Shown here in pieces: positions 1 through 64,000 of a DNA stretch of 64,000 nucleotides (positions within the stretch are counted from its first letter, which is position 1; every line of letters begins with the position of its first letter). The DNA comes from Actinomycetota bacterium (GTDB lineage Bacteria; Actinomycetota; Thermoleophilia; Solirubrobacterales; 70-9), in the NCBI GenBank assembly GCA_005885405.1, contig VAYN01000018.1, positions 87,596 to 151,595 on the forward strand. The letters run 5' to 3'. Position numbers and translations under genes: made by a program. Below the pieces are notes generated by a model. It was not told where the DNA came from. It worked only from the letters and a program-made list of their open reading frames with translations, and did not search any database.

Positions 1-1
1 C

Positions 2-1912
2 AGCCACCGTCGGCAGAGCGTCACCGAGTTCAGGCCAGCCGCGGAGCGGCCCCGGCCGCGCTGCATCACGCGCAGTGCCTTCGACGCGGCCCTAGTCGAG
101 GCCGCGCAGCTGCGCGGGGCGCGTCTGGCGCGGGGACGGGTGGACGGGGTCGAACAGCTCGACGGCGGTCATCGGCTGATCGCCGAAGAGGATGGTGAAC
201 GGTTTTGGCTGCGGGCCGGCACGGTGGTGGCCGCCGATGGCGCCACGTCGCGGATTCGCCGCACGGTCGTCGCCGGCTACGCGAAGCCCTTGGCCTATGC
301 CGTCCGCCAGTACTTCGTGACCGAGAAGCCTCTAGATCCCGTCTTCGACTGTTACATCCCGCTCGAATTTGAGGGTATGGTCCTCTCGGGCTACGGCTGG
401 GTGTTCCCGGTCGACGAGCACACTGCAAACATCGGACTGGGGTTTTACCGCGACGGCCTCCGCAGTACGCCACCGCTGACGAAGGCCCTGCGCGCCTTCA
501 TCGAGGAACTCGAGATGAAGGCGAGGCATCGCTTTGGCAGCCTACAACCGCTCGGCTCTCCTTATGGTTCTCCGCTGGGAATCCGCACCCGTATCGAGAG
601 CTCCGAGGTGCCCGGGGTTTACCTCTCCGGCGACGCAGCCGGCACCACCCATGCTCTGACCGGAGAGGGCATAGCATTCGCGATGCGCAGCGGAAACCTG
701 GTCGCCGAAGAGGTCCGGGTGCAGCTGCGGCGAAAGGGGGGCCGGGCCCGTCAGGACGGCGTCGTCAGTCGGCCCTTTCCGCAGCTGGGAATCGACGTCT
801 CGATGCTGAGCCGGGCTTGGAGTGTTGAGATGACCAAGGGGGCTGGCGGCTCGGCGGGAACCGCGCCCAAGCCCTTCCTGGGGACGGTCAAGAGGATGAT
901 GGGGGAGTCGGCTTACGAGACCGAGGCCCGCGGGACTCCAGCCTGGGAGGCCCTTGCGGCTCACGGGGACGACCTCTCGGACGGGCTCGAGCGCGCCAAC
1001 CGGGCACTCTTGGGCACACTTTCCAACCAGTTCCCCTTCGTCAGCGAGGTGATCCATCGCACCGTGAGGAAGCACCTCGGACCGATGTACGCCGCGATCG
1101 TCCTCGCGATCGCTGGGGCCGACGGGGCGCCGCTGACCGACCCGGCGCTGGACGCCGGAGTCGCCGCCGAGTCGGTCGGCGCCCTCCCGGAGCTGTTGAC
1201 GATGATGATCGACCGGACGCCGACGAAGGCGCTGAAGGTGAATAACGCCTTCGCCATCCTCACCGCCGACTTCGCCGCCGCCCGCGCTCTCAGCGCAACC
1301 GCGAAATTGGGAGCGGATGCAGTCTCGGCGTTCGCCCTCGCATGCCAGCAGGGGTGCCAGGGGGGCATGCGCGATTCGGCGGCTCGCTTCGCCGCCGACC
1401 GGTCGGTAGACGATTGGGTGCATGCAGCGCGCGAGACGACCGGGTCGGCAGTGAAGTTCGCGATCCAGCTGGGCCTGAAGTTGCGCGGCAGGGACCTCAC
1501 CCTTTCTCCCTCTCTGGAGCGCTACGCCACCGAGGCCGGCCTGGCGATCCGGCTAGCTGAGGAGATCGTCGATCTGGCGGTCGACGATCCAGGCGGCTAC
1601 GCGCAGACGGGCATGGACTTGCGACGAGGGACGTACCCGCTGGTGCTGCTGTATGCGATCGAAGCCGACCGCGGCCTCCCGACGCTGCTGGCGCGTCAGA
1701 ACGTCGAGGACCGTGACCCTGACGAGGTGGCGGTGGCGGTGCGGGAATGCGGTGCCCTCGATCGCGCAGTCGCCGAGTGTGCCAAACGCTCAGAACTCGC
1801 CGCGACCCTGGCTGTCACAGAGCCGTTGGGAGGAGAGGTGCTAAGTAGCCTCGCCGTCGTTCCCGCTGGCTACCTCTCTTCCAGGGTGCGCTGCGAGAAC
1901 GGCGCACCGTAG
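2..1912 (+). CDS. Geranylgeranyl reductase-like FAD enzyme fused to a degenerate prenyl-synthase-like domain (5' partial)
   Basis: The ORF track starts at 140, but the frame is open back to base 2. The extra residues fit the family (CITRSAFDAALVEAAQLRGA), so the gene begins before the window. Residue numbers below count from the Met at 140. Residues 1-200 carry geranylgeranyl-reductase hallmarks: VVAADGATS, GYGWVFPVDEHTANIG, and the FAD-contacting GDAAGTTHALTGEGIAFAMR. Such enzymes saturate prenyl chains using FAD. Residues about 275-580 resemble an all-trans prenyl diphosphate synthase: NNAFAILTADFAAARAL matches the GN-A-L-GD region, and GMDLRRGTYPLVLLYA the post-SARM region. The first Asp-rich motif is absent (TMMIDRTP), and the second reads EEIVD instead of DDxxD. 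I infer a fusion whose synthase half is catalytically dead or altered. A squalene/phytoene-type role is possible. The gene converges on the next unit. Confidence 0.8.
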   Translation, partial: SHRRQSVTEFRPAAERPRPRCITRSAFDAALVEAAQLRGARLARGRVDGVEQLDGGHRLIAEEDGERFWLRAGTVVAADGATSRIRRTVVAGYAKPLAYAVRQYFVTEKPLDPVFDCYIPLEFEGMVLSGYGWVFPVDEHTANIGLGFYRDGLRSTPPLTKALRAFIEELEMKARHRFGSLQPLGSPYGSPLGIRTRIESSEVPGVYLSGDAAGTTHALTGEGIAFAMRSGNLVAEEVRVQLRRKGGRARQDGVVSRPFPQLGIDVSMLSRAWSVEMTKGAGGSAGTAPKPFLGTVKRMMGESAYETEARGTPAWEALAAHGDDLSDGLERANRALLGTLSNQFPFVSEVIHRTVRKHLGPMYAAIVLAIAGADGAPLTDPALDAGVAAESVGALPELLTMMIDRTPTKALKVNNAFAILTADFAAARALSATAKLGADAVSAFALACQQGCQGGMRDSAARFAADRSVDDWVHAARETTGSAVKFAIQLGLKLRGRDLTLSPSLERYATEAGLAIRLAEEIVDLAVDDPGGYAQTGMDLRRGTYPLVLLYAIEADRGLPTLLARQNVEDRDPDEVAVAVRECGALDRAVAECAKRSELAATLAVTEPLGGEVLSSLAVVPAGYLSSRVRCENGAP

Positions 1913-1950
1913 AGCCGGTAACTCAGGGGCTATTGCTGCGGTGACGACCG

Positions 1951-1994
1951 CTAGGGCGGAAGCTTGCCCTAGGAGCTTCCGAGGACCCCCTCGG
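1951..1994. terminator. Paired hairpins between convergent genes
   Basis: A 7-bp stem CTAGGGC/GCCCTAG (1951-1972) is followed by CCGAGG-ACCC-CCTCGG (1979-1994). They lie between the ends of the fusion gene (+) and the acidic protein gene (-). There is no clear T-run, so a terminator role is inferred from position and structure. Confidence 0.4.
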
Positions 1995-2001
1995 AGAGCA
2001 T

Positions 2002-2340
2002 CTACTCCTCCTCGGGGTCAGGGTCGGCTTCGGGCCGTTCCTCTTCTTCTTCAAGGTCGTCGTCGCTTGCTTCCAGCGCGTCGGCGGCGATCGCGCCGGG
2101 TTGGTTGCGGGTCTCGAAGCCCTCGAGCGCCCGGTCGCGGCCCTCTTCATCGATCGGGACCTCGTCGGAGACCCGCACCCACTCCGCCCCTTCGTAGCCC
2201 TCGAGGTTGTTGAAGACCTCTTGGTCGACCGAAGCGGAGTCATCGACGACCACCACGACCTCCGTCTGGGGGTTGAAATAGGTGCCCGGCTGGTTGAGCA
2301 TCTCCTCAACCTCGTAGATGTTTTCCTCGGGTCCGGCCAT
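2002..2340 (-). CDS. Small acidic conserved hypothetical protein
   Basis: 112 aa starting MAGPEENIYEVEEMLNQPGTYFNPQTEVVVVVDD and ending in a strongly acidic tail (LEEEEERPEADPDPEEE). The ORF track gives a longer frame (to 2835), but its upstream part is an arginine/alanine-rich shadow of the next gene. The ATG at 2340 overlaps the stop of the upstream gene as TGATG, which argues for translational coupling. No catalytic motif is visible. The hydrophobic strand VVVVVDDSASVD and the acidic tail suggest a small soluble protein. I do not recognise a characterised family. It probably works with its TM-anchored partner. Confidence 0.65.
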   Translation of the reverse strand: MAGPEENIYEVEEMLNQPGTYFNPQTEVVVVVDDSASVDQEVFNNLEGYEGAEWVRVSDEVPIDEEGRDRALEGFETRNQPGAIAADALEASDDDLEEEEERPEADPDPEEE

Positions 2341-2813
2341 CAGCCCGATCCTATGAAATCCGCCAGTTGCCGTCGCGTCTCCGCCTCGACGTCGAGCGGC
2401 TCCAGCCCTTCCCTCATTCGGCGTTCGTTGCGAGCGACGACGAGCCCGCGCACCTCGGCCCGCAGCTCGCCGTCGATCGCCTCCTCTCCCCGGGGCTGCT
2501 CGGCGGCGGCGAGCAGGCGCTCGGCCTCCGCCTCGACGTCGAGCGGAGCCTCGCCTCGCTGCCGGCGGCGCTCCGATTTGGCCTCCAGCATCTGGCGCAC
2601 CTCGGCGGCCTGAATCGCGGGGTCGATCGGCTGGCTGCCAGCGACGCGCTTCTGGGGGCGCTCGTTGAGGATCGCGAACGGCCCGCCGCCCATCGTCTCC
2701 CAGCCGCCGCCCACCCGCTTCAGCAGGAGGCCGATCAGCGGGGCCGCCAATCCGGTGAAGAGGAGCAGCGCTCCGCCCTTCTGCAGCGCCGATAAAGCCA
2801 GCGGAAAGACCAT
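2340..2813 (-). CDS. Membrane-anchored conserved hypothetical protein
   Basis: 157 aa. One N-terminal hydrophobic segment (GGALLLFTGLAAPLIGLLL) is followed by a basic turn and a long charged cytoplasmic region. Two near-identical stretches occur in that region: EAPLDVEAEAERLLA and LEPLDVEAETRRQLA. Each is preceded by an Arg-rich helix (RRRQRGEAPLD, ERRMREGLEPLD), so the protein contains an internal duplication. It heads a two-gene unit with the acidic protein, overlapping it at TGATG. No Shine-Dalgarno sequence is obvious before the ATG. Function unknown; a single-pass anchor with a duplicated helical module is what the sequence shows. Confidence 0.65.
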   Translation of the reverse strand: MVFPLALSALQKGGALLLFTGLAAPLIGLLLKRVGGGWETMGGGPFAILNERPQKRVAGSQPIDPAIQAAEVRQMLEAKSERRRQRGEAPLDVEAEAERLLAAAEQPRGEEAIDGELRAEVRGLVVARNERRMREGLEPLDVEAETRRQLADFIGSG

Positions 2814-2869
2814 GGGAGAAGGGTAAAGCGCCCATTTCAGGACCTCCGTCCGCTAACCTTGAGGACCGG

Positions 2870-2885
2870 TTGACTGACCAGTCAA
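2870..2885. promoter_or_regulatory. Palindromic operator upstream of acyl-CoA dehydrogenase
   Basis: TTGACTG-AC-CAGTCAA is a perfect 7-bp inverted repeat with a 2-bp centre, 75 bp before the GTG of the acyl-CoA dehydrogenase. Size and symmetry are typical of TetR-family sites controlling fatty-acid genes. The regulator is not adjacent. Confidence 0.6.
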
Positions 2886-2960
2886 TCGGTGGAACGTTCG
2901 GCTCCCCGCCGGCGCTCCCGCAGACTTCAACGGAACCGCGAAGAAAAGGAGCACCGACCG

Positions 2961-4184
2961 GTGGTCGACTTCACCCTCACTGATGAGCAGAAGGACCTGC
3001 GCGAGCTGGCACACAGCTTCGCCGAGAAAGACATGCGGAATGTCGCCTGGGAGTACGACAAGGACGGCACCTGGCCCCAGGACGTGATCGAGAAGGCCTG
3101 GGAGGTCGGCTTGATGAACACCCACGTCCCCGAGGCCTACGGCGGTGCCGGCCTCGACTACCTCTCCGGCTGCCTGATCGAGGAGGAGTTCGGCTGGGGC
3201 TGCTCCGGGATCGGCACCTCGCTGGCCGCCAACGGCCTCGCTTCGGCGCCGATCACCCTCGGCGGTTCTGAGGAGACGAAAAAGAAATACCTCGGGATGC
3301 TGACCGAAGCGCCAAAGCTCTGCTCGTTCGGCCTGACCGAGCCCGACGCCGGCTCCGACGTCTCCGGGATGAAGACCAAGGCCGTGAAGAAGGGCGACAA
3401 GTACGTAGTCAGCGGCTCCAAGTGCTTCATCACCAACGGCACCTACGCCGACTACTTCACCGTCTTCGCCAAGACCGACCCTGAGGCCGGACACCGCGGC
3501 ATCAGCGCCTTCGTCGTCGACGCCGACCTCCCCGGGGTCTCCGTCGACAAGAAGGAGGACAAGATGGGTCAGCGGGCCTCCAACACCGCGACCATCTCCT
3601 TCGACGAAGTCGAGATCCCGGCCGAGAACCTCCTGGCCGAGGAAAACAAGGGCTTCAAACTGGCGATGATGACCCTCGACCGGACCCGTCCCGGCGTCTC
3701 GGCGATGGCCGTCGGCATCGCCCGCGCCGCCCTCGAGTACGCGACGGACTACTCCAAAGAAAGGGTCCAGTTCGGGGTCCCGATCGCGATGCACCAGGCG
3801 ATCCAGTTCATGATCGCCGACATGGCGACCAAGGTCGAGGCCGCCCGCCTGCTGACCTGGAATTCGGCATTCCTGCTCGATCAGGGCGTCCGCAACTCGA
3901 AGGTCTCCTCGATGGCCAAGCGCTTCGCCGCCGACTCGGCGATGGAGGTCACCACCGACGCCGTACAGGTCTACGGCGGTTACGGCTTCATCAAGGAGTA
4001 CCCGGTGGAGAAACTGATGCGCGACTCGAAGATCATGCAGCTCTACGAGGGCACGAGCCAGATCCAGCGCCTCGTCATCGCCAAAGAAGTCCTGCTCCCG
4101 CGCCAGGAAAGCACCCCGGCGCCGGACGCCAAGGCCCAGGCCTCCGAGCAGAGCCAGTCCGAGCAGGCCGCCGCAACGGTCTAA
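2961..4184 (+). CDS. Acyl-CoA dehydrogenase
   Basis: 407 aa. It catalyses FAD-dependent alpha,beta-dehydrogenation of acyl-CoA, the first step of beta-oxidation, passing electrons to ETF. Visible hallmarks are the FAD/substrate loop SFGLTEPDAGSDVSG, the middle beta-domain, and the C-terminal helices with QVYGGYGFIKEYPVEKLMRD and YEGTSQIQRL, which contains the catalytic glutamate. I place the start at GTG 2961, because GGAG lies 9 bases upstream and homologues begin with a DFTLTDEQ-like motif. The ORF track's ATG at 2889 would add an unrelated Arg-rich leader. The tail after residue about 385 is Ala/Gln/Ser-rich and dispensable-looking. The gene is monocistronic: a palindromic operator sits upstream and a strong terminator downstream. 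The substrate chain length cannot be read from the sequence. Confidence 0.93.
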   Translation: MVDFTLTDEQKDLRELAHSFAEKDMRNVAWEYDKDGTWPQDVIEKAWEVGLMNTHVPEAYGGAGLDYLSGCLIEEEFGWGCSGIGTSLAANGLASAPITLGGSEETKKKYLGMLTEAPKLCSFGLTEPDAGSDVSGMKTKAVKKGDKYVVSGSKCFITNGTYADYFTVFAKTDPEAGHRGISAFVVDADLPGVSVDKKEDKMGQRASNTATISFDEVEIPAENLLAEENKGFKLAMMTLDRTRPGVSAMAVGIARAALEYATDYSKERVQFGVPIAMHQAIQFMIADMATKVEAARLLTWNSAFLLDQGVRNSKVSSMAKRFAADSAMEVTTDAVQVYGGYGFIKEYPVEKLMRDSKIMQLYEGTSQIQRLVIAKEVLLPRQESTPAPDAKAQASEQSQSEQAAATV

Positions 4185-4206
4185 GCAAGACAAGCCGCAA
4201 CGAAAA

Positions 4207-4238
4207 GCCGTCGGCCCCCGGGGCCGGCGGCTTTTTTT
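4207..4238. terminator. Strong rho-independent terminator, possibly bidirectional
   Basis: A 12-bp GC stem (GCCGTCGGCCCC/GGGGCCGGCGGC, one G-T pair, 1-nt centre) is followed by seven T on the plus strand. On the minus strand it is followed by TTTT, so it can also end typA transcripts. Confidence 0.85.
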
Positions 4239-4248
4239 GTGCCGCCGG

Positions 4249-6090
4249 TTAGCGCGCCGGAGCCGTGTCGCCGCGCTTTGAGGCCTTCAGGCGCTTGACT
4301 TTCTCAAGCTCGACCTTGCGCAGGCGGATCGCTTCGGGGGTGATTTCGACGCACTCGTCCTCGCGGACGAACTCGAGCGAGCCTTCGAGGGAGAGTCGGG
4401 TGGCCGGCGCCAGTCGGACCAGGACGTCGGCGCTGGCGGCGCGCATGTTGGTCTGCTGTTTGGCCTTGGTCGGGTTGACGTCGAGATCATCGGAGCGGGA
4501 GTTCTCGCCGACGATCATCCCTTCGTAGACCTCCTCGCCGGAGCCAACGAAGAGCCTGCCGCGGTCCTGCAGGCTCATCAGCGAGTAGCCGGCGCTCTGG
4601 CCGCGACGGTCGGCCACCAGCGAGCCGGTCTGGCGCGTGCGCAGCTCGCCCGCCCATGGCTCCCAGCGGTCGAAGACGTGGTGCAGCAGTCCGCTGCCGC
4701 GGGTCACGGTGAGGAACTCGGTGCGGAACCCGATCAATCCCCGCGCCGGCACCAGGTACTCCATCCGCACCCACCCGGTCGAGTGGTTGACCATCTGCTC
4801 AAGCCGCCCCTTGCGCCCCGCGAGCATCTGGGTGACGTCGCCGACGTGCTCCTCGGGGACGTCAATCGCCAGCCGCTCGACCGGCTCGTGGATCTGTCCT
4901 TCGATCTCACGGGTCACCACCTGTGGCTGGCCCGCGGTCAGCTCGTAGCCCTCGCGCCGCATGATCTCCAGCAGCACGACCAGCTGCAGCTCGCCGCGCC
5001 CCTGGACCTCCCAGGCGTCGGGACGACCGGTGTCTTTGACCCGGAGCGAGACGTTGCCGACCAGCTCGGCGTCAAGGCGCGCGCGAATTTGACGCGCGGT
5101 CAGCTTGTTGCCGCCCTGAGTGCCCGCCAGCGGCGAAGTGTTGATCCCGATCACGACCGAGAGCGAGGGCTCGTCGACGGTGATCACCGGCAGCGGCTGC
5201 GGGTTCTCCGGGTCGGCCAGCGTCTCGCCGATCGTCACCTCTTCAATCCCGGCGACGGCGATGATTTCGCCCGGGCCGGCTTCCTCGGCGGCGACACGTT
5301 CCAGCCCCTGGGTGACATAGAGCTCGGAGACGGCGGCGCGCTGGACGCTGCCATCGGCGCGGCACCAGGCGATCTGCTGCCCGGAGCGGATCGATCCCTG
5401 GTGGACGCGGCAGATCGCCAGCCGCCCGACATAAGGGGAAGCGTCGAGGTTGGTTACGTGCGCTTGCAGTGGCACCCCCTCGTCATAGGTAGGCGCCGGG
5501 ATCTTCTCCAGCATCAGGTCGAGCAACGGGGTCAGGTTCTCGCCTTCGACCCCTTCTTCGAGCGCCGCCCAGCCGTCCTTGGCGTTGGTGTAAACGATCG
5601 GGAAATCGATCTGCTCGGAGTCGGCGTCGAGGTCGAGGAAGAGCTCGTAGACCTCGTCCACCACCTCGGCGATCCTCGCGTCAGGCCGGTCGACCTTGTT
5701 GACGACGAGGATGATCGGCAGCTTTCGCTCCAGCGCCTTGCGGAGGACGAACCGGGTCTGCGGCAGCGGCCCCTCGGAGGCGTCGACCAGCAGCAGCGCC
5801 CCGTCGACCATCGTCAGCGCCCGCTCCACCTCGCCGCCGAAGTCGGCGTGGCCGGGGGTGTCGACAATGTTCAGCTTCGTCTCGCCGTAGGTGACGGCGG
5901 TGTTCTTGGCGAGGATCGTGATCCCCTTCTCGCGCTCGAGGTCCATCGAGTCCATCACCCGCTCGGCGACGTCCTGGCCTTTGCGGAAAGTGCCGGTCTG
6001 CCACAGCATCGCGTCGACCAGGGTCGTCTTGCCGTGGTCGACGTGGGCGATGATCGCGACGTTTCTGAGGTCTTCTCGGGCTTTGCTCAT
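4249..6090 (-). CDS. typA: Translational GTPase TypA/BipA
   Basis: 613 aa, the usual length. This ribosome-associated GTPase is involved in ribosome assembly and stress adaptation. G1 is [11 protein letters not shown]3 is [11 protein letters not shown] and G4 is NKVDRPDA. The switch I region contains [14 protein letters not shown]-like domains III and V follow, then the BipA-specific C-terminal domain ([23 protein letters not shown]). The C-terminus ends in a basic stretch. The upstream sequence is pyrimidine-rich (CTCCCTTCCC before ATG) with TACCCT 10 nt before the start, so translation is probably leaderless. It lies alone, between the acyl-CoA dehydrogenase terminator and the cspA terminator. 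Confidence 0.96.
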
Positions 6091-6137
6091 GGGAAGGGAG
6101 AGGGTAGGGGAGTCGTTTGGCGCGCTGCGGGCAAGAA

Positions 6138-6161
6138 GAAGCCCGCCTTGCGGCGGGCTTC
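6138..6161 (-). terminator. Terminator of cspA
   Basis: Perfect 10-bp stem GAAGCCCGCC/GGCGGGCTTC with a TTGC loop. On the minus strand it is followed by TTCTT. It lies 27 bp after the cspA stop codon. Confidence 0.7.
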
Positions 6162-6187
6162 GAACTGCGAAGAGCGTTTAGCTGAAA

Positions 6188-6391
6188 TTACTGCTGCTGA
6201 ACGCTCGCTGCGGCTGGGCCTTTCGGGCCTTCTTCGGACTCGTAGCTCACTTTGGCGCCCTCGGTGAGGGACTTGAAGCCCTCGCCCAGAATCGCGGTGT
6301 GATGGACGAAAACGTCCTTCGAGCCGTCATCGGGCGTGATGAACCCGTAGCCCTTGTCGTCGCTGAACCACTTGACAGTTCCAGTCGGCAT
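6188..6391 (-). CDS. cspA: Cold-shock protein (CspA family)
   Basis: 67 aa, the size of a single OB-fold cold-shock domain. RNP1 (KGYGFITP) and RNP2 (VFVHHTAI) are intact, so it should bind single-stranded RNA/DNA as a chaperone. The ORF track extends to 6463, but the start is ATG 6391 (MPTGTVKWF). A strong GTGGAGG lies 6 bases upstream of it, and homologues begin here. The leader is long: about 190 bp separate it from the divergent subtilase gene and hold a palindrome (6470-6483). Long structured leaders are typical of cold-shock genes. The gene ends in its own terminator. Confidence 0.95.
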
Positions 6392-6577
6392 GCATTGCCT
6401 CCACTTCATGTGCTGCGAACGCGGAGGATGCGATGAAGCAACGACTGCGAGCGCTACGCACAACTTTCGCCGGTATCTACCGGCCCTAACGAAGAGGACC
6501 GTAGCAGGATCCCACCCGGTTGCAGCGCCAAACTCGCCCGAAGAGCCGGCGCCGAGGTACTAACAATTAGGCGCCCG
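6392..6577. promoter_or_regulatory. Divergent intergenic region cspA / subtilase with palindrome
   Basis: 186 bp with no gene. It contains the cspA leader (minus strand) and a perfect palindrome CCGGTA-TC-TACCGG at 6470-6483. I cannot assign promoter boxes with confidence on either strand. Confidence 0.45.
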
Positions 6578-8908
6578 ATGCCGATACAGAAAGGAAGGAT
6601 GCAGGTCCCTCTTTGCACCAACCGCCCCGCGCGTGCGCTCGCGCTTGCAGCCGCCCTGGCGCTGCTGTTGCCCGCCGCCGTCGCTGCGGCCCAGCCCGAT
6701 CGAGCTGGGAGCAGGCTGACGCCTCCCCTCGAGGCGCTTGCCGATCCCAGCGTCGCCGCCAAGACGGTAACCGCGCAGGATGAGCAACTGGGGATTCCCT
6801 CGCACGGTCCCGGCAGTCTCGTCCGGAAGGGAGGAAAGGTCCTCGTCACCGCTCGCTTCGAGCGCGGCGCTCTCTCGGCCTTTCCGCGTCTGCGCAGCGC
6901 CGGGGCGCAGATCCTCAGTGCCAGCCGCCAGACCCAAACCGTCACCTTCTCGATCGAGCCAGCGCTGCTTTCCGCGGTCTCCTCGGTTGCCGGGCTCAGG
7001 GCCGCCTGGCCGGTGCGGGAGCCGATCGTCTTCGGGCCCGCCGGCCCCTGCGAAGGCGGAGCCGCGATCTCCGAGGGCCTCACCCAGCTCCGCGTCGACG
7101 ACGCCCGCCAGGCTTTCGAGCTGCGCGGTGCCGGCACCACCGTCGGCGTCCTCTCCGACTCCTACGACACCGACAAGCTGGGCGGCGCCGCGCCGGCCAC
7201 TGACGCCTCAGACGACGTCCTCAGCGGCGACCTCCCTGGCCCGGCGGGGTCCTGCAGCAACCAACAGCTGCCGGTTCGGGTGCTCGACGAGGGCCCGAGC
7301 GACCAGGGCGACGAGGGCCGGGCGATGCTGCAGATCGTCCACGACCTTGCTCCGCACGCCGACCTCGCCTTCGCCACCGCCTTCGAGAGCGAAGAATCGT
7401 TCGCGCAGAACATCGAACGGCTGGCGCAACCCGTCTCTGAGGGCGGCGCCGGCGCCGACGTGATCGTCGACGACGTCGCCTGGTTTGAAGAGCCTTTCTT
7501 CCAGGACGGGCCGGTGGCGGTCGCGATCGACAACGTCAGCGATCAAGGCGTCAGCTATTTCAGCGCCGCCGGCAACGACAACCTCCTGGACTCCAGCGGC
7601 CGGGAAATCGGTTCCTGGGAAGCACCCTCCTTCCGTGACTCGCTCGGCTGTCCGGAAGCCGTCGCCAAACTGGGCGGCTTCAACGGCTCGCACTGCATGG
7701 ACTTCAACCCGGGCTCCGCCACCGACACCACCTTCGGGATCAGCGTCAAGCCCAAAGAAGTGCTGACGCTGGACCTGCAGTGGGCGGAACCGTGGAACGG
7801 CGTCGTCACCGACCTCGACGCCTTCCTCCTCTCCAGCGGCGGGCAGCTGCTCGAAAGGTCCGCGACCAACAATGCTGGCCCGACCGGAACGCAGCGGCCG
7901 CTGGAGATCCTGCAGTGGGAAAACGAATCGAGCTCGACCAAGAACGTGCAGCTGGTCGTCAACCGCTTCTCCGGCCTCAGCCCGCGCCTCAAGTTCATCC
8001 TGCTCCAGAACGGGGGCGGGGTCAGCGCCGTCGAGTACCCGCAGTCAAGCGGCGAAGACGTGGTCGGTCCGACCGTCTTCGGTCACGCCGGAGCAGAGGC
8101 CGCGGTCGCGGTCGCGGCGGTCCCCTTCAACAACAGCGGCAAAGTCGAGTCCTATTCCTCGCGCGGCCCCGTCACCCACCTCTTCGGCCCCGTCGATGGG
8201 CCCGCTCCAGCGCTGCCGCTCGGAGTCCCCGAGATGATCCCGAAGCCGGACCTTGCGGCCACCGACTGCGGCGTCACTACCTTCTTCGCGTTCCTCTCCA
8301 GTGGCACCTGGCGCTTCTGCGGGACCTCGGCGGCGGCACCCCATGCCGCTGCGGTCGCAGCTCTCGTGCGCCAGGCGAAACCAAGCCTGCCCTCGCAGCA
8401 GGTTCGGAGCGCCCTCGCCAACTCCGCGACCCCCATTGGCACGTCCACTGCCGAGGCTGCGGGTGCCGGGATGATCGATGCCTTCGCGGCGATCGCCGGC
8501 CTGCCGGGGCCGATCGAAGCCGGCGACGGCCCGAGCGAACCGGCGCAGCCGCTTGAAAACCCCACCGCCGCAACCGCCACCCCGGAGCCGTCGCAAGGGC
8601 CCTCCGGCTCTCCGGCTCCGCTGCCGACCCCGACCCCCTCGACGCCGAGCACCTCGATCCTTAGGCACCCGCCGAAATTGGCCCGCACCGCCGGGCGGTC
8701 GGCGCGCCTCGCCTTCCGCTTCGGCTCCGATCAACCAGACGCCACCTTCCTCTGCAAGGTCGATCGCGCCCGCTTTAGCGCCTGCGCCTCCCGCTTCGTG
8801 CGCCGCTACGCGTTGGGCCGGCACCTGCTCCAGGTCAAGGCTCGGGGCGCTGCCGGTCTTTTCGACCCGACGCCGGAGAGCTTCCGCTTCCGGGTCGCCG
8901 CTCGCTGA
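6578..8908 (+). CDS. Secreted subtilase-like (S8) protein lacking the canonical His motif
   Basis: 776 aa. The hydrophobic segment ARALALAAALALLLPAAVAAA (residues about 14-35) is a signal peptide. The subtilase core shows the Asp region VGVLSDSYD, the oxyanion-hole Asn in YFSAAGNDN, and the Ser motif FCGTSAAAPHAAAV near residue 580. Where HGTxVA should carry the catalytic His, the sequence reads GDEGRAMLQIVHD. The protein therefore belongs to a DEGRAM-type branch whose triad is altered, or that is not a peptidase. An inserted jelly-roll-like segment (about 380-480) precedes the Ser. A Pro/Thr/Ser-rich linker (about 660-700) leads to a C-terminal Ig-like module (TFLCKVDRARFSAC). The start is uncertain: ATG 6599 is an alternative. 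The protein is probably exported to the cell surface or medium. Confidence 0.85.
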   Translation: MPIQKGRMQVPLCTNRPARALALAAALALLLPAAVAAAQPDRAGSRLTPPLEALADPSVAAKTVTAQDEQLGIPSHGPGSLVRKGGKVLVTARFERGALSAFPRLRSAGAQILSASRQTQTVTFSIEPALLSAVSSVAGLRAAWPVREPIVFGPAGPCEGGAAISEGLTQLRVDDARQAFELRGAGTTVGVLSDSYDTDKLGGAAPATDASDDVLSGDLPGPAGSCSNQQLPVRVLDEGPSDQGDEGRAMLQIVHDLAPHADLAFATAFESEESFAQNIERLAQPVSEGGAGADVIVDDVAWFEEPFFQDGPVAVAIDNVSDQGVSYFSAAGNDNLLDSSGREIGSWEAPSFRDSLGCPEAVAKLGGFNGSHCMDFNPGSATDTTFGISVKPKEVLTLDLQWAEPWNGVVTDLDAFLLSSGGQLLERSATNNAGPTGTQRPLEILQWENESSSTKNVQLVVNRFSGLSPRLKFILLQNGGGVSAVEYPQSSGEDVVGPTVFGHAGAEAAVAVAAVPFNNSGKVESYSSRGPVTHLFGPVDGPAPALPLGVPEMIPKPDLAATDCGVTTFFAFLSSGTWRFCGTSAAAPHAAAVAALVRQAKPSLPSQQVRSALANSATPIGTSTAEAAGAGMIDAFAAIAGLPGPIEAGDGPSEPAQPLENPTAATATPEPSQGPSGSPAPLPTPTPSTPSTSILRHPPKLARTAGRSARLAFRFGSDQPDATFLCKVDRARFSACASRFVRRYALGRHLLQVKARGAAGLFDPTPESFRFRVAAR

Positions 8909-8911
8909 CCC

Positions 8912-9601
8912 TCAGGCCGAGGAGCGGCTCGTCTGCCGCCGCATTACCCAGTGGCCGGCTCCCAGCAGCGCCAGCAGCGCGAGGGCGCTTGCAAGGACCA
9001 GCGGGTCGGTCAGCGAGAGGCCTTCAAGTCGGGTCCCGAAGTAGACCGAGATTGCGGTGATCGGCAGGTAGCCGACCAGCGTCGTCCAGACGAACCGCCA
9101 AAGCGGCACCCGCGCCGCCCCGGCGGCGTAGGAGACGATGCTGAAGGGGAGGATTGGGATCAGCCGCATCGCCAGCAGCAGCGTCGGCCCACCGCGCTCG
9201 ATCGCCCGCTCGACCCGTTCGAAGCGCTCCTCGCCGAACCAGCGGTCGAACAGCGGCCGCGCGATCGAGCGGCCGATCGTCCAGCAGACGAGCCCGTTGA
9301 GGAGCCAGCCCACCATCACCAGGAGGAGGGCGGGGAAGAAACCGTAGGCGAAGCCGGCGGCGGCGTCGACGATCTCGGCCGGGTAGAAGACGACGCTGTG
9401 GAGGAGGGCGAGGAAGAGGATCAGCAGTGGCCCCGCTACTCCGAGGCTGTCGATCTCCTCACGGACCTCGTCGTGGTCTCCCTGGAGCAGGGCGGTGACC
9501 GAGTCCCGCAGCGGGTCGACGGTGACGACGATCGCCGCCATCACCGCGATCCCCGCGAGGGTGATCCCAATCTCGGCCAGCGGCAAGCGATCCTTCTTCA
9601 C
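8912..9601 (-). CDS. TVP38/TMEM64 (VTT-domain, DedA-like) membrane protein
   Basis: 229 aa with about six hydrophobic segments. The VTT core is recognisable from VVFYPAEIVDAAAGFAYGFFPALLLVMVGWLLNG, from RLIPILPFSIVSYAAGAARVPLWRF, and from the G-Y-LP pair. Family members are inner-membrane proteins linked to phospholipid scrambling or membrane homeostasis; the substrate here is unknown. The start is GTG at 9601. A TAGCCT box lies 6 nt upstream, so the message may be leaderless even though recD2 ends only 35 bp upstream on the same strand. Its 3' end nearly meets the subtilase 3' end. Confidence 0.88.
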   Translation of the reverse strand: MKKDRLPLAEIGITLAGIAVMAAIVVTVDPLRDSVTALLQGDHDEVREEIDSLGVAGPLLILFLALLHSVVFYPAEIVDAAAGFAYGFFPALLLVMVGWLLNGLVCWTIGRSIARPLFDRWFGEERFERVERAIERGGPTLLLAMRLIPILPFSIVSYAAGAARVPLWRFVWTTLVGYLPITAISVYFGTRLEGLSLTDPLVLASALALLALLGAGHWVMRRQTSRSSA

Positions 9602-9636
9602 CTGCCTAGGCTAGATGCCGGCTGAAACCGTGGCGC

Positions 9637-11763
<2,127 letters not shown>

Positions 11764-11848
11764 CGTCCACCAAGGCTAGGCCCCTCGAAGGCGGGACTCA
11801 CCCTCCCCGAGTTCGCAGTTTGCGCCGAGAGGTTCTAGGTTCGGGGCG

Positions 11849-12043
11849 ATGACTCCGCGTCCAGCCGCCGGGCTCTGCGACAGCTGCCGCCACCAGCGGC
11901 TAGTGCCGAATACCCGCGGCTCGGTCTTCTCGCTCTGCGAGCGCTCGCAGAGCGACCCCGCCTATCCGCGTTACCCGCGGCTGCCGGTGTTCAGGTGCCC
12001 GGGGTGGGAGCCGGATCCGGCCGCTCCCGAGCCGCCCCGATAG
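11849..12043 (+). CDS. Small cysteine-rich (putative zinc-binding) protein
   Basis: 64 aa. Four cysteines are arranged as CDSC...C...C (LCDSCRHQRLV, FSLCERS, FRCPGWEP), which looks like a compact zinc ribbon. TAGGTT lies exactly 7 nt before the ATG, so a leaderless transcript is likely; this supports a real gene. I recognise the pattern as a conserved short actinobacterial protein of unknown function. The last 53 bases overlap the 3' end of the convergent bactofilin-like gene. Confidence 0.7.
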   Translation: MTPRPAAGLCDSCRHQRLVPNTRGSVFSLCERSQSDPAYPRYPRLPVFRCPGWEPDPAAPEPPR

Positions 12044-12890
12044 CGGCTCCGATCAGGCCGAGGCCGAAGATCGCGGCTGCGATGCCGACGAGGAAGCCGA
12101 GGATCGGCACCAGGGCGAGGACCCGCAGTATCGCCAGCCCCGCCAGAAAGGCCCAGATCCGGCCTTTCGGCTCCTTGACGAGGCGCCGCCCGAGGGCATA
12201 GGCCGAGGCGACGTAGGCGAGCGCGACCAGCGGCAGCAGGGCGAGGAGGACGATGAAGGCGAGGGGGAGCCCGACCAGCGTTACCGCCGCAATTGCCCCG
12301 GCGACCGGCAGCGCGATCGCGACCGCGAACCCGATCCCGATCACCGGGCCGATGCGCTCCCGTGAGCGGGCCGCGACCGCCTCGGCCGCACGCGGCGCGA
12401 TCAGCAGCAACAGCACGCCGAGGATCGCCATCGAGATGCCGACGGCAAGCCAGAAGAGGAAGAAGCTGATGAAGGGGAGGAAGTCGACTGAGTCGAACCC
12501 GTCCTCCTTCGAGACGTCGCCGCGGACGATCGCCGCTCCGGCGACGATCGGTTGCTCGTCCCCGTAGTGGACGTTGCCCTTGATCAACGCCCTGGGAAGT
12601 ACCCGGGCCTGGCCACCGATGGTGACGAGGCTGCCGTCGATCATGCCGCTGACGAGGGCATCGCCGGAGACCAGGACGACGTCGCCATCGACGTGCCCAA
12701 GCAGGGTCAGGTCGCCGCTGACGATGAAGACACCGTCGACGGTCTGGCCGCGGGGGACGGTGACGTCGCCGGAGATGACGACGATCGCGTCGCCATCATC
12801 GGTCTCGGTTTGAGCGGCCGAAACCGTCGCCGGCAGAACGAACGCGGCGAGGAAGGCGAGGACGACCAGGGACGAGACGCGCCGCATCAC
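11991..12890 (-). CDS. Secreted/membrane protein with bactofilin-like repeats and C-terminal TM bundle
   Basis: 299 aa. A signal sequence (SLVVLAFLAAFVLPATVSA) is followed by a repetitive beta-rich region (IVVISGDVTVPRGQTVDGVFIVSGDLTLLGHVDG...) with the regular short strands of bactofilin/polymer-forming domains (about 30-110). After that come four to five TM helices with Gly/Ala-rich turns. So an extracytoplasmic beta-helix is attached to a membrane bundle, unlike cytosolic bactofilins. The ORF starts GTG 12890; ATG 12887 is the alternative. TAGGCT lies 6 nt upstream of the GTG. Family function is unknown. It overlaps the small Cys-rich gene at its 3' end. Confidence 0.75.
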   Translation of the reverse strand: MMRRVSSLVVLAFLAAFVLPATVSAAQTETDDGDAIVVISGDVTVPRGQTVDGVFIVSGDLTLLGHVDGDVVLVSGDALVSGMIDGSLVTIGGQARVLPRALIKGNVHYGDEQPIVAGAAIVRGDVSKEDGFDSVDFLPFISFFLFWLAVGISMAILGVLLLLIAPRAAEAVAARSRERIGPVIGIGFAVAIALPVAGAIAAVTLVGLPLAFIVLLALLPLVALAYVASAYALGRRLVKEPKGRIWAFLAGLAILRVLALVPILGFLVGIAAAIFGLGLIGAAIGAARERPDPAPTPGT

Positions 12891-12910
12891 GCCCCCAGCC
12901 TATCCCTCTG

Positions 12911-13303
12911 TCAGGCGCGCATCGGGTCCGGTTCACCGAGCTTGCTGCGGTCCGGCGCCTCGTAGACGCCACCGGGGACGCCGCCGATCACGACCATCCG
13001 CATCCCCTCGGCCCCGGGCCACACCTTCCGCTTCGTCGCCGGGCCAACGCGGACCATGTGGTCGGGGTCGAGCGGGAAGCGCTCGCCCTCGATCTCGATC
13101 TCACCGCTACCGCGAAGCGCCATGAAGACCTCCTCCTGGCCTTCCTCGGCGTGGTCGTGGTCGGGGTAGTCCCCGTAGTTCGGCGGCAGGTCGATCACCT
13201 GCAGGCCGAAGGCGGTCACGCCCAACTCGGCTCGCGCACGTTTGCAGCCGCCGAGGAAGATCGCCTCCATCTCGTCGATCTTCTTCACTGCGTAGTCGCT
13301 CAT
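12911..13303 (-). CDS. Cupin-domain protein
   Basis: 130 aa single cupin. The metal-binding motif 1 is recognisable as DYPDHDHAEEGQEEVFMALRGSGEIEIEG (His/His/Glu ligands) and motif 2 as LDPDHMVRVGPATKRKVWPG. I choose ATG 13303 (MSDYAVKKI) because GGAGG lies 7 bases before it; the track's GTG at 13309 sits too close to that site. It is divergent from a TetR gene, with a palindrome between them, so it is the likely target of that repressor. The enzymatic role cannot be told; small cupins include isomerases, dioxygenases and sensors. Confidence 0.82.
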   Translation of the reverse strand: MSDYAVKKIDEMEAIFLGGCKRARAELGVTAFGLQVIDLPPNYGDYPDHDHAEEGQEEVFMALRGSGEIEIEGERFPLDPDHMVRVGPATKRKVWPGAEGMRMVVIGGVPGGVYEAPDRSKLGEPDPMRA

Positions 13304-13352
13304 CTCCACTCCTCCACCTGTCTGGTTGCCGGGTTCTTGCCCGTCTCGTTAA

Positions 13353-13364
13353 ACGAACGTTCGT
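13353..13364. promoter_or_regulatory. Palindromic operator between cupin and TetR genes
   Basis: ACGAACGTTCGT is a perfect 12-bp palindrome just upstream of a TTATAT -10-like box for the TetR gene. This is the expected position for autorepression and for control of the divergent cupin gene. Confidence 0.6.
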
Positions 13365-13379
13365 GCTTTTTTATATCGT

Positions 13380-13970
13380 GTGTCTGTGACTCCCGTCACC
13401 GAGAAGGGCTCCGCCACCCGCGCCTCGATCCTCGACCGCGCCGTCGACCTCGCCTCCGCCGAAGGCCTGGAGGGGCTGACGATCGGCCGCCTTGCCGCCG
13501 AGCTGCAGATGAGCAAGAGCGGGCTCTTCGCCCACTTCGGCTCCAAGCAAGAGCTGCAGCTGGCGACCGTCGGCGCCGCCGCGGAGCGTTTCCGCGCCCG
13601 CGTCATCGACCCCGCTCTGGAGCTGCCCGATGGGGCTCCGCGGCTGCGGGCGATGGCCGAGAGCTACCTCGATCAGCTCCAGGATTACTCCGGCGGCTGC
13701 TTCTGGGCCGCCAGTTCGGCTGAGTACGACGACCGCCCCGGACCCGTCCGCGACGCGATCGCCGCCTCGCTCGATGCCTGGACCGGGGAGCTCGAGCGCC
13801 AGGCTCGGGTCGCCGGAGTCGAGAACCCCGAGCGCTTTGCCTTCGAGCTCTACTCGCTGGTGATGGGGGCGAACTCGCGCTATCGCCTCAGCGGCCGCGA
13901 GGCCGTCTTCGAGTACGCGCGCGATGCGATCGACGCGCTGCTGGCGGAGCTGCCCGGCGAAACCGGGTAG
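13380..13970 (+). CDS. TetR/AcrR-family transcriptional regulator
   Basis: 196 aa. The N-terminal HTH reads RASILDRAVDLASAEGLEGLTIGRLAAELQMSKSGLFAHFGSKQEL, a textbook TetR DNA-binding domain. The C-terminal ligand domain contains FWAASSAEYDDRPGPVRDAI, which is common in the YcdC/AcrR-like group. GTG codons at 13380 and 13386 are both possible starts. The second lies 8-9 nt after the -10-like box and would give a leaderless message. It shares a 76-bp intergenic region with the cupin gene. The flavin oxidoreductase gene follows 40 bp downstream on the same strand. Confidence 0.9.
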   Translation: MSVTPVTEKGSATRASILDRAVDLASAEGLEGLTIGRLAAELQMSKSGLFAHFGSKQELQLATVGAAAERFRARVIDPALELPDGAPRLRAMAESYLDQLQDYSGGCFWAASSAEYDDRPGPVRDAIAASLDAWTGELERQARVAGVENPERFAFELYSLVMGANSRYRLSGREAVFEYARDAIDALLAELPGETG

Positions 13971-14010
13971 GTACGGTCTTCGGACCAAGCCCCCTCGGAA
14001 GGAGCCTCAG

Positions 14011-14856
14011 ATGGACATCGCGATCGGTCTTCCCAACGCCGTGCCAGGAACCAGCGGAGAGCAGCTGACCGAGTGGGCGCGGCGCGCAGAGGCCCGCGGC
14101 TTCTCCAGCCTCGGCACGATCGACCGCGTCGCCTATCCCAACCTCGAGCCGCTTACCGCGCTTGCCGCCGCGGCGGCGGTAACCGAGCGGATCGGGCTCG
14201 CCACCACCGTCCTGCTCGGGCCGCTGCGGGTCAACCCGGTCGTGCTCGCCAAGCAGGCCTACAGCGTCCACGTGATCTCCGGCGGCCGGATGACCCTCGG
14301 GATCGGGCTCGGCGGCCGCGACGACGACTACGAGGTCACCGGCGTCGACACCAGCACGCGCGGGCGGGACCTCGACGCGATGCTTGAGCGGATCAAGGAG
14401 GTATGGGAGGGGGAGGAGGTCGGCCCCGAGCACCACTCCGATCCCCGGATCCTGGTCGGCGGCTCGGTCGAGGCATCGTTTAAGCGCGCCGCCCGTTTCG
14501 GCGACGGCTGGATCGCCGCCGGGGCGCCGCCGGACCAGTTCGCCGAGTGGCGGCAGGGGTTCGAGCGGGCCTGGTCGGAGTCCGGCCGCAGCGAGCAGCC
14601 GCAGAACGCCGCCCTCGCCTACTTCTCCCTCGGCGACCGCGCCGAGGAGGACGCCCGCGCCTACCTCACCGACTACTACGCCTGGCTCGGAGAGGACACG
14701 GCGAACTTCATCGCCGGTTCGGCGGCAAAGGATGCGGAGACCGTCCAGCAGTACCTCGCCGCATTCGAGGGAGCCGGCTGTCAGGAGCTCTTCCTCTTCC
14801 CGAGCTCGAGCGACCCAGCCCAGGTCGACCTGCTGGCTGACGCCGCCGGGCTGTAG
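14011..14856 (+). CDS. LLM-class (luciferase-like) flavin/F420-dependent oxidoreductase
   Basis: 281 aa. It has the luciferase-like TIM-barrel pattern: IAIGLPNAVPG at the N-terminus, GTIDRVAYPNLEPLTALAAAAAVTERIGLATTVLLGPLRVN, then SGGRMTLGIGLGGRDDDYEVTG. Actinobacterial members mostly use F420 or FMN. The start is ATG 14011, since GGAAGGAG lies 6 bases upstream and MDIAIG fits the family; the longer frame in the track is a leader artefact. It follows the TetR gene closely and may be controlled by it. The substrate is unknown. Confidence 0.88.
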   Translation: MDIAIGLPNAVPGTSGEQLTEWARRAEARGFSSLGTIDRVAYPNLEPLTALAAAAAVTERIGLATTVLLGPLRVNPVVLAKQAYSVHVISGGRMTLGIGLGGRDDDYEVTGVDTSTRGRDLDAMLERIKEVWEGEEVGPEHHSDPRILVGGSVEASFKRAARFGDGWIAAGAPPDQFAEWRQGFERAWSESGRSEQPQNAALAYFSLGDRAEEDARAYLTDYYAWLGEDTANFIAGSAAKDAETVQQYLAAFEGAGCQELFLFPSSSDPAQVDLLADAAGL

Positions 14857-14860
14857 CCGG

Positions 14861-15445
14861 GTGCCGGGCCCGCCCGACGAGCTCCCGGTCCTCCTCTTCG
14901 CCGCTCCCGCCGAGCTTGAGGCATGGCTGGAGGAGAACCACGAGTCCGCTGGCGGCGTCTGGCTGAAGATCGCGAAGAAAGGAGCGCCCGAGCCCAGCGT
15001 CACCTACGCCGAGGCCCTTGAGGTGGCGCTCTGCTTCGGCTGGATCGACAGCCAGAAGCGAGGCCTCGACGAGACCCACTTCCTGCAGCGCTTCACGCCG
15101 CGCCGCCCCCGTGGCCGCTGGTCGAAGATCAACCGCGAGAAGGCCGAAGCCCTGATCGAGGCAGGGCGGATGCGGCCGGCAGGCCTCGCCCAGGTTGAGG
15201 CGGCGAGGGCGGACGGCCGCTGGGAGGCCGCCTACGAGGGCCAGAGCGCGGCCAAGGTTCCGCCGGATCTGCAGCGCGAGCTCGACGCCAACCCGGCCGC
15301 GGCCGAGTTCTTCGCTTCCCTTGACGGCGCCAACCGCTACGCGATCCTCTACCGCCTCGACGAGGCGAAGAAGCCGGAGACGCGGGAGCGGCGCCTGCGC
15401 AAGTTCGTCGGCATGCTCGAGCGGGGCGAGAAGATCCACCAGTAA
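14861..15445 (+). CDS. YdeI/OmpD-associated family protein
   Basis: 194 aa. Recognisable stretches are ELEAWLEENHESAGGVWLKIAKKG, EALEVALCFGWIDSQKRGLDE and LQRFTPRRPRGRWSKINREKAEALIEAGRM, followed by the YdeI-type C-terminal segment with F-A-LDGANRYAILY and RERRLRKFVGML. I place the start at GTG 14861, only 4 bases after the stop of the oxidoreductase, which implies an operon. The track's longer frame runs through the upstream gene. The family is widespread; its biochemical role is not established. Confidence 0.85.
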   Translation: MPGPPDELPVLLFAAPAELEAWLEENHESAGGVWLKIAKKGAPEPSVTYAEALEVALCFGWIDSQKRGLDETHFLQRFTPRRPRGRWSKINREKAEALIEAGRMRPAGLAQVEAARADGRWEAAYEGQSAAKVPPDLQRELDANPAAAEFFASLDGANRYAILYRLDEAKKPETRERRLRKFVGMLERGEKIHQ

Positions 15446-15452
15446 CCCTCCC

Positions 15453-15458
15453 TACACT
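15453..15458 (+). promoter_or_regulatory. -10 box of leaderless rlmN
   Basis: TACACT is followed by 7 nt and then the GTG start of rlmN. There is no Shine-Dalgarno sequence. The same spacing recurs at many genes in this window. Confidence 0.5.
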
Positions 15459-15465
15459 CGACGGC

Positions 15466-16404
15466 GTGGATCGTGAGCTGCTGACGACGACTCTCGCCGA
15501 GGCGGGTGAGCCTCCGTACCGCACCAAACAGGTGTGGGAGTGGGTGGCGCGCGGGGCGCGCTCCTACGAGGAGATGACGAACCTGCCGGCGGGGCTGCGC
15601 GAGCGGCTCTCCGCGGCGGTGCCGGTTTCGACCCTGACCGTCGCCGCCGAGGCGAAGTCAGACGACGGGACCGTCAAGACCCTCTTCCACACCGCCGATG
15701 GACGGCCGATCGAGGCGGTGCTGATGCGCTACCGTGACGGCCGCCGCTCGGTCTGCCTCTCCTCGCAGTCCGGTTGCCCACTCACCTGCAGCTTCTGCGC
15801 CACCGGGCAGATGAAGTTCGGCCGCAACCTCGAGGTCGACGAGATCCTCGACCAAGCGCTCCACTTCCGCCGCAGTGAAGAGATCGACCACGTCGTCTTC
15901 ATGGGGATGGGGGAGCCGACGATGAACATCGACAACGTCCTTGCCGCCTGCGAACGGCTGCCCGACCTCGGCGTCACCAACCGCCGCACCGCGATCTCGA
16001 CGGTCGGCTGGGTGCCGGGGATCTACCGCCTGGCCGAATGCGAGATGCCGGTCAGCCTTGCCCTTTCCCTGCACGCTCCCAACGACGGCCTGCGCTCGCA
16101 GATCATGCCGGTCAACGAGCGCTACCCGATCGCCGAGGTCCTCGCCGCCTGCGAGCGCTACCGGGCCACCCGCCGTCGCAAGGTCTTCGTCGAGTACGTG
16201 ATGCTCGACGGCGTCAACGACCACCCCGAGCACGCCAACCTCATCCCCTACAACCCGACCGGTGCCTACGACGGCTCCTCGCCGGAGCGGATCGAGCGCT
16301 TCCGGGCGATCCTCGCCGAGCACCGGGTCACCGCCACCGTCCGCCTCACCCGCGGCCGCGACATCGACGCCGCCTGCGGCCAACTCGCCGCCACCGCCTC
16401 CTGA
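15466..16404 (+). CDS. rlmN: Dual-specificity RNA methyltransferase RlmN, with internal deletion
   Basis: 312 aa. This radical-SAM enzyme methylates A2503 of 23S rRNA (and A37 of some tRNAs). The cluster motif is CPLTCSFC. GMGEPTMN, SLHAPND and the C-terminal catalytic Cys in DAACGQLA are present. Compared with the E. coli protein as I recall it, the segment between VNDxxEHA and NLIPxNP is missing about 14 residues: here it reads VNDHPEHANLIPYNP. The C-terminal tail after ACGQLA is also short. The reading frame is intact, so this is an in-frame loss near base 16236, real or from assembly. The start is GTG 15466. Confidence 0.9.
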   Translation: MDRELLTTTLAEAGEPPYRTKQVWEWVARGARSYEEMTNLPAGLRERLSAAVPVSTLTVAAEAKSDDGTVKTLFHTADGRPIEAVLMRYRDGRRSVCLSSQSGCPLTCSFCATGQMKFGRNLEVDEILDQALHFRRSEEIDHVVFMGMGEPTMNIDNVLAACERLPDLGVTNRRTAISTVGWVPGIYRLAECEMPVSLALSLHAPNDGLRSQIMPVNERYPIAEVLAACERYRATRRRKVFVEYVMLDGVNDHPEHANLIPYNPTGAYDGSSPERIERFRAILAEHRVTATVRLTRGRDIDAACGQLAATAS

Positions 16405-16424
16405 AACTGGCCAGTCAGCCAGTT
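16405..16424. promoter_or_regulatory. Operator overlapping the P450 promoter
   Basis: AACTGGC-N6-GCCAGTT has perfect 7-bp arms, and a second nested palindrome ACTGGCCAGT. It abuts a TACGAT -10-like box (16424-16429) lying 8 nt before the P450 ATG. A repressor bound here would block transcription. Confidence 0.6.
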
Positions 16425-16437
16425 ACGATCCCCGGGG

Positions 16438-17874
16438 ATGGCAACGGTCGATACCACGACGCCCGTCGCGCGCCCGCCGGAGATGTCCGGCAACCCGGTG
16501 CGGCGGGTCGTCGGCGACTTCGTCGACGAGTGGCGGGGGAGGGGGAAGTTCCCGCCGGGTCACACCGACTTCAGCTGGGTCCGCACCCACCAGATCGCCC
16601 ACGACCCGCTGCCGCTGCTGCTCGATGCCTACGAAGAGTTCGGCCCGATCTTCAGCCTGCGGCTGCTGCACTCGCGGGTCGTCTTCATGCTCGGCCCCGA
16701 GGCCAACCACTTCGTCACCGTCGGCCACCCGGAGAACTTCCACTGGCGCGAGTCGAGCTTCGGCGACCTGATCCCGCTGCTCGGCGACGGCCTGCTCACC
16801 GTCGACGAGGATTACCACGACCGCGCCCGGGCGATCATGATGCCCGCCTTCCACCGCGAGCAGATCGCGGCCATGACCGAGGCGATGACGATCGAGGCCG
16901 ACCAAGCGATCGTCGCGCTCCCCGTCGACGAGGTCGTCGACATCTACGAGTGGATGCGCAACCTGGCGATGCGGATCGCGATGCGGGCGCTGCTCGGGCT
17001 CGACCCCGACGAGGCCGGCAAGGGCGCCGCGGCAGCCGAGCACTTCGAGCGCGCGCTCGGCTACTACGGGATCGACTTCGGCCTGCGGCTGCTGCGCGGG
17101 CCGGGCTCGCCCTGGCGCAAGCTGGTCTCATCCCGCGAGGTCCTCGACGAGATCGTCTTCGGCGAGATCGCCCGCCGCCGCGCTCACCCTGATCCCGGCC
17201 GCCGCGACATCCTCAGCCTCCTGGCCGCCGCCCGCGGCGCCGGCGGCGAGGAATTCAGCGATCGCGAGATCCGCGACCAGTTGATGACGCTGATGTTCGC
17301 CGGCCACGACACCTCGACCTCGACCCTGACCTTCATGCTGCACGAGCTGGCGCGCCACCCCGAGGTGACCCGTCGCCTGCACGAGGAGCAGGACCGGGTC
17401 CTGGGCGGCGGCAGCCCAACCGCGCTGCAGCTGGAAAAGGAGATGCCCTACCTGGACACGGTCCTCGACGAGGTCCTGCGGCTCTACCCGCCGGCCTGGA
17501 TCGGCCCGCGGCGGGCGATCCGCGAATACGAGTTCGGCGGCTACACGGTCCCCCGCGGCGCCTACGTCAACTACTGCTCCTGGGCCAGCCACCGGCTACC
17601 CGAGGTCTTCCCCGAGCCCGAGGCCTTCATTCCCGAGCGCTTCACCCGCGAGCGCAAGGCAGCCCTGCCCCGCGGCGCCTACGTTCCCTTCGGCGGCGGC
17701 TCCCGGATCTGCATCGGCAAGCGCTTCGGCCAGACCGAGGTGAAGCTGGTCGCGACGAAGCTCCTCCAGCGCCTGCGAATCGACGCCCTCCCGGGCCGGA
17801 CGATGACGATCCGCCAGATGCCGACGCTCTCGCCCAAGGGCGGGCTGCGGATGCGGGTCTCGCCGCGCTCCTGA
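16438..17874 (+). CDS. Cytochrome P450
   Basis: 478 aa. All P450 signatures are present: I-helix FAGHDTSTS, K-helix EVLRLYP (ExxR), PERF, and the heme loop FGGGSRICIGKRFG with the axial Cys. It is a soluble bacterial-type monooxygenase needing external redox partners; none is encoded nearby. The start is ATG 16438, directly after a -10-like TACGAT, so it is likely leaderless. The flanking palindrome suggests ligand-inducible expression by a TetR-like repressor. The sequence (HEPxN-terminal, FxPERFTRERKAALPRGAYVPFGGG) resembles CYPs that act on fatty acids or terpenes, but the substrate cannot be stated. Confidence 0.95.
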   Translation: MATVDTTTPVARPPEMSGNPVRRVVGDFVDEWRGRGKFPPGHTDFSWVRTHQIAHDPLPLLLDAYEEFGPIFSLRLLHSRVVFMLGPEANHFVTVGHPENFHWRESSFGDLIPLLGDGLLTVDEDYHDRARAIMMPAFHREQIAAMTEAMTIEADQAIVALPVDEVVDIYEWMRNLAMRIAMRALLGLDPDEAGKGAAAAEHFERALGYYGIDFGLRLLRGPGSPWRKLVSSREVLDEIVFGEIARRRAHPDPGRRDILSLLAAARGAGGEEFSDREIRDQLMTLMFAGHDTSTSTLTFMLHELARHPEVTRRLHEEQDRVLGGGSPTALQLEKEMPYLDTVLDEVLRLYPPAWIGPRRAIREYEFGGYTVPRGAYVNYCSWASHRLPEVFPEPEAFIPERFTRERKAALPRGAYVPFGGGSRICIGKRFGQTEVKLVATKLLQRLRIDALPGRTMTIRQMPTLSPKGGLRMRVSPRS

Positions 17875-17896
17875 GTTCTCTGCGATTCTTTTCCAT

Positions 17897-19066
17897 GTGA
17901 TGAAGTGGTTCATCGGGCTGCTGGCGACGATTGCGCTGCTGGTCGCGCCTGCCGCCCCCGCCGCCGTCTACTGGGACGAATCCGGGACCCTCGGCGCCGC
18001 CAACTTGGACGGCAGCAGCCCGAACCCGAAATATCTGCTCTTCCGGCATCTGGCAGGGCCGACCTGCGACGTGGCGGTGACCGCCACCCACCTCTACTGG
18101 TGCGAATGGTTCGGGATCTGGAGGGTCAACCTGGAAGGGCCGGCTGTTCCCACCCAGATCGTCTCCGGCCTCGACAACCCCGGTGGGATCGCCGTTGACG
18201 GCAGTCACGTCTACTGGGTCAACCGCGGAGCGGGCTCAATCGGCCGGGCGGCGCTTGACGGATCGGCACGCGAAGACAGCTTCATCTCCGGCCTCAGAGA
18301 ACCTTCCGAGGTGGCGGTCGACGATCGCTACCTGTACTGGGTCACCTTCAACGAAATCGGCCGCGCCCGCCTGGACGGCACCGGAATCGAGAAGGCATTC
18401 GTCGAAACGATCCCGGCCGGTCCTGGATTGGCGGCTGATTCGAACTATCTCTACTGGAGCGGTGAACGCGCGATCGGCCGCGCCCGTCTCACCGATGGGA
18501 AGGGAGTCGACCCAGACTTCATCGGCGGCCTGGACCACGTCGGCACGATCGCCGTCGACTCCGGGCACCTCTACTGGATGAACACGCCGGAAGGGATGTA
18601 CTACTCGACGATAGGTCGCGCCGCCACCGACGGCAGCGATGTGAACAAGTCCTGGATCCCGACGCAGAAGTTCAATGCGACGAGCGTCGCCGTTGACGGA
18701 CGCCCCTCGCCGCCTCCGCTTCCCCTGCCGTCACGGTCGTTCCACATCGGCAAAGTGAGCCACAGCCGCATTGACGGAAGCGCCGTCATCCACATCAGCG
18801 TCCCCGAACGCGGCGACCTCGTGGTCAGCGGCCCCGGGATCAGCTGGAGGGTGAACAAGGGACCGGAACCGCCCTCCTACCGCTACGGCTCCTTCAACTG
18901 GCGCCTCAAGCTCTGGCCGGGCAAAACCCGCTTCGGCAAGAAGATCCGCACCCGCCTCCGCAACAAAGGCCGCGCCCGGCTGACCCTGAAGCTGACCTAC
19001 ACCGAAGAAGGCCAGCTGCCGCTGACGGTCGAAAAGCGGCTGGCGCTAGTGCAGCGCCGCCGCTGA
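17897..19066 (+). CDS. Secreted YWTD-type beta-propeller protein
   Basis: 389 aa. A short signal peptide (WFIGLLATIALLVAPAAPAAV) precedes a set of repeats of the form hLYWxxxxxIGRAxLDG: HLYWCEWFGIWRVNL, HVYWVNRGAGSIGRAALDG, YLYWVTFNEIGRARLDG, YLYWSGERAIGRARL, HLYWMN. These are LDL-receptor YWTD-like blades, giving about a six-bladed propeller (residues 25-270). A Pro-rich hinge (RPSPPPLPLPS) and a basic beta-rich C-terminal domain follow. The GTG at 17897 lies 7 nt after GATTCT; ATG 17900 is the alternative. It is probably an extracellular binding protein. It has no obvious partner. Confidence 0.8.
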   Translation: MMKWFIGLLATIALLVAPAAPAAVYWDESGTLGAANLDGSSPNPKYLLFRHLAGPTCDVAVTATHLYWCEWFGIWRVNLEGPAVPTQIVSGLDNPGGIAVDGSHVYWVNRGAGSIGRAALDGSAREDSFISGLREPSEVAVDDRYLYWVTFNEIGRARLDGTGIEKAFVETIPAGPGLAADSNYLYWSGERAIGRARLTDGKGVDPDFIGGLDHVGTIAVDSGHLYWMNTPEGMYYSTIGRAATDGSDVNKSWIPTQKFNATSVAVDGRPSPPPLPLPSRSFHIGKVSHSRIDGSAVIHISVPERGDLVVSGPGISWRVNKGPEPPSYRYGSFNWRLKLWPGKTRFGKKIRTRLRNKGRARLTLKLTYTEEGQLPLTVEKRLALVQRRR

Positions 19067-19085
19067 TCGAACCGCCTGCAGCGCC

Positions 19086-21230
19086 CTACTTGATGAACAG
19101 CATCTCCTCGTACTTCGGCAGCGGCCAGAGCTCGTCGGCGACGACGCTCTCGAGCTTGTCGGCCGCCTCGCGGACGTTGTCCATCGCCGCCAGCTGCTTG
19201 TCGCGGGCGTGAACCGCCATCTCCAGGCCCTCGAGGCCCGGGTCGGCATTGGCGGCTTCGAGCTCGCCGAGGCCGGCGACTAGCTCGTCGACGAGGCCGC
19301 GGACCTCGCCCTCGATCGCCGAGACCCCGGACTCGCCGATCAGGGCGAGGTAGCGCAGGGCGGCGGGCAGGATCATCGTCTTCGCGATCGAGAAGGTCGT
19401 CTCCGCCTCGATGTTGGCGCGGAGCCAGTACTGCTCGACCCAAACCTCGTAGCGGGACTCGAGCTCCGCTTTCGAGAGCACGTGGTAGTTCTCGAAGGCC
19501 TGCACGGTGCTGTCAGCGAGGACCTCCGGCAGCGCGTCCGGCGTCGTGCGCAGGTTCTTCAGCCCGCGCCGCTCGGCCTCCTGGTGCCACTCCTCGGAGT
19601 AGTTGTCGCCGCCGAAGCAGATCTGCTTATTGGCGAGGTAGGACTCTTTGACGATCTCGATCACGGCCTGCGGCATCTCCTCGCCGCCGTCCAGCTTCGC
19701 CTCGAGTTTGCCGGCGAGCTCGTCGATCGCCTCGGCCGCGATCGTGTTGAGGACCGTGTTCGGGAAGCCGAGCGACATGCTCGATCCCAGCGCCCGGAAC
19801 TCGAATTTGTTGCCGGTGAAGGCAAACGGCGAGGTCCGGTTGCGGTCGCCGCCGTGCATCGGCAGCGGCGGCAGCACCTGCGCCCCGAGGTCGAGGAAGG
19901 AGGCCGGGGTGTTGGGGTCGCCGAGGCCGGTCGCGATCGCCTCGAAGACTTTTTCCAGCTCGGCACCGAGGAAGATCGAGATGATCGCCGGCGGCGCCTC
20001 GTTCGCTCCGAGGCGGTGGTCCTGGCCGATGTTCGCGACCGAGGCGCGCAGCAGCCCCTGGTGCTTGTTAACCGCCTGAATCACCGCGGTGCAGAAGAAC
20101 AGGAAGTGGATGTTGTCCGCCGGCGTCTCGCCCGGGTTCAGCAGGTTGGCGCCGGTGTCGGTCCCCATCGACCAGTTGTTGTGCTTGCCGGAGCCGTTGA
20201 CGCCGGCGAAGGGCTTCTCGTGCAGGAGGCAGACGAGCCCGTAGCGGCGGGCGACGTTTTCCAGCGTCTGCATCAGCAGCTGCTGGTGGTCGGAGCCGAC
20301 GTTGGAGTTCTCGAAGATCGGCGCGATCTCGTACTGCGCCGGCGCCACCTCGTTGTGGCGGGTCTTGACCGGGATCCCGAGCTTGCGCATCTCCAGCTCG
20401 GACTCGAGCATGAAGGCGAGTACCCGCTCCGGGATCGACCCGAAGTAGTGGTCGTCGAGCTCATGGCCCTTTGGCGGCTTGGCGCCGAAGAGGGTGCGCC
20501 CGGTTGCGATCAGGTCGGGTCGCTCGAAGAAGTACTGCTCGTCGATCAGAAAGTACTCCTGCTCGGGGCCGACGGTGGTGAAGACGCGCTGGCTCTCTTC
20601 GTCGCCGAGCAACCGCAGCGCCTTGATCGCCGAGCGCGAGAGCGCATCCATCGAGCGCAGCAGCGGGATCTTGGCGTCGAGCGCCTCGCCGGTCCAGGAA
20701 GCAAACGCGGTCGGGATGCAGAGCAGCGCCCCGTTCGGGTTCTCGAGGATGAAGGCGGGGCTGGTCGGGTCCCAGGCGGTGTAGCCGCGGGCCTCGAAGG
20801 TGGCGCGGACGCCGCCGGTGGGGAAGGAGGAGGCGTCGGGCTCGCCCTGGATCAGCTCCTTGCCGGAGAAGCCGGCGATCGCCTCGCCTTCGCCGCCGGG
20901 CTCAAAGAAGGAGTCGTGCTTCTCCGCGGTGGCGCCGGTCAGCGGCTGGAACATGTGGGTGTAGTGGGTGGCGCCGTTCTCCAGCGCCCACTCCTTCATC
21001 GCCTCGGCGACGGCGTCGGCCAGGCTCGGGTCGAGCGCCTCGCCGCCCTCCAGGGTGGTCTGCAGCTTCTCGAAGACATCCTGCGGCAAGCGCTCCTTCT
21101 GCACGGAGGCGGAGAAGACGTTCTGGCCGAAGGGGTTGTTCTCCGGAAGGGTCAGGTCCTGCGCGCCGAGGGCTCCTCCGTTGGAGCTCCACTGGGCTGC
21201 GGTCACGTTCTGCTGGCGAATGCGAGTCAT
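19086..21230 (-). CDS. glnN: Glutamine synthetase type III
   Basis: 714 aa, the length of GSIII rather than the approx 450-aa GSI. GSIII landmarks are present: [16 protein letters not shown] at the N-terminus, [48 protein letters not shown] and NLANKQ-like [19 protein letters not shown]. It makes glutamine from glutamate, ammonia and ATP. It complements the amt-glnK module 11 kb away. No GSI gene is in view. The leader is about 80 nt with a GC hairpin (21258-21276), and the promoter region carries a 7-bp-arm palindrome. Both suggest nitrogen control. Confidence 0.96.
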
Positions 21231-21257
21231 CGGTTCGGGTTCTCTCCCACTTATGCG

Positions 21258-21276
21258 CGCGCTCGTGGCGAGCGCG
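21258..21276 (-). other. Hairpin in the glnN leader
   Basis: Perfect 8-bp stem CGCGCTCG/CGAGCGCG with a 3-nt loop, 28 bases before the start codon on the minus strand. There is no T-run, so it is not a classic terminator; a role in translation or RNA stability is possible. Confidence 0.45.
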
Positions 21277-21319
21277 GTCGGTTTGAAGTCTCAGTCCCTC
21301 GAAAAGAGCATCACAGAGC

Positions 21320-21362
21320 CTAATAGGGCCTCGGTGATCGCGCTTTTGTACCGCCGTACAAA
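21320..21362 (-). promoter_or_regulatory. glnN promoter region with operator palindrome
   Basis: TATTAG (21325-21320, minus strand) fits a -10 box. About 20 bp upstream lies TTTGTAC-CGCC-GTACAAA (21345-21362), perfect 7-bp arms that overlap the -35 position. It is a candidate site for a nitrogen regulator. It does not match the CTR/TNR-type consensus I remember for any named regulator well enough to name one. Confidence 0.5.
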
Positions 21363-21393
21363 GCTGTGAGGGAGGCGCTTGTCCGCGGTGTCG

Positions 21394-21924
21394 CTAGGCG
21401 AGCGGCGTGGCGCTGAAGAGGCCGAGCGGGTGGCGCAGGCGGAAGCCGCCGGTGGGGCGCATCTGCTCGCTCCAACCGGGGCCGCTGCGGTCGCCGTCTT
21501 CGCTGTAGGAGGTGTCCCAGCGGAGGCCGGCGATCACCGCGAAGACGTGTTCCTTATTGGCGTAGATGCGGACCCAGGAGCCGCCGCCCCCGCCGCCCCA
21601 GCGCATGAATCCGGTCGAGTCCAGCGGCGATTCGAGCAGGCCGGCAGCGTGCATCACGTAGCTGACCGAGCCCGAGCAGTCATAGCCGCGGGAGTTCCAA
21701 CTGCGGTGTCCGCCGCCCCAGACGTAGGGACGGTGTCGGATCCGGTTTGCGGCTTCGATCATCGCCTTGACCGCGGGCGGGGCGGAGGCTGGGGCGACGG
21801 CGCGGCCTCCGGGCGTCAGCGTCGCCGCCGGGACCGCAGCCGAGGCCTGCGCGGCGCCGAGCAGGACACCACCGCAGAGCAGCGCGCACACCATCGTCGT
21901 CAGCAGCTTCCCCCACCTTCGCAT
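21394..21924 (-). CDS. Secreted NlpC/P60-like protein
   Basis: 176 aa. A signal peptide (LLTTMVCALLCGGVLLGAAQASA) and an Ala/Pro linker precede a compact NlpC/P60-like domain: RPYVWGGGH, YDCSGSVSYVMHAAGLL (catalytic Cys) and EHVFAVIAGLRWD (His). Such enzymes cut cell-wall peptides, or have other amidase-type roles when the His context is altered; here the usual HVGIY reads HVFAVI. It lies just downstream of the TetR gene on the minus strand, with 24 bp between. Confidence 0.82.
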   Translation of the reverse strand: MRRWGKLLTTMVCALLCGGVLLGAAQASAAVPAATLTPGGRAVAPASAPPAVKAMIEAANRIRHRPYVWGGGHRSWNSRGYDCSGSVSYVMHAAGLLESPLDSTGFMRWGGGGGGSWVRIYANKEHVFAVIAGLRWDTSYSEDGDRSGPGWSEQMRPTGGFRLRHPLGLFSATPLA

Positions 21925-21948
21925 GAGGGATCTGTATCGACGCCTGGC

Positions 21949-22554
21949 TTAAGAGACTTGAGGGAGCTCCGGCGGTGAGCCGGTCGCGATCAGCGAGCCC
22001 ATCAGCACCCCGAGTAGGAGGTCCCGCAGCTCCTCACGCTCAATATCGCGATGCTCGATCCAGTTGAGGCAGGCGCCGTCCATGAACCAGAGCCAGCCGC
22101 TGACCGCCGTCCGCGCCTTCGGCGGGGCGCCGGCCGGGTAGAGGCCGGAGAGGATCCGCTCCGCAGTCGCCCGCCGCACCTCTTCGACTAGGTCGCGGAT
22201 CTCCGCCACCGCGGTCGCGCTCTGGATCAGGTTGCGGTAGGCGCCGGAGTTCTCCTCGACCAGGCCGAGGAAGGCGTCGAGGCTCGCGGTCAGCTGCTCG
22301 ACGGGGGGGAGGTTCGGGTCGGGTTCGGTGCGCACCCGCAGGCGCTCGGCCCAGGCGCTCAGGGTCTCCTCAAAAAACGCCTGCTTGCTGGGGAAATAGT
22401 GGTAGAGCAGCGCCTTCGAGATCCCTACCTCGGTGGCGATCTTGTTCATCGAGAGCTCGTCGTAGCGGTGGCTGGTGAAGAGCTCGGCGCCGCGCTCGAG
22501 GAGCTGCGCGCGGCGCTCGTCGACGTCCATGCGGCGGTAGGAGGGCTCGCTCAT
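21949..22554 (-). CDS. TetR-family transcriptional regulator
   Basis: 201 aa. The HTH is RRAQLLERGAELFTSHRYDELSMNKIATEVGISKALLYHYFPSKQAFF. The C-terminal domain is all-helical with SGAYRNLIQSATAV and a Trp-rich helix (GWLWFMDGACLNWIEH). It is divergent from the DUF2339 gene. Two operator-like sites lie between the genes, so autoregulation and control of the divergent gene are likely. The ATG at 22554 is the first in frame. The NlpC/P60-like gene follows in the same direction. Confidence 0.92.
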   Translation of the reverse strand: MSEPSYRRMDVDERRAQLLERGAELFTSHRYDELSMNKIATEVGISKALLYHYFPSKQAFFEETLSAWAERLRVRTEPDPNLPPVEQLTASLDAFLGLVEENSGAYRNLIQSATAVAEIRDLVEEVRRATAERILSGLYPAGAPPKARTAVSGWLWFMDGACLNWIEHRDIEREELRDLLLGVLMGSLIATGSPPELPQVS

Positions 22555-22576
22555 GTGACGGGAGTGTAGCGGCTTA

Positions 22577-22622
22577 TTGACCGATGGTTGACAAGATTGC
22601 TACGGTGTTGACCGTCGGTCAA
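22577..22622. promoter_or_regulatory. Twin TetR operator sites between tetR and DUF2339 genes
   Basis: A perfect site TTGACCG-T-CGGTCAA lies at 22608-22622. A degenerate copy (TTGACCGATGGTTGA) lies at 22577-22591. The outer 10 bases TTATTGACCG and CGGTCAATAA form an inverted pair. The spacing places both promoters under the same repressor. Confidence 0.68.
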
Positions 22623-22672
22623 TAAGCACCCAGATCATCAACCCCAGATCGTCAACAGAACAAGGAGAAGCC

Positions 22673-24379
22673 ATGAACGACGACTACGTCCCGCCCGCAT
22701 TCCGTCACCGCTCCGAGCCCCCGCCCAGCCCACCCCCGCCGGATCACCGGCCGCCGCCTCCCCCGTCGATGAACCCGATCTCCAGGATCGAGTTCGAGCG
22801 CCTCTTCGGCGGCCGCGTCTTCGCCTGGATGGGAGGCCTCGCCGTCCTCCTCGGGGTCGTCTTCTTCCTGCGCTCGGCTGTCGACAGCAGTTGGTTCACC
22901 GAGGAGGTCCGCACCCTGATGGGGGCCGTGGGTTCCTTCTTGCTCCTCGTCTTCGGCGTCTGGCTGCACGAACGCCGAGGTCATATGGAGGTCGCGCGGG
23001 CCTTGGTCGCCGCGGCGATCCCGGGCTTATTTGCGACGACCGTCGTCGCCACCCAGACCTACGACCTAATCTCACCGGTGATCGGACTCGAGGCGGCGGC
23101 CCTGATCGGCGTCATCGGCGTCTTCCTCGCCGTGCGCTGGTCCTCGATGCTCGTCGGCAGCGTCGGCATGCTCGGCGCCCTGGCGGCGCCGATGCTGACT
23201 GGGACGACCTCCGAGGGCGGCTCGATCGCCTTCGTCGCGATGGCGCTCGCCGCCAGCGTCGGCGTCCTACTCTGGCAGCGCTGGAACTGGTTGTCGCTGG
23301 GCGCCTTCGCAGTCTCGGCGCCGCAGCTGGCCGATTGGGTGTGGACGAACAAGACGGAGGAGTCGACGCTCCTCATCCTCGCCGTCCTGATCGGGTTCTG
23401 GGTTCTCTACGCGGCCGCGGCCTTCGGCTACGAGCTGCGCAAGCGCGACGAGGAGAAGCTCCCCGCCGCCTCCTGGCTCCTGCTGCTGGCGAGTAGCACC
23501 TTGATCCTCGGCCTCGGCGGTTATGTCCTCGACCGAGTCGACGACCAGGTTGGCCTCAACGTCTGGATCTTCGGCTTCGCCGGCGCTCACCTCCTGCTCG
23601 GCGAGATCGCCAGGCGCTTTGGGGTCCACCGCGAAGTCGGCTCGCTGCTGACCGGCGGCGGGATCGGCCTCGCCAGTTTCGGGGTCGCCCACGCCTTCGA
23701 CGGCCCGACCGTGGTTGCCGCCTGGAGCGCCCTCGCCGCCGCGCTTGCCTTCGTGGCAACCCGCGCCGACGCAACGCCAAGCCCGGCGCTGTCCAACTCC
23801 GAGCGGCTGTGGGTGCTGTCCCTGGTCTTCCTCGGCCTGGGCATCGCCCACGTGCTCTTTGTCGAGGCGCCGCCGGTCGCGATCGCGCAAGGGGTCGACG
23901 ACCTCGGCGCCTCGCTGGTGGCGATCGCCTGCTGTGGCGCCGCCTCCGTCGCCTGCTGGTGGTTCGGCCGGGATATCGAGCCGACTACGGCGACCGTGGT
24001 CGGCTTCGTCGGCAGCGCCTCGTTCGTCTACCTCGGTTCGGTCGCGATCATTGATGCGATCGGCGTCAGCGACGCCGGCAACGCCGGTGAGGTCGGCCAG
24101 GCCTGGATGTCTGCCTTCTGGGCGGCAACGGGCCTCGGGGCGATCGTCTTCGGGATGGTGCGGCGGGCGCCGAACGTGCGCCTCGGCGGCCTCGCCCTGC
24201 TGGCGGTCACGATCGTCAAGGTCTGGACCTACGACCTCTCCGAGCTCGAGGACATCGCCCGCGCGATCTCCTTCATCGGCCTCGGGCTGCTGCTGCTGGC
24301 CGGCGCCTTCGCCTACCAGCGGTTCAAGCCCAGCAAGGAGGAAGAGGCCGAAGAAGCGTTCGAGGAGGAGCTCGCCTAG
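22673..24379 (+). CDS. DUF2339 polytopic membrane protein
   Basis: 568 aa. A Pro-rich cytoplasmic N-terminus (about 1-35) is followed by about 14 hydrophobic segments. The family entry region is visible as EFERLFGGRVFAWMGGLAVLLGVVFFLRSAVD, and the exit as DLSELEDIARAISFIGLGLLLLAGAFAYQRF. An acidic tail ends the protein. AAGGAG lies 5 bases before ATG 22673. Function of the family is unknown; the fold suggests an integral membrane transporter or sensor. The divergent TetR gene and twin operators indicate that its expression is switched by a ligand. Confidence 0.9.
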   Translation: MNDDYVPPAFRHRSEPPPSPPPPDHRPPPPPSMNPISRIEFERLFGGRVFAWMGGLAVLLGVVFFLRSAVDSSWFTEEVRTLMGAVGSFLLLVFGVWLHERRGHMEVARALVAAAIPGLFATTVVATQTYDLISPVIGLEAAALIGVIGVFLAVRWSSMLVGSVGMLGALAAPMLTGTTSEGGSIAFVAMALAASVGVLLWQRWNWLSLGAFAVSAPQLADWVWTNKTEESTLLILAVLIGFWVLYAAAAFGYELRKRDEEKLPAASWLLLLASSTLILGLGGYVLDRVDDQVGLNVWIFGFAGAHLLLGEIARRFGVHREVGSLLTGGGIGLASFGVAHAFDGPTVVAAWSALAAALAFVATRADATPSPALSNSERLWVLSLVFLGLGIAHVLFVEAPPVAIAQGVDDLGASLVAIACCGAASVACWWFGRDIEPTTATVVGFVGSASFVYLGSVAIIDAIGVSDAGNAGEVGQAWMSAFWAATGLGAIVFGMVRRAPNVRLGGLALLAVTIVKVWTYDLSELEDIARAISFIGLGLLLLAGAFAYQRFKPSKEEEAEEAFEEELA

Positions 24380-24471
24380 GCCGATCAGCGGGAGCCGCGG
24401 GCATCTCTATAGCCTGCGGTTCCCGCGGCCTCGCCGCCCTACAAAGCCAAAACAGTGGAGGAAGCCTCTTA

Positions 24472-26456
<1,985 letters not shown>

Positions 26457-26472
<16 letters not shown>

Positions 26473-27221
26473 CGATCTCAAGCGAGTTGGAGTGCCTGGC
26501 CGAGTTGCTCGGCCGGGCGCGCTCCGCCGTCGCCCTGACCGGGGCCGGCGTCTCGGTGCCGTCGGGGATTCCGGACTTCCGGACGCCGGAGACGGGCCTG
26601 TGGGCGAAGGTCGACCCGATGGAGGTCGCCCACATCGACGTCTTCGAGCACGAGCCGGAGCGGTTTTGGTCCTACTACCGGCCGCGTTTCGAAGTGCTCG
26701 GGGACAAACAGCCGAACCGCGCCCACGAGGTGCTGGCCGAGCTTGAGCGCCGCGGCCTGATCGAGGGCTTGATCACGCAGAACATCGACCGCCTGCACCG
26801 GGCGGCGGGCTCTAAGAACGTCGTCGAGGTGCACGGATCGATCGAGACCTCCTCCTGCAGGACCTGCGCCGCGTCCTTCGAGCTCGAGGAGATGGACGGG
26901 CTCTTCGACGAGCGCGGCGTCGCGGTCTGCTCCGTCTGCCGCGGCGCGGTCAAACCCGACGTCGTCCTCTTCGGCGAGTTGCTGCCGGAGAGCGCGATGG
27001 CGCGGGCGAGCGAACTGGCCGAGCGGGCCGACCTGATCCTCTGCGTCGGCTCCTCGTTGGCTGTCTACCCGGTGGCGGGCCTGCCGCAAGTCACCCTCGA
27101 CCGCGGTGGCCGGCTCGCGATCATCACCAAGGGCGCGACTCCCTACGACGCCGACGCCGAGCTGAAGCTCGAGGGCGAGGTCGACGAGGAGCTCGCCGCG
27201 TTGCTGGCGGCGCTCGGCTGA
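26457..27221 (+). CDS. Sir2-family NAD-dependent protein deacylase
   Basis: 254 aa if begun at GTG 26457, which overlaps the upstream gene by 16 bp. TTG 26487 is an alternative; the track's start at 26280 lies inside the previous gene. Sirtuin motifs: ALTGAGVSVPSGIPDFRTP, ITQNIDRLHRAAG, the catalytic His in VVEVHGS, the zinc-binding CRTC...CSVC pair, KPDVVLFGELLP and VGSSLAVYPVAGL. It removes acyl groups from lysine using NAD. Its position right after an acyl-CoA enzyme fits control of acyl-CoA metabolism by deacylation; this is inference. The downstream HAD gene overlaps at TGATG. Confidence 0.92.
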
Positions 27222-27874
27222 TGGTCTCCTCGCCCGACGCGGTCGTCTTCGACAACGACGGCCTCCTGCGCGATACCGAGTCGGTCTGGACCAGGGCCGA
27301 GGAAGACCTCTTCGAGCGCCGGGGGCTGGAGTTCACGCCGGCGGACAAGCGCAAGCTGGTCGGCACCTCGGCCGAGATCGCCGGCGGCATCCTCGAGCAG
27401 CGCCTCGGCGAACCGGGGCGGGCGGCGGAGCTGATCGAGGAGCTGAACGCGCTCGTCGTCGCCGAGCTCGAGCACGGGGTGGATGCGATGGTCGGCGCCC
27501 GCGAGCTGCTCGAGAAGCTGCGCGAGCGCGACACCCCGCTCGGGCTCGTCTCCAACTCGCCATTGCGCTTCGTCCAGCGCTCGATCGAGATCGTCGGCCT
27601 CGGCCACCACTTCGACGTCATTCTCAGTGCGCACGAGGTGGCGGCGCCGAAGCCCGCCCCCGATCCCTACCTGGAGGCCTGCCGGCGGCTCGGGGTCGAG
27701 CCGGGGCCATCGGTGGTGGCGCTGGAGGACTCCCCAACCGGCGTGGCGGCGGCGCGGGCCGCAGGTCTGACCGTGATCGGCGTTCCGTCGATCGAGGGGA
27801 TCGCTCTGGAAGAGGCGCACCACATCGCCGGGACGCTGCTGGACGAAGTGATCATGCACCACCTCGCTCTCTAA
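27221..27874 (+). CDS. HAD-superfamily hydrolase (beta-phosphoglucomutase-like)
   Basis: 217 aa. Motif I is VVFDNDGLLRDTE (nucleophile and acid Asp), motif II is LVSNSP, and motifs III and IV are KPAPDPYLEAC and VALEDSPTGVAAARAAGLTVIGVPS. The cap region matches the beta-PGM/phosphatase-like subgroup. The ATG overlaps the sirtuin stop codon (TGATG), so translation is coupled. The substrate is not predictable; such enzymes act on small phosphorylated metabolites. Confidence 0.9.
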   Translation: MVSSPDAVVFDNDGLLRDTESVWTRAEEDLFERRGLEFTPADKRKLVGTSAEIAGGILEQRLGEPGRAAELIEELNALVVAELEHGVDAMVGARELLEKLRERDTPLGLVSNSPLRFVQRSIEIVGLGHHFDVILSAHEVAAPKPAPDPYLEACRRLGVEPGPSVVALEDSPTGVAAARAAGLTVIGVPSIEGIALEEAHHIAGTLLDEVIMHHLAL

Positions 27875-27878
27875 GACT

Positions 27879-27901
27879 CTAATCCTCAGGTAGAGGGTTA
27901 G
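27879..27901. terminator. Hairpin between convergent genes
   Basis: CTAATCCTC-AGGTA-GAGGGTTAG (8 of 9 bp paired) sits exactly between the HAD stop codon and the stop of the minus-strand gene. It is a likely bidirectional transcription end, though without a T-run. Confidence 0.5.
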
Positions 27902-28773
27902 CCTCGAAGGACGCGACGTCGCCGCAGGATCCGCTCGCAGATTTCCAACAGATCTTTGACGTCCTGCCGCTGCTCGGGAGCCAGCTCCCCGCCGAGCGCC
28001 GCGTTCGCGGCCTCGCCGGCTTTCGCTTTCCGCTCCTGCAGCGCTCCCATGTCCTTCTCATGGCCTAGGTCGGCAAGGGCGTCCTTGAGCTCGGCCAGCA
28101 ATGCCTCCAGGCCGACCCGCAGCTGCAGCGTCGCCTCGCGGTCGCGGCCGGCGTCGAGGTCGGCGCGGGCGCGGAGGAGGAGGGTCTCGCAGGCGTCGGC
28201 CGATTCCCGGCCTCCGAGCATGGCGGCGACGCGTTCCTGGGGCCGCAGCTCTTCTTCGCGGCGGCGCCGGCGGGAGGCGCCGGGACCGGCCTCTACCTGC
28301 CGCGCCTCGCTGAATTTGCCGGCGGCGGTCTCCTCGCCGCTGCCGTAGCCGATCAGGACGCGCTCGGCCCCCTCGGCGGCAAGCTCGCGGCGGGAGTGCG
28401 GGTTGGCGCTGGCCAGCGCCTGCGCGTGCAGGGCGCGGTTCAAGAGCCCGAGGCCCTCCTCGACGAGGACGTCGACCGTGTCCTCGGCCTCGCAGGCTTC
28501 GTCGAGCCAGCGGGAAGCCGCCTCCTCCTCTTCGAAGGGGGCGAAGGCGCGGATCGCCGTCGCCCGCGTCAGGACGAGCGCCTTCGGCTCGCTCTCAGCC
28601 TCGGCCTTGCGCGGCCGGCGGCGCCGCCGGCCGCCGGCGAGGGGGGCGCCGATCCGCTGCAGGACGAGGACGCTCTCCTCGCCTGACTCAGGATCTCGGG
28701 ACAGGTAGCGGCCGTCGGCCAGCGGTAGGGGGCCGGCGAAATCGAACTGGACGAATCCGAATAGCTTGGACAG
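27898..28773 (-). CDS. Conserved hypothetical protein (non-canonical start)
   Basis: 291 aa. The track gives only the part after TTG 28443, but the frame is open upstream and protein-like to 28773: LSKLFGFVQFDFAGPLPLADGRYL. A TGA lies a few codons further upstream and no ATG/GTG/TTG falls in between. The start is therefore probably CTG 28773, with GGGGAG 10 bases upstream. Features are an LFGFVQFDFAG N-terminus, an RRRRRPRK basic patch near residue 55, and a C-terminal helical region (ESADACETLLLRARADLDAGRDREATLQLRVGLEALLAEL) with a repeating heptad look. It follows the wall-hydrolase gene on the same strand by 38 bp. Function unknown. Confidence 0.68.
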   Translation of the reverse strand: MSKLFGFVQFDFAGPLPLADGRYLSRDPESGEESVLVLQRIGAPLAGGRRRRRPRKAEAESEPKALVLTRATAIRAFAPFEEEEAASRWLDEACEAEDTVDVLVEEGLGLLNRALHAQALASANPHSRRELAAEGAERVLIGYGSGEETAAGKFSEARQVEAGPGASRRRRREEELRPQERVAAMLGGRESADACETLLLRARADLDAGRDREATLQLRVGLEALLAELKDALADLGHEKDMGALQERKAKAGEAANAALGGELAPEQRQDVKDLLEICERILRRRRVLRG

Positions 28774-28811
28774 GGCCCGGATTCTCCCCGTTCAGCGGAT
28801 CGGCTGCGAGT

Positions 28812-31097
28812 TCAGTCGCCGCCGGCGGAGAGGCCGCCGTTGGCGTTGTCCGGCACCGCGTACTTCGAGGGCCGCACCGGCACGCTCGGGTTCTCGATCT
28901 GACCGAGGCGGTTGACCAGCCGCTGCCACTGGTCCGGTTTCAGCAGGGCGGCGAATTTGGCTTCGGCATCGCCCGCGGTGGCGTGGTAGCCGACATGGAC
29001 GTGGTCGTAGTGGTCGGCCATCGCGAAGCTGGTTTCTCCCGGCAGGTCCTCGAGCGAGATCACCTGGTGCGGGTGCATCGTCCCCTGTAGGCGCAGGACG
29101 GCGTGGATCAGGTCGTCGGTCTCGGTACCGGGGCCCTGGTTGCCGGTCACCGGGGCGCCGTTGATGACGGCGATGTCGACCGCGTCGCCGCTGCTGTGCT
29201 CGGAGACGTTGCCGGAGGTGGTGAGGAGGCCGTGCCCGCACTGCAGCGAGGTGATCGTCAGTTCGAAGCCATTGGTGCTGAGGTACTCCAGCATCGCCAG
29301 GATGCGGCGGTCGATGCGGCCGCCGCCGATGTCTTCGCGGCCGCAGCTGTAGATCTCCAGACCCTTGTCGGCGAGGACGCGTTTCTGCAGCGCCTCCTTG
29401 GAGAGCAGGAGGACGCCGGCGCCGCTCAGTTTCGCGAATGGGCTCTTGCCTTTGGCGCGGTAGATCGCCGTCGCCTCGAGCAGCTTCCAGCCGTCGAGGA
29501 TCGGCTTCGGGTCGATCCGCGGAGCGCCTTTGCCGGCCGGCCGGATCGAGAAGTTGATGTGTGAGTCGATGCCGTCGTCGCCCTCGGCGACGCGGGCGAG
29601 GACGGTGCCGGCGATCACCTTCGAGCCGACCTTGAGCGAGCCCTTACCGCTGGCGGCGACCGCGGCTTCGACCGCGTCGCCAGCGGTCTCGCGCTCGCTG
29701 CCGGTGCGGCCAGGAAGGGCGCGCAAGCGTGGCCGCAGGTTCTCGCTTTCGACCGGGACCCGCTTCTCCTCGCCGGTCGGCATCACGACCAGGCGGCGGT
29801 TGCGGACGAGGTGGCCGAGCTCGGCGTAGGTGTAGCGGTTGCCGTAGGTGTCTTCGAGGACGACGAAGTTGCCGAGCCGGTCAGAGTGGCCGAGCTTGCG
29901 GATCACCCCGTCGTTGACGGCGACGACCGGTGCCCCCTCGTCGCTGAAGATGTTGATCCCACGCGGGGTGGGGGAGGAGGAGATGACTTCGGCGGCGTTG
30001 CCGTATTCGGGGCTCTCGCCCTTCTTCAGCGCCGCCCGGGCGGCGACGTCGTCGGCGTAGCGGGCATCGGCGGCAATCGGGAAGTGAGCGCCCTCGGTGA
30101 GGCCGGTCAGCGAGCCGACGAGGTCGGAGGGGAGGCGGCCGTAGGCGCGGGCGTAGAGGAGCACCTCCTGCACGTACCAGTCGGCGTGGTTGTAGGCGAA
30201 GATCGCCTGGTAGAGGTCGTCGTTGCCGCCGGCCAGCTTCAGGTAGTGGGCGGCGGCGCAGATCGCGTCGACGGGGTTGTAGGGATCTTTCTTGCCGTCG
30301 CCGTTGGCGTCGAGGCCGAACGCTTCCCAGCTCGAGGGCAGGAACTGCATCCAGCCGACCGCCCCGGCGCTGGAGACGTTGGTGTTGGTGCCGAAGGCGG
30401 TCTCGATTTTGTTGATCGAGGCAAGCACCTCCCAGGGGATCCCGTATTCGGTGCCGCAAGCCTGGTAGATCGGCAGCAGGAAGGGGGGGATTTCGAAGCT
30501 GTCGATGACGAAGTTGGGGACGCCGATCGGAGCCGGCCCGAAGGGGGCGATCGTCGTCGTCGGATTGGCGATCGTCGGGGCGCCGCCTTCGTCGTAGGGC
30601 GAGCCGCCGTCGGGGCCCTTCGGAGCCGGCTGGTCGCCGCCGCCGTTGGCGCTTGGGGCGGTGACGGCGCCGGTGCTGCTGTTGCCGCCGCCGAGATTGT
30701 CGTTGCGGGCAACGCCACCCTTGCTGCCGCTGCCGCCGCCGTCGATCTCAGATCCTTCCTCGACGCCGCCCTTGCCGGGGGCGGGGGCGGGTGACGGAGC
30801 GGGAGCGGGCGCCGGGATCGGCATCGCTTCTTCGCTCGTCGGAGCTGGGGCGGAGGGGGCCTCGCTGGTGTCCTCGGGCGATTCGCAGTCCGGGTCTTCT
30901 TCGTCGACGAGGGCATCGCCGTCGTCGTCGACGCCATTGGCGCAAGCGGGAGCCTGCAAGGAGGGAACGGCAGTGGTGGTCGTCGGGTCGACGGCATCGC
31001 TTTCGGAGAGCGGCTCGGCGCCCGCGAGGGTCGTGCCCAGCGCGCTCACCACCAGCAAGCTGGCGATGGCGAGTAGAAGTGCGAACTTGGTTCTCAT
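28812..31097 (-). CDS. Three-module secreted cell-wall hydrolase (SLT + M23-like + M15-like)
   Basis: 761 aa. The track start (31178) is too early; I use ATG 31097, which leads into a signal peptide (FALLLAIASLLVVSALGTTLAG). Then: a Cys-bounded Asp-rich loop GVDDDGDALVDEEDPDC that looks calcium-binding; a Pro/Ala and Gly/Ser linker (about 65-190); a lytic-transglycosylase domain with catalytic Glu context SINKIETAFGTNTNVSSAGAVGWMQFLPSSW; an M23/LytM-like fold (VVAVNDGVIRKLGH, GNFVVLEDTYGNRYTYAEL) whose metal-binding His motifs look degraded; and a C-terminal M15/VanY-like domain with SEHSSGDAVDIAV and DHYDHVHVGY. It probably remodels peptidoglycan outside the cell. Confidence 0.85.
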   Translation of the reverse strand: MRTKFALLLAIASLLVVSALGTTLAGAEPLSESDAVDPTTTTAVPSLQAPACANGVDDDGDALVDEEDPDCESPEDTSEAPSAPAPTSEEAMPIPAPAPAPSPAPAPGKGGVEEGSEIDGGGSGSKGGVARNDNLGGGNSSTGAVTAPSANGGGDQPAPKGPDGGSPYDEGGAPTIANPTTTIAPFGPAPIGVPNFVIDSFEIPPFLLPIYQACGTEYGIPWEVLASINKIETAFGTNTNVSSAGAVGWMQFLPSSWEAFGLDANGDGKKDPYNPVDAICAAAHYLKLAGGNDDLYQAIFAYNHADWYVQEVLLYARAYGRLPSDLVGSLTGLTEGAHFPIAADARYADDVAARAALKKGESPEYGNAAEVISSSPTPRGINIFSDEGAPVVAVNDGVIRKLGHSDRLGNFVVLEDTYGNRYTYAELGHLVRNRRLVVMPTGEEKRVPVESENLRPRLRALPGRTGSERETAGDAVEAAVAASGKGSLKVGSKVIAGTVLARVAEGDDGIDSHINFSIRPAGKGAPRIDPKPILDGWKLLEATAIYRAKGKSPFAKLSGAGVLLLSKEALQKRVLADKGLEIYSCGREDIGGGRIDRRILAMLEYLSTNGFELTITSLQCGHGLLTTSGNVSEHSSGDAVDIAVINGAPVTGNQGPGTETDDLIHAVLRLQGTMHPHQVISLEDLPGETSFAMADHYDHVHVGYHATAGDAEAKFAALLKPDQWQRLVNRLGQIENPSVPVRPSKYAVPDNANGGLSAGGD

Positions 31098-31279
31098 CCC
31101 TAAGCGTCCCTGCCCACGCTCGGATTCCCCTCCCTGGGCAAGTGGCTGGAAGCTACCCACTAGTACGACCGTCCGCAACGCAAAGCGGCGCCCCCAACAA
31201 GTCCTTAATCAATGGCTGCAACATCCCTGGATCGGGAGATTTCCAGCCGAGCCGGATGTGCTCGTTAAGCTGCTGTGAC
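31098..31279. promoter_or_regulatory. Divergent intergenic region with structured leader of the wall hydrolase
   Basis: 182 bp without a gene. On the minus strand the leader contains a GCCCA...TGGGC stem around GGGAGGGGAATCCGAGCG and a TAGCTT -10-like box. On the plus strand TAAGCT (31266-31271) lies 8 nt before the TTG of the next gene. A riboswitch is conceivable but not demonstrated. Confidence 0.35.
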
Positions 31280-31612
31280 TTGACCGTTGAGGACTACGAG
31301 CAAGACGGGCTGCGAGCGCGGGCGGAGCAGGCGCTGGGCGAGCTGGCGCAAGCGCTGGTTGACAACCCGACGTTGCACGACGCGTTTACGGCCGCCTTGG
31401 GTGCGAGGGAGAAGGCCCTGGAGGCCCAGCAGGCGGCGATGAGCGCCCTCAACCTGCCCTCGGCGACCGACGTCGAACGGCTGGAGCGACGCTTGCGCTC
31501 CTTTTCCCAGCGCTTAGAGGACGTCGAGGAGGCGATCGACGACCTCAGCCGCGACCTCGGGGCGATGCGCCGCGAGAACGCTAAAAAAGCGACGAAAAAA
31601 GCGAAAGCCTAA
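31280..31612 (+). CDS. Small coiled-coil protein with Lys/Ala-rich tail
   Basis: 110 aa from TTG 31280 (TVEDYEQDGLRAR). TAAGCT 8 nt upstream supports a leaderless start here rather than at the track's 30791. The N-terminal half is helical (EQALGELAQALVDNPTLHDAFTAALGAREKALEAQQAAMSALNLPS). The second half is a heptad coiled coil (DVERLERRLRSFSQRLEDVEEAIDDLSRDL). The tail is KKATKKAKA. This layout recalls phasin/PhaF-like or nucleoid-binding proteins, but no defining motif is seen. It converges on the phosphorylase gene. Confidence 0.65.
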   Translation: MTVEDYEQDGLRARAEQALGELAQALVDNPTLHDAFTAALGAREKALEAQQAAMSALNLPSATDVERLERRLRSFSQRLEDVEEAIDDLSRDLGAMRRENAKKATKKAKA

Positions 31613-31614
31613 CC

Positions 31615-31631
31615 CTCAACCTGAGGTTGAG
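31615..31631. terminator. 17-bp palindrome between convergent genes
   Basis: CTCAACCT-G-AGGTTGAG is a perfect palindrome covering the 3 bp between two convergent stops and the last bases of the minus gene. It is probably a transcription end, though operator use cannot be excluded. Confidence 0.45.
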
Positions 31632-32248
31632 AATAGGGTGGCGACAGTGGACCCGGTCCGTTTCGCCGCCTCCGCCAACTCCTCGTCCGGCAACTGCCCG
31701 GCGCCGCTCTTCTCGAAGACGATCAGAACGGCCGCGGCTGCGACTCCATGCTCTGCGGCACTCGCGAGCAACCCCGCGGTCTGCATGTCCGCCCCCTCGG
31801 CGAGGACGGAGGGCATGTCCCGCTCGGGCCGGTAAAGGGTGTCGAGGCTGACAACCGGTCCTCGGTGCGCGCCAGGCAACACAGCGGTAAGAGTCTCGGT
31901 CAGGTCGCGCTCCGGTCGCTGCCCGTTGGCCTCGGCTACGATGAGCAGGTCGCCGAGCTCCAGGTCACCGAGAGAAGCGCAGGTTCCGACTCGGATCGCT
32001 CGCCGTACCCCCAGCTCGGCGAGGTCGGCGACGACGACCGCGGCGCTCGGACCGCCCATCCCGGTCGCCTGGATCGTCAGTTCGTCCCCGGTCGCGGTCA
32101 CCCCCGTGTAGCCCCAGAGGCCGCGGGCGTGGTTGCTCATCTTTGGTTGCTCGAGCAACTCCTGCGCCAGCATCAGCGCCCTGCCGGGGTCGCCGACGAG
32201 GATCGCGTCGGCGGCGATTGGGGCGGTCGGTCTGAGGCGGGCCGGCAT
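31616..32248 (-). CDS. Purine/uridine phosphorylase family protein
   Basis: 210 aa from ATG 32248; the track start at 32323 adds an unlike leader. The PNP/UDP family is indicated by ADAILVGDPGRALMLAQELL, WGYTGVTATGDELTIQATGMGGPSAAVVVADLAELGVRRAIRVGTCASL and, near the C-terminus, the Glu loop GADMQTAGLL (family: E-M/E-x-xG). Members split nucleosides with phosphate. It is shorter than typical members (about 235-250 aa), mainly at the N-terminus. It is divergent from amt, so nucleoside nitrogen salvage would fit, but this is inference. Confidence 0.8.
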   Translation of the reverse strand: MPARLRPTAPIAADAILVGDPGRALMLAQELLEQPKMSNHARGLWGYTGVTATGDELTIQATGMGGPSAAVVVADLAELGVRRAIRVGTCASLGDLELGDLLIVAEANGQRPERDLTETLTAVLPGAHRGPVVSLDTLYRPERDMPSVLAEGADMQTAGLLASAAEHGVAAAAVLIVFEKSGAGQLPDEELAEAAKRTGSTVATLFSTSG

Positions 32249-32424
32249 CTTCGCCGCCGAATCTAGCCGCCCAGGCACGGCTCCGACATCGGGGAGAAAC
32301 GGGGGCCGCCGAATTTGCTCCACCCGTCCAAAGACCCCCGGCCACCCCCTTCATAGCTTGGGAGCCGAGTAAATCCCAACGCGACCGGCGGGGCTGTGAA
32401 CCGCGCCGGGCTAGGAGGAATGGA
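32249..32424. promoter_or_regulatory. Intergenic region upstream of amt
   Basis: 176 bp without a gene between the divergent phosphorylase and amt genes. Just before amt is AGGAGGAATGGA, a strong Shine-Dalgarno sequence. I see no clear palindromic operator and cannot place promoter boxes reliably. Confidence 0.35.
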
Positions 32425-33897
32425 ATGAAAAGGAGGTTGATGATCGCCGCTCCGGTAGCCGCGATCGCCTCGCTGGTATTGCCAGGTGCCGCCTTCGGCG
32501 CCGAAGCGCCGGCGGTCCTGGAAACCCCGGAGGCCAGCATCAATGCGATGTGGGTGATCGTCGCCGCCTGCTTGGTGATGTTCATGCAGGCCGGGTTCCT
32601 GCTCTTGGAGGTCGGGTTCTCCCGGGCCAAGAACGCGGGTGCAGGCGTGGCCAAGGTATTGGTGAACTTCTCGATCGCCTCGCTCTGTTACTGGGCGTGC
32701 GGCTTCGCGCTGGCGTTCGGTGGGCTCGGTGAGATCGCCGGGACGCACGGGTTCTTCCTCGACGTCGGCTCTTCGGTCGAAGAAGCCGGGGCGAGCATCC
32801 CCTTCGTCGAAACGTATTCGATCAGTCCCGCCGCGTTCATGTTCTTCCAGTTCGTCTTCTGCGCGGTCTCCCTGGCGATCGTCTGGGGCGCGACCCTGGA
32901 GCGGATCAAGTTCGGCGCCTACGTGATCTACGCGATCATCTTCAGCGCGGTTCTGTACCCGATCCTCAGCCACTGGATCTTCGGCGGTGGCTGGCTGCAG
33001 GTGAACGTCGGGATGCAGGACTTCGCTGGCTCCACGGTGGTCCACCTGATCGGCGCGACCGGGGCCTTCGCGGCGCTGCTGTTGCTCGGCCCGCGGATCG
33101 GCAAGTACACGAAAGACGGCAAACCGCGGGCGATCCCGGGGCACTCGATGCCGCTGGTCGGCCTCGGCGTGCTGATCCTCTGGCTCGGCTGGTTTGGGTT
33201 CAACCCGGGCTCGACGCTCGGCGCGATCGGCGGTCGCTTCGCTGAAGTCGTCGTCGTCACCAACCTGGCCGCCGCCGCTGGCGTAGTCGCCGCGGTCGCG
33301 ATCATGTTCCTGAAGACGAAAACGATCGACATCGGCATGGCCGGCAACGGCGCGATCGCCGGTCTCGTTGCGATCACCGCGCCCTCCGGCTACGTCGAGT
33401 ATTGGGCCGCTCCGATCATCGGCGCGATCGCCGGCGTGGTCGTCGTCTACGGCGTCCTCGCGATTGAGAAGCTGATCGACGACCCAGTCGGTGCCCTTTC
33501 GGCCCACGGCCTCGCCGGTATCTGGGGCACGCTCTCGTGCGGCATCTTCACCTCGCCGCGCCTAGCGGAACTGAACGAAGTCGGCGATCCGGGCCTCTGG
33601 TACAGCGGCTCGTTCCACCAGCTCGGCGCTCAGGCGCTGGGTGTCGGCGTCGCCTTCGTCTGTGTGTTCGTCGTCTCCTACGCGATCTTCTTCCTGATCA
33701 AGAAGACGATCGGGTTGCGGGTGACGGCGGAGGAAGAGGATGCGGGGCTCGACATCTCAGAGCACGGGATGTACGGGTACCCGGAGCAGTTCATCCCCCA
33801 GCCCGAGTACTCCACGGGTGCGCAGCTCGGCGGTACCTCGACGGCCCCAGCGGCCGCGAGACCGGCGGTCAGCACCCCGATGACCAGCGAGTCCTAG
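32425..33897 (+). CDS. amt: Ammonium transporter (Amt/MEP family)
   Basis: 490 aa with a cleavable signal-like N-terminus (APVAAIASLVLPGAAFGA) and 11 TM helices. The pore signatures FMQAGFLLLEVGFSRAKNAG, DFAGSTVVHLIGATGAFAALLLLGPRIGKY and SAHGLAGIWGTLSCGIF contain the twin-His and Phe gate neighbourhood. It imports ammonium at low external concentration. The C-terminal tail (GLDISEHGMYGYPEQFI) contains the conserved cytoplasmic stretch that docks P-II, and a Ser/Ala/Thr-rich extension follows. GGAGG lies 6 bases before the ATG. glnK follows 13 bp later. Confidence 0.96.
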   Translation: MKRRLMIAAPVAAIASLVLPGAAFGAEAPAVLETPEASINAMWVIVAACLVMFMQAGFLLLEVGFSRAKNAGAGVAKVLVNFSIASLCYWACGFALAFGGLGEIAGTHGFFLDVGSSVEEAGASIPFVETYSISPAAFMFFQFVFCAVSLAIVWGATLERIKFGAYVIYAIIFSAVLYPILSHWIFGGGWLQVNVGMQDFAGSTVVHLIGATGAFAALLLLGPRIGKYTKDGKPRAIPGHSMPLVGLGVLILWLGWFGFNPGSTLGAIGGRFAEVVVVTNLAAAAGVVAAVAIMFLKTKTIDIGMAGNGAIAGLVAITAPSGYVEYWAAPIIGAIAGVVVVYGVLAIEKLIDDPVGALSAHGLAGIWGTLSCGIFTSPRLAELNEVGDPGLWYSGSFHQLGAQALGVGVAFVCVFVVSYAIFFLIKKTIGLRVTAEEEDAGLDISEHGMYGYPEQFIPQPEYSTGAQLGGTSTAPAAARPAVSTPMTSES

Positions 33898-33910
33898 GAG
33901 GCATGAGCGC

Positions 33911-34279
33911 ATGAAAAAGATAGAGGCGTACATCCGCCACGAGGCGTTCGAGCCGATCCGGACCGAGTTGCTCGACAAGGGGTTCCCATCCCTGTCGATC
34001 ATCGAGGCCAAGGGCTCGGGCCGTCAGAAAGGCATCGTCGAGCGGTACCGCGGCTCGACGCTGACCGTCAACGTCCGTCCGAAGATCAAGCTCGAGGTGG
34101 TGATCGAGGACAAAGACAAGGACATCGTCGTCGAGGTCATCCTCAGGCACGCTCGCACGGGCGAGGTCGGCGACGGCAAGATCTTCGTGCTGCCGGTGGA
34201 GGAGGCGATTCGCATCCGCACCGGGGAGGACGGCCAGTCCGTTCTTCAACTGCACGAGGAGTCGGAGATCCCCACCTAA
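33911..34279 (+). CDS. glnK: Nitrogen regulatory protein P-II
   Basis: 122 aa. The P-II fold is clear: MKKIEAYIRHEAFEPIRTEL, the B-loop TGEVGDGKIFVLPVEEAIRIRTGE, and the T-loop base GRQKGIVERYRG. The T-loop tyrosine modified by uridylylation (Tyr51 in E. coli GlnB) is replaced: the segment reads YRGSTLTVN instead of YRGAEYMV. It should still bind ATP/ADP and 2-oxoglutarate and gate the adjacent Amt, but cannot be modified at that position. No glnD is nearby. The gene ends in a strong terminator, so amt-glnK is a two-gene operon. Confidence 0.95.
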   Translation: MKKIEAYIRHEAFEPIRTELLDKGFPSLSIIEAKGSGRQKGIVERYRGSTLTVNVRPKIKLEVVIEDKDKDIVVEVILRHARTGEVGDGKIFVLPVEEAIRIRTGEDGQSVLQLHEESEIPT

Positions 34280-34308
34280 CTCCGACGTTCCCCCAGAACA
34301 AGAGCCAG

Positions 34309-34332
34309 CGGGGCGGCCTCCGGGCCGCCCCG
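34309..34332 (+). terminator. Terminator of the amt-glnK operon
   Basis: Perfect 10-bp stem CGGGGCGGCC/GGCCGCCCCG with a TCCG loop, followed by TTTGT. Confidence 0.75.
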
Positions 34333-34345
34333 TTTGTCTATTGAG

Positions 34346-34448
34346 GGACGGAGGGGATACCCCTCGCCAAAGACCGTCGCGCAGCTAATCGGACTTGTGC
34401 TGCCGACGTGACTTCTTGAGCCTTTGTCGAGGGGTATCCCCTCCGTCC
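34346..34448. repeat. 103-bp inverted-repeat element between glnK and the MerR-cyclase gene
   Basis: Two 27-bp arms (34346-34372 and 34422-34448) match in inverted orientation in 26 of 27 positions, separated by 49 bp. Each arm also contains its own 15-bp palindrome: GAGGGG-ATA-CCCCTC on the left and GAGGGG-TAT-CCCCTC on the right. It is therefore either a pair of operators or a short mobile palindromic element. It lies 48 bp before the MerR-cyclase gene. Confidence 0.75.
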
Positions 34449-34495
34449 TGCGAGCCGGGGCAGCTCTCCGCTTTTAAGAGAGTTAGCCTCGCCCT

Positions 34496-35683
34496 ATGCC
34501 CGATCAGCGGATTTCCCTTGGTGAGGCTGCCCGGCGGTCGGGGGTGCCGGCGAGCACGCTTAAACGGTGGGCCGAAGAGAAGGTCGTGCCGGTGCGGAAA
34601 GGGCGCTGGACCGCGGCGGCGGCGGCGCAGGCTCGGGTGGTGTCGCGGATGCGGGAGCGGGGGTACTCGCTGGAGGACCTGAAGAGCGCCGGCAAGGAGG
34701 GGCGGCTCGCCTTCGGCTTCACCGAGGAGCTCTTCTCCGGCTCACAGGAGACCTACTCGATCGAGGAGGCGGCGGAAGAGACGGGCCTCGAGCCGGAGCT
34801 GGTCGAGCGGATCCTTGTGATTCTCGGGACGCCGCTTGGGCAGCGCGAGCTGAACAAGGACGACCTGGCGGCGCTGCGCCACTGCGCCCGCGTCCTCGCC
34901 GCCGGCTTTCCGCTCGTCGCCTTCCTCCAGCTGGTGCGCGTGTACGCGCAGTCGATGCGGCGGATCGCCGACGCCGAGGTGCGCCTCTTCCACCTCTACG
35001 TCCACGAGCCGATGATCCGCGACGCGATCCCCGAGCTGGAAATGGCCGAGGAGATGGGGGAGCTCGCCGCCGACATCCTGCCGCTGGCGGCGCCGCTGAC
35101 CGAATACCTGCACGAGCGCTACCTGCGCTTCTTCGTCGAACAGGACGTGGTCGGCCACATGGAGGCCGGCGCGTCGATGGACACCGCCGAAATCGCCCTC
35201 GGCCACGTCAACGTCACCCTCTGCTTCATCGACCTCACCGGCTTCACCCGCTACACCGAGGAGGAGGGGGACATCGAGGCGCTCGACGTGGTCGAGAACT
35301 TCGTCGCCACGGTCGAAGCGACGATGCCGCGGGAGGCGACGATCGTGAAGACGATCGGCGACGAGGTGATGGTCGTCTCGCCGGACCCGACCTCCTTGAC
35401 CGAATGGGCGGTCGAGTTCCTCGCCCGCTTCCCGCAGCGCCCGCAGCCGCGGGTCGGGATCCACTACGGCGATGCCGTCTACCGCGACGGCGACTACTTC
35501 GGCAGCCAGGTCAACCTCGTCCACCGGGTCGTCAACCGGGCTCTGGCCGGGGAGGTGCTTGTCACCGACGCGGTCTGCGGTGCAATCGCCGCCAGCGAAC
35601 GCCTCGAGTTCGAGCCGATCGGCGAGGTCAGCCTCAAGGGATTCCCGACCCCGACCGCGCTCTTCGTCGTCCGCGGAGCATGA
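34496..35683 (+). CDS. MerR-type HTH / class III adenylate cyclase fusion
   Basis: 395 aa. Residues 5-70 are a MerR-like winged helix (ISLGEAARRSGVPASTLKRWAEEKVVPVRKG). Residues about 85-130 hold a second HTH-like segment (YSIEEAAEETGLEPELVERIL). A helical region resembling regulatory domains of actinobacterial cyclases follows. From about 230 there is a class III cyclase domain: FIDLTGFTRYTEE (metal Asp), KTIGDEVMVVS (adenine Lys, second Asp), and the transition-state Asn/Arg in FGSQVNLVHRVVNRA. The catalytic residues look intact, so it should make cAMP. TAGCCT lies 6 nt before the ATG. The stop overlaps the tilS start (ATGA). A protein that could both bind DNA and make a second messenger is unusual. 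Confidence 0.88.
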   Translation: MPDQRISLGEAARRSGVPASTLKRWAEEKVVPVRKGRWTAAAAAQARVVSRMRERGYSLEDLKSAGKEGRLAFGFTEELFSGSQETYSIEEAAEETGLEPELVERILVILGTPLGQRELNKDDLAALRHCARVLAAGFPLVAFLQLVRVYAQSMRRIADAEVRLFHLYVHEPMIRDAIPELEMAEEMGELAADILPLAAPLTEYLHERYLRFFVEQDVVGHMEAGASMDTAEIALGHVNVTLCFIDLTGFTRYTEEEGDIEALDVVENFVATVEATMPREATIVKTIGDEVMVVSPDPTSLTEWAVEFLARFPQRPQPRVGIHYGDAVYRDGDYFGSQVNLVHRVVNRALAGEVLVTDAVCGAIAASERLEFEPIGEVSLKGFPTPTALFVVRGA

Positions 35684-36606
35684 GCGCGGCCGAGCTCTTG
35701 GCGCGGGTCGAGGCGGGTGGCCTCCTCTCCGGGCCGGAGCCGGTCCTGGTGATGCTCTCCGGCGGCCGCGACTCGGTCTGCCTGCTCGACCTGGCGGTGC
35801 GGGCGCGGGGTGCGGAGGCGGTGGGCGCCCTGCACGTGAACTACGGACTGCGGGAGGAGGCGGACGGGGACGAGGCGCACTGCGCGCGGCTGTGCGAAGA
35901 GCTCGGGGTGGCGCTGAAGATCGTGCGCGCAGTGCGGAGGGAGGACGCCGGCAACCTCCAGGCTTGGGCGCGCGAGCAACGCTACGCGGCGGCCGCTCGC
36001 CTGGCGGAGGAGCGCGACGCCGTGACCGCCAGCGGCCACACCGCCGACGACCAGGTCGAGACGATCCTCTACCGGCTCGCTTCGTCTCCGAGTCGGCGGG
36101 CGCTGCTGGGGATGCGGCCGCGCGAGGGCCGCCTGGTGCGGCCGCTGCTCGGCACTACCCGCGCCGAGACCACCGCCTACTGCGAGGAGCGTGGGCTGGC
36201 CTGGCGCGACGACGCCTCCAACGAGGAGAGTGATTACAAGCGCACCCTCGTCCGCCGCGACCTCGTCCCGCAGCTCGAGCAGGTCCATCCCGCCGCGAAG
36301 GAGAACGTGCTGCGGACGGCGGCGCTGCTGCGCGAGGAGGCCGAGCTGCTCGACTCGCTTGTCGACGCCGAGCTGGCGGCGGGGGAGGGGACGATCTCCC
36401 AGCAGCGCTTCGGCGATCTCCATCCGGCGCTGCGCCGCCTCGTCCTCCAGCGTCTCGCCGACGAGGCCGCCGGCCGCCCGGTCGCCGGCGCTGCCCGCTT
36501 CGCCGAGCAGGTCGCCGGCCTCAGTCGCGGCGGCGCAACCCTCGACCTCGGCGGCGGCGTCCGCGCCGTCCTCGAGAAGGGTGTCCTTCGCGCGGAGCGC
36601 CCGTAG
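35680..36606 (+). CDS. tilS: tRNA(Ile)-lysidine synthase
   Basis: 308 aa, the short form without the C-terminal domains of E. coli TilS. The PP-loop is VLVMLSGGRDSVCLLDLA. LHVNYGLREEADGDEAHCARLCEELG and the signature TASGHTADDQVETILYRLA follow. It converts C34 to lysidine in tRNA-Ile(CAU), using ATP and lysine. It starts at ATG 35680, overlapping the cyclase stop (ATGA); the track's longer frame is a shadow. hpt follows, as in Bacillus. Confidence 0.94.
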   Translation: MSAAELLARVEAGGLLSGPEPVLVMLSGGRDSVCLLDLAVRARGAEAVGALHVNYGLREEADGDEAHCARLCEELGVALKIVRAVRREDAGNLQAWAREQRYAAAARLAEERDAVTASGHTADDQVETILYRLASSPSRRALLGMRPREGRLVRPLLGTTRAETTAYCEERGLAWRDDASNEESDYKRTLVRRDLVPQLEQVHPAAKENVLRTAALLREEAELLDSLVDAELAAGEGTISQQRFGDLHPALRRLVLQRLADEAAGRPVAGAARFAEQVAGLSRGGATLDLGGGVRAVLEKGVLRAERP

Positions 36607-36618
36607 TCGCTCTATATC

Positions 36619-36624
36619 TAGACT
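36619..36624 (+). promoter_or_regulatory. -10 box of leaderless hpt
   Basis: TAGACT followed by 7 nt and then the GTG of hpt, with no Shine-Dalgarno sequence. It shows hpt has its own promoter despite lying 25 bp after tilS. Confidence 0.5.
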
Positions 36625-36631
36625 GCGCGCC

Positions 36632-37162
36632 GTGGCGGACCCCGCGATCGGCGAGACCCTCGTCGCCAGAGATGAGCTGCAGCGGCGCATCGCCGAGCTG
36701 GGCGAGGAAATCAGCCGCGACTACGCCGGTCGCGAGCTGGTCCTGGTTGGGGTGCTGAAGGGGGCGGTCCTCTTCCTCGCCGACCTGATGCGCCACCTCG
36801 ACGTCCCCTGCGAGATCGATTTCATGGCCGTCTCCAGCTATGGATCGCTAACCGACTCCTCCGGGGTGGTCCGGATCCTCAAGGACCTCGACGCTCCGAT
36901 CAAGGACCGCGACGTCCTCATTGTCGAGGACATCGTCGACTCCGGGCTCACCCTGCACTACCTGATGCGCAACCTCAACGCCCGCGAACCGGCTTCGCTC
37001 CAGGCCTGCGCGCTGCTGACCAAGCCAGATCGTCTGCGCACCGACATCACCCCTCCGCGCTATGTCGGGTTCGAGATCGCTAACCGGTTCGCGATCGGAT
37101 ACGGCCTCGACCATGCGCAGAAGTACCGAAACCTAGATTTCGTCGCAGCGCTCGCTGAGTAA
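36632..37162 (+). CDS. hpt: Hypoxanthine phosphoribosyltransferase
   Basis: 176 aa. The PRPP-binding motif is DVLIVEDIVDSGLTL, and LVGVLKGAVLFLADLMRHLDVPCEIDFMAVSSYG is the N-terminal core. The hydrophobic pocket and purine loop are in VGFEIANRFAIGYGLDHAQKYRNLDFVAAL. It salvages hypoxanthine/guanine to IMP/GMP. GTG 36632 is chosen because it lies 7 nt after TAGACT and matches homologue starts. It sits between tilS and ftsH, a classic order. Confidence 0.95.
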   Translation: MADPAIGETLVARDELQRRIAELGEEISRDYAGRELVLVGVLKGAVLFLADLMRHLDVPCEIDFMAVSSYGSLTDSSGVVRILKDLDAPIKDRDVLIVEDIVDSGLTLHYLMRNLNAREPASLQACALLTKPDRLRTDITPPRYVGFEIANRFAIGYGLDHAQKYRNLDFVAALAE

Positions 37163-37198
37163 CGCGGAAATTCCGCCCTGGTACGCTGATTCTCACCT

Positions 37199-39148
<1,950 letters not shown>

Positions 39149-39161
39149 CTCCGAGGTTCTC

Positions 39162-39947
39162 GTGGCCAAGCTGATGGGGGTCGTCAACGTGACCCCCGAC
39201 TCGTTCTCCGACGGCGGTCTCTACCTGGACCCCGCTGCCGCGATCGCCCACGGGCGGGAGCTGGTGGCCACCGGGGCGGAGATCCTCGACGTCGGTGGCG
39301 AATCGACCCGGCCGGGAGCCGAGCCGGTGGCGGCCGAGGAGGAGATGAGGCGGGTTGTCCCGGTCGTCGAGGGCTTGCGGGAGCTCGACTGCGAAATCTC
39401 GGTCGACACCTCGAAGGCGGCCGTCGCGGCGGCAGCTCTCGAGGCCGGGGCGATGATCGTCAACGACGTCACCGCCCTTCGCGGCGACCCGGAGATGGCG
39501 CCGCTGTGCGCCGAGCGGGGCGCCACCGTCGTCCTTATGCACATGCTCGGCGAGCCGCGGACGATGCAGGTGGACCCGCGCTACGACGACGTCGTCGCCG
39601 ATGTAAAGGCGTTCCTCGCCGCGCGACTACAGGCCGCAACCGCGGCCGGGATCGCCGAGGAGCGGGTCTGGCTCGACCCCGGGATCGGTTTCGGCAAGAC
39701 CGCCGCCCACAACATGGAGCTGTTGCGGCGGCTTGGCGAGCTCCGCGAGCTCGGGCGGCCGCTGGTGATCGGGACCTCGCGCAAGAGCTTCATCGGCAAG
39801 CTCGACGGCTCCGCCGCGGGCGAGCGCCTCGGCGGCACGATTGCCTCCTCGGTCCTCGCCGCTGTCGAGGGGGCCGAGGTCCTGCGGGTCCACGACGTCG
39901 CCGAGATGCGCCAGGCGTTGGCCGTGGCCATGGCGATACTCGGGTAG
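39162..39947 (+). CDS. folP: Dihydropteroate synthase
   Basis: 261 aa. It joins p-aminobenzoate to the pterin diphosphate in folate synthesis. Motifs: MGVVNVTPDSFSDGG, DVGGESTRPGAEPV, ISVDTSKAAVAAAALEAGAMIVNDVTAL, DPGIGFGKTAAHN and GTSRKSFIG. GAGG lies 6 bases before GTG 39162; the track's earlier start lies in the ftsH end. folB and folK follow with gaps of 9 and 3 bp, so the three form one operon. Confidence 0.96.
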   Translation: MAKLMGVVNVTPDSFSDGGLYLDPAAAIAHGRELVATGAEILDVGGESTRPGAEPVAAEEEMRRVVPVVEGLRELDCEISVDTSKAAVAAAALEAGAMIVNDVTALRGDPEMAPLCAERGATVVLMHMLGEPRTMQVDPRYDDVVADVKAFLAARLQAATAAGIAEERVWLDPGIGFGKTAAHNMELLRRLGELRELGRPLVIGTSRKSFIGKLDGSAAGERLGGTIASSVLAAVEGAEVLRVHDVAEMRQALAVAMAILG

Positions 39948-39956
39948 CTTCCAGCC

Positions 39957-40373
39957 ATGGAGAGCCACGACAACGGGATTGAGTCGAGCGCCGAAATCGA
40001 GTTGCGTGGCCTCTCGATCTACACCCACCACGGTGTCTCCGAAGCCGAGCAGGAGGTCGGGCAGCGGCTCGAGTTCGACATCTCCTTCGACGTCCCCGAC
40101 TGCGACGCCGTACTCACCGACCGGCTAGAGGACACGATCGACTACGGGGCTGTCTGCGACATCGTCACCCTCGCCGCGACCGAGCGCAGCTACAAAACGC
40201 TGGAGCGCCTGGCGCAGGTGGTGGGGGAGCGGTTAATGGAGCGCTACGGCTGCGAATCGGTCCGCGTCCGCGCCGCCAAGCCGGAGCCGCCGCTGCCGCT
40301 GGCAATCCAGGAGGTGGCGGTCGAGGTGACGCAAGAGCGCGCGGTCGCAGAAGACGACGACGCCGAGGGCTAG
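39957..40373 (+). CDS. folB: Dihydroneopterin aldolase
   Basis: 138 aa. It converts 7,8-dihydroneopterin to 6-hydroxymethyl-dihydropterin. LRGLSIYTHHGVSEAEQEVGQRLEFD is the signature region. DTIDYGAVCDIV and the Lys in KPEPPLPLAIQEVAVEV complete the active site. An acidic C-terminal tail (AEDDDAEG) is extra. It lies between folP and folK in the expected biosynthetic cluster. Confidence 0.94.
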   Translation: MESHDNGIESSAEIELRGLSIYTHHGVSEAEQEVGQRLEFDISFDVPDCDAVLTDRLEDTIDYGAVCDIVTLAATERSYKTLERLAQVVGERLMERYGCESVRVRAAKPEPPLPLAIQEVAVEVTQERAVAEDDDAEG

Positions 40374-40376
40374 CCG

Positions 40377-40874
40377 TTGGCTGCAGAGAAGCGGACCGGC
40401 TACCTCGGCCTCGGCTCCAACGTCGGCGACTCTGCCGGCCACCTGCGGGAGGCGGTCGAGCTGCTCGAAGCCGAGGGGATCGAGGTCGACGCCGTCTCCT
40501 CCATCTACGTCACTGAGCCGGTCGGCGAGATCCTCGAACAGCCCGACTTCCTCAACGCCGCCGTCCGCATCCACACCGAGCTCGAGCCCGAAGAGCTGCT
40601 TAGCGCCTGCAAGCGGGTTGAGGCCGAGCGCGGCCGCTCCTTCGAGGCGCCCCGCCACAGCCCCCGTCCGCTCGACGTCGACCTGCTCCTCCTCGACGAC
40701 CTTGAACTCAGCACCGATCGCCTCACCCTGCCGCATCGCGAGGTGAGGACCCGCCGCTTCGTCCTCGTCCCCCTGCTTGAGCTCGACCCGGAGCTGACGC
40801 TCCCCGACGGGACCCGCCTGGCTGAGGCTCTGGCGGCCCTCCCGGCGGGGCAGCGGGTAGACCGAAGACCGTAA
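40377..40874 (+). CDS. folK: 2-amino-4-hydroxy-6-hydroxymethyldihydropteridine pyrophosphokinase
   Basis: 165 aa. It makes the pterin diphosphate used by FolP. YLGLGSNVGDSAGHL, SSIYVTEPVG and the signature RPLDVDLLLLDDLELSTDRLTLPHREVRTRRFVLVPLLEL are complete. The start is TTG 40377, 3 bp after folB, with GAGGG 7 bases upstream. It is the last gene of the folate operon. The next gene has its own promoter. Confidence 0.95.
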   Translation: MAAEKRTGYLGLGSNVGDSAGHLREAVELLEAEGIEVDAVSSIYVTEPVGEILEQPDFLNAAVRIHTELEPEELLSACKRVEAERGRSFEAPRHSPRPLDVDLLLLDDLELSTDRLTLPHREVRTRRFVLVPLLELDPELTLPDGTRLAEALAALPAGQRVDRRP

Positions 40875-40896
40875 AGTCTTAAATACTGAGCTGTTC

Positions 40897-40924
40897 TTGA
40901 CGCAAACCCTGCCGGTGTTCTAAA
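40897..40924 (+). promoter_or_regulatory. Promoter of the DUF4231-TIR pair
   Basis: TTGACG-N16-TCTAAA lies in a locally AT-rich stretch between folK and the DUF4231 gene, 12 bp before the start codon. The pair is therefore probably not part of the folate operon. Confidence 0.5.
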
Positions 40925-40936
40925 CCCAGGTGGCGT

Positions 40937-41416
40937 ATGGAGAGCTCCCTCAGCGAAGTGGTGGCCGAGCCCGAGGTGCGGGAGCCGTTGCCCGCGCGCC
41001 CGGCCTGGGAGCGACTCGAGGAACAGATTGACTGGTACGACCGGAAAAGCCAGTCCGACCAGCGCGTCTACAAGGCGATGAAGGTCTGCCAGATCGTCAC
41101 CGCGGCGGCGATGCCCTTCGCGGCCAGCATTTCAGCCCCGATCTGGGTTGCCGGTGGCGGTGGCGCCCTAATCGTCGTCATCGAGGGCATCCAGCAGCTG
41201 ATGCAGTACCAGCAGAACTGGATCACCTACCGAGCCACCTGTGAGCGGCTCAAGCACGAGAAGTTCCTCTACCTCTCCCACGCCGGCCCCTACGCCGCCG
41301 CGCTCGATCCCGATGTCCTCCTCGCCGAACGGGTCGAGAGCCTGGTCTCCCAGGAGCACGCAGCCTGGGCGGCCAACCGCGAGGAAGTCGGCAAGAAGGT
41401 GGGGGGTGAGGGATGA
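40937..41416 (+). CDS. DUF4231 (SLATT-type) two-TM protein
   Basis: 159 aa. The N-terminus is soluble and charged (RPAWERLEEQIDWYDRKSQSDQRVYKAMKVCQIV), as in DUF4231. Two adjacent hydrophobic segments follow (IVTAAAMPFAASISAPIWV and GGGGALIVVIEGI). The C-terminal helix has the family-type pattern QLMQYQQNWITYRATCERLKHEKFLYL. SLATT families are predicted 2-TM effectors in nucleotide-second-messenger defence and conflict systems (known from genomic surveys). The TIR gene follows with a 4-bp overlap (ATGA), which indicates a two-protein module. Function here is inferred from family and neighbour only. Confidence 0.82.
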   Translation: MESSLSEVVAEPEVREPLPARPAWERLEEQIDWYDRKSQSDQRVYKAMKVCQIVTAAAMPFAASISAPIWVAGGGGALIVVIEGIQQLMQYQQNWITYRATCERLKHEKFLYLSHAGPYAAALDPDVLLAERVESLVSQEHAAWAANREEVGKKVGGEG

Positions 41417-42180
41417 CCGTCGAGACCGAGACCGGCCCTGCTCCCAGCACGACCTCGCAGAAGGTCTTCATCTGTTATCGCCGCCAGGAGACCGCCCCTT
41501 ACGCCGGCCGTCTCTACGACGCGATGGTTGCCAAGTTCGGCGCCGAGAACGTCTTCATGGACCTCGACCTGGACCCCGGCGTGGACTTCGTCGACCGGAT
41601 CACGCGTGTGGTCTCGGGCTGCGTCGCGCTGATCGTCGTCATCGGCCCCCGTTGGGCCGAGCTCGAGAACGAGGACGGGACGCGCCGCATCGCCGATCCC
41701 GAAGACTTCGTCCGCCTCGAGGTCGAAACGGGCCTGAAGCGCAACGACGTGAAGCTGATCCCGGCGCTCGTCGGCGGTGCCCGGATGCCGCGGCGGGAGG
41801 ATCTGCCGCCGGAGCTGCAGGGGTTGGCGCGACGCAACGCGCTGGAACTAAGCGAGGGACGCTGGCGCTATGACGTCGGCCGTTTGGTCGACACCCTGGA
41901 TGAGCTACTGCCGGTAGTCGAGAGCAGCCACCGAGTAGGGCCACCGCAGCCTTCGCCCGCGGCCAGAGGATGGCTGCCGGCCTTCGAAGGAGCCACCGTA
42001 GCCGGGCTCGCCGCACTCCTCGGGCGTCTTCTCGCCGAATCGATCGGCGAATTGAAGAACGCCGAACCCAACGAACCGGATCCGGAAATGATCGAACACA
42101 TCTGGACCGAGCTGGCGCGCCGGACCGGCAGCGGGTCTTCGCCGCACCGCCGGGCAGGTGGATCGCGAAGGGCCTCCTGA
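41413..42180 (+). CDS. TIR-domain protein (probable C-terminal frameshift)
   Basis: 255 aa. Residues about 17-150 form a TIR domain: KVFICYRRQETAPYAGRLYDAMVAKFG, NVFMDLDLDPGVDFVDRI, CVALIVVIGPRW, and the presumed catalytic Glu in DFVRLEVETGLKRNDVKLIPALV. Bacterial TIRs often cleave NAD or make cyclic-ADP-ribose signals. After about 190 comes a hydrophobic segment (EGATVAGLAALLGRLL) and EMIEHIWTELARR. The last about 17 residues (GSGSSPHRRAGGSRRAS) are low quality. In the -1 frame a membrane protein-like sequence continues without a start codon, so an indel near 42115-42135 is likely. The start overlaps the DUF4231 stop. Confidence 0.85.
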   Translation: MTVETETGPAPSTTSQKVFICYRRQETAPYAGRLYDAMVAKFGAENVFMDLDLDPGVDFVDRITRVVSGCVALIVVIGPRWAELENEDGTRRIADPEDFVRLEVETGLKRNDVKLIPALVGGARMPRREDLPPELQGLARRNALELSEGRWRYDVGRLVDTLDELLPVVESSHRVGPPQPSPAARGWLPAFEGATVAGLAALLGRLLAESIGELKNAEPNEPDPEMIEHIWTELARRTGSGSSPHRRAGGSRRAS

Positions 42181-42551
42181 TCGGCGGCATCGCGGGGCTC
42201 GTCGGCGGCCTCATCTGGACCCTCCCCGTCTACTACCCCGATGCGAAGGCAGAATTCGACAAACGCGCCTCCATAGAACTCGCCTCCCTCGCTGTCTCCG
42301 GCGGCGTTCTCGGCGTGCTGATCGGGTCGATCTGGCGGCCGCCGCGGCGCTCGGCTGCGTTTTGGTCGGGGGCGGTCGCCGGCTTGGTTGTCGCCGCCAT
42401 CGTCTGGGCGGTCTCCTGGAAGACGAAAACGGCGGACCAGCGGGTTTGGCTCTCGGGCCTGGCGGCGGCCCTGATTACGGCCTCGGTGGTGGCGACGATG
42501 CTGGCGCGCGATCGCGCCGGCGCGGGAACCCGCGCAGCCGAACCGGGCTAG
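42135..42551 (+). pseudogene. Probable displaced C-terminal membrane part of the TIR protein
   Basis: The frame reads VFAAPPGRWIAKGLLIGGIAGLVGGLIWTL... with four hydrophobic segments (WIAKGLLIGGIAGLVGGLI, LAVSGGVLGVLIGSI, SGAVAGLVVAAIVWAV, LAAALITASVVATML). No ATG/GTG/TTG occurs between the TIR stop and the first segment. The track's ATG at 41970 leads through shadow residues. I infer that it was joined to the TIR gene and is now out of frame. The alternative is a separate gene starting at CTG 42177, which overlaps the TIR stop. Confidence 0.6.
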
Positions 42552-43303
42552 GCGGCGGCCGGCTCGCCGCGGAGCGGCGCCATCCACTCGGGCGGAATTA
42601 TCGGTGGCATCTTGCCCGGGTAATTCGGGACAAACCGCCTCGCCAAGTCGCCGGCGGGGCGAGCCTCGATCAGCGGCCGCAGGTCGTCGAGGGTCATCGC
42701 CAGCCCGATGCTGGGTGCGATTTGGAAATCGGCGGCGTTCGGGCGCTCGCCGTTGACGACGCCGCTCTTGACGTAGGCGTCGACCTTGTCGAGCAGGGCC
42801 GGCAGCTTCTCCAGGGCGCGGCGGGCGTTCTCGTCGCTGGCTTCGTTGAAGCGGGCGGAGAGGGCGACGATCGGCGCCGCGGTCTTCACCGCCAGCCCGA
42901 TCGGCATCCCGATCCGGGCTCCCTCGGAGTAGCCGCGCAAGGGGGAGTGGTCCTTCTTCATTCCCCACCAGAGGATCTGGCGGATCGGGTGCTGCAGCTC
43001 CTCGTCGCCGAAGCGCTCGGCCTCTTCGACCGCGGCCCGCTGGTCGGGGTCAGCGGGGAGCAGCGGCGGCTCCGGGCGCAGGCGGTCGAGCTCGTGGGCG
43101 ATCGGCCGCGAGCCCTGGACCTTGTCCCCGTCAACCTTCAGCGCCGGCACCGTGACGCCGGGGAAACCGGCGGCGCGCAGGACTCCCTTGGAGATCACCG
43201 GCAGCAGGTCGGTGCGCTTGTAGTCGATGCCCTTGTGCTTGAGCATCAGCTCGACGGCGATGCTCGGGTGCGAGGCCGGAATCACGAATAGGCGGGCTTT
43301 CAT
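42548..43303 (-). CDS. Glutathione S-transferase-like protein
   Basis: 251 aa. The thioredoxin-like N-terminal domain reads KARLFVIPASHPSIAVELMLKHKGIDYKRTDLLPVI, GVTVPALKVDGDKVQGSRPIAHELD (cis-Pro and the S-rich acid site). An all-helical C-terminal domain follows (AEERFGDEELQHPIRQILWW...NGERPNAADFQIAPSIGLAM). The exact thiol cofactor in an actinobacterium is uncertain, since glutathione may be absent; a mycothiol or stress-related role is possible. Its stop overlaps the TIR-remnant stop by 4 bp (convergent). It is divergent from coaX. Confidence 0.85.
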   Translation of the reverse strand: MKARLFVIPASHPSIAVELMLKHKGIDYKRTDLLPVISKGVLRAAGFPGVTVPALKVDGDKVQGSRPIAHELDRLRPEPPLLPADPDQRAAVEEAERFGDEELQHPIRQILWWGMKKDHSPLRGYSEGARIGMPIGLAVKTAAPIVALSARFNEASDENARRALEKLPALLDKVDAYVKSGVVNGERPNAADFQIAPSIGLAMTLDDLRPLIEARPAGDLARRFVPNYPGKMPPIIPPEWMAPLRGEPAAA

Positions 43304-43371
43304 CGGGCGATCCTAAGCGGAAGCGACCCTGTTTGGCTACCTGGCCAGTCGGCGCCCGCGATAATCCCGCC

Positions 43372-44133
43372 ATGCTCCTCGCGGTCGACGTCGGCAACAC
43401 CCAGACCCACCTGGGCGCTTTCGACGGCGAGCGCCTGGTCGAGCACTGGCGCTTCCAGACTCGATCCGGCGCGACCGGGGACGAGCTGGCGGAGCGGATC
43501 GCCGGCCTCTTCTCGCTCTCGAAGATGTCCTTCGACGAGATCGACGCCGTCTGCGTCTCCTCGGTGGTGCCGCCACTCGGCAGCCAGTTCGAAGAGCTGG
43601 CGGAGCGCTACCTCGATGCCGGCTGCCTGACGATCGGGCCCGGGGTCAAGACCGGGATGCCGATCCGGATTGAGAACCCGCTCGAGGTCGGCGCCGACCG
43701 GCTCGTCAACGCGATCGCCGGCTACGAGCGCTTCGGCGAGGCCTGCGTCGTCGTCGATTTCGGGACCGGGATCAACATCGACGCCGTCTCCGCCGATGGC
43801 GAGTACCTCGGCGGCGCGATCGGCCCCGGCCTCGCGACCTCGCTCAGCGCCCTGATCGAACGCGCCGCCCGCATCACTCGCCTCGACCTCGATCAGCCTT
43901 CTGAGGCGATCGGCCGCTCGACCCGGGCAGCGATCCAGTCCGGGTTCGTCTACGGCTTCGCCGGCCTGATCGACGGCATCGTCCGCCGCATGGAAGACGA
44001 GTTGCCCAACCCGCGGCTGCTCGCCACCGGCGGCTACGCAGCCACCGTCGTCCCCTTCACCGAGACGATCGACGAGGTCGACGATCTGCTGACCTTGAAG
44101 GGACTGCGACTGATCCATGAGCGCAACCAATGA
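43372..44133 (+). CDS. coaX: Type III pantothenate kinase
   Basis: 253 aa. The first step of CoA synthesis from pantothenate, with monovalent-cation dependence. MLLAVDVGNTQTHLGAF is the phosphate-binding start, GADRLVNAIAGYERF and DFGTGINIDAVSADGEYLGGAIGPGL are type III signatures, and GGYA ends the core. The start is ATG 43372; GATAAT lies 6 nt upstream, so the track's earlier start (43333) is unlikely. The Dus gene overlaps by 17 bp. Confidence 0.95.
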   Translation: MLLAVDVGNTQTHLGAFDGERLVEHWRFQTRSGATGDELAERIAGLFSLSKMSFDEIDAVCVSSVVPPLGSQFEELAERYLDAGCLTIGPGVKTGMPIRIENPLEVGADRLVNAIAGYERFGEACVVVDFGTGINIDAVSADGEYLGGAIGPGLATSLSALIERAARITRLDLDQPSEAIGRSTRAAIQSGFVYGFAGLIDGIVRRMEDELPNPRLLATGGYAATVVPFTETIDEVDDLLTLKGLRLIHERNQ

Positions 44134-45130
44134 CAAGGAAACCGCCCGCCCGGCGCTGACCGAGCCGTTCGAGATCGGCGGCGTGCCGATCGCCAACCGG
44201 GTCCTGCTGGCGCCGCTGGCGGGGATCGGCAACTGGTTCGTCCGCCTCCAGGCCAAACGCCACGGCGCCGGCCTCGCCGTCTCGGAGATGGTCTCCAGCT
44301 TCGCGCTCCACTACCGCAACGAGCGCACGCTGCGGGAGCTGATGCGGATCCATCCCGACGAGCACCCGGTCTCGATGCAGCTGTTCGGCCACGACCCTGA
44401 GGTGATGCGCTCGGGCGCCGCGATCGCCGCCGAGGCCGGGGCCGACCTGATCGACATCAACATGGGCTGCCCGGTGCCGAAGGTGCGGAAGACCGGGGCG
44501 GGGGCCCAGCTCCTGCGCGATCCCGACCTCGCCCTGGCGCTGGCTCGCGGTGCCGCCGAGGGCAGCGGTCTGCCGGTGACGGTGAAGCTGCGCTCAGGGA
44601 TCGAGGCCGGCGACCGCTCCGGCTTCGAGCTGGCGATTCGCCTCGTCGAGGAGGCCGGCGTCGCCGCGATCGGCTTTCACCCCCGCGTCGCCACCAAGGG
44701 CCACAGGGGCAAGCCGGATTACGCGCTCGCGCGCGAGCTGGTTGAGCGGATAGGCGTGCCGGTGATCGTCTCCGGCGGGCTCTCCAGCGCTGAGGCCGCC
44801 CGCCGCGCCTACGAGGAATCGGGCGCCGACGCGGTGATGATCGCCCGCGGCTCCTTCGGCAACCCCTGGGTCTTCGAGGAACTCACCGGCCGCCGCACCG
44901 AGCCCCCGAGCCGGGAGGAGATGGTCGCCGAGTGGCTCTGGGTCACCGACCGGGCCGAGGAGCACCTTGGCGCCGAGCGAGCGCAGCGTTACCTGCGCAA
45001 ATTCCACCCCTGGTACGTGGAGCGGTTGGAGGCGCCGAAAGAGGTCGCGGACGAGCTCCAGCGCAGCGCCGATCTGGCTCGCGCACGGGAGCTGATCGCC
45101 GCGCTTGGATCGCCTGTCCAGGTCGCCTAG
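44117..45130 (+). CDS. dus: tRNA-dihydrouridine synthase
   Basis: 337 aa. An FMN-dependent enzyme that reduces uridines in the tRNA D-loop. NRVLLAPLAGIGNWFVR, QLFGHDPEVM, DINMGCPVPKVRKTGAGAQLL (catalytic Cys), TVKLRSGI, GFHPRVATKGHRGKPDY and SGGLSSAEAARRAYEESGADAVMIARGSFGNPWVF are all family motifs. It most resembles the DusB group by context (coaX-dus-greA-lysS) and motifs; the symbol is kept generic. It overlaps coaX by 17 bp and is therefore co-transcribed. Confidence 0.93.
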   Translation: MSATNDKETARPALTEPFEIGGVPIANRVLLAPLAGIGNWFVRLQAKRHGAGLAVSEMVSSFALHYRNERTLRELMRIHPDEHPVSMQLFGHDPEVMRSGAAIAAEAGADLIDINMGCPVPKVRKTGAGAQLLRDPDLALALARGAAEGSGLPVTVKLRSGIEAGDRSGFELAIRLVEEAGVAAIGFHPRVATKGHRGKPDYALARELVERIGVPVIVSGGLSSAEAARRAYEESGADAVMIARGSFGNPWVFEELTGRRTEPPSREEMVAEWLWVTDRAEEHLGAERAQRYLRKFHPWYVERLEAPKEVADELQRSADLARARELIAALGSPVQVA

Positions 45131-45162
45131 GAGCGCCCGCTACAGGGGCAGCGCCAGGCACT

Positions 45163-45190
45163 TTGGCCAACCAGCCACCATCGCTATAAT
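45163..45190 (+). promoter_or_regulatory. greA promoter
   Basis: TTGGCC-N16-TATAAT (-10 at 45185-45190 is a perfect consensus). Transcription should begin near 45197, giving a leader of about 105 nt before greA. Confidence 0.75.
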
Positions 45191-45201
45191 CGCCGGCTCC
45201 C

Positions 45202-45248
45202 TGCCCGGGGTGCCACCGCCATTTGGGTGTGCATCAGGGCATTTTTTT
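45202..45248 (+). terminator. Terminator-like hairpin in the greA leader
   Basis: A stem of TGCCC/GGGCA encloses TGCCACC/GGTG(T)GCA and is followed by seven T (45242-45248). It lies downstream of the TATAAT promoter and upstream of the greA start, so it can act as an attenuator or end a short leader RNA. Confidence 0.7.
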
Positions 45249-45301
45249 AGGTCTGGGAGACCGCAAAAGCTTCCTTTTTCAATCGCAAAGCGAGGTCGTA
45301 C

Positions 45302-45781
45302 GTGCGTCAGGCCGTCATAACCCCCGAGGGGCTAGAAAAACTCAAAGAGGAAATCGAGTTCCTCTCGACGACCAAACGCCGGGAGGTCGCGGCTCGGATC
45401 AAGGAGGCTCGCGAGGACGGCGACATCTCCGAGAACGCCGAATACGACGACGCCAAGAACGAACAGGCCCTGCTCGAGGGCCGGATCGCCCAGCTGGAGG
45501 AGAAACTGCGCCGCGCCCAGGTGATCGACGAGAAAGCGATCAGCACCGACGAGGTCGCCTTCGGCTCGATCGTCCACGTCAAAGACCAGAAGACCGGCGA
45601 CTCCCAGAAATTCCAGATCGTCGGCTCGACCGAGGCGAACCCGCTCGAGCACAAGCTCTCGAACGAGTCGCCGATCGGCAAAGCGCTGATCGGGAAAAAG
45701 CGCAACGACATCGTCACCGTCGAGGTCCCGCGCGGGCCGAAGAAAAAACTGAAAATCACCAAGATTGAGAAATCGAGCTGA
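45302..45781 (+). CDS. greA: Transcription elongation factor GreA
   Basis: 159 aa. It has an N-terminal coiled coil with the tip acid pair in AREDGDISENAEYDDAKNEQALLEGRI and the C-terminal FKBP-like domain with VGSTEANPLEHKLSNESPIGKALIGKKRNDIVTVEVP. It rescues backtracked RNA polymerase by stimulating transcript cleavage. GTG 45302 is preceded by GAGGT. The start is far from the promoter, unlike the leaderless genes around it. lysS follows 22 bp after the stop. Confidence 0.96.
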   Translation: MRQAVITPEGLEKLKEEIEFLSTTKRREVAARIKEAREDGDISENAEYDDAKNEQALLEGRIAQLEEKLRRAQVIDEKAISTDEVAFGSIVHVKDQKTGDSQKFQIVGSTEANPLEHKLSNESPIGKALIGKKRNDIVTVEVPRGPKKKLKITKIEKSS

Positions 45782-45803
45782 GGCTCGTTAGGCTCGCGCC
45801 CCG

Positions 45804-47294
45804 ATGAGCGAGCCAGACGGACAGGAGCAACAGCAGGATCTCTCGCAGGTCCTCGAGGACCGGCGCGAGAAGCTCGGGCGGATCCGCGAGGCGGGGATCG
45901 AGCCGTTCCCGCACGAGTTCTCCGGGCGCGAGGAGATCGCCGAGGTGCGGGCCGCCCACGAGGGGCTCGTCGCCGGGATGGAAACCGAGTCCCGCCACCG
46001 GGTCGCCGGTCGGATCGTCGCCCGCCGCGGCCACGGCAAGGCCTGCTTCCTCGACGTCCGCGACGGCAGCGGCCAGATCCAGCTCCACGCCCGCAAGGAC
46101 GTGCTCGGGGAGGAGGCCTACGACCTCCTCGTCGACCTCGACCTCGGCGACATCGTCGGCGCCGAGGGGACGGCGATGGCGACCCGGCGCGGGGGAGAGC
46201 TCTCGCTGGCGATCGACCACTGGCGCCTGCTGGCGAAGAGCCTGCGACCGCCGCCGGACAAGTTCCACGGCCTCGAGGACCCCGAGACCCGCTTCCGCCG
46301 GCGCGAGCTCGACCTGATTGCCAACGAGGAGAGCCGGCAGGCATTCCGCACCCGCGCCCGCACGATTTCTGAGATCCGCCGCTGGTTCGACGAGCACGGC
46401 TTCGTCGAGGTCGAGACGCCGGTCTTGCAGCCGCTCTACGGTGGCGCCCTGGCGCGGCCGTTCACCACCCACCACAACGCGCTGGACCGCGACTTCTACC
46501 TGCGGATCGCGACTGAGCTCTACCTTAAGCGCCTCGTCGTCGGCGGCATCGACCGCGTCTACGAGCTCGGCAAGGACTTCCGTAACGAGGGGGTCTCGCA
46601 CAAGCACAACCCCGAGTTCACGATGCTCGAGTGGTACGAGGCCTACGCCGACTACGAGAAGACCGCGCACGATCTCGAGATGGTGGTCGCCGAGGTCGCC
46701 GAGCGGGTGTTGGGGACGACGAAGGTGATGCGGGGCGACGTCGAGATCGACTTCGCCCCTCCGTGGCGGCGGATCACCCTGCGCGAGGCGATCCTCGAGC
46801 GCTCCGGGATCGACATCGCCGAGCACCCGACCCGGGAGGCGCTGGCGGCGGCGATGGGGACCGAGCCCGATCCAAAAGAGGGTTGGGGCAAGCTCGTCGA
46901 CGGGCTGCTTTCGCGCGAGGTCGAGCCCGGCCTGATCCAACCGACCTTCATCCTCGACTACCCGGTCGAGCTCTCGCCTTTCGCCAAGAGCCACCGCTCG
47001 AAGGAGGGCGTGGTCGAGCGCTGGGAGGCCTTCGTCGGCGGCCTCGAGATCGCCAACTCCTTCACCGAGCTGAACGATCCCGACGAGCAGCGCCGGCGCT
47101 TCGAACAGCAGGCCGCCGAGGTGGCGCGCGGGGATGAGGAGGCCCAGCCCTTCGACCAGACTTTCGTCGAAGCGCTCGAACAGGGGATGCCTCCGACCGG
47201 CGGCGTCGGCCTCGGGATCGACCGCCTGGTGATGATGTTCACCGGTGCCAAGACCCTGCGAGAAGTGCTGCTCTTCCCGGCAATGCGCACGTAG
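45804..47294 (+). CDS. lysS: Lysyl-tRNA synthetase (class II)
   Basis: 496 aa, standard length. It charges tRNA-Lys. An N-terminal OB-fold anticodon domain (AGRIVARRGHGKACFLDVRDGSGQIQL) is followed by the class II core: motif 1 around FRTRARTISEIRRWFDEHGFVEVETP, motif 2 FRNEGVSHKHNPEFTMLEWYEAYADY, and motif 3 GGVGLGIDRLVMMFT. TAGGCT 9 nt upstream of the ATG suggests its own leaderless promoter. It precedes clpC as in Bacillus. Confidence 0.97.
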   Translation: MSEPDGQEQQQDLSQVLEDRREKLGRIREAGIEPFPHEFSGREEIAEVRAAHEGLVAGMETESRHRVAGRIVARRGHGKACFLDVRDGSGQIQLHARKDVLGEEAYDLLVDLDLGDIVGAEGTAMATRRGGELSLAIDHWRLLAKSLRPPPDKFHGLEDPETRFRRRELDLIANEESRQAFRTRARTISEIRRWFDEHGFVEVETPVLQPLYGGALARPFTTHHNALDRDFYLRIATELYLKRLVVGGIDRVYELGKDFRNEGVSHKHNPEFTMLEWYEAYADYEKTAHDLEMVVAEVAERVLGTTKVMRGDVEIDFAPPWRRITLREAILERSGIDIAEHPTREALAAAMGTEPDPKEGWGKLVDGLLSREVEPGLIQPTFILDYPVELSPFAKSHRSKEGVVERWEAFVGGLEIANSFTELNDPDEQRRRFEQQAAEVARGDEEAQPFDQTFVEALEQGMPPTGGVGLGIDRLVMMFTGAKTLREVLLFPAMRT

Positions 47295-47468
47295 ATGTGC
47301 CGAGTTCTGCGTGAAAACCCGCTCTTAGCGTGCTCAAGCGCTCAGAAGCCGGACATCCGACCCCGGTAGAGTTAAGGGACAGATGGATGCCTCCCGATAA
47401 GGGAACAGGGCGTCCGGCGGTACAAATCCGGGTATCCCGGGTTTGTTCAACCAGGAAGAGGTCTTCAT
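47295..47468 (+). other. clpC leader region with two hairpins
   Basis: 174 bp without a gene. A TAGAGT box (about 47367-47372) is followed by GGATGCC/GGCGTCC, enclosing TCCC-GATAA-GGGA (47385-47415). A second hairpin follows, AAATCCGGG-TAT-CCCGGGTTT (47424-47444, 8 of 9 paired). GAAGAGG lies 7 bases before the TTG start. I see no CIRCE, CtsR or full HspR site. Confidence 0.55.
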
Positions 47469-50060
<2,592 letters not shown>

Positions 50061-50070
50061 GCGGGGCCGC

Positions 50071-51207
50071 GTGGTGAGAGAGCCGGGCCGGGCCGCGATC
50101 GGCACCTGGAGCGGAGGGCGGTTCCTCCACTTCGGGGAGGCGATCGAGGAGGACCGACTGGCGGCGCTGCTGCGACCGGGGGAGGGGATCGACACGGTCC
50201 TCACCGCCGATGCCTACGGGCAGGGCGACGCTGACCGGGTTCTGGGCCGGGCGCTGGAGGGCGTGGTGCGCGACGACTATTGCCTGATCGGCGCCATCGG
50301 CCACGACTTCTACGAGGGCGAGCGCGAAGGGCCGAAAGGGTTCCCGCGCTTCACCGACCCGCGGCTGCGCGGCCCTCGGGAGTACGCCGACTACCTGCGG
50401 ATGGCGACTGAGAAGAGCCTAGGGAGGATCGGCGCCACCTCCTTCGACCTGCTGCTGCTCCACAACCCCGACCGCGTCGGCTACGGCAGCGAGGTCGTTT
50501 GGGACGGGATGGCGGCGCTGCGCGACGATGGGCTGACGGCGGGGATCGGCGTCGCCCCGGGGCCGGCGAACGGCTTCACCCTCGACCTGATCGACTGCCT
50601 GGAGCGCTTCGGCGACCGCATCGACTGGGCGATGATCATCCTCAACCCGCTCGAGCCGTGGCCGGGGGAGCTCTGCCTCGACGCCGCGGCGCGCCACGAC
50701 GTCCAGGTCCTGACCCGGGTCGTCGACTACGGCGGCCTCTTCTGGGACGACCTGCGGCCGGGGATGGAGCTGGCCAAATTCGACCACCGCTCCTTCCGTC
50801 CCGAGGGCTGGATCGGGCGCGGGCTGGAGAAGATCGAGAAGCTGCGGCCGATCGCCGAGCGGGCGGAGCTGACCCCGATGCAGCTGGCCTGCCAGTGGAA
50901 CCTCGCCCATCCCGCGGTCGCCTCCGTCGCCCCGACCCTGATCCAGGAGATCGGCCCGGAGGCGCGGCCGATCGAGGACAAGCGGGCCGAGTTGGCGGCG
51001 CTCCCGGCCGAGAACCGACTCAGCCCCGAGGACGTCGAAGAGATCCGCGCCGTCGGCGACAACACCGGCTCGATGGCGTTGAAGGGCGCCAGCCCCGAAC
51101 ACGGGGGCGAGGAGCGGCCCGACCGCTGGCCCCTCACCGAGGGCCTCGCCACCGTCGGCAGCCGTTGGGGCATAGACCCCGACCGCGACCTCGTCGCCAG
51201 CCGCTAA
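50071..51207 (+). CDS. Aldo/keto reductase-like protein
   Basis: 378 aa TIM barrel. The AKR Asp and Tyr positions are recognisable in DTVLTADAYGQGDADRVLGRAL, and the active-site His in FDLLLLHNPD. The Lys expected in the following strand is not seen (YCLIGAIGHDF). NADPH-binding C-terminal features include MQLACQWNLAHPAVASVAPTLIQ and LSPEDVEEIRAVGDN. The GTG at 50071 starts the frame 10 bp after clpC; a second GTG follows. It interrupts the clpC-disA neighbourhood. The substrate is unknown and activity may be altered. Confidence 0.85.
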   Translation: MVREPGRAAIGTWSGGRFLHFGEAIEEDRLAALLRPGEGIDTVLTADAYGQGDADRVLGRALEGVVRDDYCLIGAIGHDFYEGEREGPKGFPRFTDPRLRGPREYADYLRMATEKSLGRIGATSFDLLLLHNPDRVGYGSEVVWDGMAALRDDGLTAGIGVAPGPANGFTLDLIDCLERFGDRIDWAMIILNPLEPWPGELCLDAAARHDVQVLTRVVDYGGLFWDDLRPGMELAKFDHRSFRPEGWIGRGLEKIEKLRPIAERAELTPMQLACQWNLAHPAVASVAPTLIQEIGPEARPIEDKRAELAALPAENRLSPEDVEEIRAVGDNTGSMALKGASPEHGGEERPDRWPLTEGLATVGSRWGIDPDRDLVASR

Positions 51208-51237
51208 CCGCCGCGGGCGGCGATAGCGTCGCCGCCC

Positions 51238-52635
51238 GTGGAACGCAAGTGGTGGACCCTCGCCGGCGCCTGCGCCGGGCTCTTCGTCCTGATGCTGGAC
51301 TCGACCGTGGTCGCGCTGGCGCTGCCGGAGATCCGCAAGGACGTCGACGCCAGCGCCGAGGGGCTGCAGTGGGTGATGAACGCCTACCTGCTGGCGATCG
51401 CGGTCTTCGTCGTCACCGCCGGGCGGCTGGGGGACATGTTCGGGCGCAAGCGGGTCTTCCTCGCCGGCCTCGTCCTCTTCGCCATCGGCTCGGTCGTCTC
51501 CGGCGCGGCGCAGAACCAGGAGATGCTGATTCTCGGCCGGGTGCTGCAGGGGGCGGGGGCGGCGCCGATGCTCTCGCTCTCGCTGGCGCTGGTCTGCAAC
51601 GTCTTCCGGACCGAGGAGCAGCCGCGGGCGCTGGGGATCTGGGCCGCGGTCTCGGCGATCGCGCTGGCGATCGGCCCGCTTGCCGGCGGCCTCCTGATCG
51701 AACTCGACTGGCGGGTGATCTTCTGGATGAACCTGCCGGTCCTGGCGGCCGGCTTCGCGATCACGATCGCGGCGGCGCCGGAGTCGACTGACCCGGCCGC
51801 CGGCACCCGGATCGACTGGGCCGGCTTGGGGCTCCTCAGCGTCGGGCTCACCGCCGTCGTACTAGCTTTGGTCCAGTCGCAGGCGTGGGGTGCCGCTCCG
51901 CTGTTGTTGCCGGCCGGCCTCGGCATCCTCGCGGTTTTCTGGGATACCGAGCATCGGGTCCGCGCCCCGATCGTCGACTTCGCCCTCTTCCGCAACGGCC
52001 CCTACTTCGGCGCCAGCGCCGCCGCCTTCGCCCTCGTCGGCTCCTATTGGGCGGTGATGTTCTTCCAGCCCCAATACCTGCAGGACGTCCGCGACCACTC
52101 GCCGATCCTCAGTGGCCTGATGATCCTTCCGGTGACGGCGCCGATGATCTTCATCTCGCCCTTCTCGGGCCGGCTGATCGCTCGCTTCGGCGCCCGCGGG
52201 CTGATGACGGCGGGGATGGTCTGCGGAACCGTCGGGCTCCTGGTCCTGACCCAGATCGAGGCCGACACCTCCTACGGGCTCGTCCTCGTGGGCTACCTCC
52301 TCTTCGGGATCGCCCTCGGGCTCGTCTACGCGCCGATGTCGACCGCGGCGATGGCGGCGATGCCGCGGGAGAAGGTCGGGATCGCTTCCGGGGTCCTGGC
52401 AATGGATCGCGTTCTCGCGGGAGCGGTTGCACTCGCCGCCACCGGCGCCGTCTTCCGCGCCTTGCTCGGTGACGGCCACTCCTTCGTCAGCGCGATCGCC
52501 GACTCGACCTGGGTAGCGGCGGTCCTCTGTGCGATCGGCGCCATCCTCACTTGGGCCTTCGTCCGAGACACCGAGCAGAAGCAGTCACCCGAGCTGGACC
52601 AGCACCGTATGCACCACAAACGCTTCCATCTTTAA
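51238..52635 (+). CDS. MFS transporter, DHA2 (EmrB/QacA) family
   Basis: 465 aa with about 14 TM helices. DHA2 motifs: LDSTVVALALPEIRKDV, LQWVMNAYLLAIAVFVVTAGRLGDMFGRKRVFLAGL (motif A) and GRVLQGAGAAPMLSLSLALV (motif C region). Such proteins export drugs or small organic compounds using the proton gradient. TAGCGT lies 8 nt before the GTG, so it is leaderless. It ends 87 bp before disA, whose promoter region carries a palindrome. Confidence 0.9.
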   Translation: MERKWWTLAGACAGLFVLMLDSTVVALALPEIRKDVDASAEGLQWVMNAYLLAIAVFVVTAGRLGDMFGRKRVFLAGLVLFAIGSVVSGAAQNQEMLILGRVLQGAGAAPMLSLSLALVCNVFRTEEQPRALGIWAAVSAIALAIGPLAGGLLIELDWRVIFWMNLPVLAAGFAITIAAAPESTDPAAGTRIDWAGLGLLSVGLTAVVLALVQSQAWGAAPLLLPAGLGILAVFWDTEHRVRAPIVDFALFRNGPYFGASAAAFALVGSYWAVMFFQPQYLQDVRDHSPILSGLMILPVTAPMIFISPFSGRLIARFGARGLMTAGMVCGTVGLLVLTQIEADTSYGLVLVGYLLFGIALGLVYAPMSTAAMAAMPREKVGIASGVLAMDRVLAGAVALAATGAVFRALLGDGHSFVSAIADSTWVAAVLCAIGAILTWAFVRDTEQKQSPELDQHRMHHKRFHL

Positions 52636-52641
52636 CCCGGC

Positions 52642-52676
52642 TTGACAAAGCTTATTCCGACCTGTCCACTCGGAAT
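52642..52676 (+). promoter_or_regulatory. disA promoter region with inverted repeat
   Basis: TTGACA-N17-TCCACT (52642-52670) overlaps ATTCCGA-N9-TCGGAAT (52654-52676), perfect 7-bp arms. A regulator bound here would affect disA transcription. The remaining leader is about 45 nt. Confidence 0.55.
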
Positions 52677-52721
52677 CGAGGAGACCGCATTCCAGAGCGG
52701 TTTCTGCCATCCTCTTAATCG

Positions 52722-53834
52722 ATGCCTGCTTTGTCTGGGGATGAGCTCCACGAGTTATCGGAACGCCAAGATCCCCGACTTCTAAGAGCGCTCGACGTCG
52801 TCGCCCCCGGCGGCTCGCTACGCGAGGGGATCGACAACATTGTCCACTCGCGGACCGGCGGACTGCTGGTCGTCGGCGACCTCGACGACATCTCCCACCT
52901 GCTCTCGGGCGGGATCAAGCTCGACGTCGACTACACGCCGGCGATGCTCTACCAGGTGGCAAAGATGGACGGCGCGATCGTCCTCAACGGCGAGGCGACG
53001 AAGATCGCCTGGGCCAACGTGCAGCTGATGCCGGACCCGACGATTCTCAGCTCAGAGACCGGCACCCGGCACCGCACCGCCGAGCGCGTCTCCAAACAGA
53101 CCACCGCTCTCGTCATCGCGATCTCCCAGCGCCGCGACGTCGTCTCCCTCTACGTCGAGGGGACGAAGTACATCCTTCAGGACATTCCCGCCGTGCTGGC
53201 GAAAGCGAACCAGGGCCTGGCGACGCTGGAGAAGTACCGCCAGCGCCTCGACCAGGTCTCCTCGCGCCTGACCCGGCTCGAGTTCGAGGGCGGCGGCGTT
53301 CTCCACGACGCCCTCTCGGTCCTCCAGCGGGCCGAGCTGGTGACGCGGATGGCGGTCGAGGTCGAGCGCTACATCGTCGAGCTCGGGACCGAGGGTCGGC
53401 TGATCGAGATGCAGCTGGAGGAGACGATGGTCGGCGTCGCCGCTGACAAGACGGCGCTGATCCGCGACTACAGCGTCGAAGACTCAGAGGGCAATCTGAC
53501 CTCGGTGCTACAGGCGCTCGGGCGGATGCCCCACCAGGACGTGCTCGACTTCGGTCGGCTGGCCGAGCTGCTCGGCTACGACCGCAAGGTCAACACCCTG
53601 GACTTTCCTGTCTCGCCGCGCGGATACCGGGTGTTGGGCCGGGTCCCGCGGATTCCCAAGCTTGTCGTCCAGAAGATCACCCACGAGCTGGGCGGGCTCG
53701 ACGAGGTCCTTGCGGCCTCAGATGAAGAGCTCGCCGCTGTCGACGGAGTCGGGCCCGCGCGGTCCAAGGACATCCGCGAGGGCCTGCGGCGGCTCCAAGA
53801 GGTTGATCTGGTCGACCGGTACTTGCAGAGCTGA
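52722..53834 (+). CDS. disA: Diadenylate cyclase / DNA integrity scanning protein DisA
   Basis: 370 aa. It makes c-di-AMP and scans DNA for damage. The DAC domain (about 10-150) has DGAIVLNG and GTRHRTAERVSKQTTALVIAIS. A helical linker precedes a C-terminal HhH region (DEVLAASDEELAAVDGVGPARSKDIREGLRRL, 325-360). The start is ATG 52722. carD follows closely. radA, its usual partner in Firmicutes, is absent here. Confidence 0.96.
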   Translation: MPALSGDELHELSERQDPRLLRALDVVAPGGSLREGIDNIVHSRTGGLLVVGDLDDISHLLSGGIKLDVDYTPAMLYQVAKMDGAIVLNGEATKIAWANVQLMPDPTILSSETGTRHRTAERVSKQTTALVIAISQRRDVVSLYVEGTKYILQDIPAVLAKANQGLATLEKYRQRLDQVSSRLTRLEFEGGGVLHDALSVLQRAELVTRMAVEVERYIVELGTEGRLIEMQLEETMVGVAADKTALIRDYSVEDSEGNLTSVLQALGRMPHQDVLDFGRLAELLGYDRKVNTLDFPVSPRGYRVLGRVPRIPKLVVQKITHELGGLDEVLAASDEELAAVDGVGPARSKDIREGLRRLQEVDLVDRYLQS

Positions 53835-53895
53835 CGGCCCACTCGCCGTCGACAAACGAAAGGAGTCACCGATTTCCGAGCTAGACGAGGCCACC

Positions 53896-54435
53896 GTGGA
53901 GGCTGTCTTCGAGGACGTGGAATACGTCTGCGACTTCGAGGAGGGCGACAAGGTCGTCTACCCGCATCATGGCGCCGGACTGGTGATGGCGAAAGAGACG
54001 CGGGAGCTGATGGGGGAGGAGCGTGAGTACCTCACGATCAAGATCCTCCACAACGAACTGACGGTGATGGTGCCGTGCGAAAACGCCGGCAAGGCGGGCT
54101 TGCGACGGGTCATCGACGAGGAAGAAATCAAGAAGGTCACAAACGTCCTCACGGACGACGTCTCGGAGATGCCGAAGAACTGGAACCGGCGCTTCAAGTA
54201 CAACCGCGAGAAGATCAAGACCGGCGACGTCTTCGAGCTGGCCGAGGTCGTCCGCAACCTCGCGATCCGCGAGATGGAAAAGGGTCTCTCCACCGGCGAG
54301 AAGCAGATGTACACCCGGGCGAAGAAGATCCTCGCCTCGGAGTTCATGTACGCGCTCGACAAAGACGAGGACGGCGCCGAGGAATACCTCGACGGCCTCC
54401 TCGAGGAGCGGTTCGCCGCCACTGCCTCCGCCTGA
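53896..54435 (+). CDS. carD: CarD-family RNA polymerase-binding regulator
   Basis: 179 aa. The N-terminal RNAP-interacting domain reads FEEGDKVVYPHHGAGLVMAKETRELMGEEREYLTIKIL. The DNA-binding helical domain ends in NWNRRFKYNREKIKTGDVFELAEVVRNLAIREMEKGLSTGEKQMYTRAKKILASEF. It stabilises open complexes, especially at rRNA and housekeeping promoters. Start choice: GTG 53896 with GAGG 6 bases before. An in-frame ATT at 53872 with a better AAAGGAG (6 bases) would add 8 residues and cannot be excluded. It replaces yacL in the Firmicutes-like order. ispD overlaps the 3' end. Confidence 0.94.
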   Translation: MEAVFEDVEYVCDFEEGDKVVYPHHGAGLVMAKETRELMGEEREYLTIKILHNELTVMVPCENAGKAGLRRVIDEEEIKKVTNVLTDDVSEMPKNWNRRFKYNREKIKTGDVFELAEVVRNLAIREMEKGLSTGEKQMYTRAKKILASEFMYALDKDEDGAEEYLDGLLEERFAATASA

Positions 54436-55126
54436 GAGTAGTCCCGCAGTAACTGCCGTTATCGCGGCCGCCGGCTCCGGAGAGCGACTCGGAGCCGGCG
54501 GCCCGAAGGCATTCGTCCCGGTCGCCGGGAAGCCGATGGTTGCGTGGTCGGTCGACGCCTTCCGCGCCTGCGAGTCGGTGCGCTCGATCGTCGTCGCGGC
54601 GCCGCCGGGGCACCGCGGCGACCTCGCCGGTCACGACCTCGCCGTCGTCGCCGGCGGCGAGATGCGGGCCGATTCGGTCGCCAACGCGCTCGAGGCGGTG
54701 AGGACGGAGTACGTCGCCGTCCACGACGCCGCCCGGCCGCTGCTGACGCCGGAGCTGGTCGAAGCGCTGGTCGCTGACCTCGACGGGAACCCTGAGGCTG
54801 CGGGGGTCATCGCCGCCGCCCCGGTCACCGACACGATCAAGCGTGGTTCCTTACGGACGCCTGGCGACCGAAAGGAACCACGAATCGTGGAGACGGTCAA
54901 TCGTTCGCAGCTCTGGGCGGCGCAGACGCCTCAGGTGTTCCGGACGGAGGCGCTGCGGGAGGCGCTCGGCGCCGCCGAGCGGCCGCAGGAGGCGACCGAC
55001 GAGGCGATGCTGGTCGAGTGGAACGGTGGCACCGTGCTGATCCACACGGTCGCCGAGCAAAACCTGAAGGTGACGACGCCGCTCGACCTCCGCGTCGCCG
55101 AGCTCCTGTTGGCTGAACGCGGCTAG
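54422..55126 (+). CDS. ispD: 2-C-methyl-D-erythritol 4-phosphate cytidylyltransferase
   Basis: About 234 aa; MEP pathway enzyme coupling CTP to MEP. The track begins at ATG 54536, but the CTP-binding start AVIAAAGSGERLGAGGPKAFVPVAGKPMVAWSVDAF lies upstream in the same frame. No ATG/GTG/TTG is available there. CTG 54422 (14 bp overlap with carD) is the best candidate; GAGGAG lies about 13 bases earlier. VAGGEMRADSVANAL, VHDAARPLLTPELVEAL and LWAAQTPQVFRTEALREAL are conserved. An 11-bp inverted repeat adds about 12 residues (GSLRTPGDRKEP) after DTIKR. Confidence 0.9.
   Translation: MPPPESSPAVTAVIAAAGSGERLGAGGPKAFVPVAGKPMVAWSVDAFRACESVRSIVVAAPPGHRGDLAGHDLAVVAGGEMRADSVANALEAVRTEYVAVHDAARPLLTPELVEALVADLDGNPEAAGVIAAAPVTDTIKRGSLRTPGDRKEPRIVETVNRSQLWAAQTPQVFRTEALREALGAAERPQEATDEAMLVEWNGGTVLIHTVAEQNLKVTTPLDLRVAELLLAERG
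54842..54882. repeat. Inverted repeat inserted inside ispD
   Basis: Perfect 11-bp arms CGTGGTTCCTT and AAGGAACCACG with a 19-nt loop. It encodes about 12 residues not expected in IspD (between DTIKR and RIVET) and keeps the frame. Confidence 0.7.
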
Positions 55127-55272
55127 TCCCGCATCAGCACGTAGACCAGCATCGCGGCGAAGCAGAGCTGCCCGATCGCGAGCGCGGTGCCGAGGTTCTT
55201 CGCCCCGAGGAGGAGCGCGAGCGCCGTGCCGGCGGCGAGCGCGGCGAGCAGGAGAAGGAGCTGACGGCTCAT
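55123..55272 (-). CDS. 49-aa two-TM membrane protein
   Basis: Too short for the ORF track. It reads MSRQLLLLLAALAAGTALALLLGAKNLGTALAIGQLCFAAMLVYVLMRD, with two hydrophobic segments and a basic start. TAGACT lies 9 nt before the ATG on the minus strand, back to back with a TATGCT box for the PHP gene. Its stop overlaps the ispD stop by 3 bases (convergent). No family is recognised; the clean two-helix pattern and promoter placement support it. Confidence 0.55.
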   Translation of the reverse strand: MSRQLLLLLAALAAGTALALLLGAKNLGTALAIGQLCFAAMLVYVLMRD

Positions 55273-55300
55273 TCGGCGCGAAGTCTATGCTCGGCCTCCC

Positions 55301-56143
55301 ATGCTGACCGACTACCACCTGCACCTCCGCCCGGACGAGAACGGGACCACATTCGAGCGCTACTTCACGGCCGAGAACGTCGACCGCTACCTGGCCGCGG
55401 CAGAGGCCGCCGGGATCGAGGAGTTGGGCGTCTCCGAGCACGTCTACCGCTTCCGCCAGGCGCTCGACCTCTGGACCCATCCGCTCTGGGTCGAGAACGC
55501 CAAGGACGACATCGACGCCTACTGCGAGTTCGTCCGCGGCACGCCGCTACGGCTCGGGGTCGAGTGCGACTACGTCCCCGGCGCCGAGGAGCGGATCGAC
55601 GCGCTGCTGGGCGCGCGCGACTTCGACTACGTCGTCGGCTCGGTCCACTTCATCGGCGAGGGGGACGCCGCCGTCGACCACGACGGCTTCGACGTCTGGG
55701 AGGGCGACGGCGACGCCGACGAGATCTGGCGCCGCTACTTCGCAGCGCTCGCCGACTGCGCCCGCTCAGGCCTCTACGACATCCTCGCCCACCCCGACCT
55801 GGTCAAGGTCTGGGGCCGCGCCCGGCCGCTCCCCGACCGCGACCTGCGCAGCTTCTACGAGCCGGCGGTCGAGGCGATCGCCGAGAGCGGGATCGCGGTC
55901 GAGATCTCGACTGCGGGCCTGCGCAAGCCCGTCGGCGAGCTCTACCCCTCGCGCCAGTTCGCGGAGATGTGCATCGAGGCCGGCGCCGTCTTCGCCCTCT
56001 CCTCCGACGCCCACCTGCCCGAGCAGATCGGCTTCGAATACGGGCAGGCGGTGCAGTTCATGGAGGAACTGGGGATAGAAGAGATATGCGTCTTCGAGCA
56101 GCGCCAGCGCAGCCTGGCGCCTTTGGGCAGTCGCGTCCGCTGA
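55301..56143 (+). CDS. PHP-family phosphatase (histidinol-phosphatase-like)
   Basis: 280 aa. PHP-domain metal motifs: DYHLHLRPDE (HxH), GVSEHVYRF, GVECDYVPGAEERIDALL, DYVVGSVHFI, DILAHPDLVK and LSSDAHLPEQIG. This matches monofunctional histidinol-phosphate phosphatases (HisK/HisJ type), the histidine biosynthesis step that makes histidinol; other phosphoester substrates are possible. TATGCT lies 9 nt before ATG 55301. It sits between ispD and ispF, where it is not part of the usual order; ispF follows by 2 bp. Confidence 0.85.
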   Translation: MLTDYHLHLRPDENGTTFERYFTAENVDRYLAAAEAAGIEELGVSEHVYRFRQALDLWTHPLWVENAKDDIDAYCEFVRGTPLRLGVECDYVPGAEERIDALLGARDFDYVVGSVHFIGEGDAAVDHDGFDVWEGDGDADEIWRRYFAALADCARSGLYDILAHPDLVKVWGRARPLPDRDLRSFYEPAVEAIAESGIAVEISTAGLRKPVGELYPSRQFAEMCIEAGAVFALSSDAHLPEQIGFEYGQAVQFMEELGIEEICVFEQRQRSLAPLGSRVR

Positions 56144-56145
56144 GC

Positions 56146-56598
56146 ATGGTCGGCCTCGGCTACGACAGCCACCGCTTCGCCACCGGGCGCCGCCTCGTCC
56201 TCGGCGGCGTCGAGATCGAGCACGACCAGGGCCTCGACGGCCACTCCGACGCCGACGTCCTCACCCACGCGGTGATCGACGCATTGCTCGGCGCCGCTGG
56301 CGGCGGCGACATCGGGACGATGTTCCCCGACGACGATCCGGCCTGGAAGGACGCCGACTCGATCGACCTCCTGCGCACCGTCGTCGGGACGATCGCCGGG
56401 CCGATCATCAACATCGACGCGACGCTGATCTGCGAGCAGCCCCGCCTCGGCCCTTACAAGGCGGAGATGGAGCGGACACTCGCCGAGGCCACTTCGGCTC
56501 GGGTCAGCGTCAAGGCGACCAGCAACGAGGGCATGGGGTTCGTCGGCCGCGGCGAGGGGATCGCCTGCATGGCTGTAGCGAGCGTCGAGAGCGAATAG
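56146..56598 (+). CDS. ispF: 2-C-methyl-D-erythritol 2,4-cyclodiphosphate synthase
   Basis: 150 aa. Zinc-dependent MEP-pathway enzyme. Signatures are GLGYDSHRFATGR, the SDADVLTHAVIDALLGAAGGGDIGTMFPDDD block, and ATSNEGMGFVGRGEGIACMAVA. It starts at ATG 56146; the track extends it into the PHP gene. With ispD it gives two consecutive-pathway enzymes (ispE lies elsewhere). The next gene starts 13 bp after its stop. Confidence 0.96.
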   Translation: MVGLGYDSHRFATGRRLVLGGVEIEHDQGLDGHSDADVLTHAVIDALLGAAGGGDIGTMFPDDDPAWKDADSIDLLRTVVGTIAGPIINIDATLICEQPRLGPYKAEMERTLAEATSARVSVKATSNEGMGFVGRGEGIACMAVASVESE

Positions 56599-56611
56599 TC
56601 TTCCGGCTGGG

Positions 56612-58261
56612 ATGGCGGACGCGAAACTGAGCGCGGCGGGCCTGCGAGGCTCGATTTCAGACTCGATCTTCGAGGTGAAGGTGCTGCGCGAGGCCGGGAT
56701 CGTCGGGCCGATGCGCCCCGACAAAGCGCTGAAGATCGGCAGCGCCTTCCTGCGCTGGGGCGCCTCCCCGGCCCTCGGCGTCACCACCGCGGCCATCCAT
56801 CACCCGCACGAGCTGGCGATCGTCGACGAAAAAGGCGCCCTCAGCTGGCAGCGCCTGCACCGCCGCTCCAATGCCCTCGCCCACTCCTTCGCCGCGATGG
56901 GGATCGGCCCCGGCGATGGGGTCGGGATCATGTGCCGCAACCACCGCGGCTTCATCGAGGCGACGCTTGCCGCGGCCAAGATCGGCGCCAGCGCCCTGTA
57001 CCTGAACACGATGTTCGCCGGCCCGCAGCTGGTCGAGGTGACCAGGCGCGAGGGGCCGAAGGCGCTCGTCTACGACGAGGAGTTCAGCGAGCTGCTGGCA
57101 GGGGTCGACAGCTCGGTGAAGCGGATCGTCGGCTGGTGCGACGGCGAGGTCTCCGACCCGACGCTGGAGAGCCTGATCCGGGGGGGCGACGAGTCCGACC
57201 TGAAGCCGCCGCCGGAGAAGCCGAAATTCGTCATCCTCACCTCGGGCACCACCGGCACCCCGAAGGGAGCCCAGCGCTCCAGCCCCGAAGGGCTATTGCC
57301 GATCGCCTCGCTGATCGACAAGATCCCCTTCCGCAGTGGGATGACGATGATGATCGCCGCCCCGCTCTTCCACTCCTGGGGCTTCTTCCACTTCGTGATG
57401 AGCCTGCCGACCGGCTCGACGATGGTGCTGAAGCGCAAGTTCGACCCCGAGGAGACGCTGAAGGCGGTCGAGCAGAGCCGCGCCGACGTCCTCGCCGCGG
57501 TGCCGGTGATGATCCAGCGCATCCTCACCCTGCCCGAGGAGGTCCTCAGTCGCTACAGCTTGCCATCGCTGAAGATCACCTCGCTCTCGGGCTCAGCGCT
57601 GCCGGGCGAGCTGGCGATCGAGTGGATGAACCGCTTCGGCGACAACGTCTACAACCTCTACGGCTCGACCGAGGTCGCCTACGCGACCGTCGCCACCCCG
57701 GAGGACCTGCGGGCCGCTCCCGGAACCGCCGGCAAGCCGCCCCGCGGGACGAAGATCTGCCTCTTCGACGAGCACGGCAAGGAGGTGCCGCAGGGGGAGG
57801 TCGGCCGCATCTTCGTCGGCAACGAAATGGCGATGGAGGGATACACCGGCGGCGGCGGCAAGGAGATGATCGACGGCCTCTACTCCAGCGGCGACGTCGG
57901 CCACATCGACTCCGAGGGGCGCCTCTTCATCGACGGCCGCGACGACGAGATGATCGTCTCCGGCGGCGAGAACGTCTTCCCGCGCGAGGTCGAGGACTTG
58001 CTCGCCGACCACGAGGCGGTCGAGGAGGTGGCGGTGATCGGGGTCGAGGACGACGAGTTCGGGCAGCGGCTGAAGGCGTTCGTGGTGGTTCGCACCGGGA
58101 TCGAGGTGTCGCCGGGGGACCTGACCGCGCACGTAAAGGCGAACCTCGCTTCCTACAAGAGCCCGCGGGAGATCGAGTTCATGGATGAGCTGCCGCGAAA
58201 CGCCACCGGCAAGGTCCTGAAGAAGGATCTGCGCGCCCGCGATAAAGAGACGTCCGCTTAG
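56612..58261 (+). CDS. Acyl-CoA synthetase (AMP-binding)
   Basis: 549 aa. It activates a carboxylic acid to acyl-CoA via acyl-AMP. A3-type P-loop: VILTSGTTGTPKGAQRS. Also YNLYGSTEVAYATVATPEDL (A5), LYSSGDVGHIDSEGRLFIDGRDDEMIVSGGENVFPREVEDLL (A7/A8) and the C-terminal Lys in PRNATGKVLKKDL. The N-terminus resembles long-chain FadD-type proteins of actinobacteria. TAGTCT, which includes the ispF stop, lies 10 nt before the ATG. It supplies acyl-CoA that the dehydrogenase (2961) and fusion (24472) could use. Confidence 0.93.
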   Translation: MADAKLSAAGLRGSISDSIFEVKVLREAGIVGPMRPDKALKIGSAFLRWGASPALGVTTAAIHHPHELAIVDEKGALSWQRLHRRSNALAHSFAAMGIGPGDGVGIMCRNHRGFIEATLAAAKIGASALYLNTMFAGPQLVEVTRREGPKALVYDEEFSELLAGVDSSVKRIVGWCDGEVSDPTLESLIRGGDESDLKPPPEKPKFVILTSGTTGTPKGAQRSSPEGLLPIASLIDKIPFRSGMTMMIAAPLFHSWGFFHFVMSLPTGSTMVLKRKFDPEETLKAVEQSRADVLAAVPVMIQRILTLPEEVLSRYSLPSLKITSLSGSALPGELAIEWMNRFGDNVYNLYGSTEVAYATVATPEDLRAAPGTAGKPPRGTKICLFDEHGKEVPQGEVGRIFVGNEMAMEGYTGGGGKEMIDGLYSSGDVGHIDSEGRLFIDGRDDEMIVSGGENVFPREVEDLLADHEAVEEVAVIGVEDDEFGQRLKAFVVVRTGIEVSPGDLTAHVKANLASYKSPREIEFMDELPRNATGKVLKKDLRARDKETSA

Positions 58262-58344
58262 GCCCAGCCGGGCCGACGTAAATTGCGGGGGTCTTTGGTT
58301 GGAGGTTGGGGAAGCTTCCGGCGCTGGTAGTAGTTTTGCGCGGG

Positions 58345-59238
58345 ATGGGTGACCCAACGAGGCAGTTGCAGCAGGTCGGTGAGGCGACGCGTGCTATGCG
58401 TGGCGTCGCCGATCAGGCGCTCGAGTGGGTCAAGGTCAGCGAGGGCCGGGTCGCCGAGGCCGAAGCGCGCGCCGAAGCCGTCAAGGGCGAGCTGAAGGAG
58501 CGGGCGCTGCTGGCGATGCGGAAGGTGACCGCGGAGGCGCGGGAGCGGATCGCCGCCGAGCGCAAGGCGCGGACCGAGGCTGAGGCGCGGGCAACCGCCG
58601 CCGAGGCCGCCCGCGACCGGGCCGAGAAGAGCTTTGAGGAGTTGCAGCAGCGCTCCCAGGCCGAGCGCGAAGAGATCGTCGCTGCGAAGACCGACGCCGA
58701 GAGCGCGATCGCCCAAGCCCGTGTCGATGCGGATAAAGCGACGGCGACGGCGCGCAAGCAGGCCGAGGAAGACTTCAAGGCAAAGGTCGAGGAGGCCCGG
58801 CAGCAGATCCAGGCCGAGGCCGACCGGCGCATCGCCGCCGCCGAGCAGCGGGCCGCCGATGCCGAGGCCGCCGCTGCGGAGTCCCACGAAGCTGCGGTGC
58901 GGCTGGAGACCGAGATCGAGCAGCGGGTGATGGAGGGAACCGAAGACGTCCGCCGCGAGGCCGAGGAGAGCGTGCAGCGGCTGCTCGCGAAAGTCGAGCG
59001 CGAGGCCGAGGAGGCCGCCCGCGCCCGCGCCGAGGACCAGATGCGGGTCGAGGCCGACCGGATCCGCGTGCAGGCGCAGCGCCGCGAGGAGCGCGTCCGC
59101 GAGGCGACCGAGGACGAGATCAAGGCCAGCGTCAGCAAGGCCCGCCGCGAGGCGGCCGCAGCAGCCGAGGAGGTCGCGCCGAGCTGGCTTCGCAGCGGTG
59201 AGTCGAAGGCGACCACCGCCGGCTACCGCACGTTTTAG
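58345..59238 (+). CDS. Long coiled-coil protein
   Basis: 297 aa. After a short start (MGDPTRQLQQVGEATRAMRGV) residues about 25-280 are almost entirely charged Ala/Glu/Arg heptads (EAEARAEAVKGELKERALLAMRKV...), i.e. one long coiled coil. The tail is SWLRSGESKATTAGYRTF. TAGTTT lies 8 nt before ATG 58345, so I prefer this start to the track's 58306. It may be a scaffold or polar/DivIVA-like element, but no DivIVA N-terminal motif is seen. It separates fadD-type and cysS genes. Confidence 0.7.
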   Translation: MGDPTRQLQQVGEATRAMRGVADQALEWVKVSEGRVAEAEARAEAVKGELKERALLAMRKVTAEARERIAAERKARTEAEARATAAEAARDRAEKSFEELQQRSQAEREEIVAAKTDAESAIAQARVDADKATATARKQAEEDFKAKVEEARQQIQAEADRRIAAAEQRAADAEAAAAESHEAAVRLETEIEQRVMEGTEDVRREAEESVQRLLAKVEREAEEAARARAEDQMRVEADRIRVQAQRREERVREATEDEIKASVSKARREAAAAAEEVAPSWLRSGESKATTAGYRTF

Positions 59239-59263
59239 TCAAGTGATTTAACCTCGCCTCGCG

Positions 59264-60667
59264 ATGAGGGAGGTGAGGATCAGGGACACGCTGACGGGCG
59301 AGGTGCGGACCCTCGAGGACGAGGAGGTGGGCATCTACGCCTGCGGGCCGACGGTCTACAGCCGCATCCACATCGGCAACGCGCGCCCGTTCGTCGTCTT
59401 CTCGCTGTTCGCCCGGTTCCTGCGCTCGGAGGGCTACCGGCCGAAGTTGGTCGTCAACGTCACCGACATCAACGACAAGATCTACGTCGCGGCTCGCGAG
59501 GCAGGCAAAGGCTCGGAGGAGTTTGCCGAGGAGATGACTGCCGCCTATATCGAAGACACCGATCGTCTGGGCGTCGGGCGACCGGACTCAGAGCCGCTGG
59601 CGAGCGAGACCGTCGAAGGAATCGTCTCCCTGATCGCCGAGCTGGTCGAGGCGGGCCACGCCTATGAGTCAGGTGGCGATGTCTACTACCGCGTCCGCAG
59701 CTTCGATGACTACGGCAAGCTTTCCAACCGCCGCCCGGAGGACATGGACCAGGGCGAGGACGCCGGCTCGGCCTCGCTGAAGGAGGACCGCCTCGACTTC
59801 GCGCTGTGGAAGGCGCACAAGCCCGACGAGGACACGAGCTGGGACTCGCCATGGGGCCCGGGGCGGCCCGCTTGGCATATCGAGTGCTCGGTGATGGCCG
59901 AGCAGGAGCTGGGCGCCGCCTTCGCCATCCACGGCGGCGGCTCCGACCTCGTCTTTCCACACCACGAGAACGAGATCGCCCAGTCCGAGGGGGCGGGGCG
60001 GCCCTTTGCTCAACTCTGGATGCACAACGGGATGATCGAGACCGGGGCGGCGAAGATGTCGAAATCGGAAGGGAACATCTTTCAGCTCTCGACTGCGCTC
60101 GATACCTACGGGCGGGAGGCCGTGGTCGCTTATCTGATCTCGGGGCATTACCGGCAGCCTTTGGCGTTCGGTGAGGAGCAGATGGAGGAAGCGGTCGCCC
60201 GGGTGGAGAGGCTTCGAAACTTCTTTCGGGAGAACCCCCTTGTTCAGACCGCTGGGCAGGCCCCGGGGGAGGGGTCGGCGGGCAAACAGCGGGGAGGGCC
60301 CGGCGACCCCTCCCCCGGGGCCCGAATCGAGGCGTTTCGGGAGGCTCTGGCCGATGACTTCAATACGCCCAGGGCGCTCGCTGAGGTCTTTGAGTTGGTG
60401 GGGGAAGCAAATCGGGGTGAGGTTCCGAAGGCTGAGGCTGGTGGGGTGGTTGCGGAGATGCTCGAGCTCGTCGGTCTCAGCACCCTTACCCAGCCGGAGA
60501 AGGGTGCTGAGAGTGACGAGCGGGCGCTCGAGTTGATGCAGGAGCGGGAGGCGGCTCGGGCGGCTAAGGAGTTCGCCAGAGCCGATGAGCTGCGGGATGA
60601 GTTGGCGGGGATGGGGTGGACGGTTCGCGATTCGGCCGACGGACCCAGCCTCGTTCCCAAGACTTGA
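59264..60667 (+). CDS. cysS: Cysteinyl-tRNA synthetase
   Basis: 467 aa class I synthetase. The HIGH-like motif is IHIGNARPF, zinc ligands are in YACGPTVY, HIECSVM and the PHHENEIAQSE block, and KMSKSEGN lies near residue 264. Residues 329-351 (GQAPGEGSAGKQRGGPGDPSPG) are a low-complexity insertion in the linker to the anticodon-binding part. The DNA there is a perfect 19-bp inverted repeat. A second inverted repeat lies at 60475-60512. Codons in the last third (TTT, GGT, GTT) differ from the flanking genes. TAACCT lies 9 nt before the ATG. Confidence 0.96.
   Translation: MREVRIRDTLTGEVRTLEDEEVGIYACGPTVYSRIHIGNARPFVVFSLFARFLRSEGYRPKLVVNVTDINDKIYVAAREAGKGSEEFAEEMTAAYIEDTDRLGVGRPDSEPLASETVEGIVSLIAELVEAGHAYESGGDVYYRVRSFDDYGKLSNRRPEDMDQGEDAGSASLKEDRLDFALWKAHKPDEDTSWDSPWGPGRPAWHIECSVMAEQELGAAFAIHGGGSDLVFPHHENEIAQSEGAGRPFAQLWMHNGMIETGAAKMSKSEGNIFQLSTALDTYGREAVVAYLISGHYRQPLAFGEEQMEEAVARVERLRNFFRENPLVQTAGQAPGEGSAGKQRGGPGDPSPGARIEAFREALADDFNTPRALAEVFELVGEANRGEVPKAEAGGVVAEMLELVGLSTLTQPEKGAESDERALELMQEREAARAAKEFARADELRDELAGMGWTVRDSADGPSLVPKT
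60259..60322. repeat. Inverted repeat inserted inside cysS (linker)
   Basis: Perfect 19-bp arms GGCCCCGGGGGAGGGGTCG (60259-60277) and its complement (60304-60322) with a 26-nt loop. It encodes the low-complexity insertion and keeps the frame. Confidence 0.75.
60475..60512. repeat. Second inverted repeat inside cysS
   Basis: Perfect 13-bp arms TCTCAGCACCCTT (60475-60487) and AAGGGTGCTGAGA (60500-60512) with a 12-nt loop, near the C-terminal domain. Confidence 0.65.
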
Positions 60668-60683
60668 TGACAGACTGCGCCTG

Positions 60684-61337
60684 ATGGCGAACCAGTTCAT
60701 CTACGGGAGCAATCCCGTTGCCGAGGCCGAGCGCGGACGCCGACGGGTGCACCGGGTCTGGCGGGCGCCCGAAGCCTCCGGCGAGGAACTGGAGCGGCTT
60801 TGCGGTTCGCCCGACCACCAAGGGGTGGTGGCGGAGGTCGATCCCTACCCCTACGGAGATCCCACCGGGATGCTGCGGAAGGAGGGGGCGCTGCTCGTCG
60901 CCCTCGACCAGGTGCAGGACCCCCGCAACCTCGGCGCCGTCTGCCGCTCGGCTGAGTTCGCCGGCGCCGCCGGCGTCGTCATTCCGGAGCGTCGCTCCGC
61001 CGCGATCACTCCGGTCGTCTGCAAGACCTCGGCGGGTGCGGTGGAGCACCTCGAGGTCGCCCACGTCCGCAACCTCGCCGACTGGCTCGCCGAAGCGAAG
61101 GCGGCCGGGTTCTGGATTTGGGGCGCCGACGCGGAGGCCGAGCAGGCACCGTGGAAGACGGACCTGACCGGCTCCACGGTGCTCGTCCTCGGCGGGGAGG
61201 GGAAAGGACTGCGCCCCCGCGTCGCCGCAGCTTGCGACGGCCTCGTCGCCCTGCCGCAGCTCGGCCAAGTGGAGTCCCTCAACGTCTCCGCAGCGGCGAC
61301 GGCGCTTCTCTTCGAGGCCGTCCGTCAGCGCAGCTAG
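60684..61337 (+). CDS. rlmB: SPOUT-class rRNA/tRNA methyltransferase (RlmB/TrmH family)
   Basis: 217 aa. Short substrate-binding N-terminal part (YGSNPVAEAERGRRRVHRVWRAPEASGEELERL) and a SPOUT domain: NLGAVCRSAEFAGAAGVVIPE, VLVLGGEGKGLRPRV and VESLNVSAAATALLFEAVRQR. The expected role is 2'-O-methylation of 23S rRNA (Gm2251); TrmH-type tRNA specificity is not excluded. It starts at ATG 60684, with CAGACT 7 nt upstream. The cysS-rlmB-sigH order supports the name. Confidence 0.92.
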   Translation: MANQFIYGSNPVAEAERGRRRVHRVWRAPEASGEELERLCGSPDHQGVVAEVDPYPYGDPTGMLRKEGALLVALDQVQDPRNLGAVCRSAEFAGAAGVVIPERRSAAITPVVCKTSAGAVEHLEVAHVRNLADWLAEAKAAGFWIWGADAEAEQAPWKTDLTGSTVLVLGGEGKGLRPRVAAACDGLVALPQLGQVESLNVSAAATALLFEAVRQRS

Positions 61338-61382
61338 CCACCTGCAAATGCAACGGCGGTTGCAGAAAGTCGCTATTTGGGG

Positions 61383-61411
61383 TTGACAGAACACCGCAGT
61401 GCGGTAAGACT
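61383..61411 (+). promoter_or_regulatory. sigH promoter with palindrome in the spacer
   Basis: TTGACA (61383-61388) and TAAGAC/AAGACT (61405-61411) are spaced by 16-17 bp. The spacer contains ACCGCA-G-TGCGGT (61393-61405), a perfect 6-bp-arm palindrome. The leader of about 98 nt includes CCTCAGGTTGAGG and GGCGCC...GGCGCC pairs. Confidence 0.65.
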
Positions 61412-61514
61412 AGCGCCGCAATAAGGGTGAACCTCAGGTTGAGGTGAGCCCGGTGAATAGGGCGCCTCTGGGGAGGTAAGTGGCGCCACGACCCTTCAGC
61501 AAGGAGAAGGATCT

Positions 61515-62222
61515 GTGGCACTATCGTCGCCTACGCAGGAACTGCCCCTCCCGGTTGCCGTAAGCACCCCTGGGCGCGCCTCCAACCCTAACCCTCAAGT
61601 AGAACTTGATGATCACTATCTCGTCGCCCTCGCTAAGGAGGGCCGGGCCGATGCCTACGACACGATCGTCCGCCGCTACCGCGGCTTCGTCCGTCTCAAG
61701 GCTTCGTCGTACTTCCTCCTCGGTGGCGAGTCCGACGACCTGATCCAGGAGGGGCTGCTCGGCCTCTACAAGGCGATCCGGGACTACCGGACCGACCGCG
61801 AGTCGAGCTTCCGCAACTTCGCCGAGCTCTGCATCACCCGCCAGATCATTACCGCGGTAAAGACCGCGACCCGGAACAAGCACACGCCGCTGAACCAGTA
61901 CGTCTCCTTCAGCCAGACGCCGGCCGCCGCCGGCGACTCGGAAACGACGCTGGACGAGATCCTTCCTGGCCCGAGCGTGCACGACCCGGTCAACCAGGTG
62001 ATCGCGACCGAAGAGCTGGAGAGCCTCGTCTCCTGTCTCTCCGGCGTCTCCGGGGTCCTCTCCGACCTCGAGAGCCGGGTCCTCTCGCTCTACCTCGACG
62101 GCCACTCCTACGAGGTGATCGCCGAGCGGTTGGAGTGCGACACGAAGACGGTTGACAATGCCCTGCAGCGGGTCAAGCGCAAGGTCGGCACCCACCTGGC
62201 CTCGCGGGAGGTCGCTGCTTAG
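61515..62222 (+). CDS. sigH: RNA polymerase sigma factor, SigH (Spo0H)-like
   Basis: 235 aa. Region 2 reads ALAKEGRADAYDTIVRRYRGFVRLKASSYFLLGGESDDLIQEGLLGLYKAIRDYRTDRESSFRNFAELCITRQIITAVKTATRNKH. Region 4 is LESRVLSLYLDGHSYEVIAERLECDTKTVDNALQRVKRKV. Regions 1 and 3 are short or absent, as in SigH. The start is GTG 61515 with AAGGAG 8 bases upstream. The position after cysS-rlmB matches Bacillus sigH; the organism need not sporulate. A long leader and a palindrome-bearing promoter suggest layered control. It converges with the GNAT gene (4-bp overlap). Confidence 0.93.
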   Translation: MALSSPTQELPLPVAVSTPGRASNPNPQVELDDHYLVALAKEGRADAYDTIVRRYRGFVRLKASSYFLLGGESDDLIQEGLLGLYKAIRDYRTDRESSFRNFAELCITRQIITAVKTATRNKHTPLNQYVSFSQTPAAAGDSETTLDEILPGPSVHDPVNQVIATEELESLVSCLSGVSGVLSDLESRVLSLYLDGHSYEVIAERLECDTKTVDNALQRVKRKVGTHLASREVAA

Positions 62223-63226
62223 CCCACCCGCGGGAGATCGGCGAGGACGTAATCCAGCAGTTCGCGCCCGTGGTCTGAGGCGACGGCAACGTCGTCGGCC
62301 TTGACTCGGACCCGGTGCAGCGACTGCATGCGGAGGACGTCGCCGTCGGTGCGGTGGTTGGGAAAGACGCCGGCGTAGGAGACGCCGAGCCGCTCGAGGT
62401 GGTCGGCGACGAGGGCGGTCGCGGGCCGCTCCAGCGGTAGGTCGAGGTAGAGGGCGTCGAGGTTCTCGCGGTGGAAGAGGTGGCGGCGCTCGCCGGCGAC
62501 CGCCTCCTCCAGGTCCGCTCCCGGCTGCAGGACCGTGATCAGCGCCAGGTTGTGGTCGCGGTCGACCTCGACGTGTAGCTCGCTGCGCGGTGGCAGCTCG
62601 CAGTCGGCGGGCGGCTCGGCGACGCGCCCCCGCAGCCGGCAGAGCTCGATCGTCTGCGCGACGATCCCCCGGTGCCGCTCGGGCGCGTACACGTCGCGCT
62701 CATGCCCGTCGTTCAGCTTCGTGTAGAAGAGCGCCGCCGACTGCCGCCCCGTCCGCTCGCCGGCGGCATCGTTGCTGACGGAGGCCGGAATCCAGCCAAG
62801 CAGGAACCCGGTCTCGTGCGCGCCCAGCTCGATGTTCGCCTTCTGGCTGTAGGGGTGGGCGGCGGTTGCCTCGCTGTACATCCCGGCCAGTCCCCGCTCC
62901 TGCGCCCAGTCCATCAGGTACCTCTTCGTGCGGGTGAAGAGGTGTTGCCCGCGGGCGGCGGGAAGCGTGACCGCCTGCCCTGAATGACCGACCGCGTCAC
63001 CCGCCGCGGCAAGGCTCATCCCGATGTGGCAGAGGAGCTCTCCTGCAGGGGTTTCCGCGATGCAGGAGACGTAGGTGCCGGCGCCGATCCGGGCTCCGAC
63101 CTCGTCCGGGTTGTAGACCCACCGGACGTCATAAGTTTGACCATAAGCAGCCTCGATCGCGCCCGTCAGCACGGTACCCTCGTCCGGCCCCAAGAATCTG
63201 AACGTCACGTCCACCACGGACATCAT
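62219..63226 (-). CDS. GNAT-family protein
   Basis: 335 aa. The N-terminal half is GNAT-like: FRFLGPDEGTVLTGAIEAAYGQTYDVRWVYNPDEVGARIGAGTYVSCIAET, then LPAARGQHLFTRTKRYLMDWAQERGLAGMYSEATAAHPYSQKANIELGAHETGFLLG, the acetyl-CoA-binding region. The second half (from about 180) is a separate domain with VEVDRDHNLALITVLQPGADLEEAV and LDALYLDLPLERPATALVADHLERLGVSYAGVFP. The substrate is unknown. ATG 63226 or 63223 starts the frame. It separates sigH from the tRNA gene and runs opposite to them. Confidence 0.8.
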   Translation of the reverse strand: MMSVVDVTFRFLGPDEGTVLTGAIEAAYGQTYDVRWVYNPDEVGARIGAGTYVSCIAETPAGELLCHIGMSLAAAGDAVGHSGQAVTLPAARGQHLFTRTKRYLMDWAQERGLAGMYSEATAAHPYSQKANIELGAHETGFLLGWIPASVSNDAAGERTGRQSAALFYTKLNDGHERDVYAPERHRGIVAQTIELCRLRGRVAEPPADCELPPRSELHVEVDRDHNLALITVLQPGADLEEAVAGERRHLFHRENLDALYLDLPLERPATALVADHLERLGVSYAGVFPNHRTDGDVLRMQSLHRVRVKADDVAVASDHGRELLDYVLADLPRVG

Positions 63227-63236
63227 TAGCCACCCT

Positions 63237-63310
63237 GCCCCCCTAGCTCAACCTGGGAGAGCGCCTCATTTGTAATGAGGAGGTTGCCGGTTCGATTCCG
63301 GCGGGGGGCT
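63237..63310 (+). tRNA. tRNA-Thr (anticodon TGT)
   Basis: 74 nt cloverleaf: acceptor GCCCCCC/GGGGGGC, D-stem GCTC/GAGC, anticodon arm CCTCA-TTTGTAA-TGAGG, and T-arm GCCGG-TTCGATT-CCGGC. The discriminator is T. CCA is not encoded. The loop TTTGTAA gives anticodon TGT, reading ACA (and other ACN). Confidence 0.95.
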
Positions 63311-63348
63311 TTCTGGACGCGGTAGCGGAGATCGAAGAAACGCTCGTT

Positions 63349-64000
63349 TTGCACTGGTCGAACTTCGGCCGGATCCCCGGCGGGGCGCTGCACGAGGAAG
63401 AGGGCATCGTCTGGTTCGAGACCCCGGTCCAGCGACTCCCCTACAACGGAGTCATCCACACCCGGCTTCCCGAGGGTGAGGACACCGACCGGGTCGTCGG
63501 GCGGGTGTGTGAGCGGATGCGGGCTCGGAACACCGACCTCTTCTGGATGGAGACGCCAAACGCCGCCCCTGCGGACCTGGGTGAACGGCTGCGGCGGCAT
63601 GGGCTGGAGCCGGTCGAGACCCTGATCGGGATGCTGCTCGACCTCGGGGACGATGACCGGGCACAGGACGAACAGGCGGCGGAGGTGAGGGTGGTCGAGG
63701 TTCACGATGACGACCAGCTCGAGCAGTTCATCGGACTCACCGCCGCCTACTGGGAGCTCGACGGGGGACAGCGCGAGGAGATGGCGGAGATCCACCGCCT
63801 CTACCGGCCCGGCTTCGCCTGGGGCCATCGCTACCTCGCCTACGACGGTGGCCGCCCGGTCGGGAAGGGGTACCTCTCGACCGCGGGCCCGCCCGGTGTC
63901 GCTTCCATCTATGGGATGAGCGTGCTGCCTGAGGCGCGTGGGCGGGGGGTGGCGTCGACCCTGACCGGAGCCCTGTTGCGGCGGGCACGAGAGGAGGGCT
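63349..64000 (+). CDS. GNAT-family N-acetyltransferase (3' truncated by window end)
   Basis: Absent from the track because it runs off the end. The frame gives HWSNFGRIPGGALHEEEGIVWFETPVQRLPYNGVI, then a second domain ending SIYGMSVLPEARGRGVASTLTGALLRRAREEG, which is the GNAT acetyl-CoA loop (R-G-R-G-V-A). TTG 63349 is the first canonical start. The 12 residues before it (LDAVAEIEETLV) are also protein-like, so the true start may be a non-canonical codon (CTG 63313) just after the tRNA. The substrate is unknown. Confidence 0.8.
   Translation, partial: MHWSNFGRIPGGALHEEEGIVWFETPVQRLPYNGVIHTRLPEGEDTDRVVGRVCERMRARNTDLFWMETPNAAPADLGERLRRHGLEPVETLIGMLLDLGDDDRAQDEQAAEVRVVEVHDDDQLEQFIGLTAAYWELDGGQREEMAEIHRLYRPGFAWGHRYLAYDGGRPVGKGYLSTAGPPGVASIYGMSVLPEARGRGVASTLTGALLRRAREEG

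What the first reader, a model, noticed from the sequence alone, without database searches (positions are those of the whole stretch)
34496..35683. Putative DNA-binding adenylate cyclase beside the ammonium module
Seen: a MerR-like winged helix and a second HTH at the N-terminus, and an apparently complete class III cyclase domain in one protein. The stop overlaps tilS (ATGA). Inference: DNA occupancy, and perhaps signal binding, could directly gate cAMP synthesis, linking nitrogen state to cAMP.
Basis: partly seen in the sequence, partly recalled or inferred. Interest (0 to 1): 0.62.

Follow-up and report, generated by a model that had tools for sequence, protein, structure and literature searches.

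The report
MerR-headed Rv1264-type adenylyl cyclase
This gene encodes an enzyme that very probably makes the signal molecule cAMP and carries a well-preserved DNA-binding head of the MerR kind, a combination kept throughout one order of soil bacteria and tied to a housekeeping gene cluster rather than to ammonium uptake.

Summary
The 395-residue protein has a MerR-type winged helix (res. 6-67), a second degenerate winged helix (85-139), long helices (140-226) and a class III cyclase domain with all six catalytic/specificity residues (D246 K285 D289 D333 N340 R344), invariant in 79 relatives. Residues 39-205 match the Rv1264 regulatory domain (Pfam Ad_Cy_reg), so it is a cytosolic Rv1264-type adenylyl cyclase with a MerR HTH added, or never lost. 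All 76 relatives tested have the same three domains. Full-length members were found only in the order Solirubrobacterales.

HTH1 is basic, conserved and under purifying selection. HTH2 is acidic and probably does not bind DNA.

The nitrogen link is not supported. amt-glnK sits upstream in only 12 of 65 assessable relatives, all in one subclade with repeated losses, while tilS follows in 71 of 76 and ftsH in 58 of 60. The cyclase has its own, probably leaderless, promoter behind a glnK terminator.

The 34346-34448 inverted repeat is not a cyclase operator. It is one of seven copies in this genome of a gene-3'-end hairpin family with a conserved core and diversified, compensating arms.

That DNA gates cAMP synthesis is untested.

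The parts
34496..35683 (+). MerR-headed Rv1264-type class III adenylyl cyclase, 395 aa (ORF with stop)
34484..34489 (+). -10 hexamer TAGCCT, 6 nt before the ATG: probable leaderless promoter
   Evidence: TANNNT lies at -12 to -15 from the start in 33 of 74 relatives; about 0.2 expected from the window's background rate
34511..34696 (+). HTH1: MerR-type winged helix, residues 6-67, basic, conserved recognition helix T21-L22-x-R24-W25
34748..34912 (+). HTH2: second MerR-like winged helix, residues 85-139, acidic; shared with the Rv1264 regulatory domain
34913..35173 (+). Two long helices, residues 140-226 (probable dimer and signalling helices), with conserved H166, H170, E171, P172, H206, H221
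35204..35677 (+). Class III cyclase domain, residues 237-394
35231..35233 (+). D246, first metal-binding aspartate
   Evidence: invariant 79/79
35348..35362 (+). K285 (adenine-specifying) to D289 (second metal aspartate), KTIGD
   Evidence: invariant
35492..35527 (+). D333 (adenine-specifying), N340 and R344 (transition state)
   Evidence: invariant 79/79
35680..36606 (+). tilS, overlapping the cyclase stop by ATGA; first gene of the conserved tilS-hpt-ftsH neighbourhood
34307..34334 (+). Intrinsic-terminator-like hairpin after glnK, separating amt-glnK from the cyclase
34346..34448 (+). Dispersed hairpin element (27-nt arms, conserved core); not a cyclase operator
32425..34279 (+). amt (32425-33897) and glnK (33911-34279): clade-specific neighbours, not conserved partners

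Best explanation
It is a cytosolic, dimeric class III adenylyl cyclase of the Rv1264 type that keeps a working MerR-type DNA-binding domain at its N-terminus. Shown by sequence: the three-domain order, the complete catalytic set with the K/D pair that selects ATP, the conserved basic HTH1, the acidic HTH2, and the conserved place at the head of tilS-hpt-ftsH. Inferred: the protein dimerises through the cyclase domains and the long 140-226 helices, the HTH2/helix region is the signal-responsive, autoinhibiting switch as in Rv1264, and HTH1 tethers the dimer to DNA at sites still unknown. The cyclase then works as a DNA-located enzyme whose activity and DNA binding are coupled through the same helices. 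The cAMP could be read by the CRP-like protein encoded in this genome (L149).
For: Pfam MerR_1, Ad_Cy_reg and Guanylate_cyc all above curated cut-offs, and found in 76 of 76 relatives. Rv1264 holoenzyme is the best sequence and fold match over the whole length after residue 41; the N-terminal model matches Rv1264N and then, more weakly, MerR regulators including DNA-bound HiNmlR, CadR, CarH and RacA. Catalytic hexad invariant. HTH1: W25 79/79, R24 and T21 78/79; mean net charge +5.0 against -5.2 for HTH2; dN/dS 0.07-0.20 against five relatives. In Rv1264-type paralogues the match begins at residues 19-61, mostly 39-48, that is mostly just after the HTH1 helices and wing. tilS follows in 71 of 76 and ftsH in 58 of 60 assessable loci. 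CRP-like receptor candidate in the genome.
Against: No DNA site was found: the upstream regions share a -10 hexamer but no clear operator. The wing of HTH1 is short and lacks the usual GYR arginine in most members; mean wing charge is about zero. Model confidence is good per residue (pLDDT 88) but the relative domain placement is uncertain (pTM 0.54), and no dimer could be modelled. MerR fold matches have weak E-values (0.02-0.1), although with probabilities of 0.9-1.0 for many. No activity data exist.
Confidence: 0.6

Rival explanations
1. HTH1 is only a structural part of the autoinhibitory domain. The protein works like Rv1264 (a signal- or pH-sensing cyclase) and never binds DNA.
For: Rv1264 works without this HTH; in a wider set of actinobacterial relatives the corresponding segment is neutral or acidic (net charge 0 to -8) and no longer scores as MerR in Pfam; the wing is reduced.
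Against: In this order the recognition helix and positive charge are kept in nearly all members, HTH1 is more conserved than HTH2 (53% against 40% mean pairwise identity) and under strong purifying selection.
Confidence: 0.27
2. It is mainly a transcription regulator of its own cluster (tilS-hpt-ftsH and the cyclase's own promoter), with cAMP as a second output.
For: Near-universal linkage to tilS and ftsH across the order; a conserved promoter directly before the cyclase. In B. subtilis a TilS-HprT complex activates ftsH transcription (PMC8152036), so this neighbourhood is already known to be regulated from within.
Against: No conserved operator upstream; a probable leaderless promoter at the gene needs no extra regulator; conserved order can reflect co-transcription alone.
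Confidence: 0.2
3. One reading: the cyclase couples nitrogen state (Amt-GlnK) to cAMP, with the 34346-34448 inverted repeat as its DNA site.
For: Adjacency in this genome and in 12 relatives; the repeat lies about 35 bp upstream of the cyclase -10 box.
Against: amt-glnK is missing in 53 of 65 assessable loci including the nearest relative; the tree needs 7 label changes inside one subclade; a glnK stump next to an intact cyclase; a terminator between glnK and the cyclase; the repeat is a dispersed element with 7 copies at other genes' 3' ends.
Confidence: 0.05
4. The cyclase domain is inactive and acts only as a dimerisation or nucleotide-sensing module.
For: None beyond the lack of an assay.
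Against: All six catalytic and specificity residues invariant in 79 relatives; dN/dS of the domain 0.21-0.39.
Confidence: 0.03

Closest known systems
Rv1264, pH-sensing autoinhibited adenylyl cyclase of M. tuberculosis (PDB 1y10, 1y11, 2ev1-2ev4)
   Same: Ad_Cy_reg domain followed by class III cyclase domain; same catalytic set; full-length sequence and fold match.
   Different: Rv1264 lacks the first HTH and wing; the match starts at residue 41. The His at Rv1264 position 192 (a pH-sensor candidate, from memory) is Phe212 here. The conserved FHLYVHEP...EQDVVGHME segments are not in Rv1264.
Rv0386 / Rv1358 / Rv2488c, LuxR-HTH plus cyclase homology domain proteins of mycobacteria
   Same: A class III cyclase joined to a DNA-binding HTH (PMC3938503, PMC3466318).
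   Different: LuxR-type HTH with an ATPase; order and HTH family differ; reported as restricted to Mycobacterium.
MerR-family transcription regulators (e.g. HiNmlR, CadR, CarH, RacA head domain)
   Same: HTH-wing-helix-helix fold and recognition helix type; the long helix after HTH2 resembles the MerR dimer helix.
   Different: Two MerR-like units in tandem, shortened wing, and an enzyme in place of an effector-binding domain.
Wider actinobacterial Ad_Cy_reg cyclases with a cryptic N-terminal winged helix (L106, L107, L109, L111, L118, L123)
   Same: Same overall layout; the FH-x-Y-V-E-x-P segment is present in several.
   Different: First winged helix neutral or acidic and not recognised as MerR by Pfam in those scanned.

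Membership tests
Class III adenylyl cyclase | Two metal-binding Asp, adenine-selecting Lys/Asp, transition-state Asn/Arg | tested here: met
   D246, D289, K285, D333, N340, R344 invariant in 79 sequences
Class III adenylyl cyclase | Cyclase fold and curated profile score | tested here: met
   PF00211 45.8 bits against cut-off 21.9; best fold matches are Rv1264 and Ma1120
Class III adenylyl cyclase | ATP to cAMP conversion as a dimer | not testable with these tools
   Needs an enzyme assay
Rv1264 / Ad_Cy_reg cyclases | Ad_Cy_reg domain N-terminal to the cyclase domain | tested here: met
   PF16701 42.0 bits against cut-off 28.6; 76/76 relatives; 1y10 match over residues 41-393
Rv1264 / Ad_Cy_reg cyclases | Histidine at Rv1264 position 192 (pH sensor, recalled from the literature) | tested here: not met
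   Rv1264 H192 aligns with Phe212. This feature concerns the pH response, not membership of the fold family
Rv1264 / Ad_Cy_reg cyclases | Autoinhibition by the regulatory domain | not testable with these tools
   Needs assay of full-length against isolated cyclase domain
MerR family | MerR_1 profile above curated cut-off at the N-terminus | tested here: met
   44.5 bits against 21.6; 76/76 relatives
MerR family | Conserved basic recognition helix and Arg-bearing wing | tested here: inconclusive
   Recognition helix conserved (T21, R24, W25), HTH1 basic; wing short and mostly without the GYR arginine
MerR family | Binding to a dyad in a promoter with long spacer | tested here: inconclusive
   No conserved dyad found in the upstream regions; its targets may lie elsewhere
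CHD-LuxR cyclases (Rv0386 type) | LuxR-type HTH and ATPase domain | tested here: not met
   No such Pfam matches

The most novel reading that the evidence does not exclude
DNA is the allosteric ligand: HTH1 bound to specific sites switches the Rv1264-type dimer between inhibited and active states, so cAMP is made only by cyclase sitting on (or released from) particular promoters. Rv1264's own regulatory domain would then be a decayed tandem MerR regulator that lost its first DNA-binding half.
Probability: 0.2. Interest if true: 0.8.

Novelty: new variant of a known kind. Interest (0 to 1): 0.47.

Why it matters
A DNA-binding head on the best-studied type of soluble bacterial cyclase would allow a direct test of whether DNA occupancy can control second-messenger synthesis. 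It also suggests where the unusual Rv1264 regulatory domain came from: a tandem MerR-type regulator. The held literature describes cyclases fused to LuxR-type HTH domains but none fused to a MerR domain. The gene is kept in most of an order of largely uncultured soil bacteria next to tilS-hpt-ftsH, which points to a housekeeping or stress role that, as far as the held literature shows, has not been studied.

Tried and rejected
Nitrogen link through amt-glnK: tested by synteny and a tree; clade-specific with losses. The inverted repeat as operator: rejected, dispersed element. Conserved operator upstream of the cyclase: k-mer and dyad inspection found only the -10 hexamer and GC-rich terminator words. 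HTH2 as a second DNA-binding unit: unlikely, acidic. MerR head in other actinobacterial Ad_Cy_reg cyclases: only a cryptic winged helix, no Pfam MerR over cut-off. Sequence search of residues 1-65 alone against solved structures: no match. Literature: 10 searches; no MerR-cyclase fusion described in the open-access papers held; the main Rv1264 structure papers are not in the library, so statements on pH sensing rest on citing papers and memory. For the hairpin element: no Rfam match in the window stretch, no tRNA, no Y1 transposase in the genome.

Full report
What is there. The ORF at 34496-35683 (+) encodes 395 residues. Pfam finds MerR_1 at residues 7-63, Ad_Cy_reg at 39-205 and Guanylate_cyc at 238-386, all above their curated cut-offs. 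The best solved relative is the mycobacterial cyclase Rv1264 over residues 41-393 (E 2.8e-24). The protein is therefore an Rv1264-type soluble cyclase with about 40 extra N-terminal residues, and those are the helices and wing of a MerR-type HTH. In the class-wide search, Rv1264-type paralogues match the family profile mostly from about residue 40 onward. The own genome has one such paralogue as well (G000:C11), plus five other class III cyclases.

The cyclase. D246 and D289 (metal), K285 and D333 (adenine choice), N340 and R344 (transition state) are invariant in 79 homologues. The residue roles are established knowledge of class III cyclases. The K/D pair predicts ATP as substrate. The catalytic domain has dN/dS 0.21-0.39. 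Loss of activity is very unlikely, but no assay exists.

The two HTHs. AlphaFold2 with 76 family sequences gives pLDDT 88 and pTM 0.54: two HTH units, a 36-residue helix (140-175), a 47-residue helix (180-226) and the cyclase fold. HTH1 and HTH2 align end to end without gaps over 75 columns (single-comparison E 3.6e-5 and 5e-6, probability 44-70%), which suggests a tandem of MerR-like units. Foldseek with the N-terminal 178 residues returns the Rv1264 regulatory domain first and then MerR regulators with weak E-values but high probability, some bound to DNA. HTH1 keeps T21, R24 and W25 in 78-79 of 79 sequences, has mean net charge +5.0 (window +9), and has dN/dS 0.07-0.20. HTH2 has mean net charge -5.2 and dN/dS 0.32-0.50. 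I conclude that HTH1 probably binds DNA and HTH2 probably does not. The short wing is the main reason for doubt.

A possible signal site. Residues 158-177 (ADAEVRLFHLYVHEPMIRDA) and 215-223 (EQDVVGHME) are among the best conserved outside the active site, and the FHxYVExP part recurs in several of the wider actinobacterial cyclases but not in Rv1264. This may be a ligand or dimer site; inference only. Rv1264 His192 corresponds to Phe212, so the Rv1264 pH mechanism need not apply.

Distribution. In 199 genomes of the class, 35 carry a full-length relative at E < 1e-120, all in the window's own order; other orders give only cyclase-domain or weak matches. The nearest labelled homologues are Solirubrobacterales. 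Elsewhere in the phylum, Ad_Cy_reg occurs in 67 of 297 genomes, some with a cryptic, acidic or neutral N-terminal winged helix that Pfam does not call MerR.

Neighbourhood. tilS follows the cyclase in 71 of 76 assessable loci and ftsH in 58 of 60; glnK precedes it in 12 of 65. On the protein tree every amt-glnK case falls inside one 21-row subclade, with 7 changes of the label. The nearest relative L001 lacks amt-glnK, and L003 (same genus) has only a glnK stump before an intact cyclase. Other amt genes sit elsewhere in these genomes. The nitrogen link is thus a local arrangement, not the family's function. In B. subtilis a TilS-HprT complex activates ftsH (PMC8152036), which makes regulation inside this cluster a fair alternative, still untested.

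Transcription. glnK is followed by an intrinsic-terminator-like hairpin. The cyclase start is preceded by TAGCCT at -12, and a TANNNT hexamer stands at -12 to -15 in 33 of 74 relatives, where about 0.2 are expected from the window background. This is the layout of a leaderless transcript. The ATGA overlap with tilS is real but most relatives have a gap of roughly 20-250 bp, so translational coupling is not a conserved feature.

The inverted repeat. The 27-nt arms at 34346-34372 and 34422-34448 are not a cyclase operator. Six more copies (76-84% identical) lie elsewhere in the genome, all just downstream of a gene on the same strand. A covariance model finds 29 high-scoring copies (above 80 bits) in 7 of 12 genomes of the genus, with a gap down to below 60 bits for the rest. 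Across 20 aligned copies (19 from the genus and one lower-scoring copy from the same family, L211) the core RRCCGTYGCGCAGCTGG...GAGCYT is conserved while the arms change, with both-side compensation at 23 of 28 pairs and almost no G-U intermediates. Of 27 copies, 25 have a detectable upstream gene; in 20 of these it is on the same strand, mostly ending 0-40 bp before the element. The family looks like gene-3'-end hairpins (terminator or mRNA-end elements) or insertions into such hairpins. The lack of G-U pairs suggests constraint on both DNA strands or a DNA-level origin. It deserves its own study.

Mechanism and verdict. Best supported: a DNA-tethered Rv1264-type cyclase (0.6). DNA-gated catalysis is possible (0.2) but untested. 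Novelty: a new variant of a known kind. Cyclases joined to a LuxR-type HTH are known in mycobacteria (PMC3938503, PMC3466318); a MerR-Rv1264 fusion was not found in the open-access literature held.

Noticed in passing
34346-34448; copies at G000:C3:16615, C4:86279, C4:97208, C7:45989, C23:8434, C30:82925; relatives L195-L212, L227-L241: A family of about 105-nt hairpin elements with a conserved core (RRCCGTYGCGCAGCTGG...GAGCYT) closed by 25-28 bp arms that differ between copies but stay complementary (23 of 28 pairs with both-side changes, almost no G-U). Seven copies here, 29 strong copies in 7 of 12 genomes of the genus, mostly 0-40 bp after a gene's stop on the same strand and sometimes facing each other between convergent genes. 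No Rfam match.
   Followed up: partly
34484-34489 and the same position in relatives: Probable leaderless promoter: TANNNT (often TAGCCTCG) 6-9 nt before the cyclase start in 33 of 74 relatives.
   Followed up: partly
L003:2380-2450 (same as L134, same genus): Stump of glnK directly upstream of an intact cyclase gene: amt-glnK was deleted there and the cyclase stayed.
   Followed up: yes
L065, L067, L071, L073: Contigs titled Bifidobacterium breve MAG carry Solirubrobacterales-type cyclase-tilS-ftsH loci and group with Solirubrobacterales in the tree: probably mislabelled or misbinned records.
   Followed up: no
G000:C11:31119-32207 (L099): The same genome encodes a second, HTH-less Rv1264-type cyclase with a strong Ad_Cy_reg match (E 9e-41), so both forms coexist.
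   Followed up: partly
residues 158-177 and 215-223 of the cyclase (34967-35026, 35138-35164): Highly conserved His/Glu-rich helix segments, partly shared with a wider set of actinobacterial cyclases but not with Rv1264: candidate ligand or metal site.
   Followed up: no
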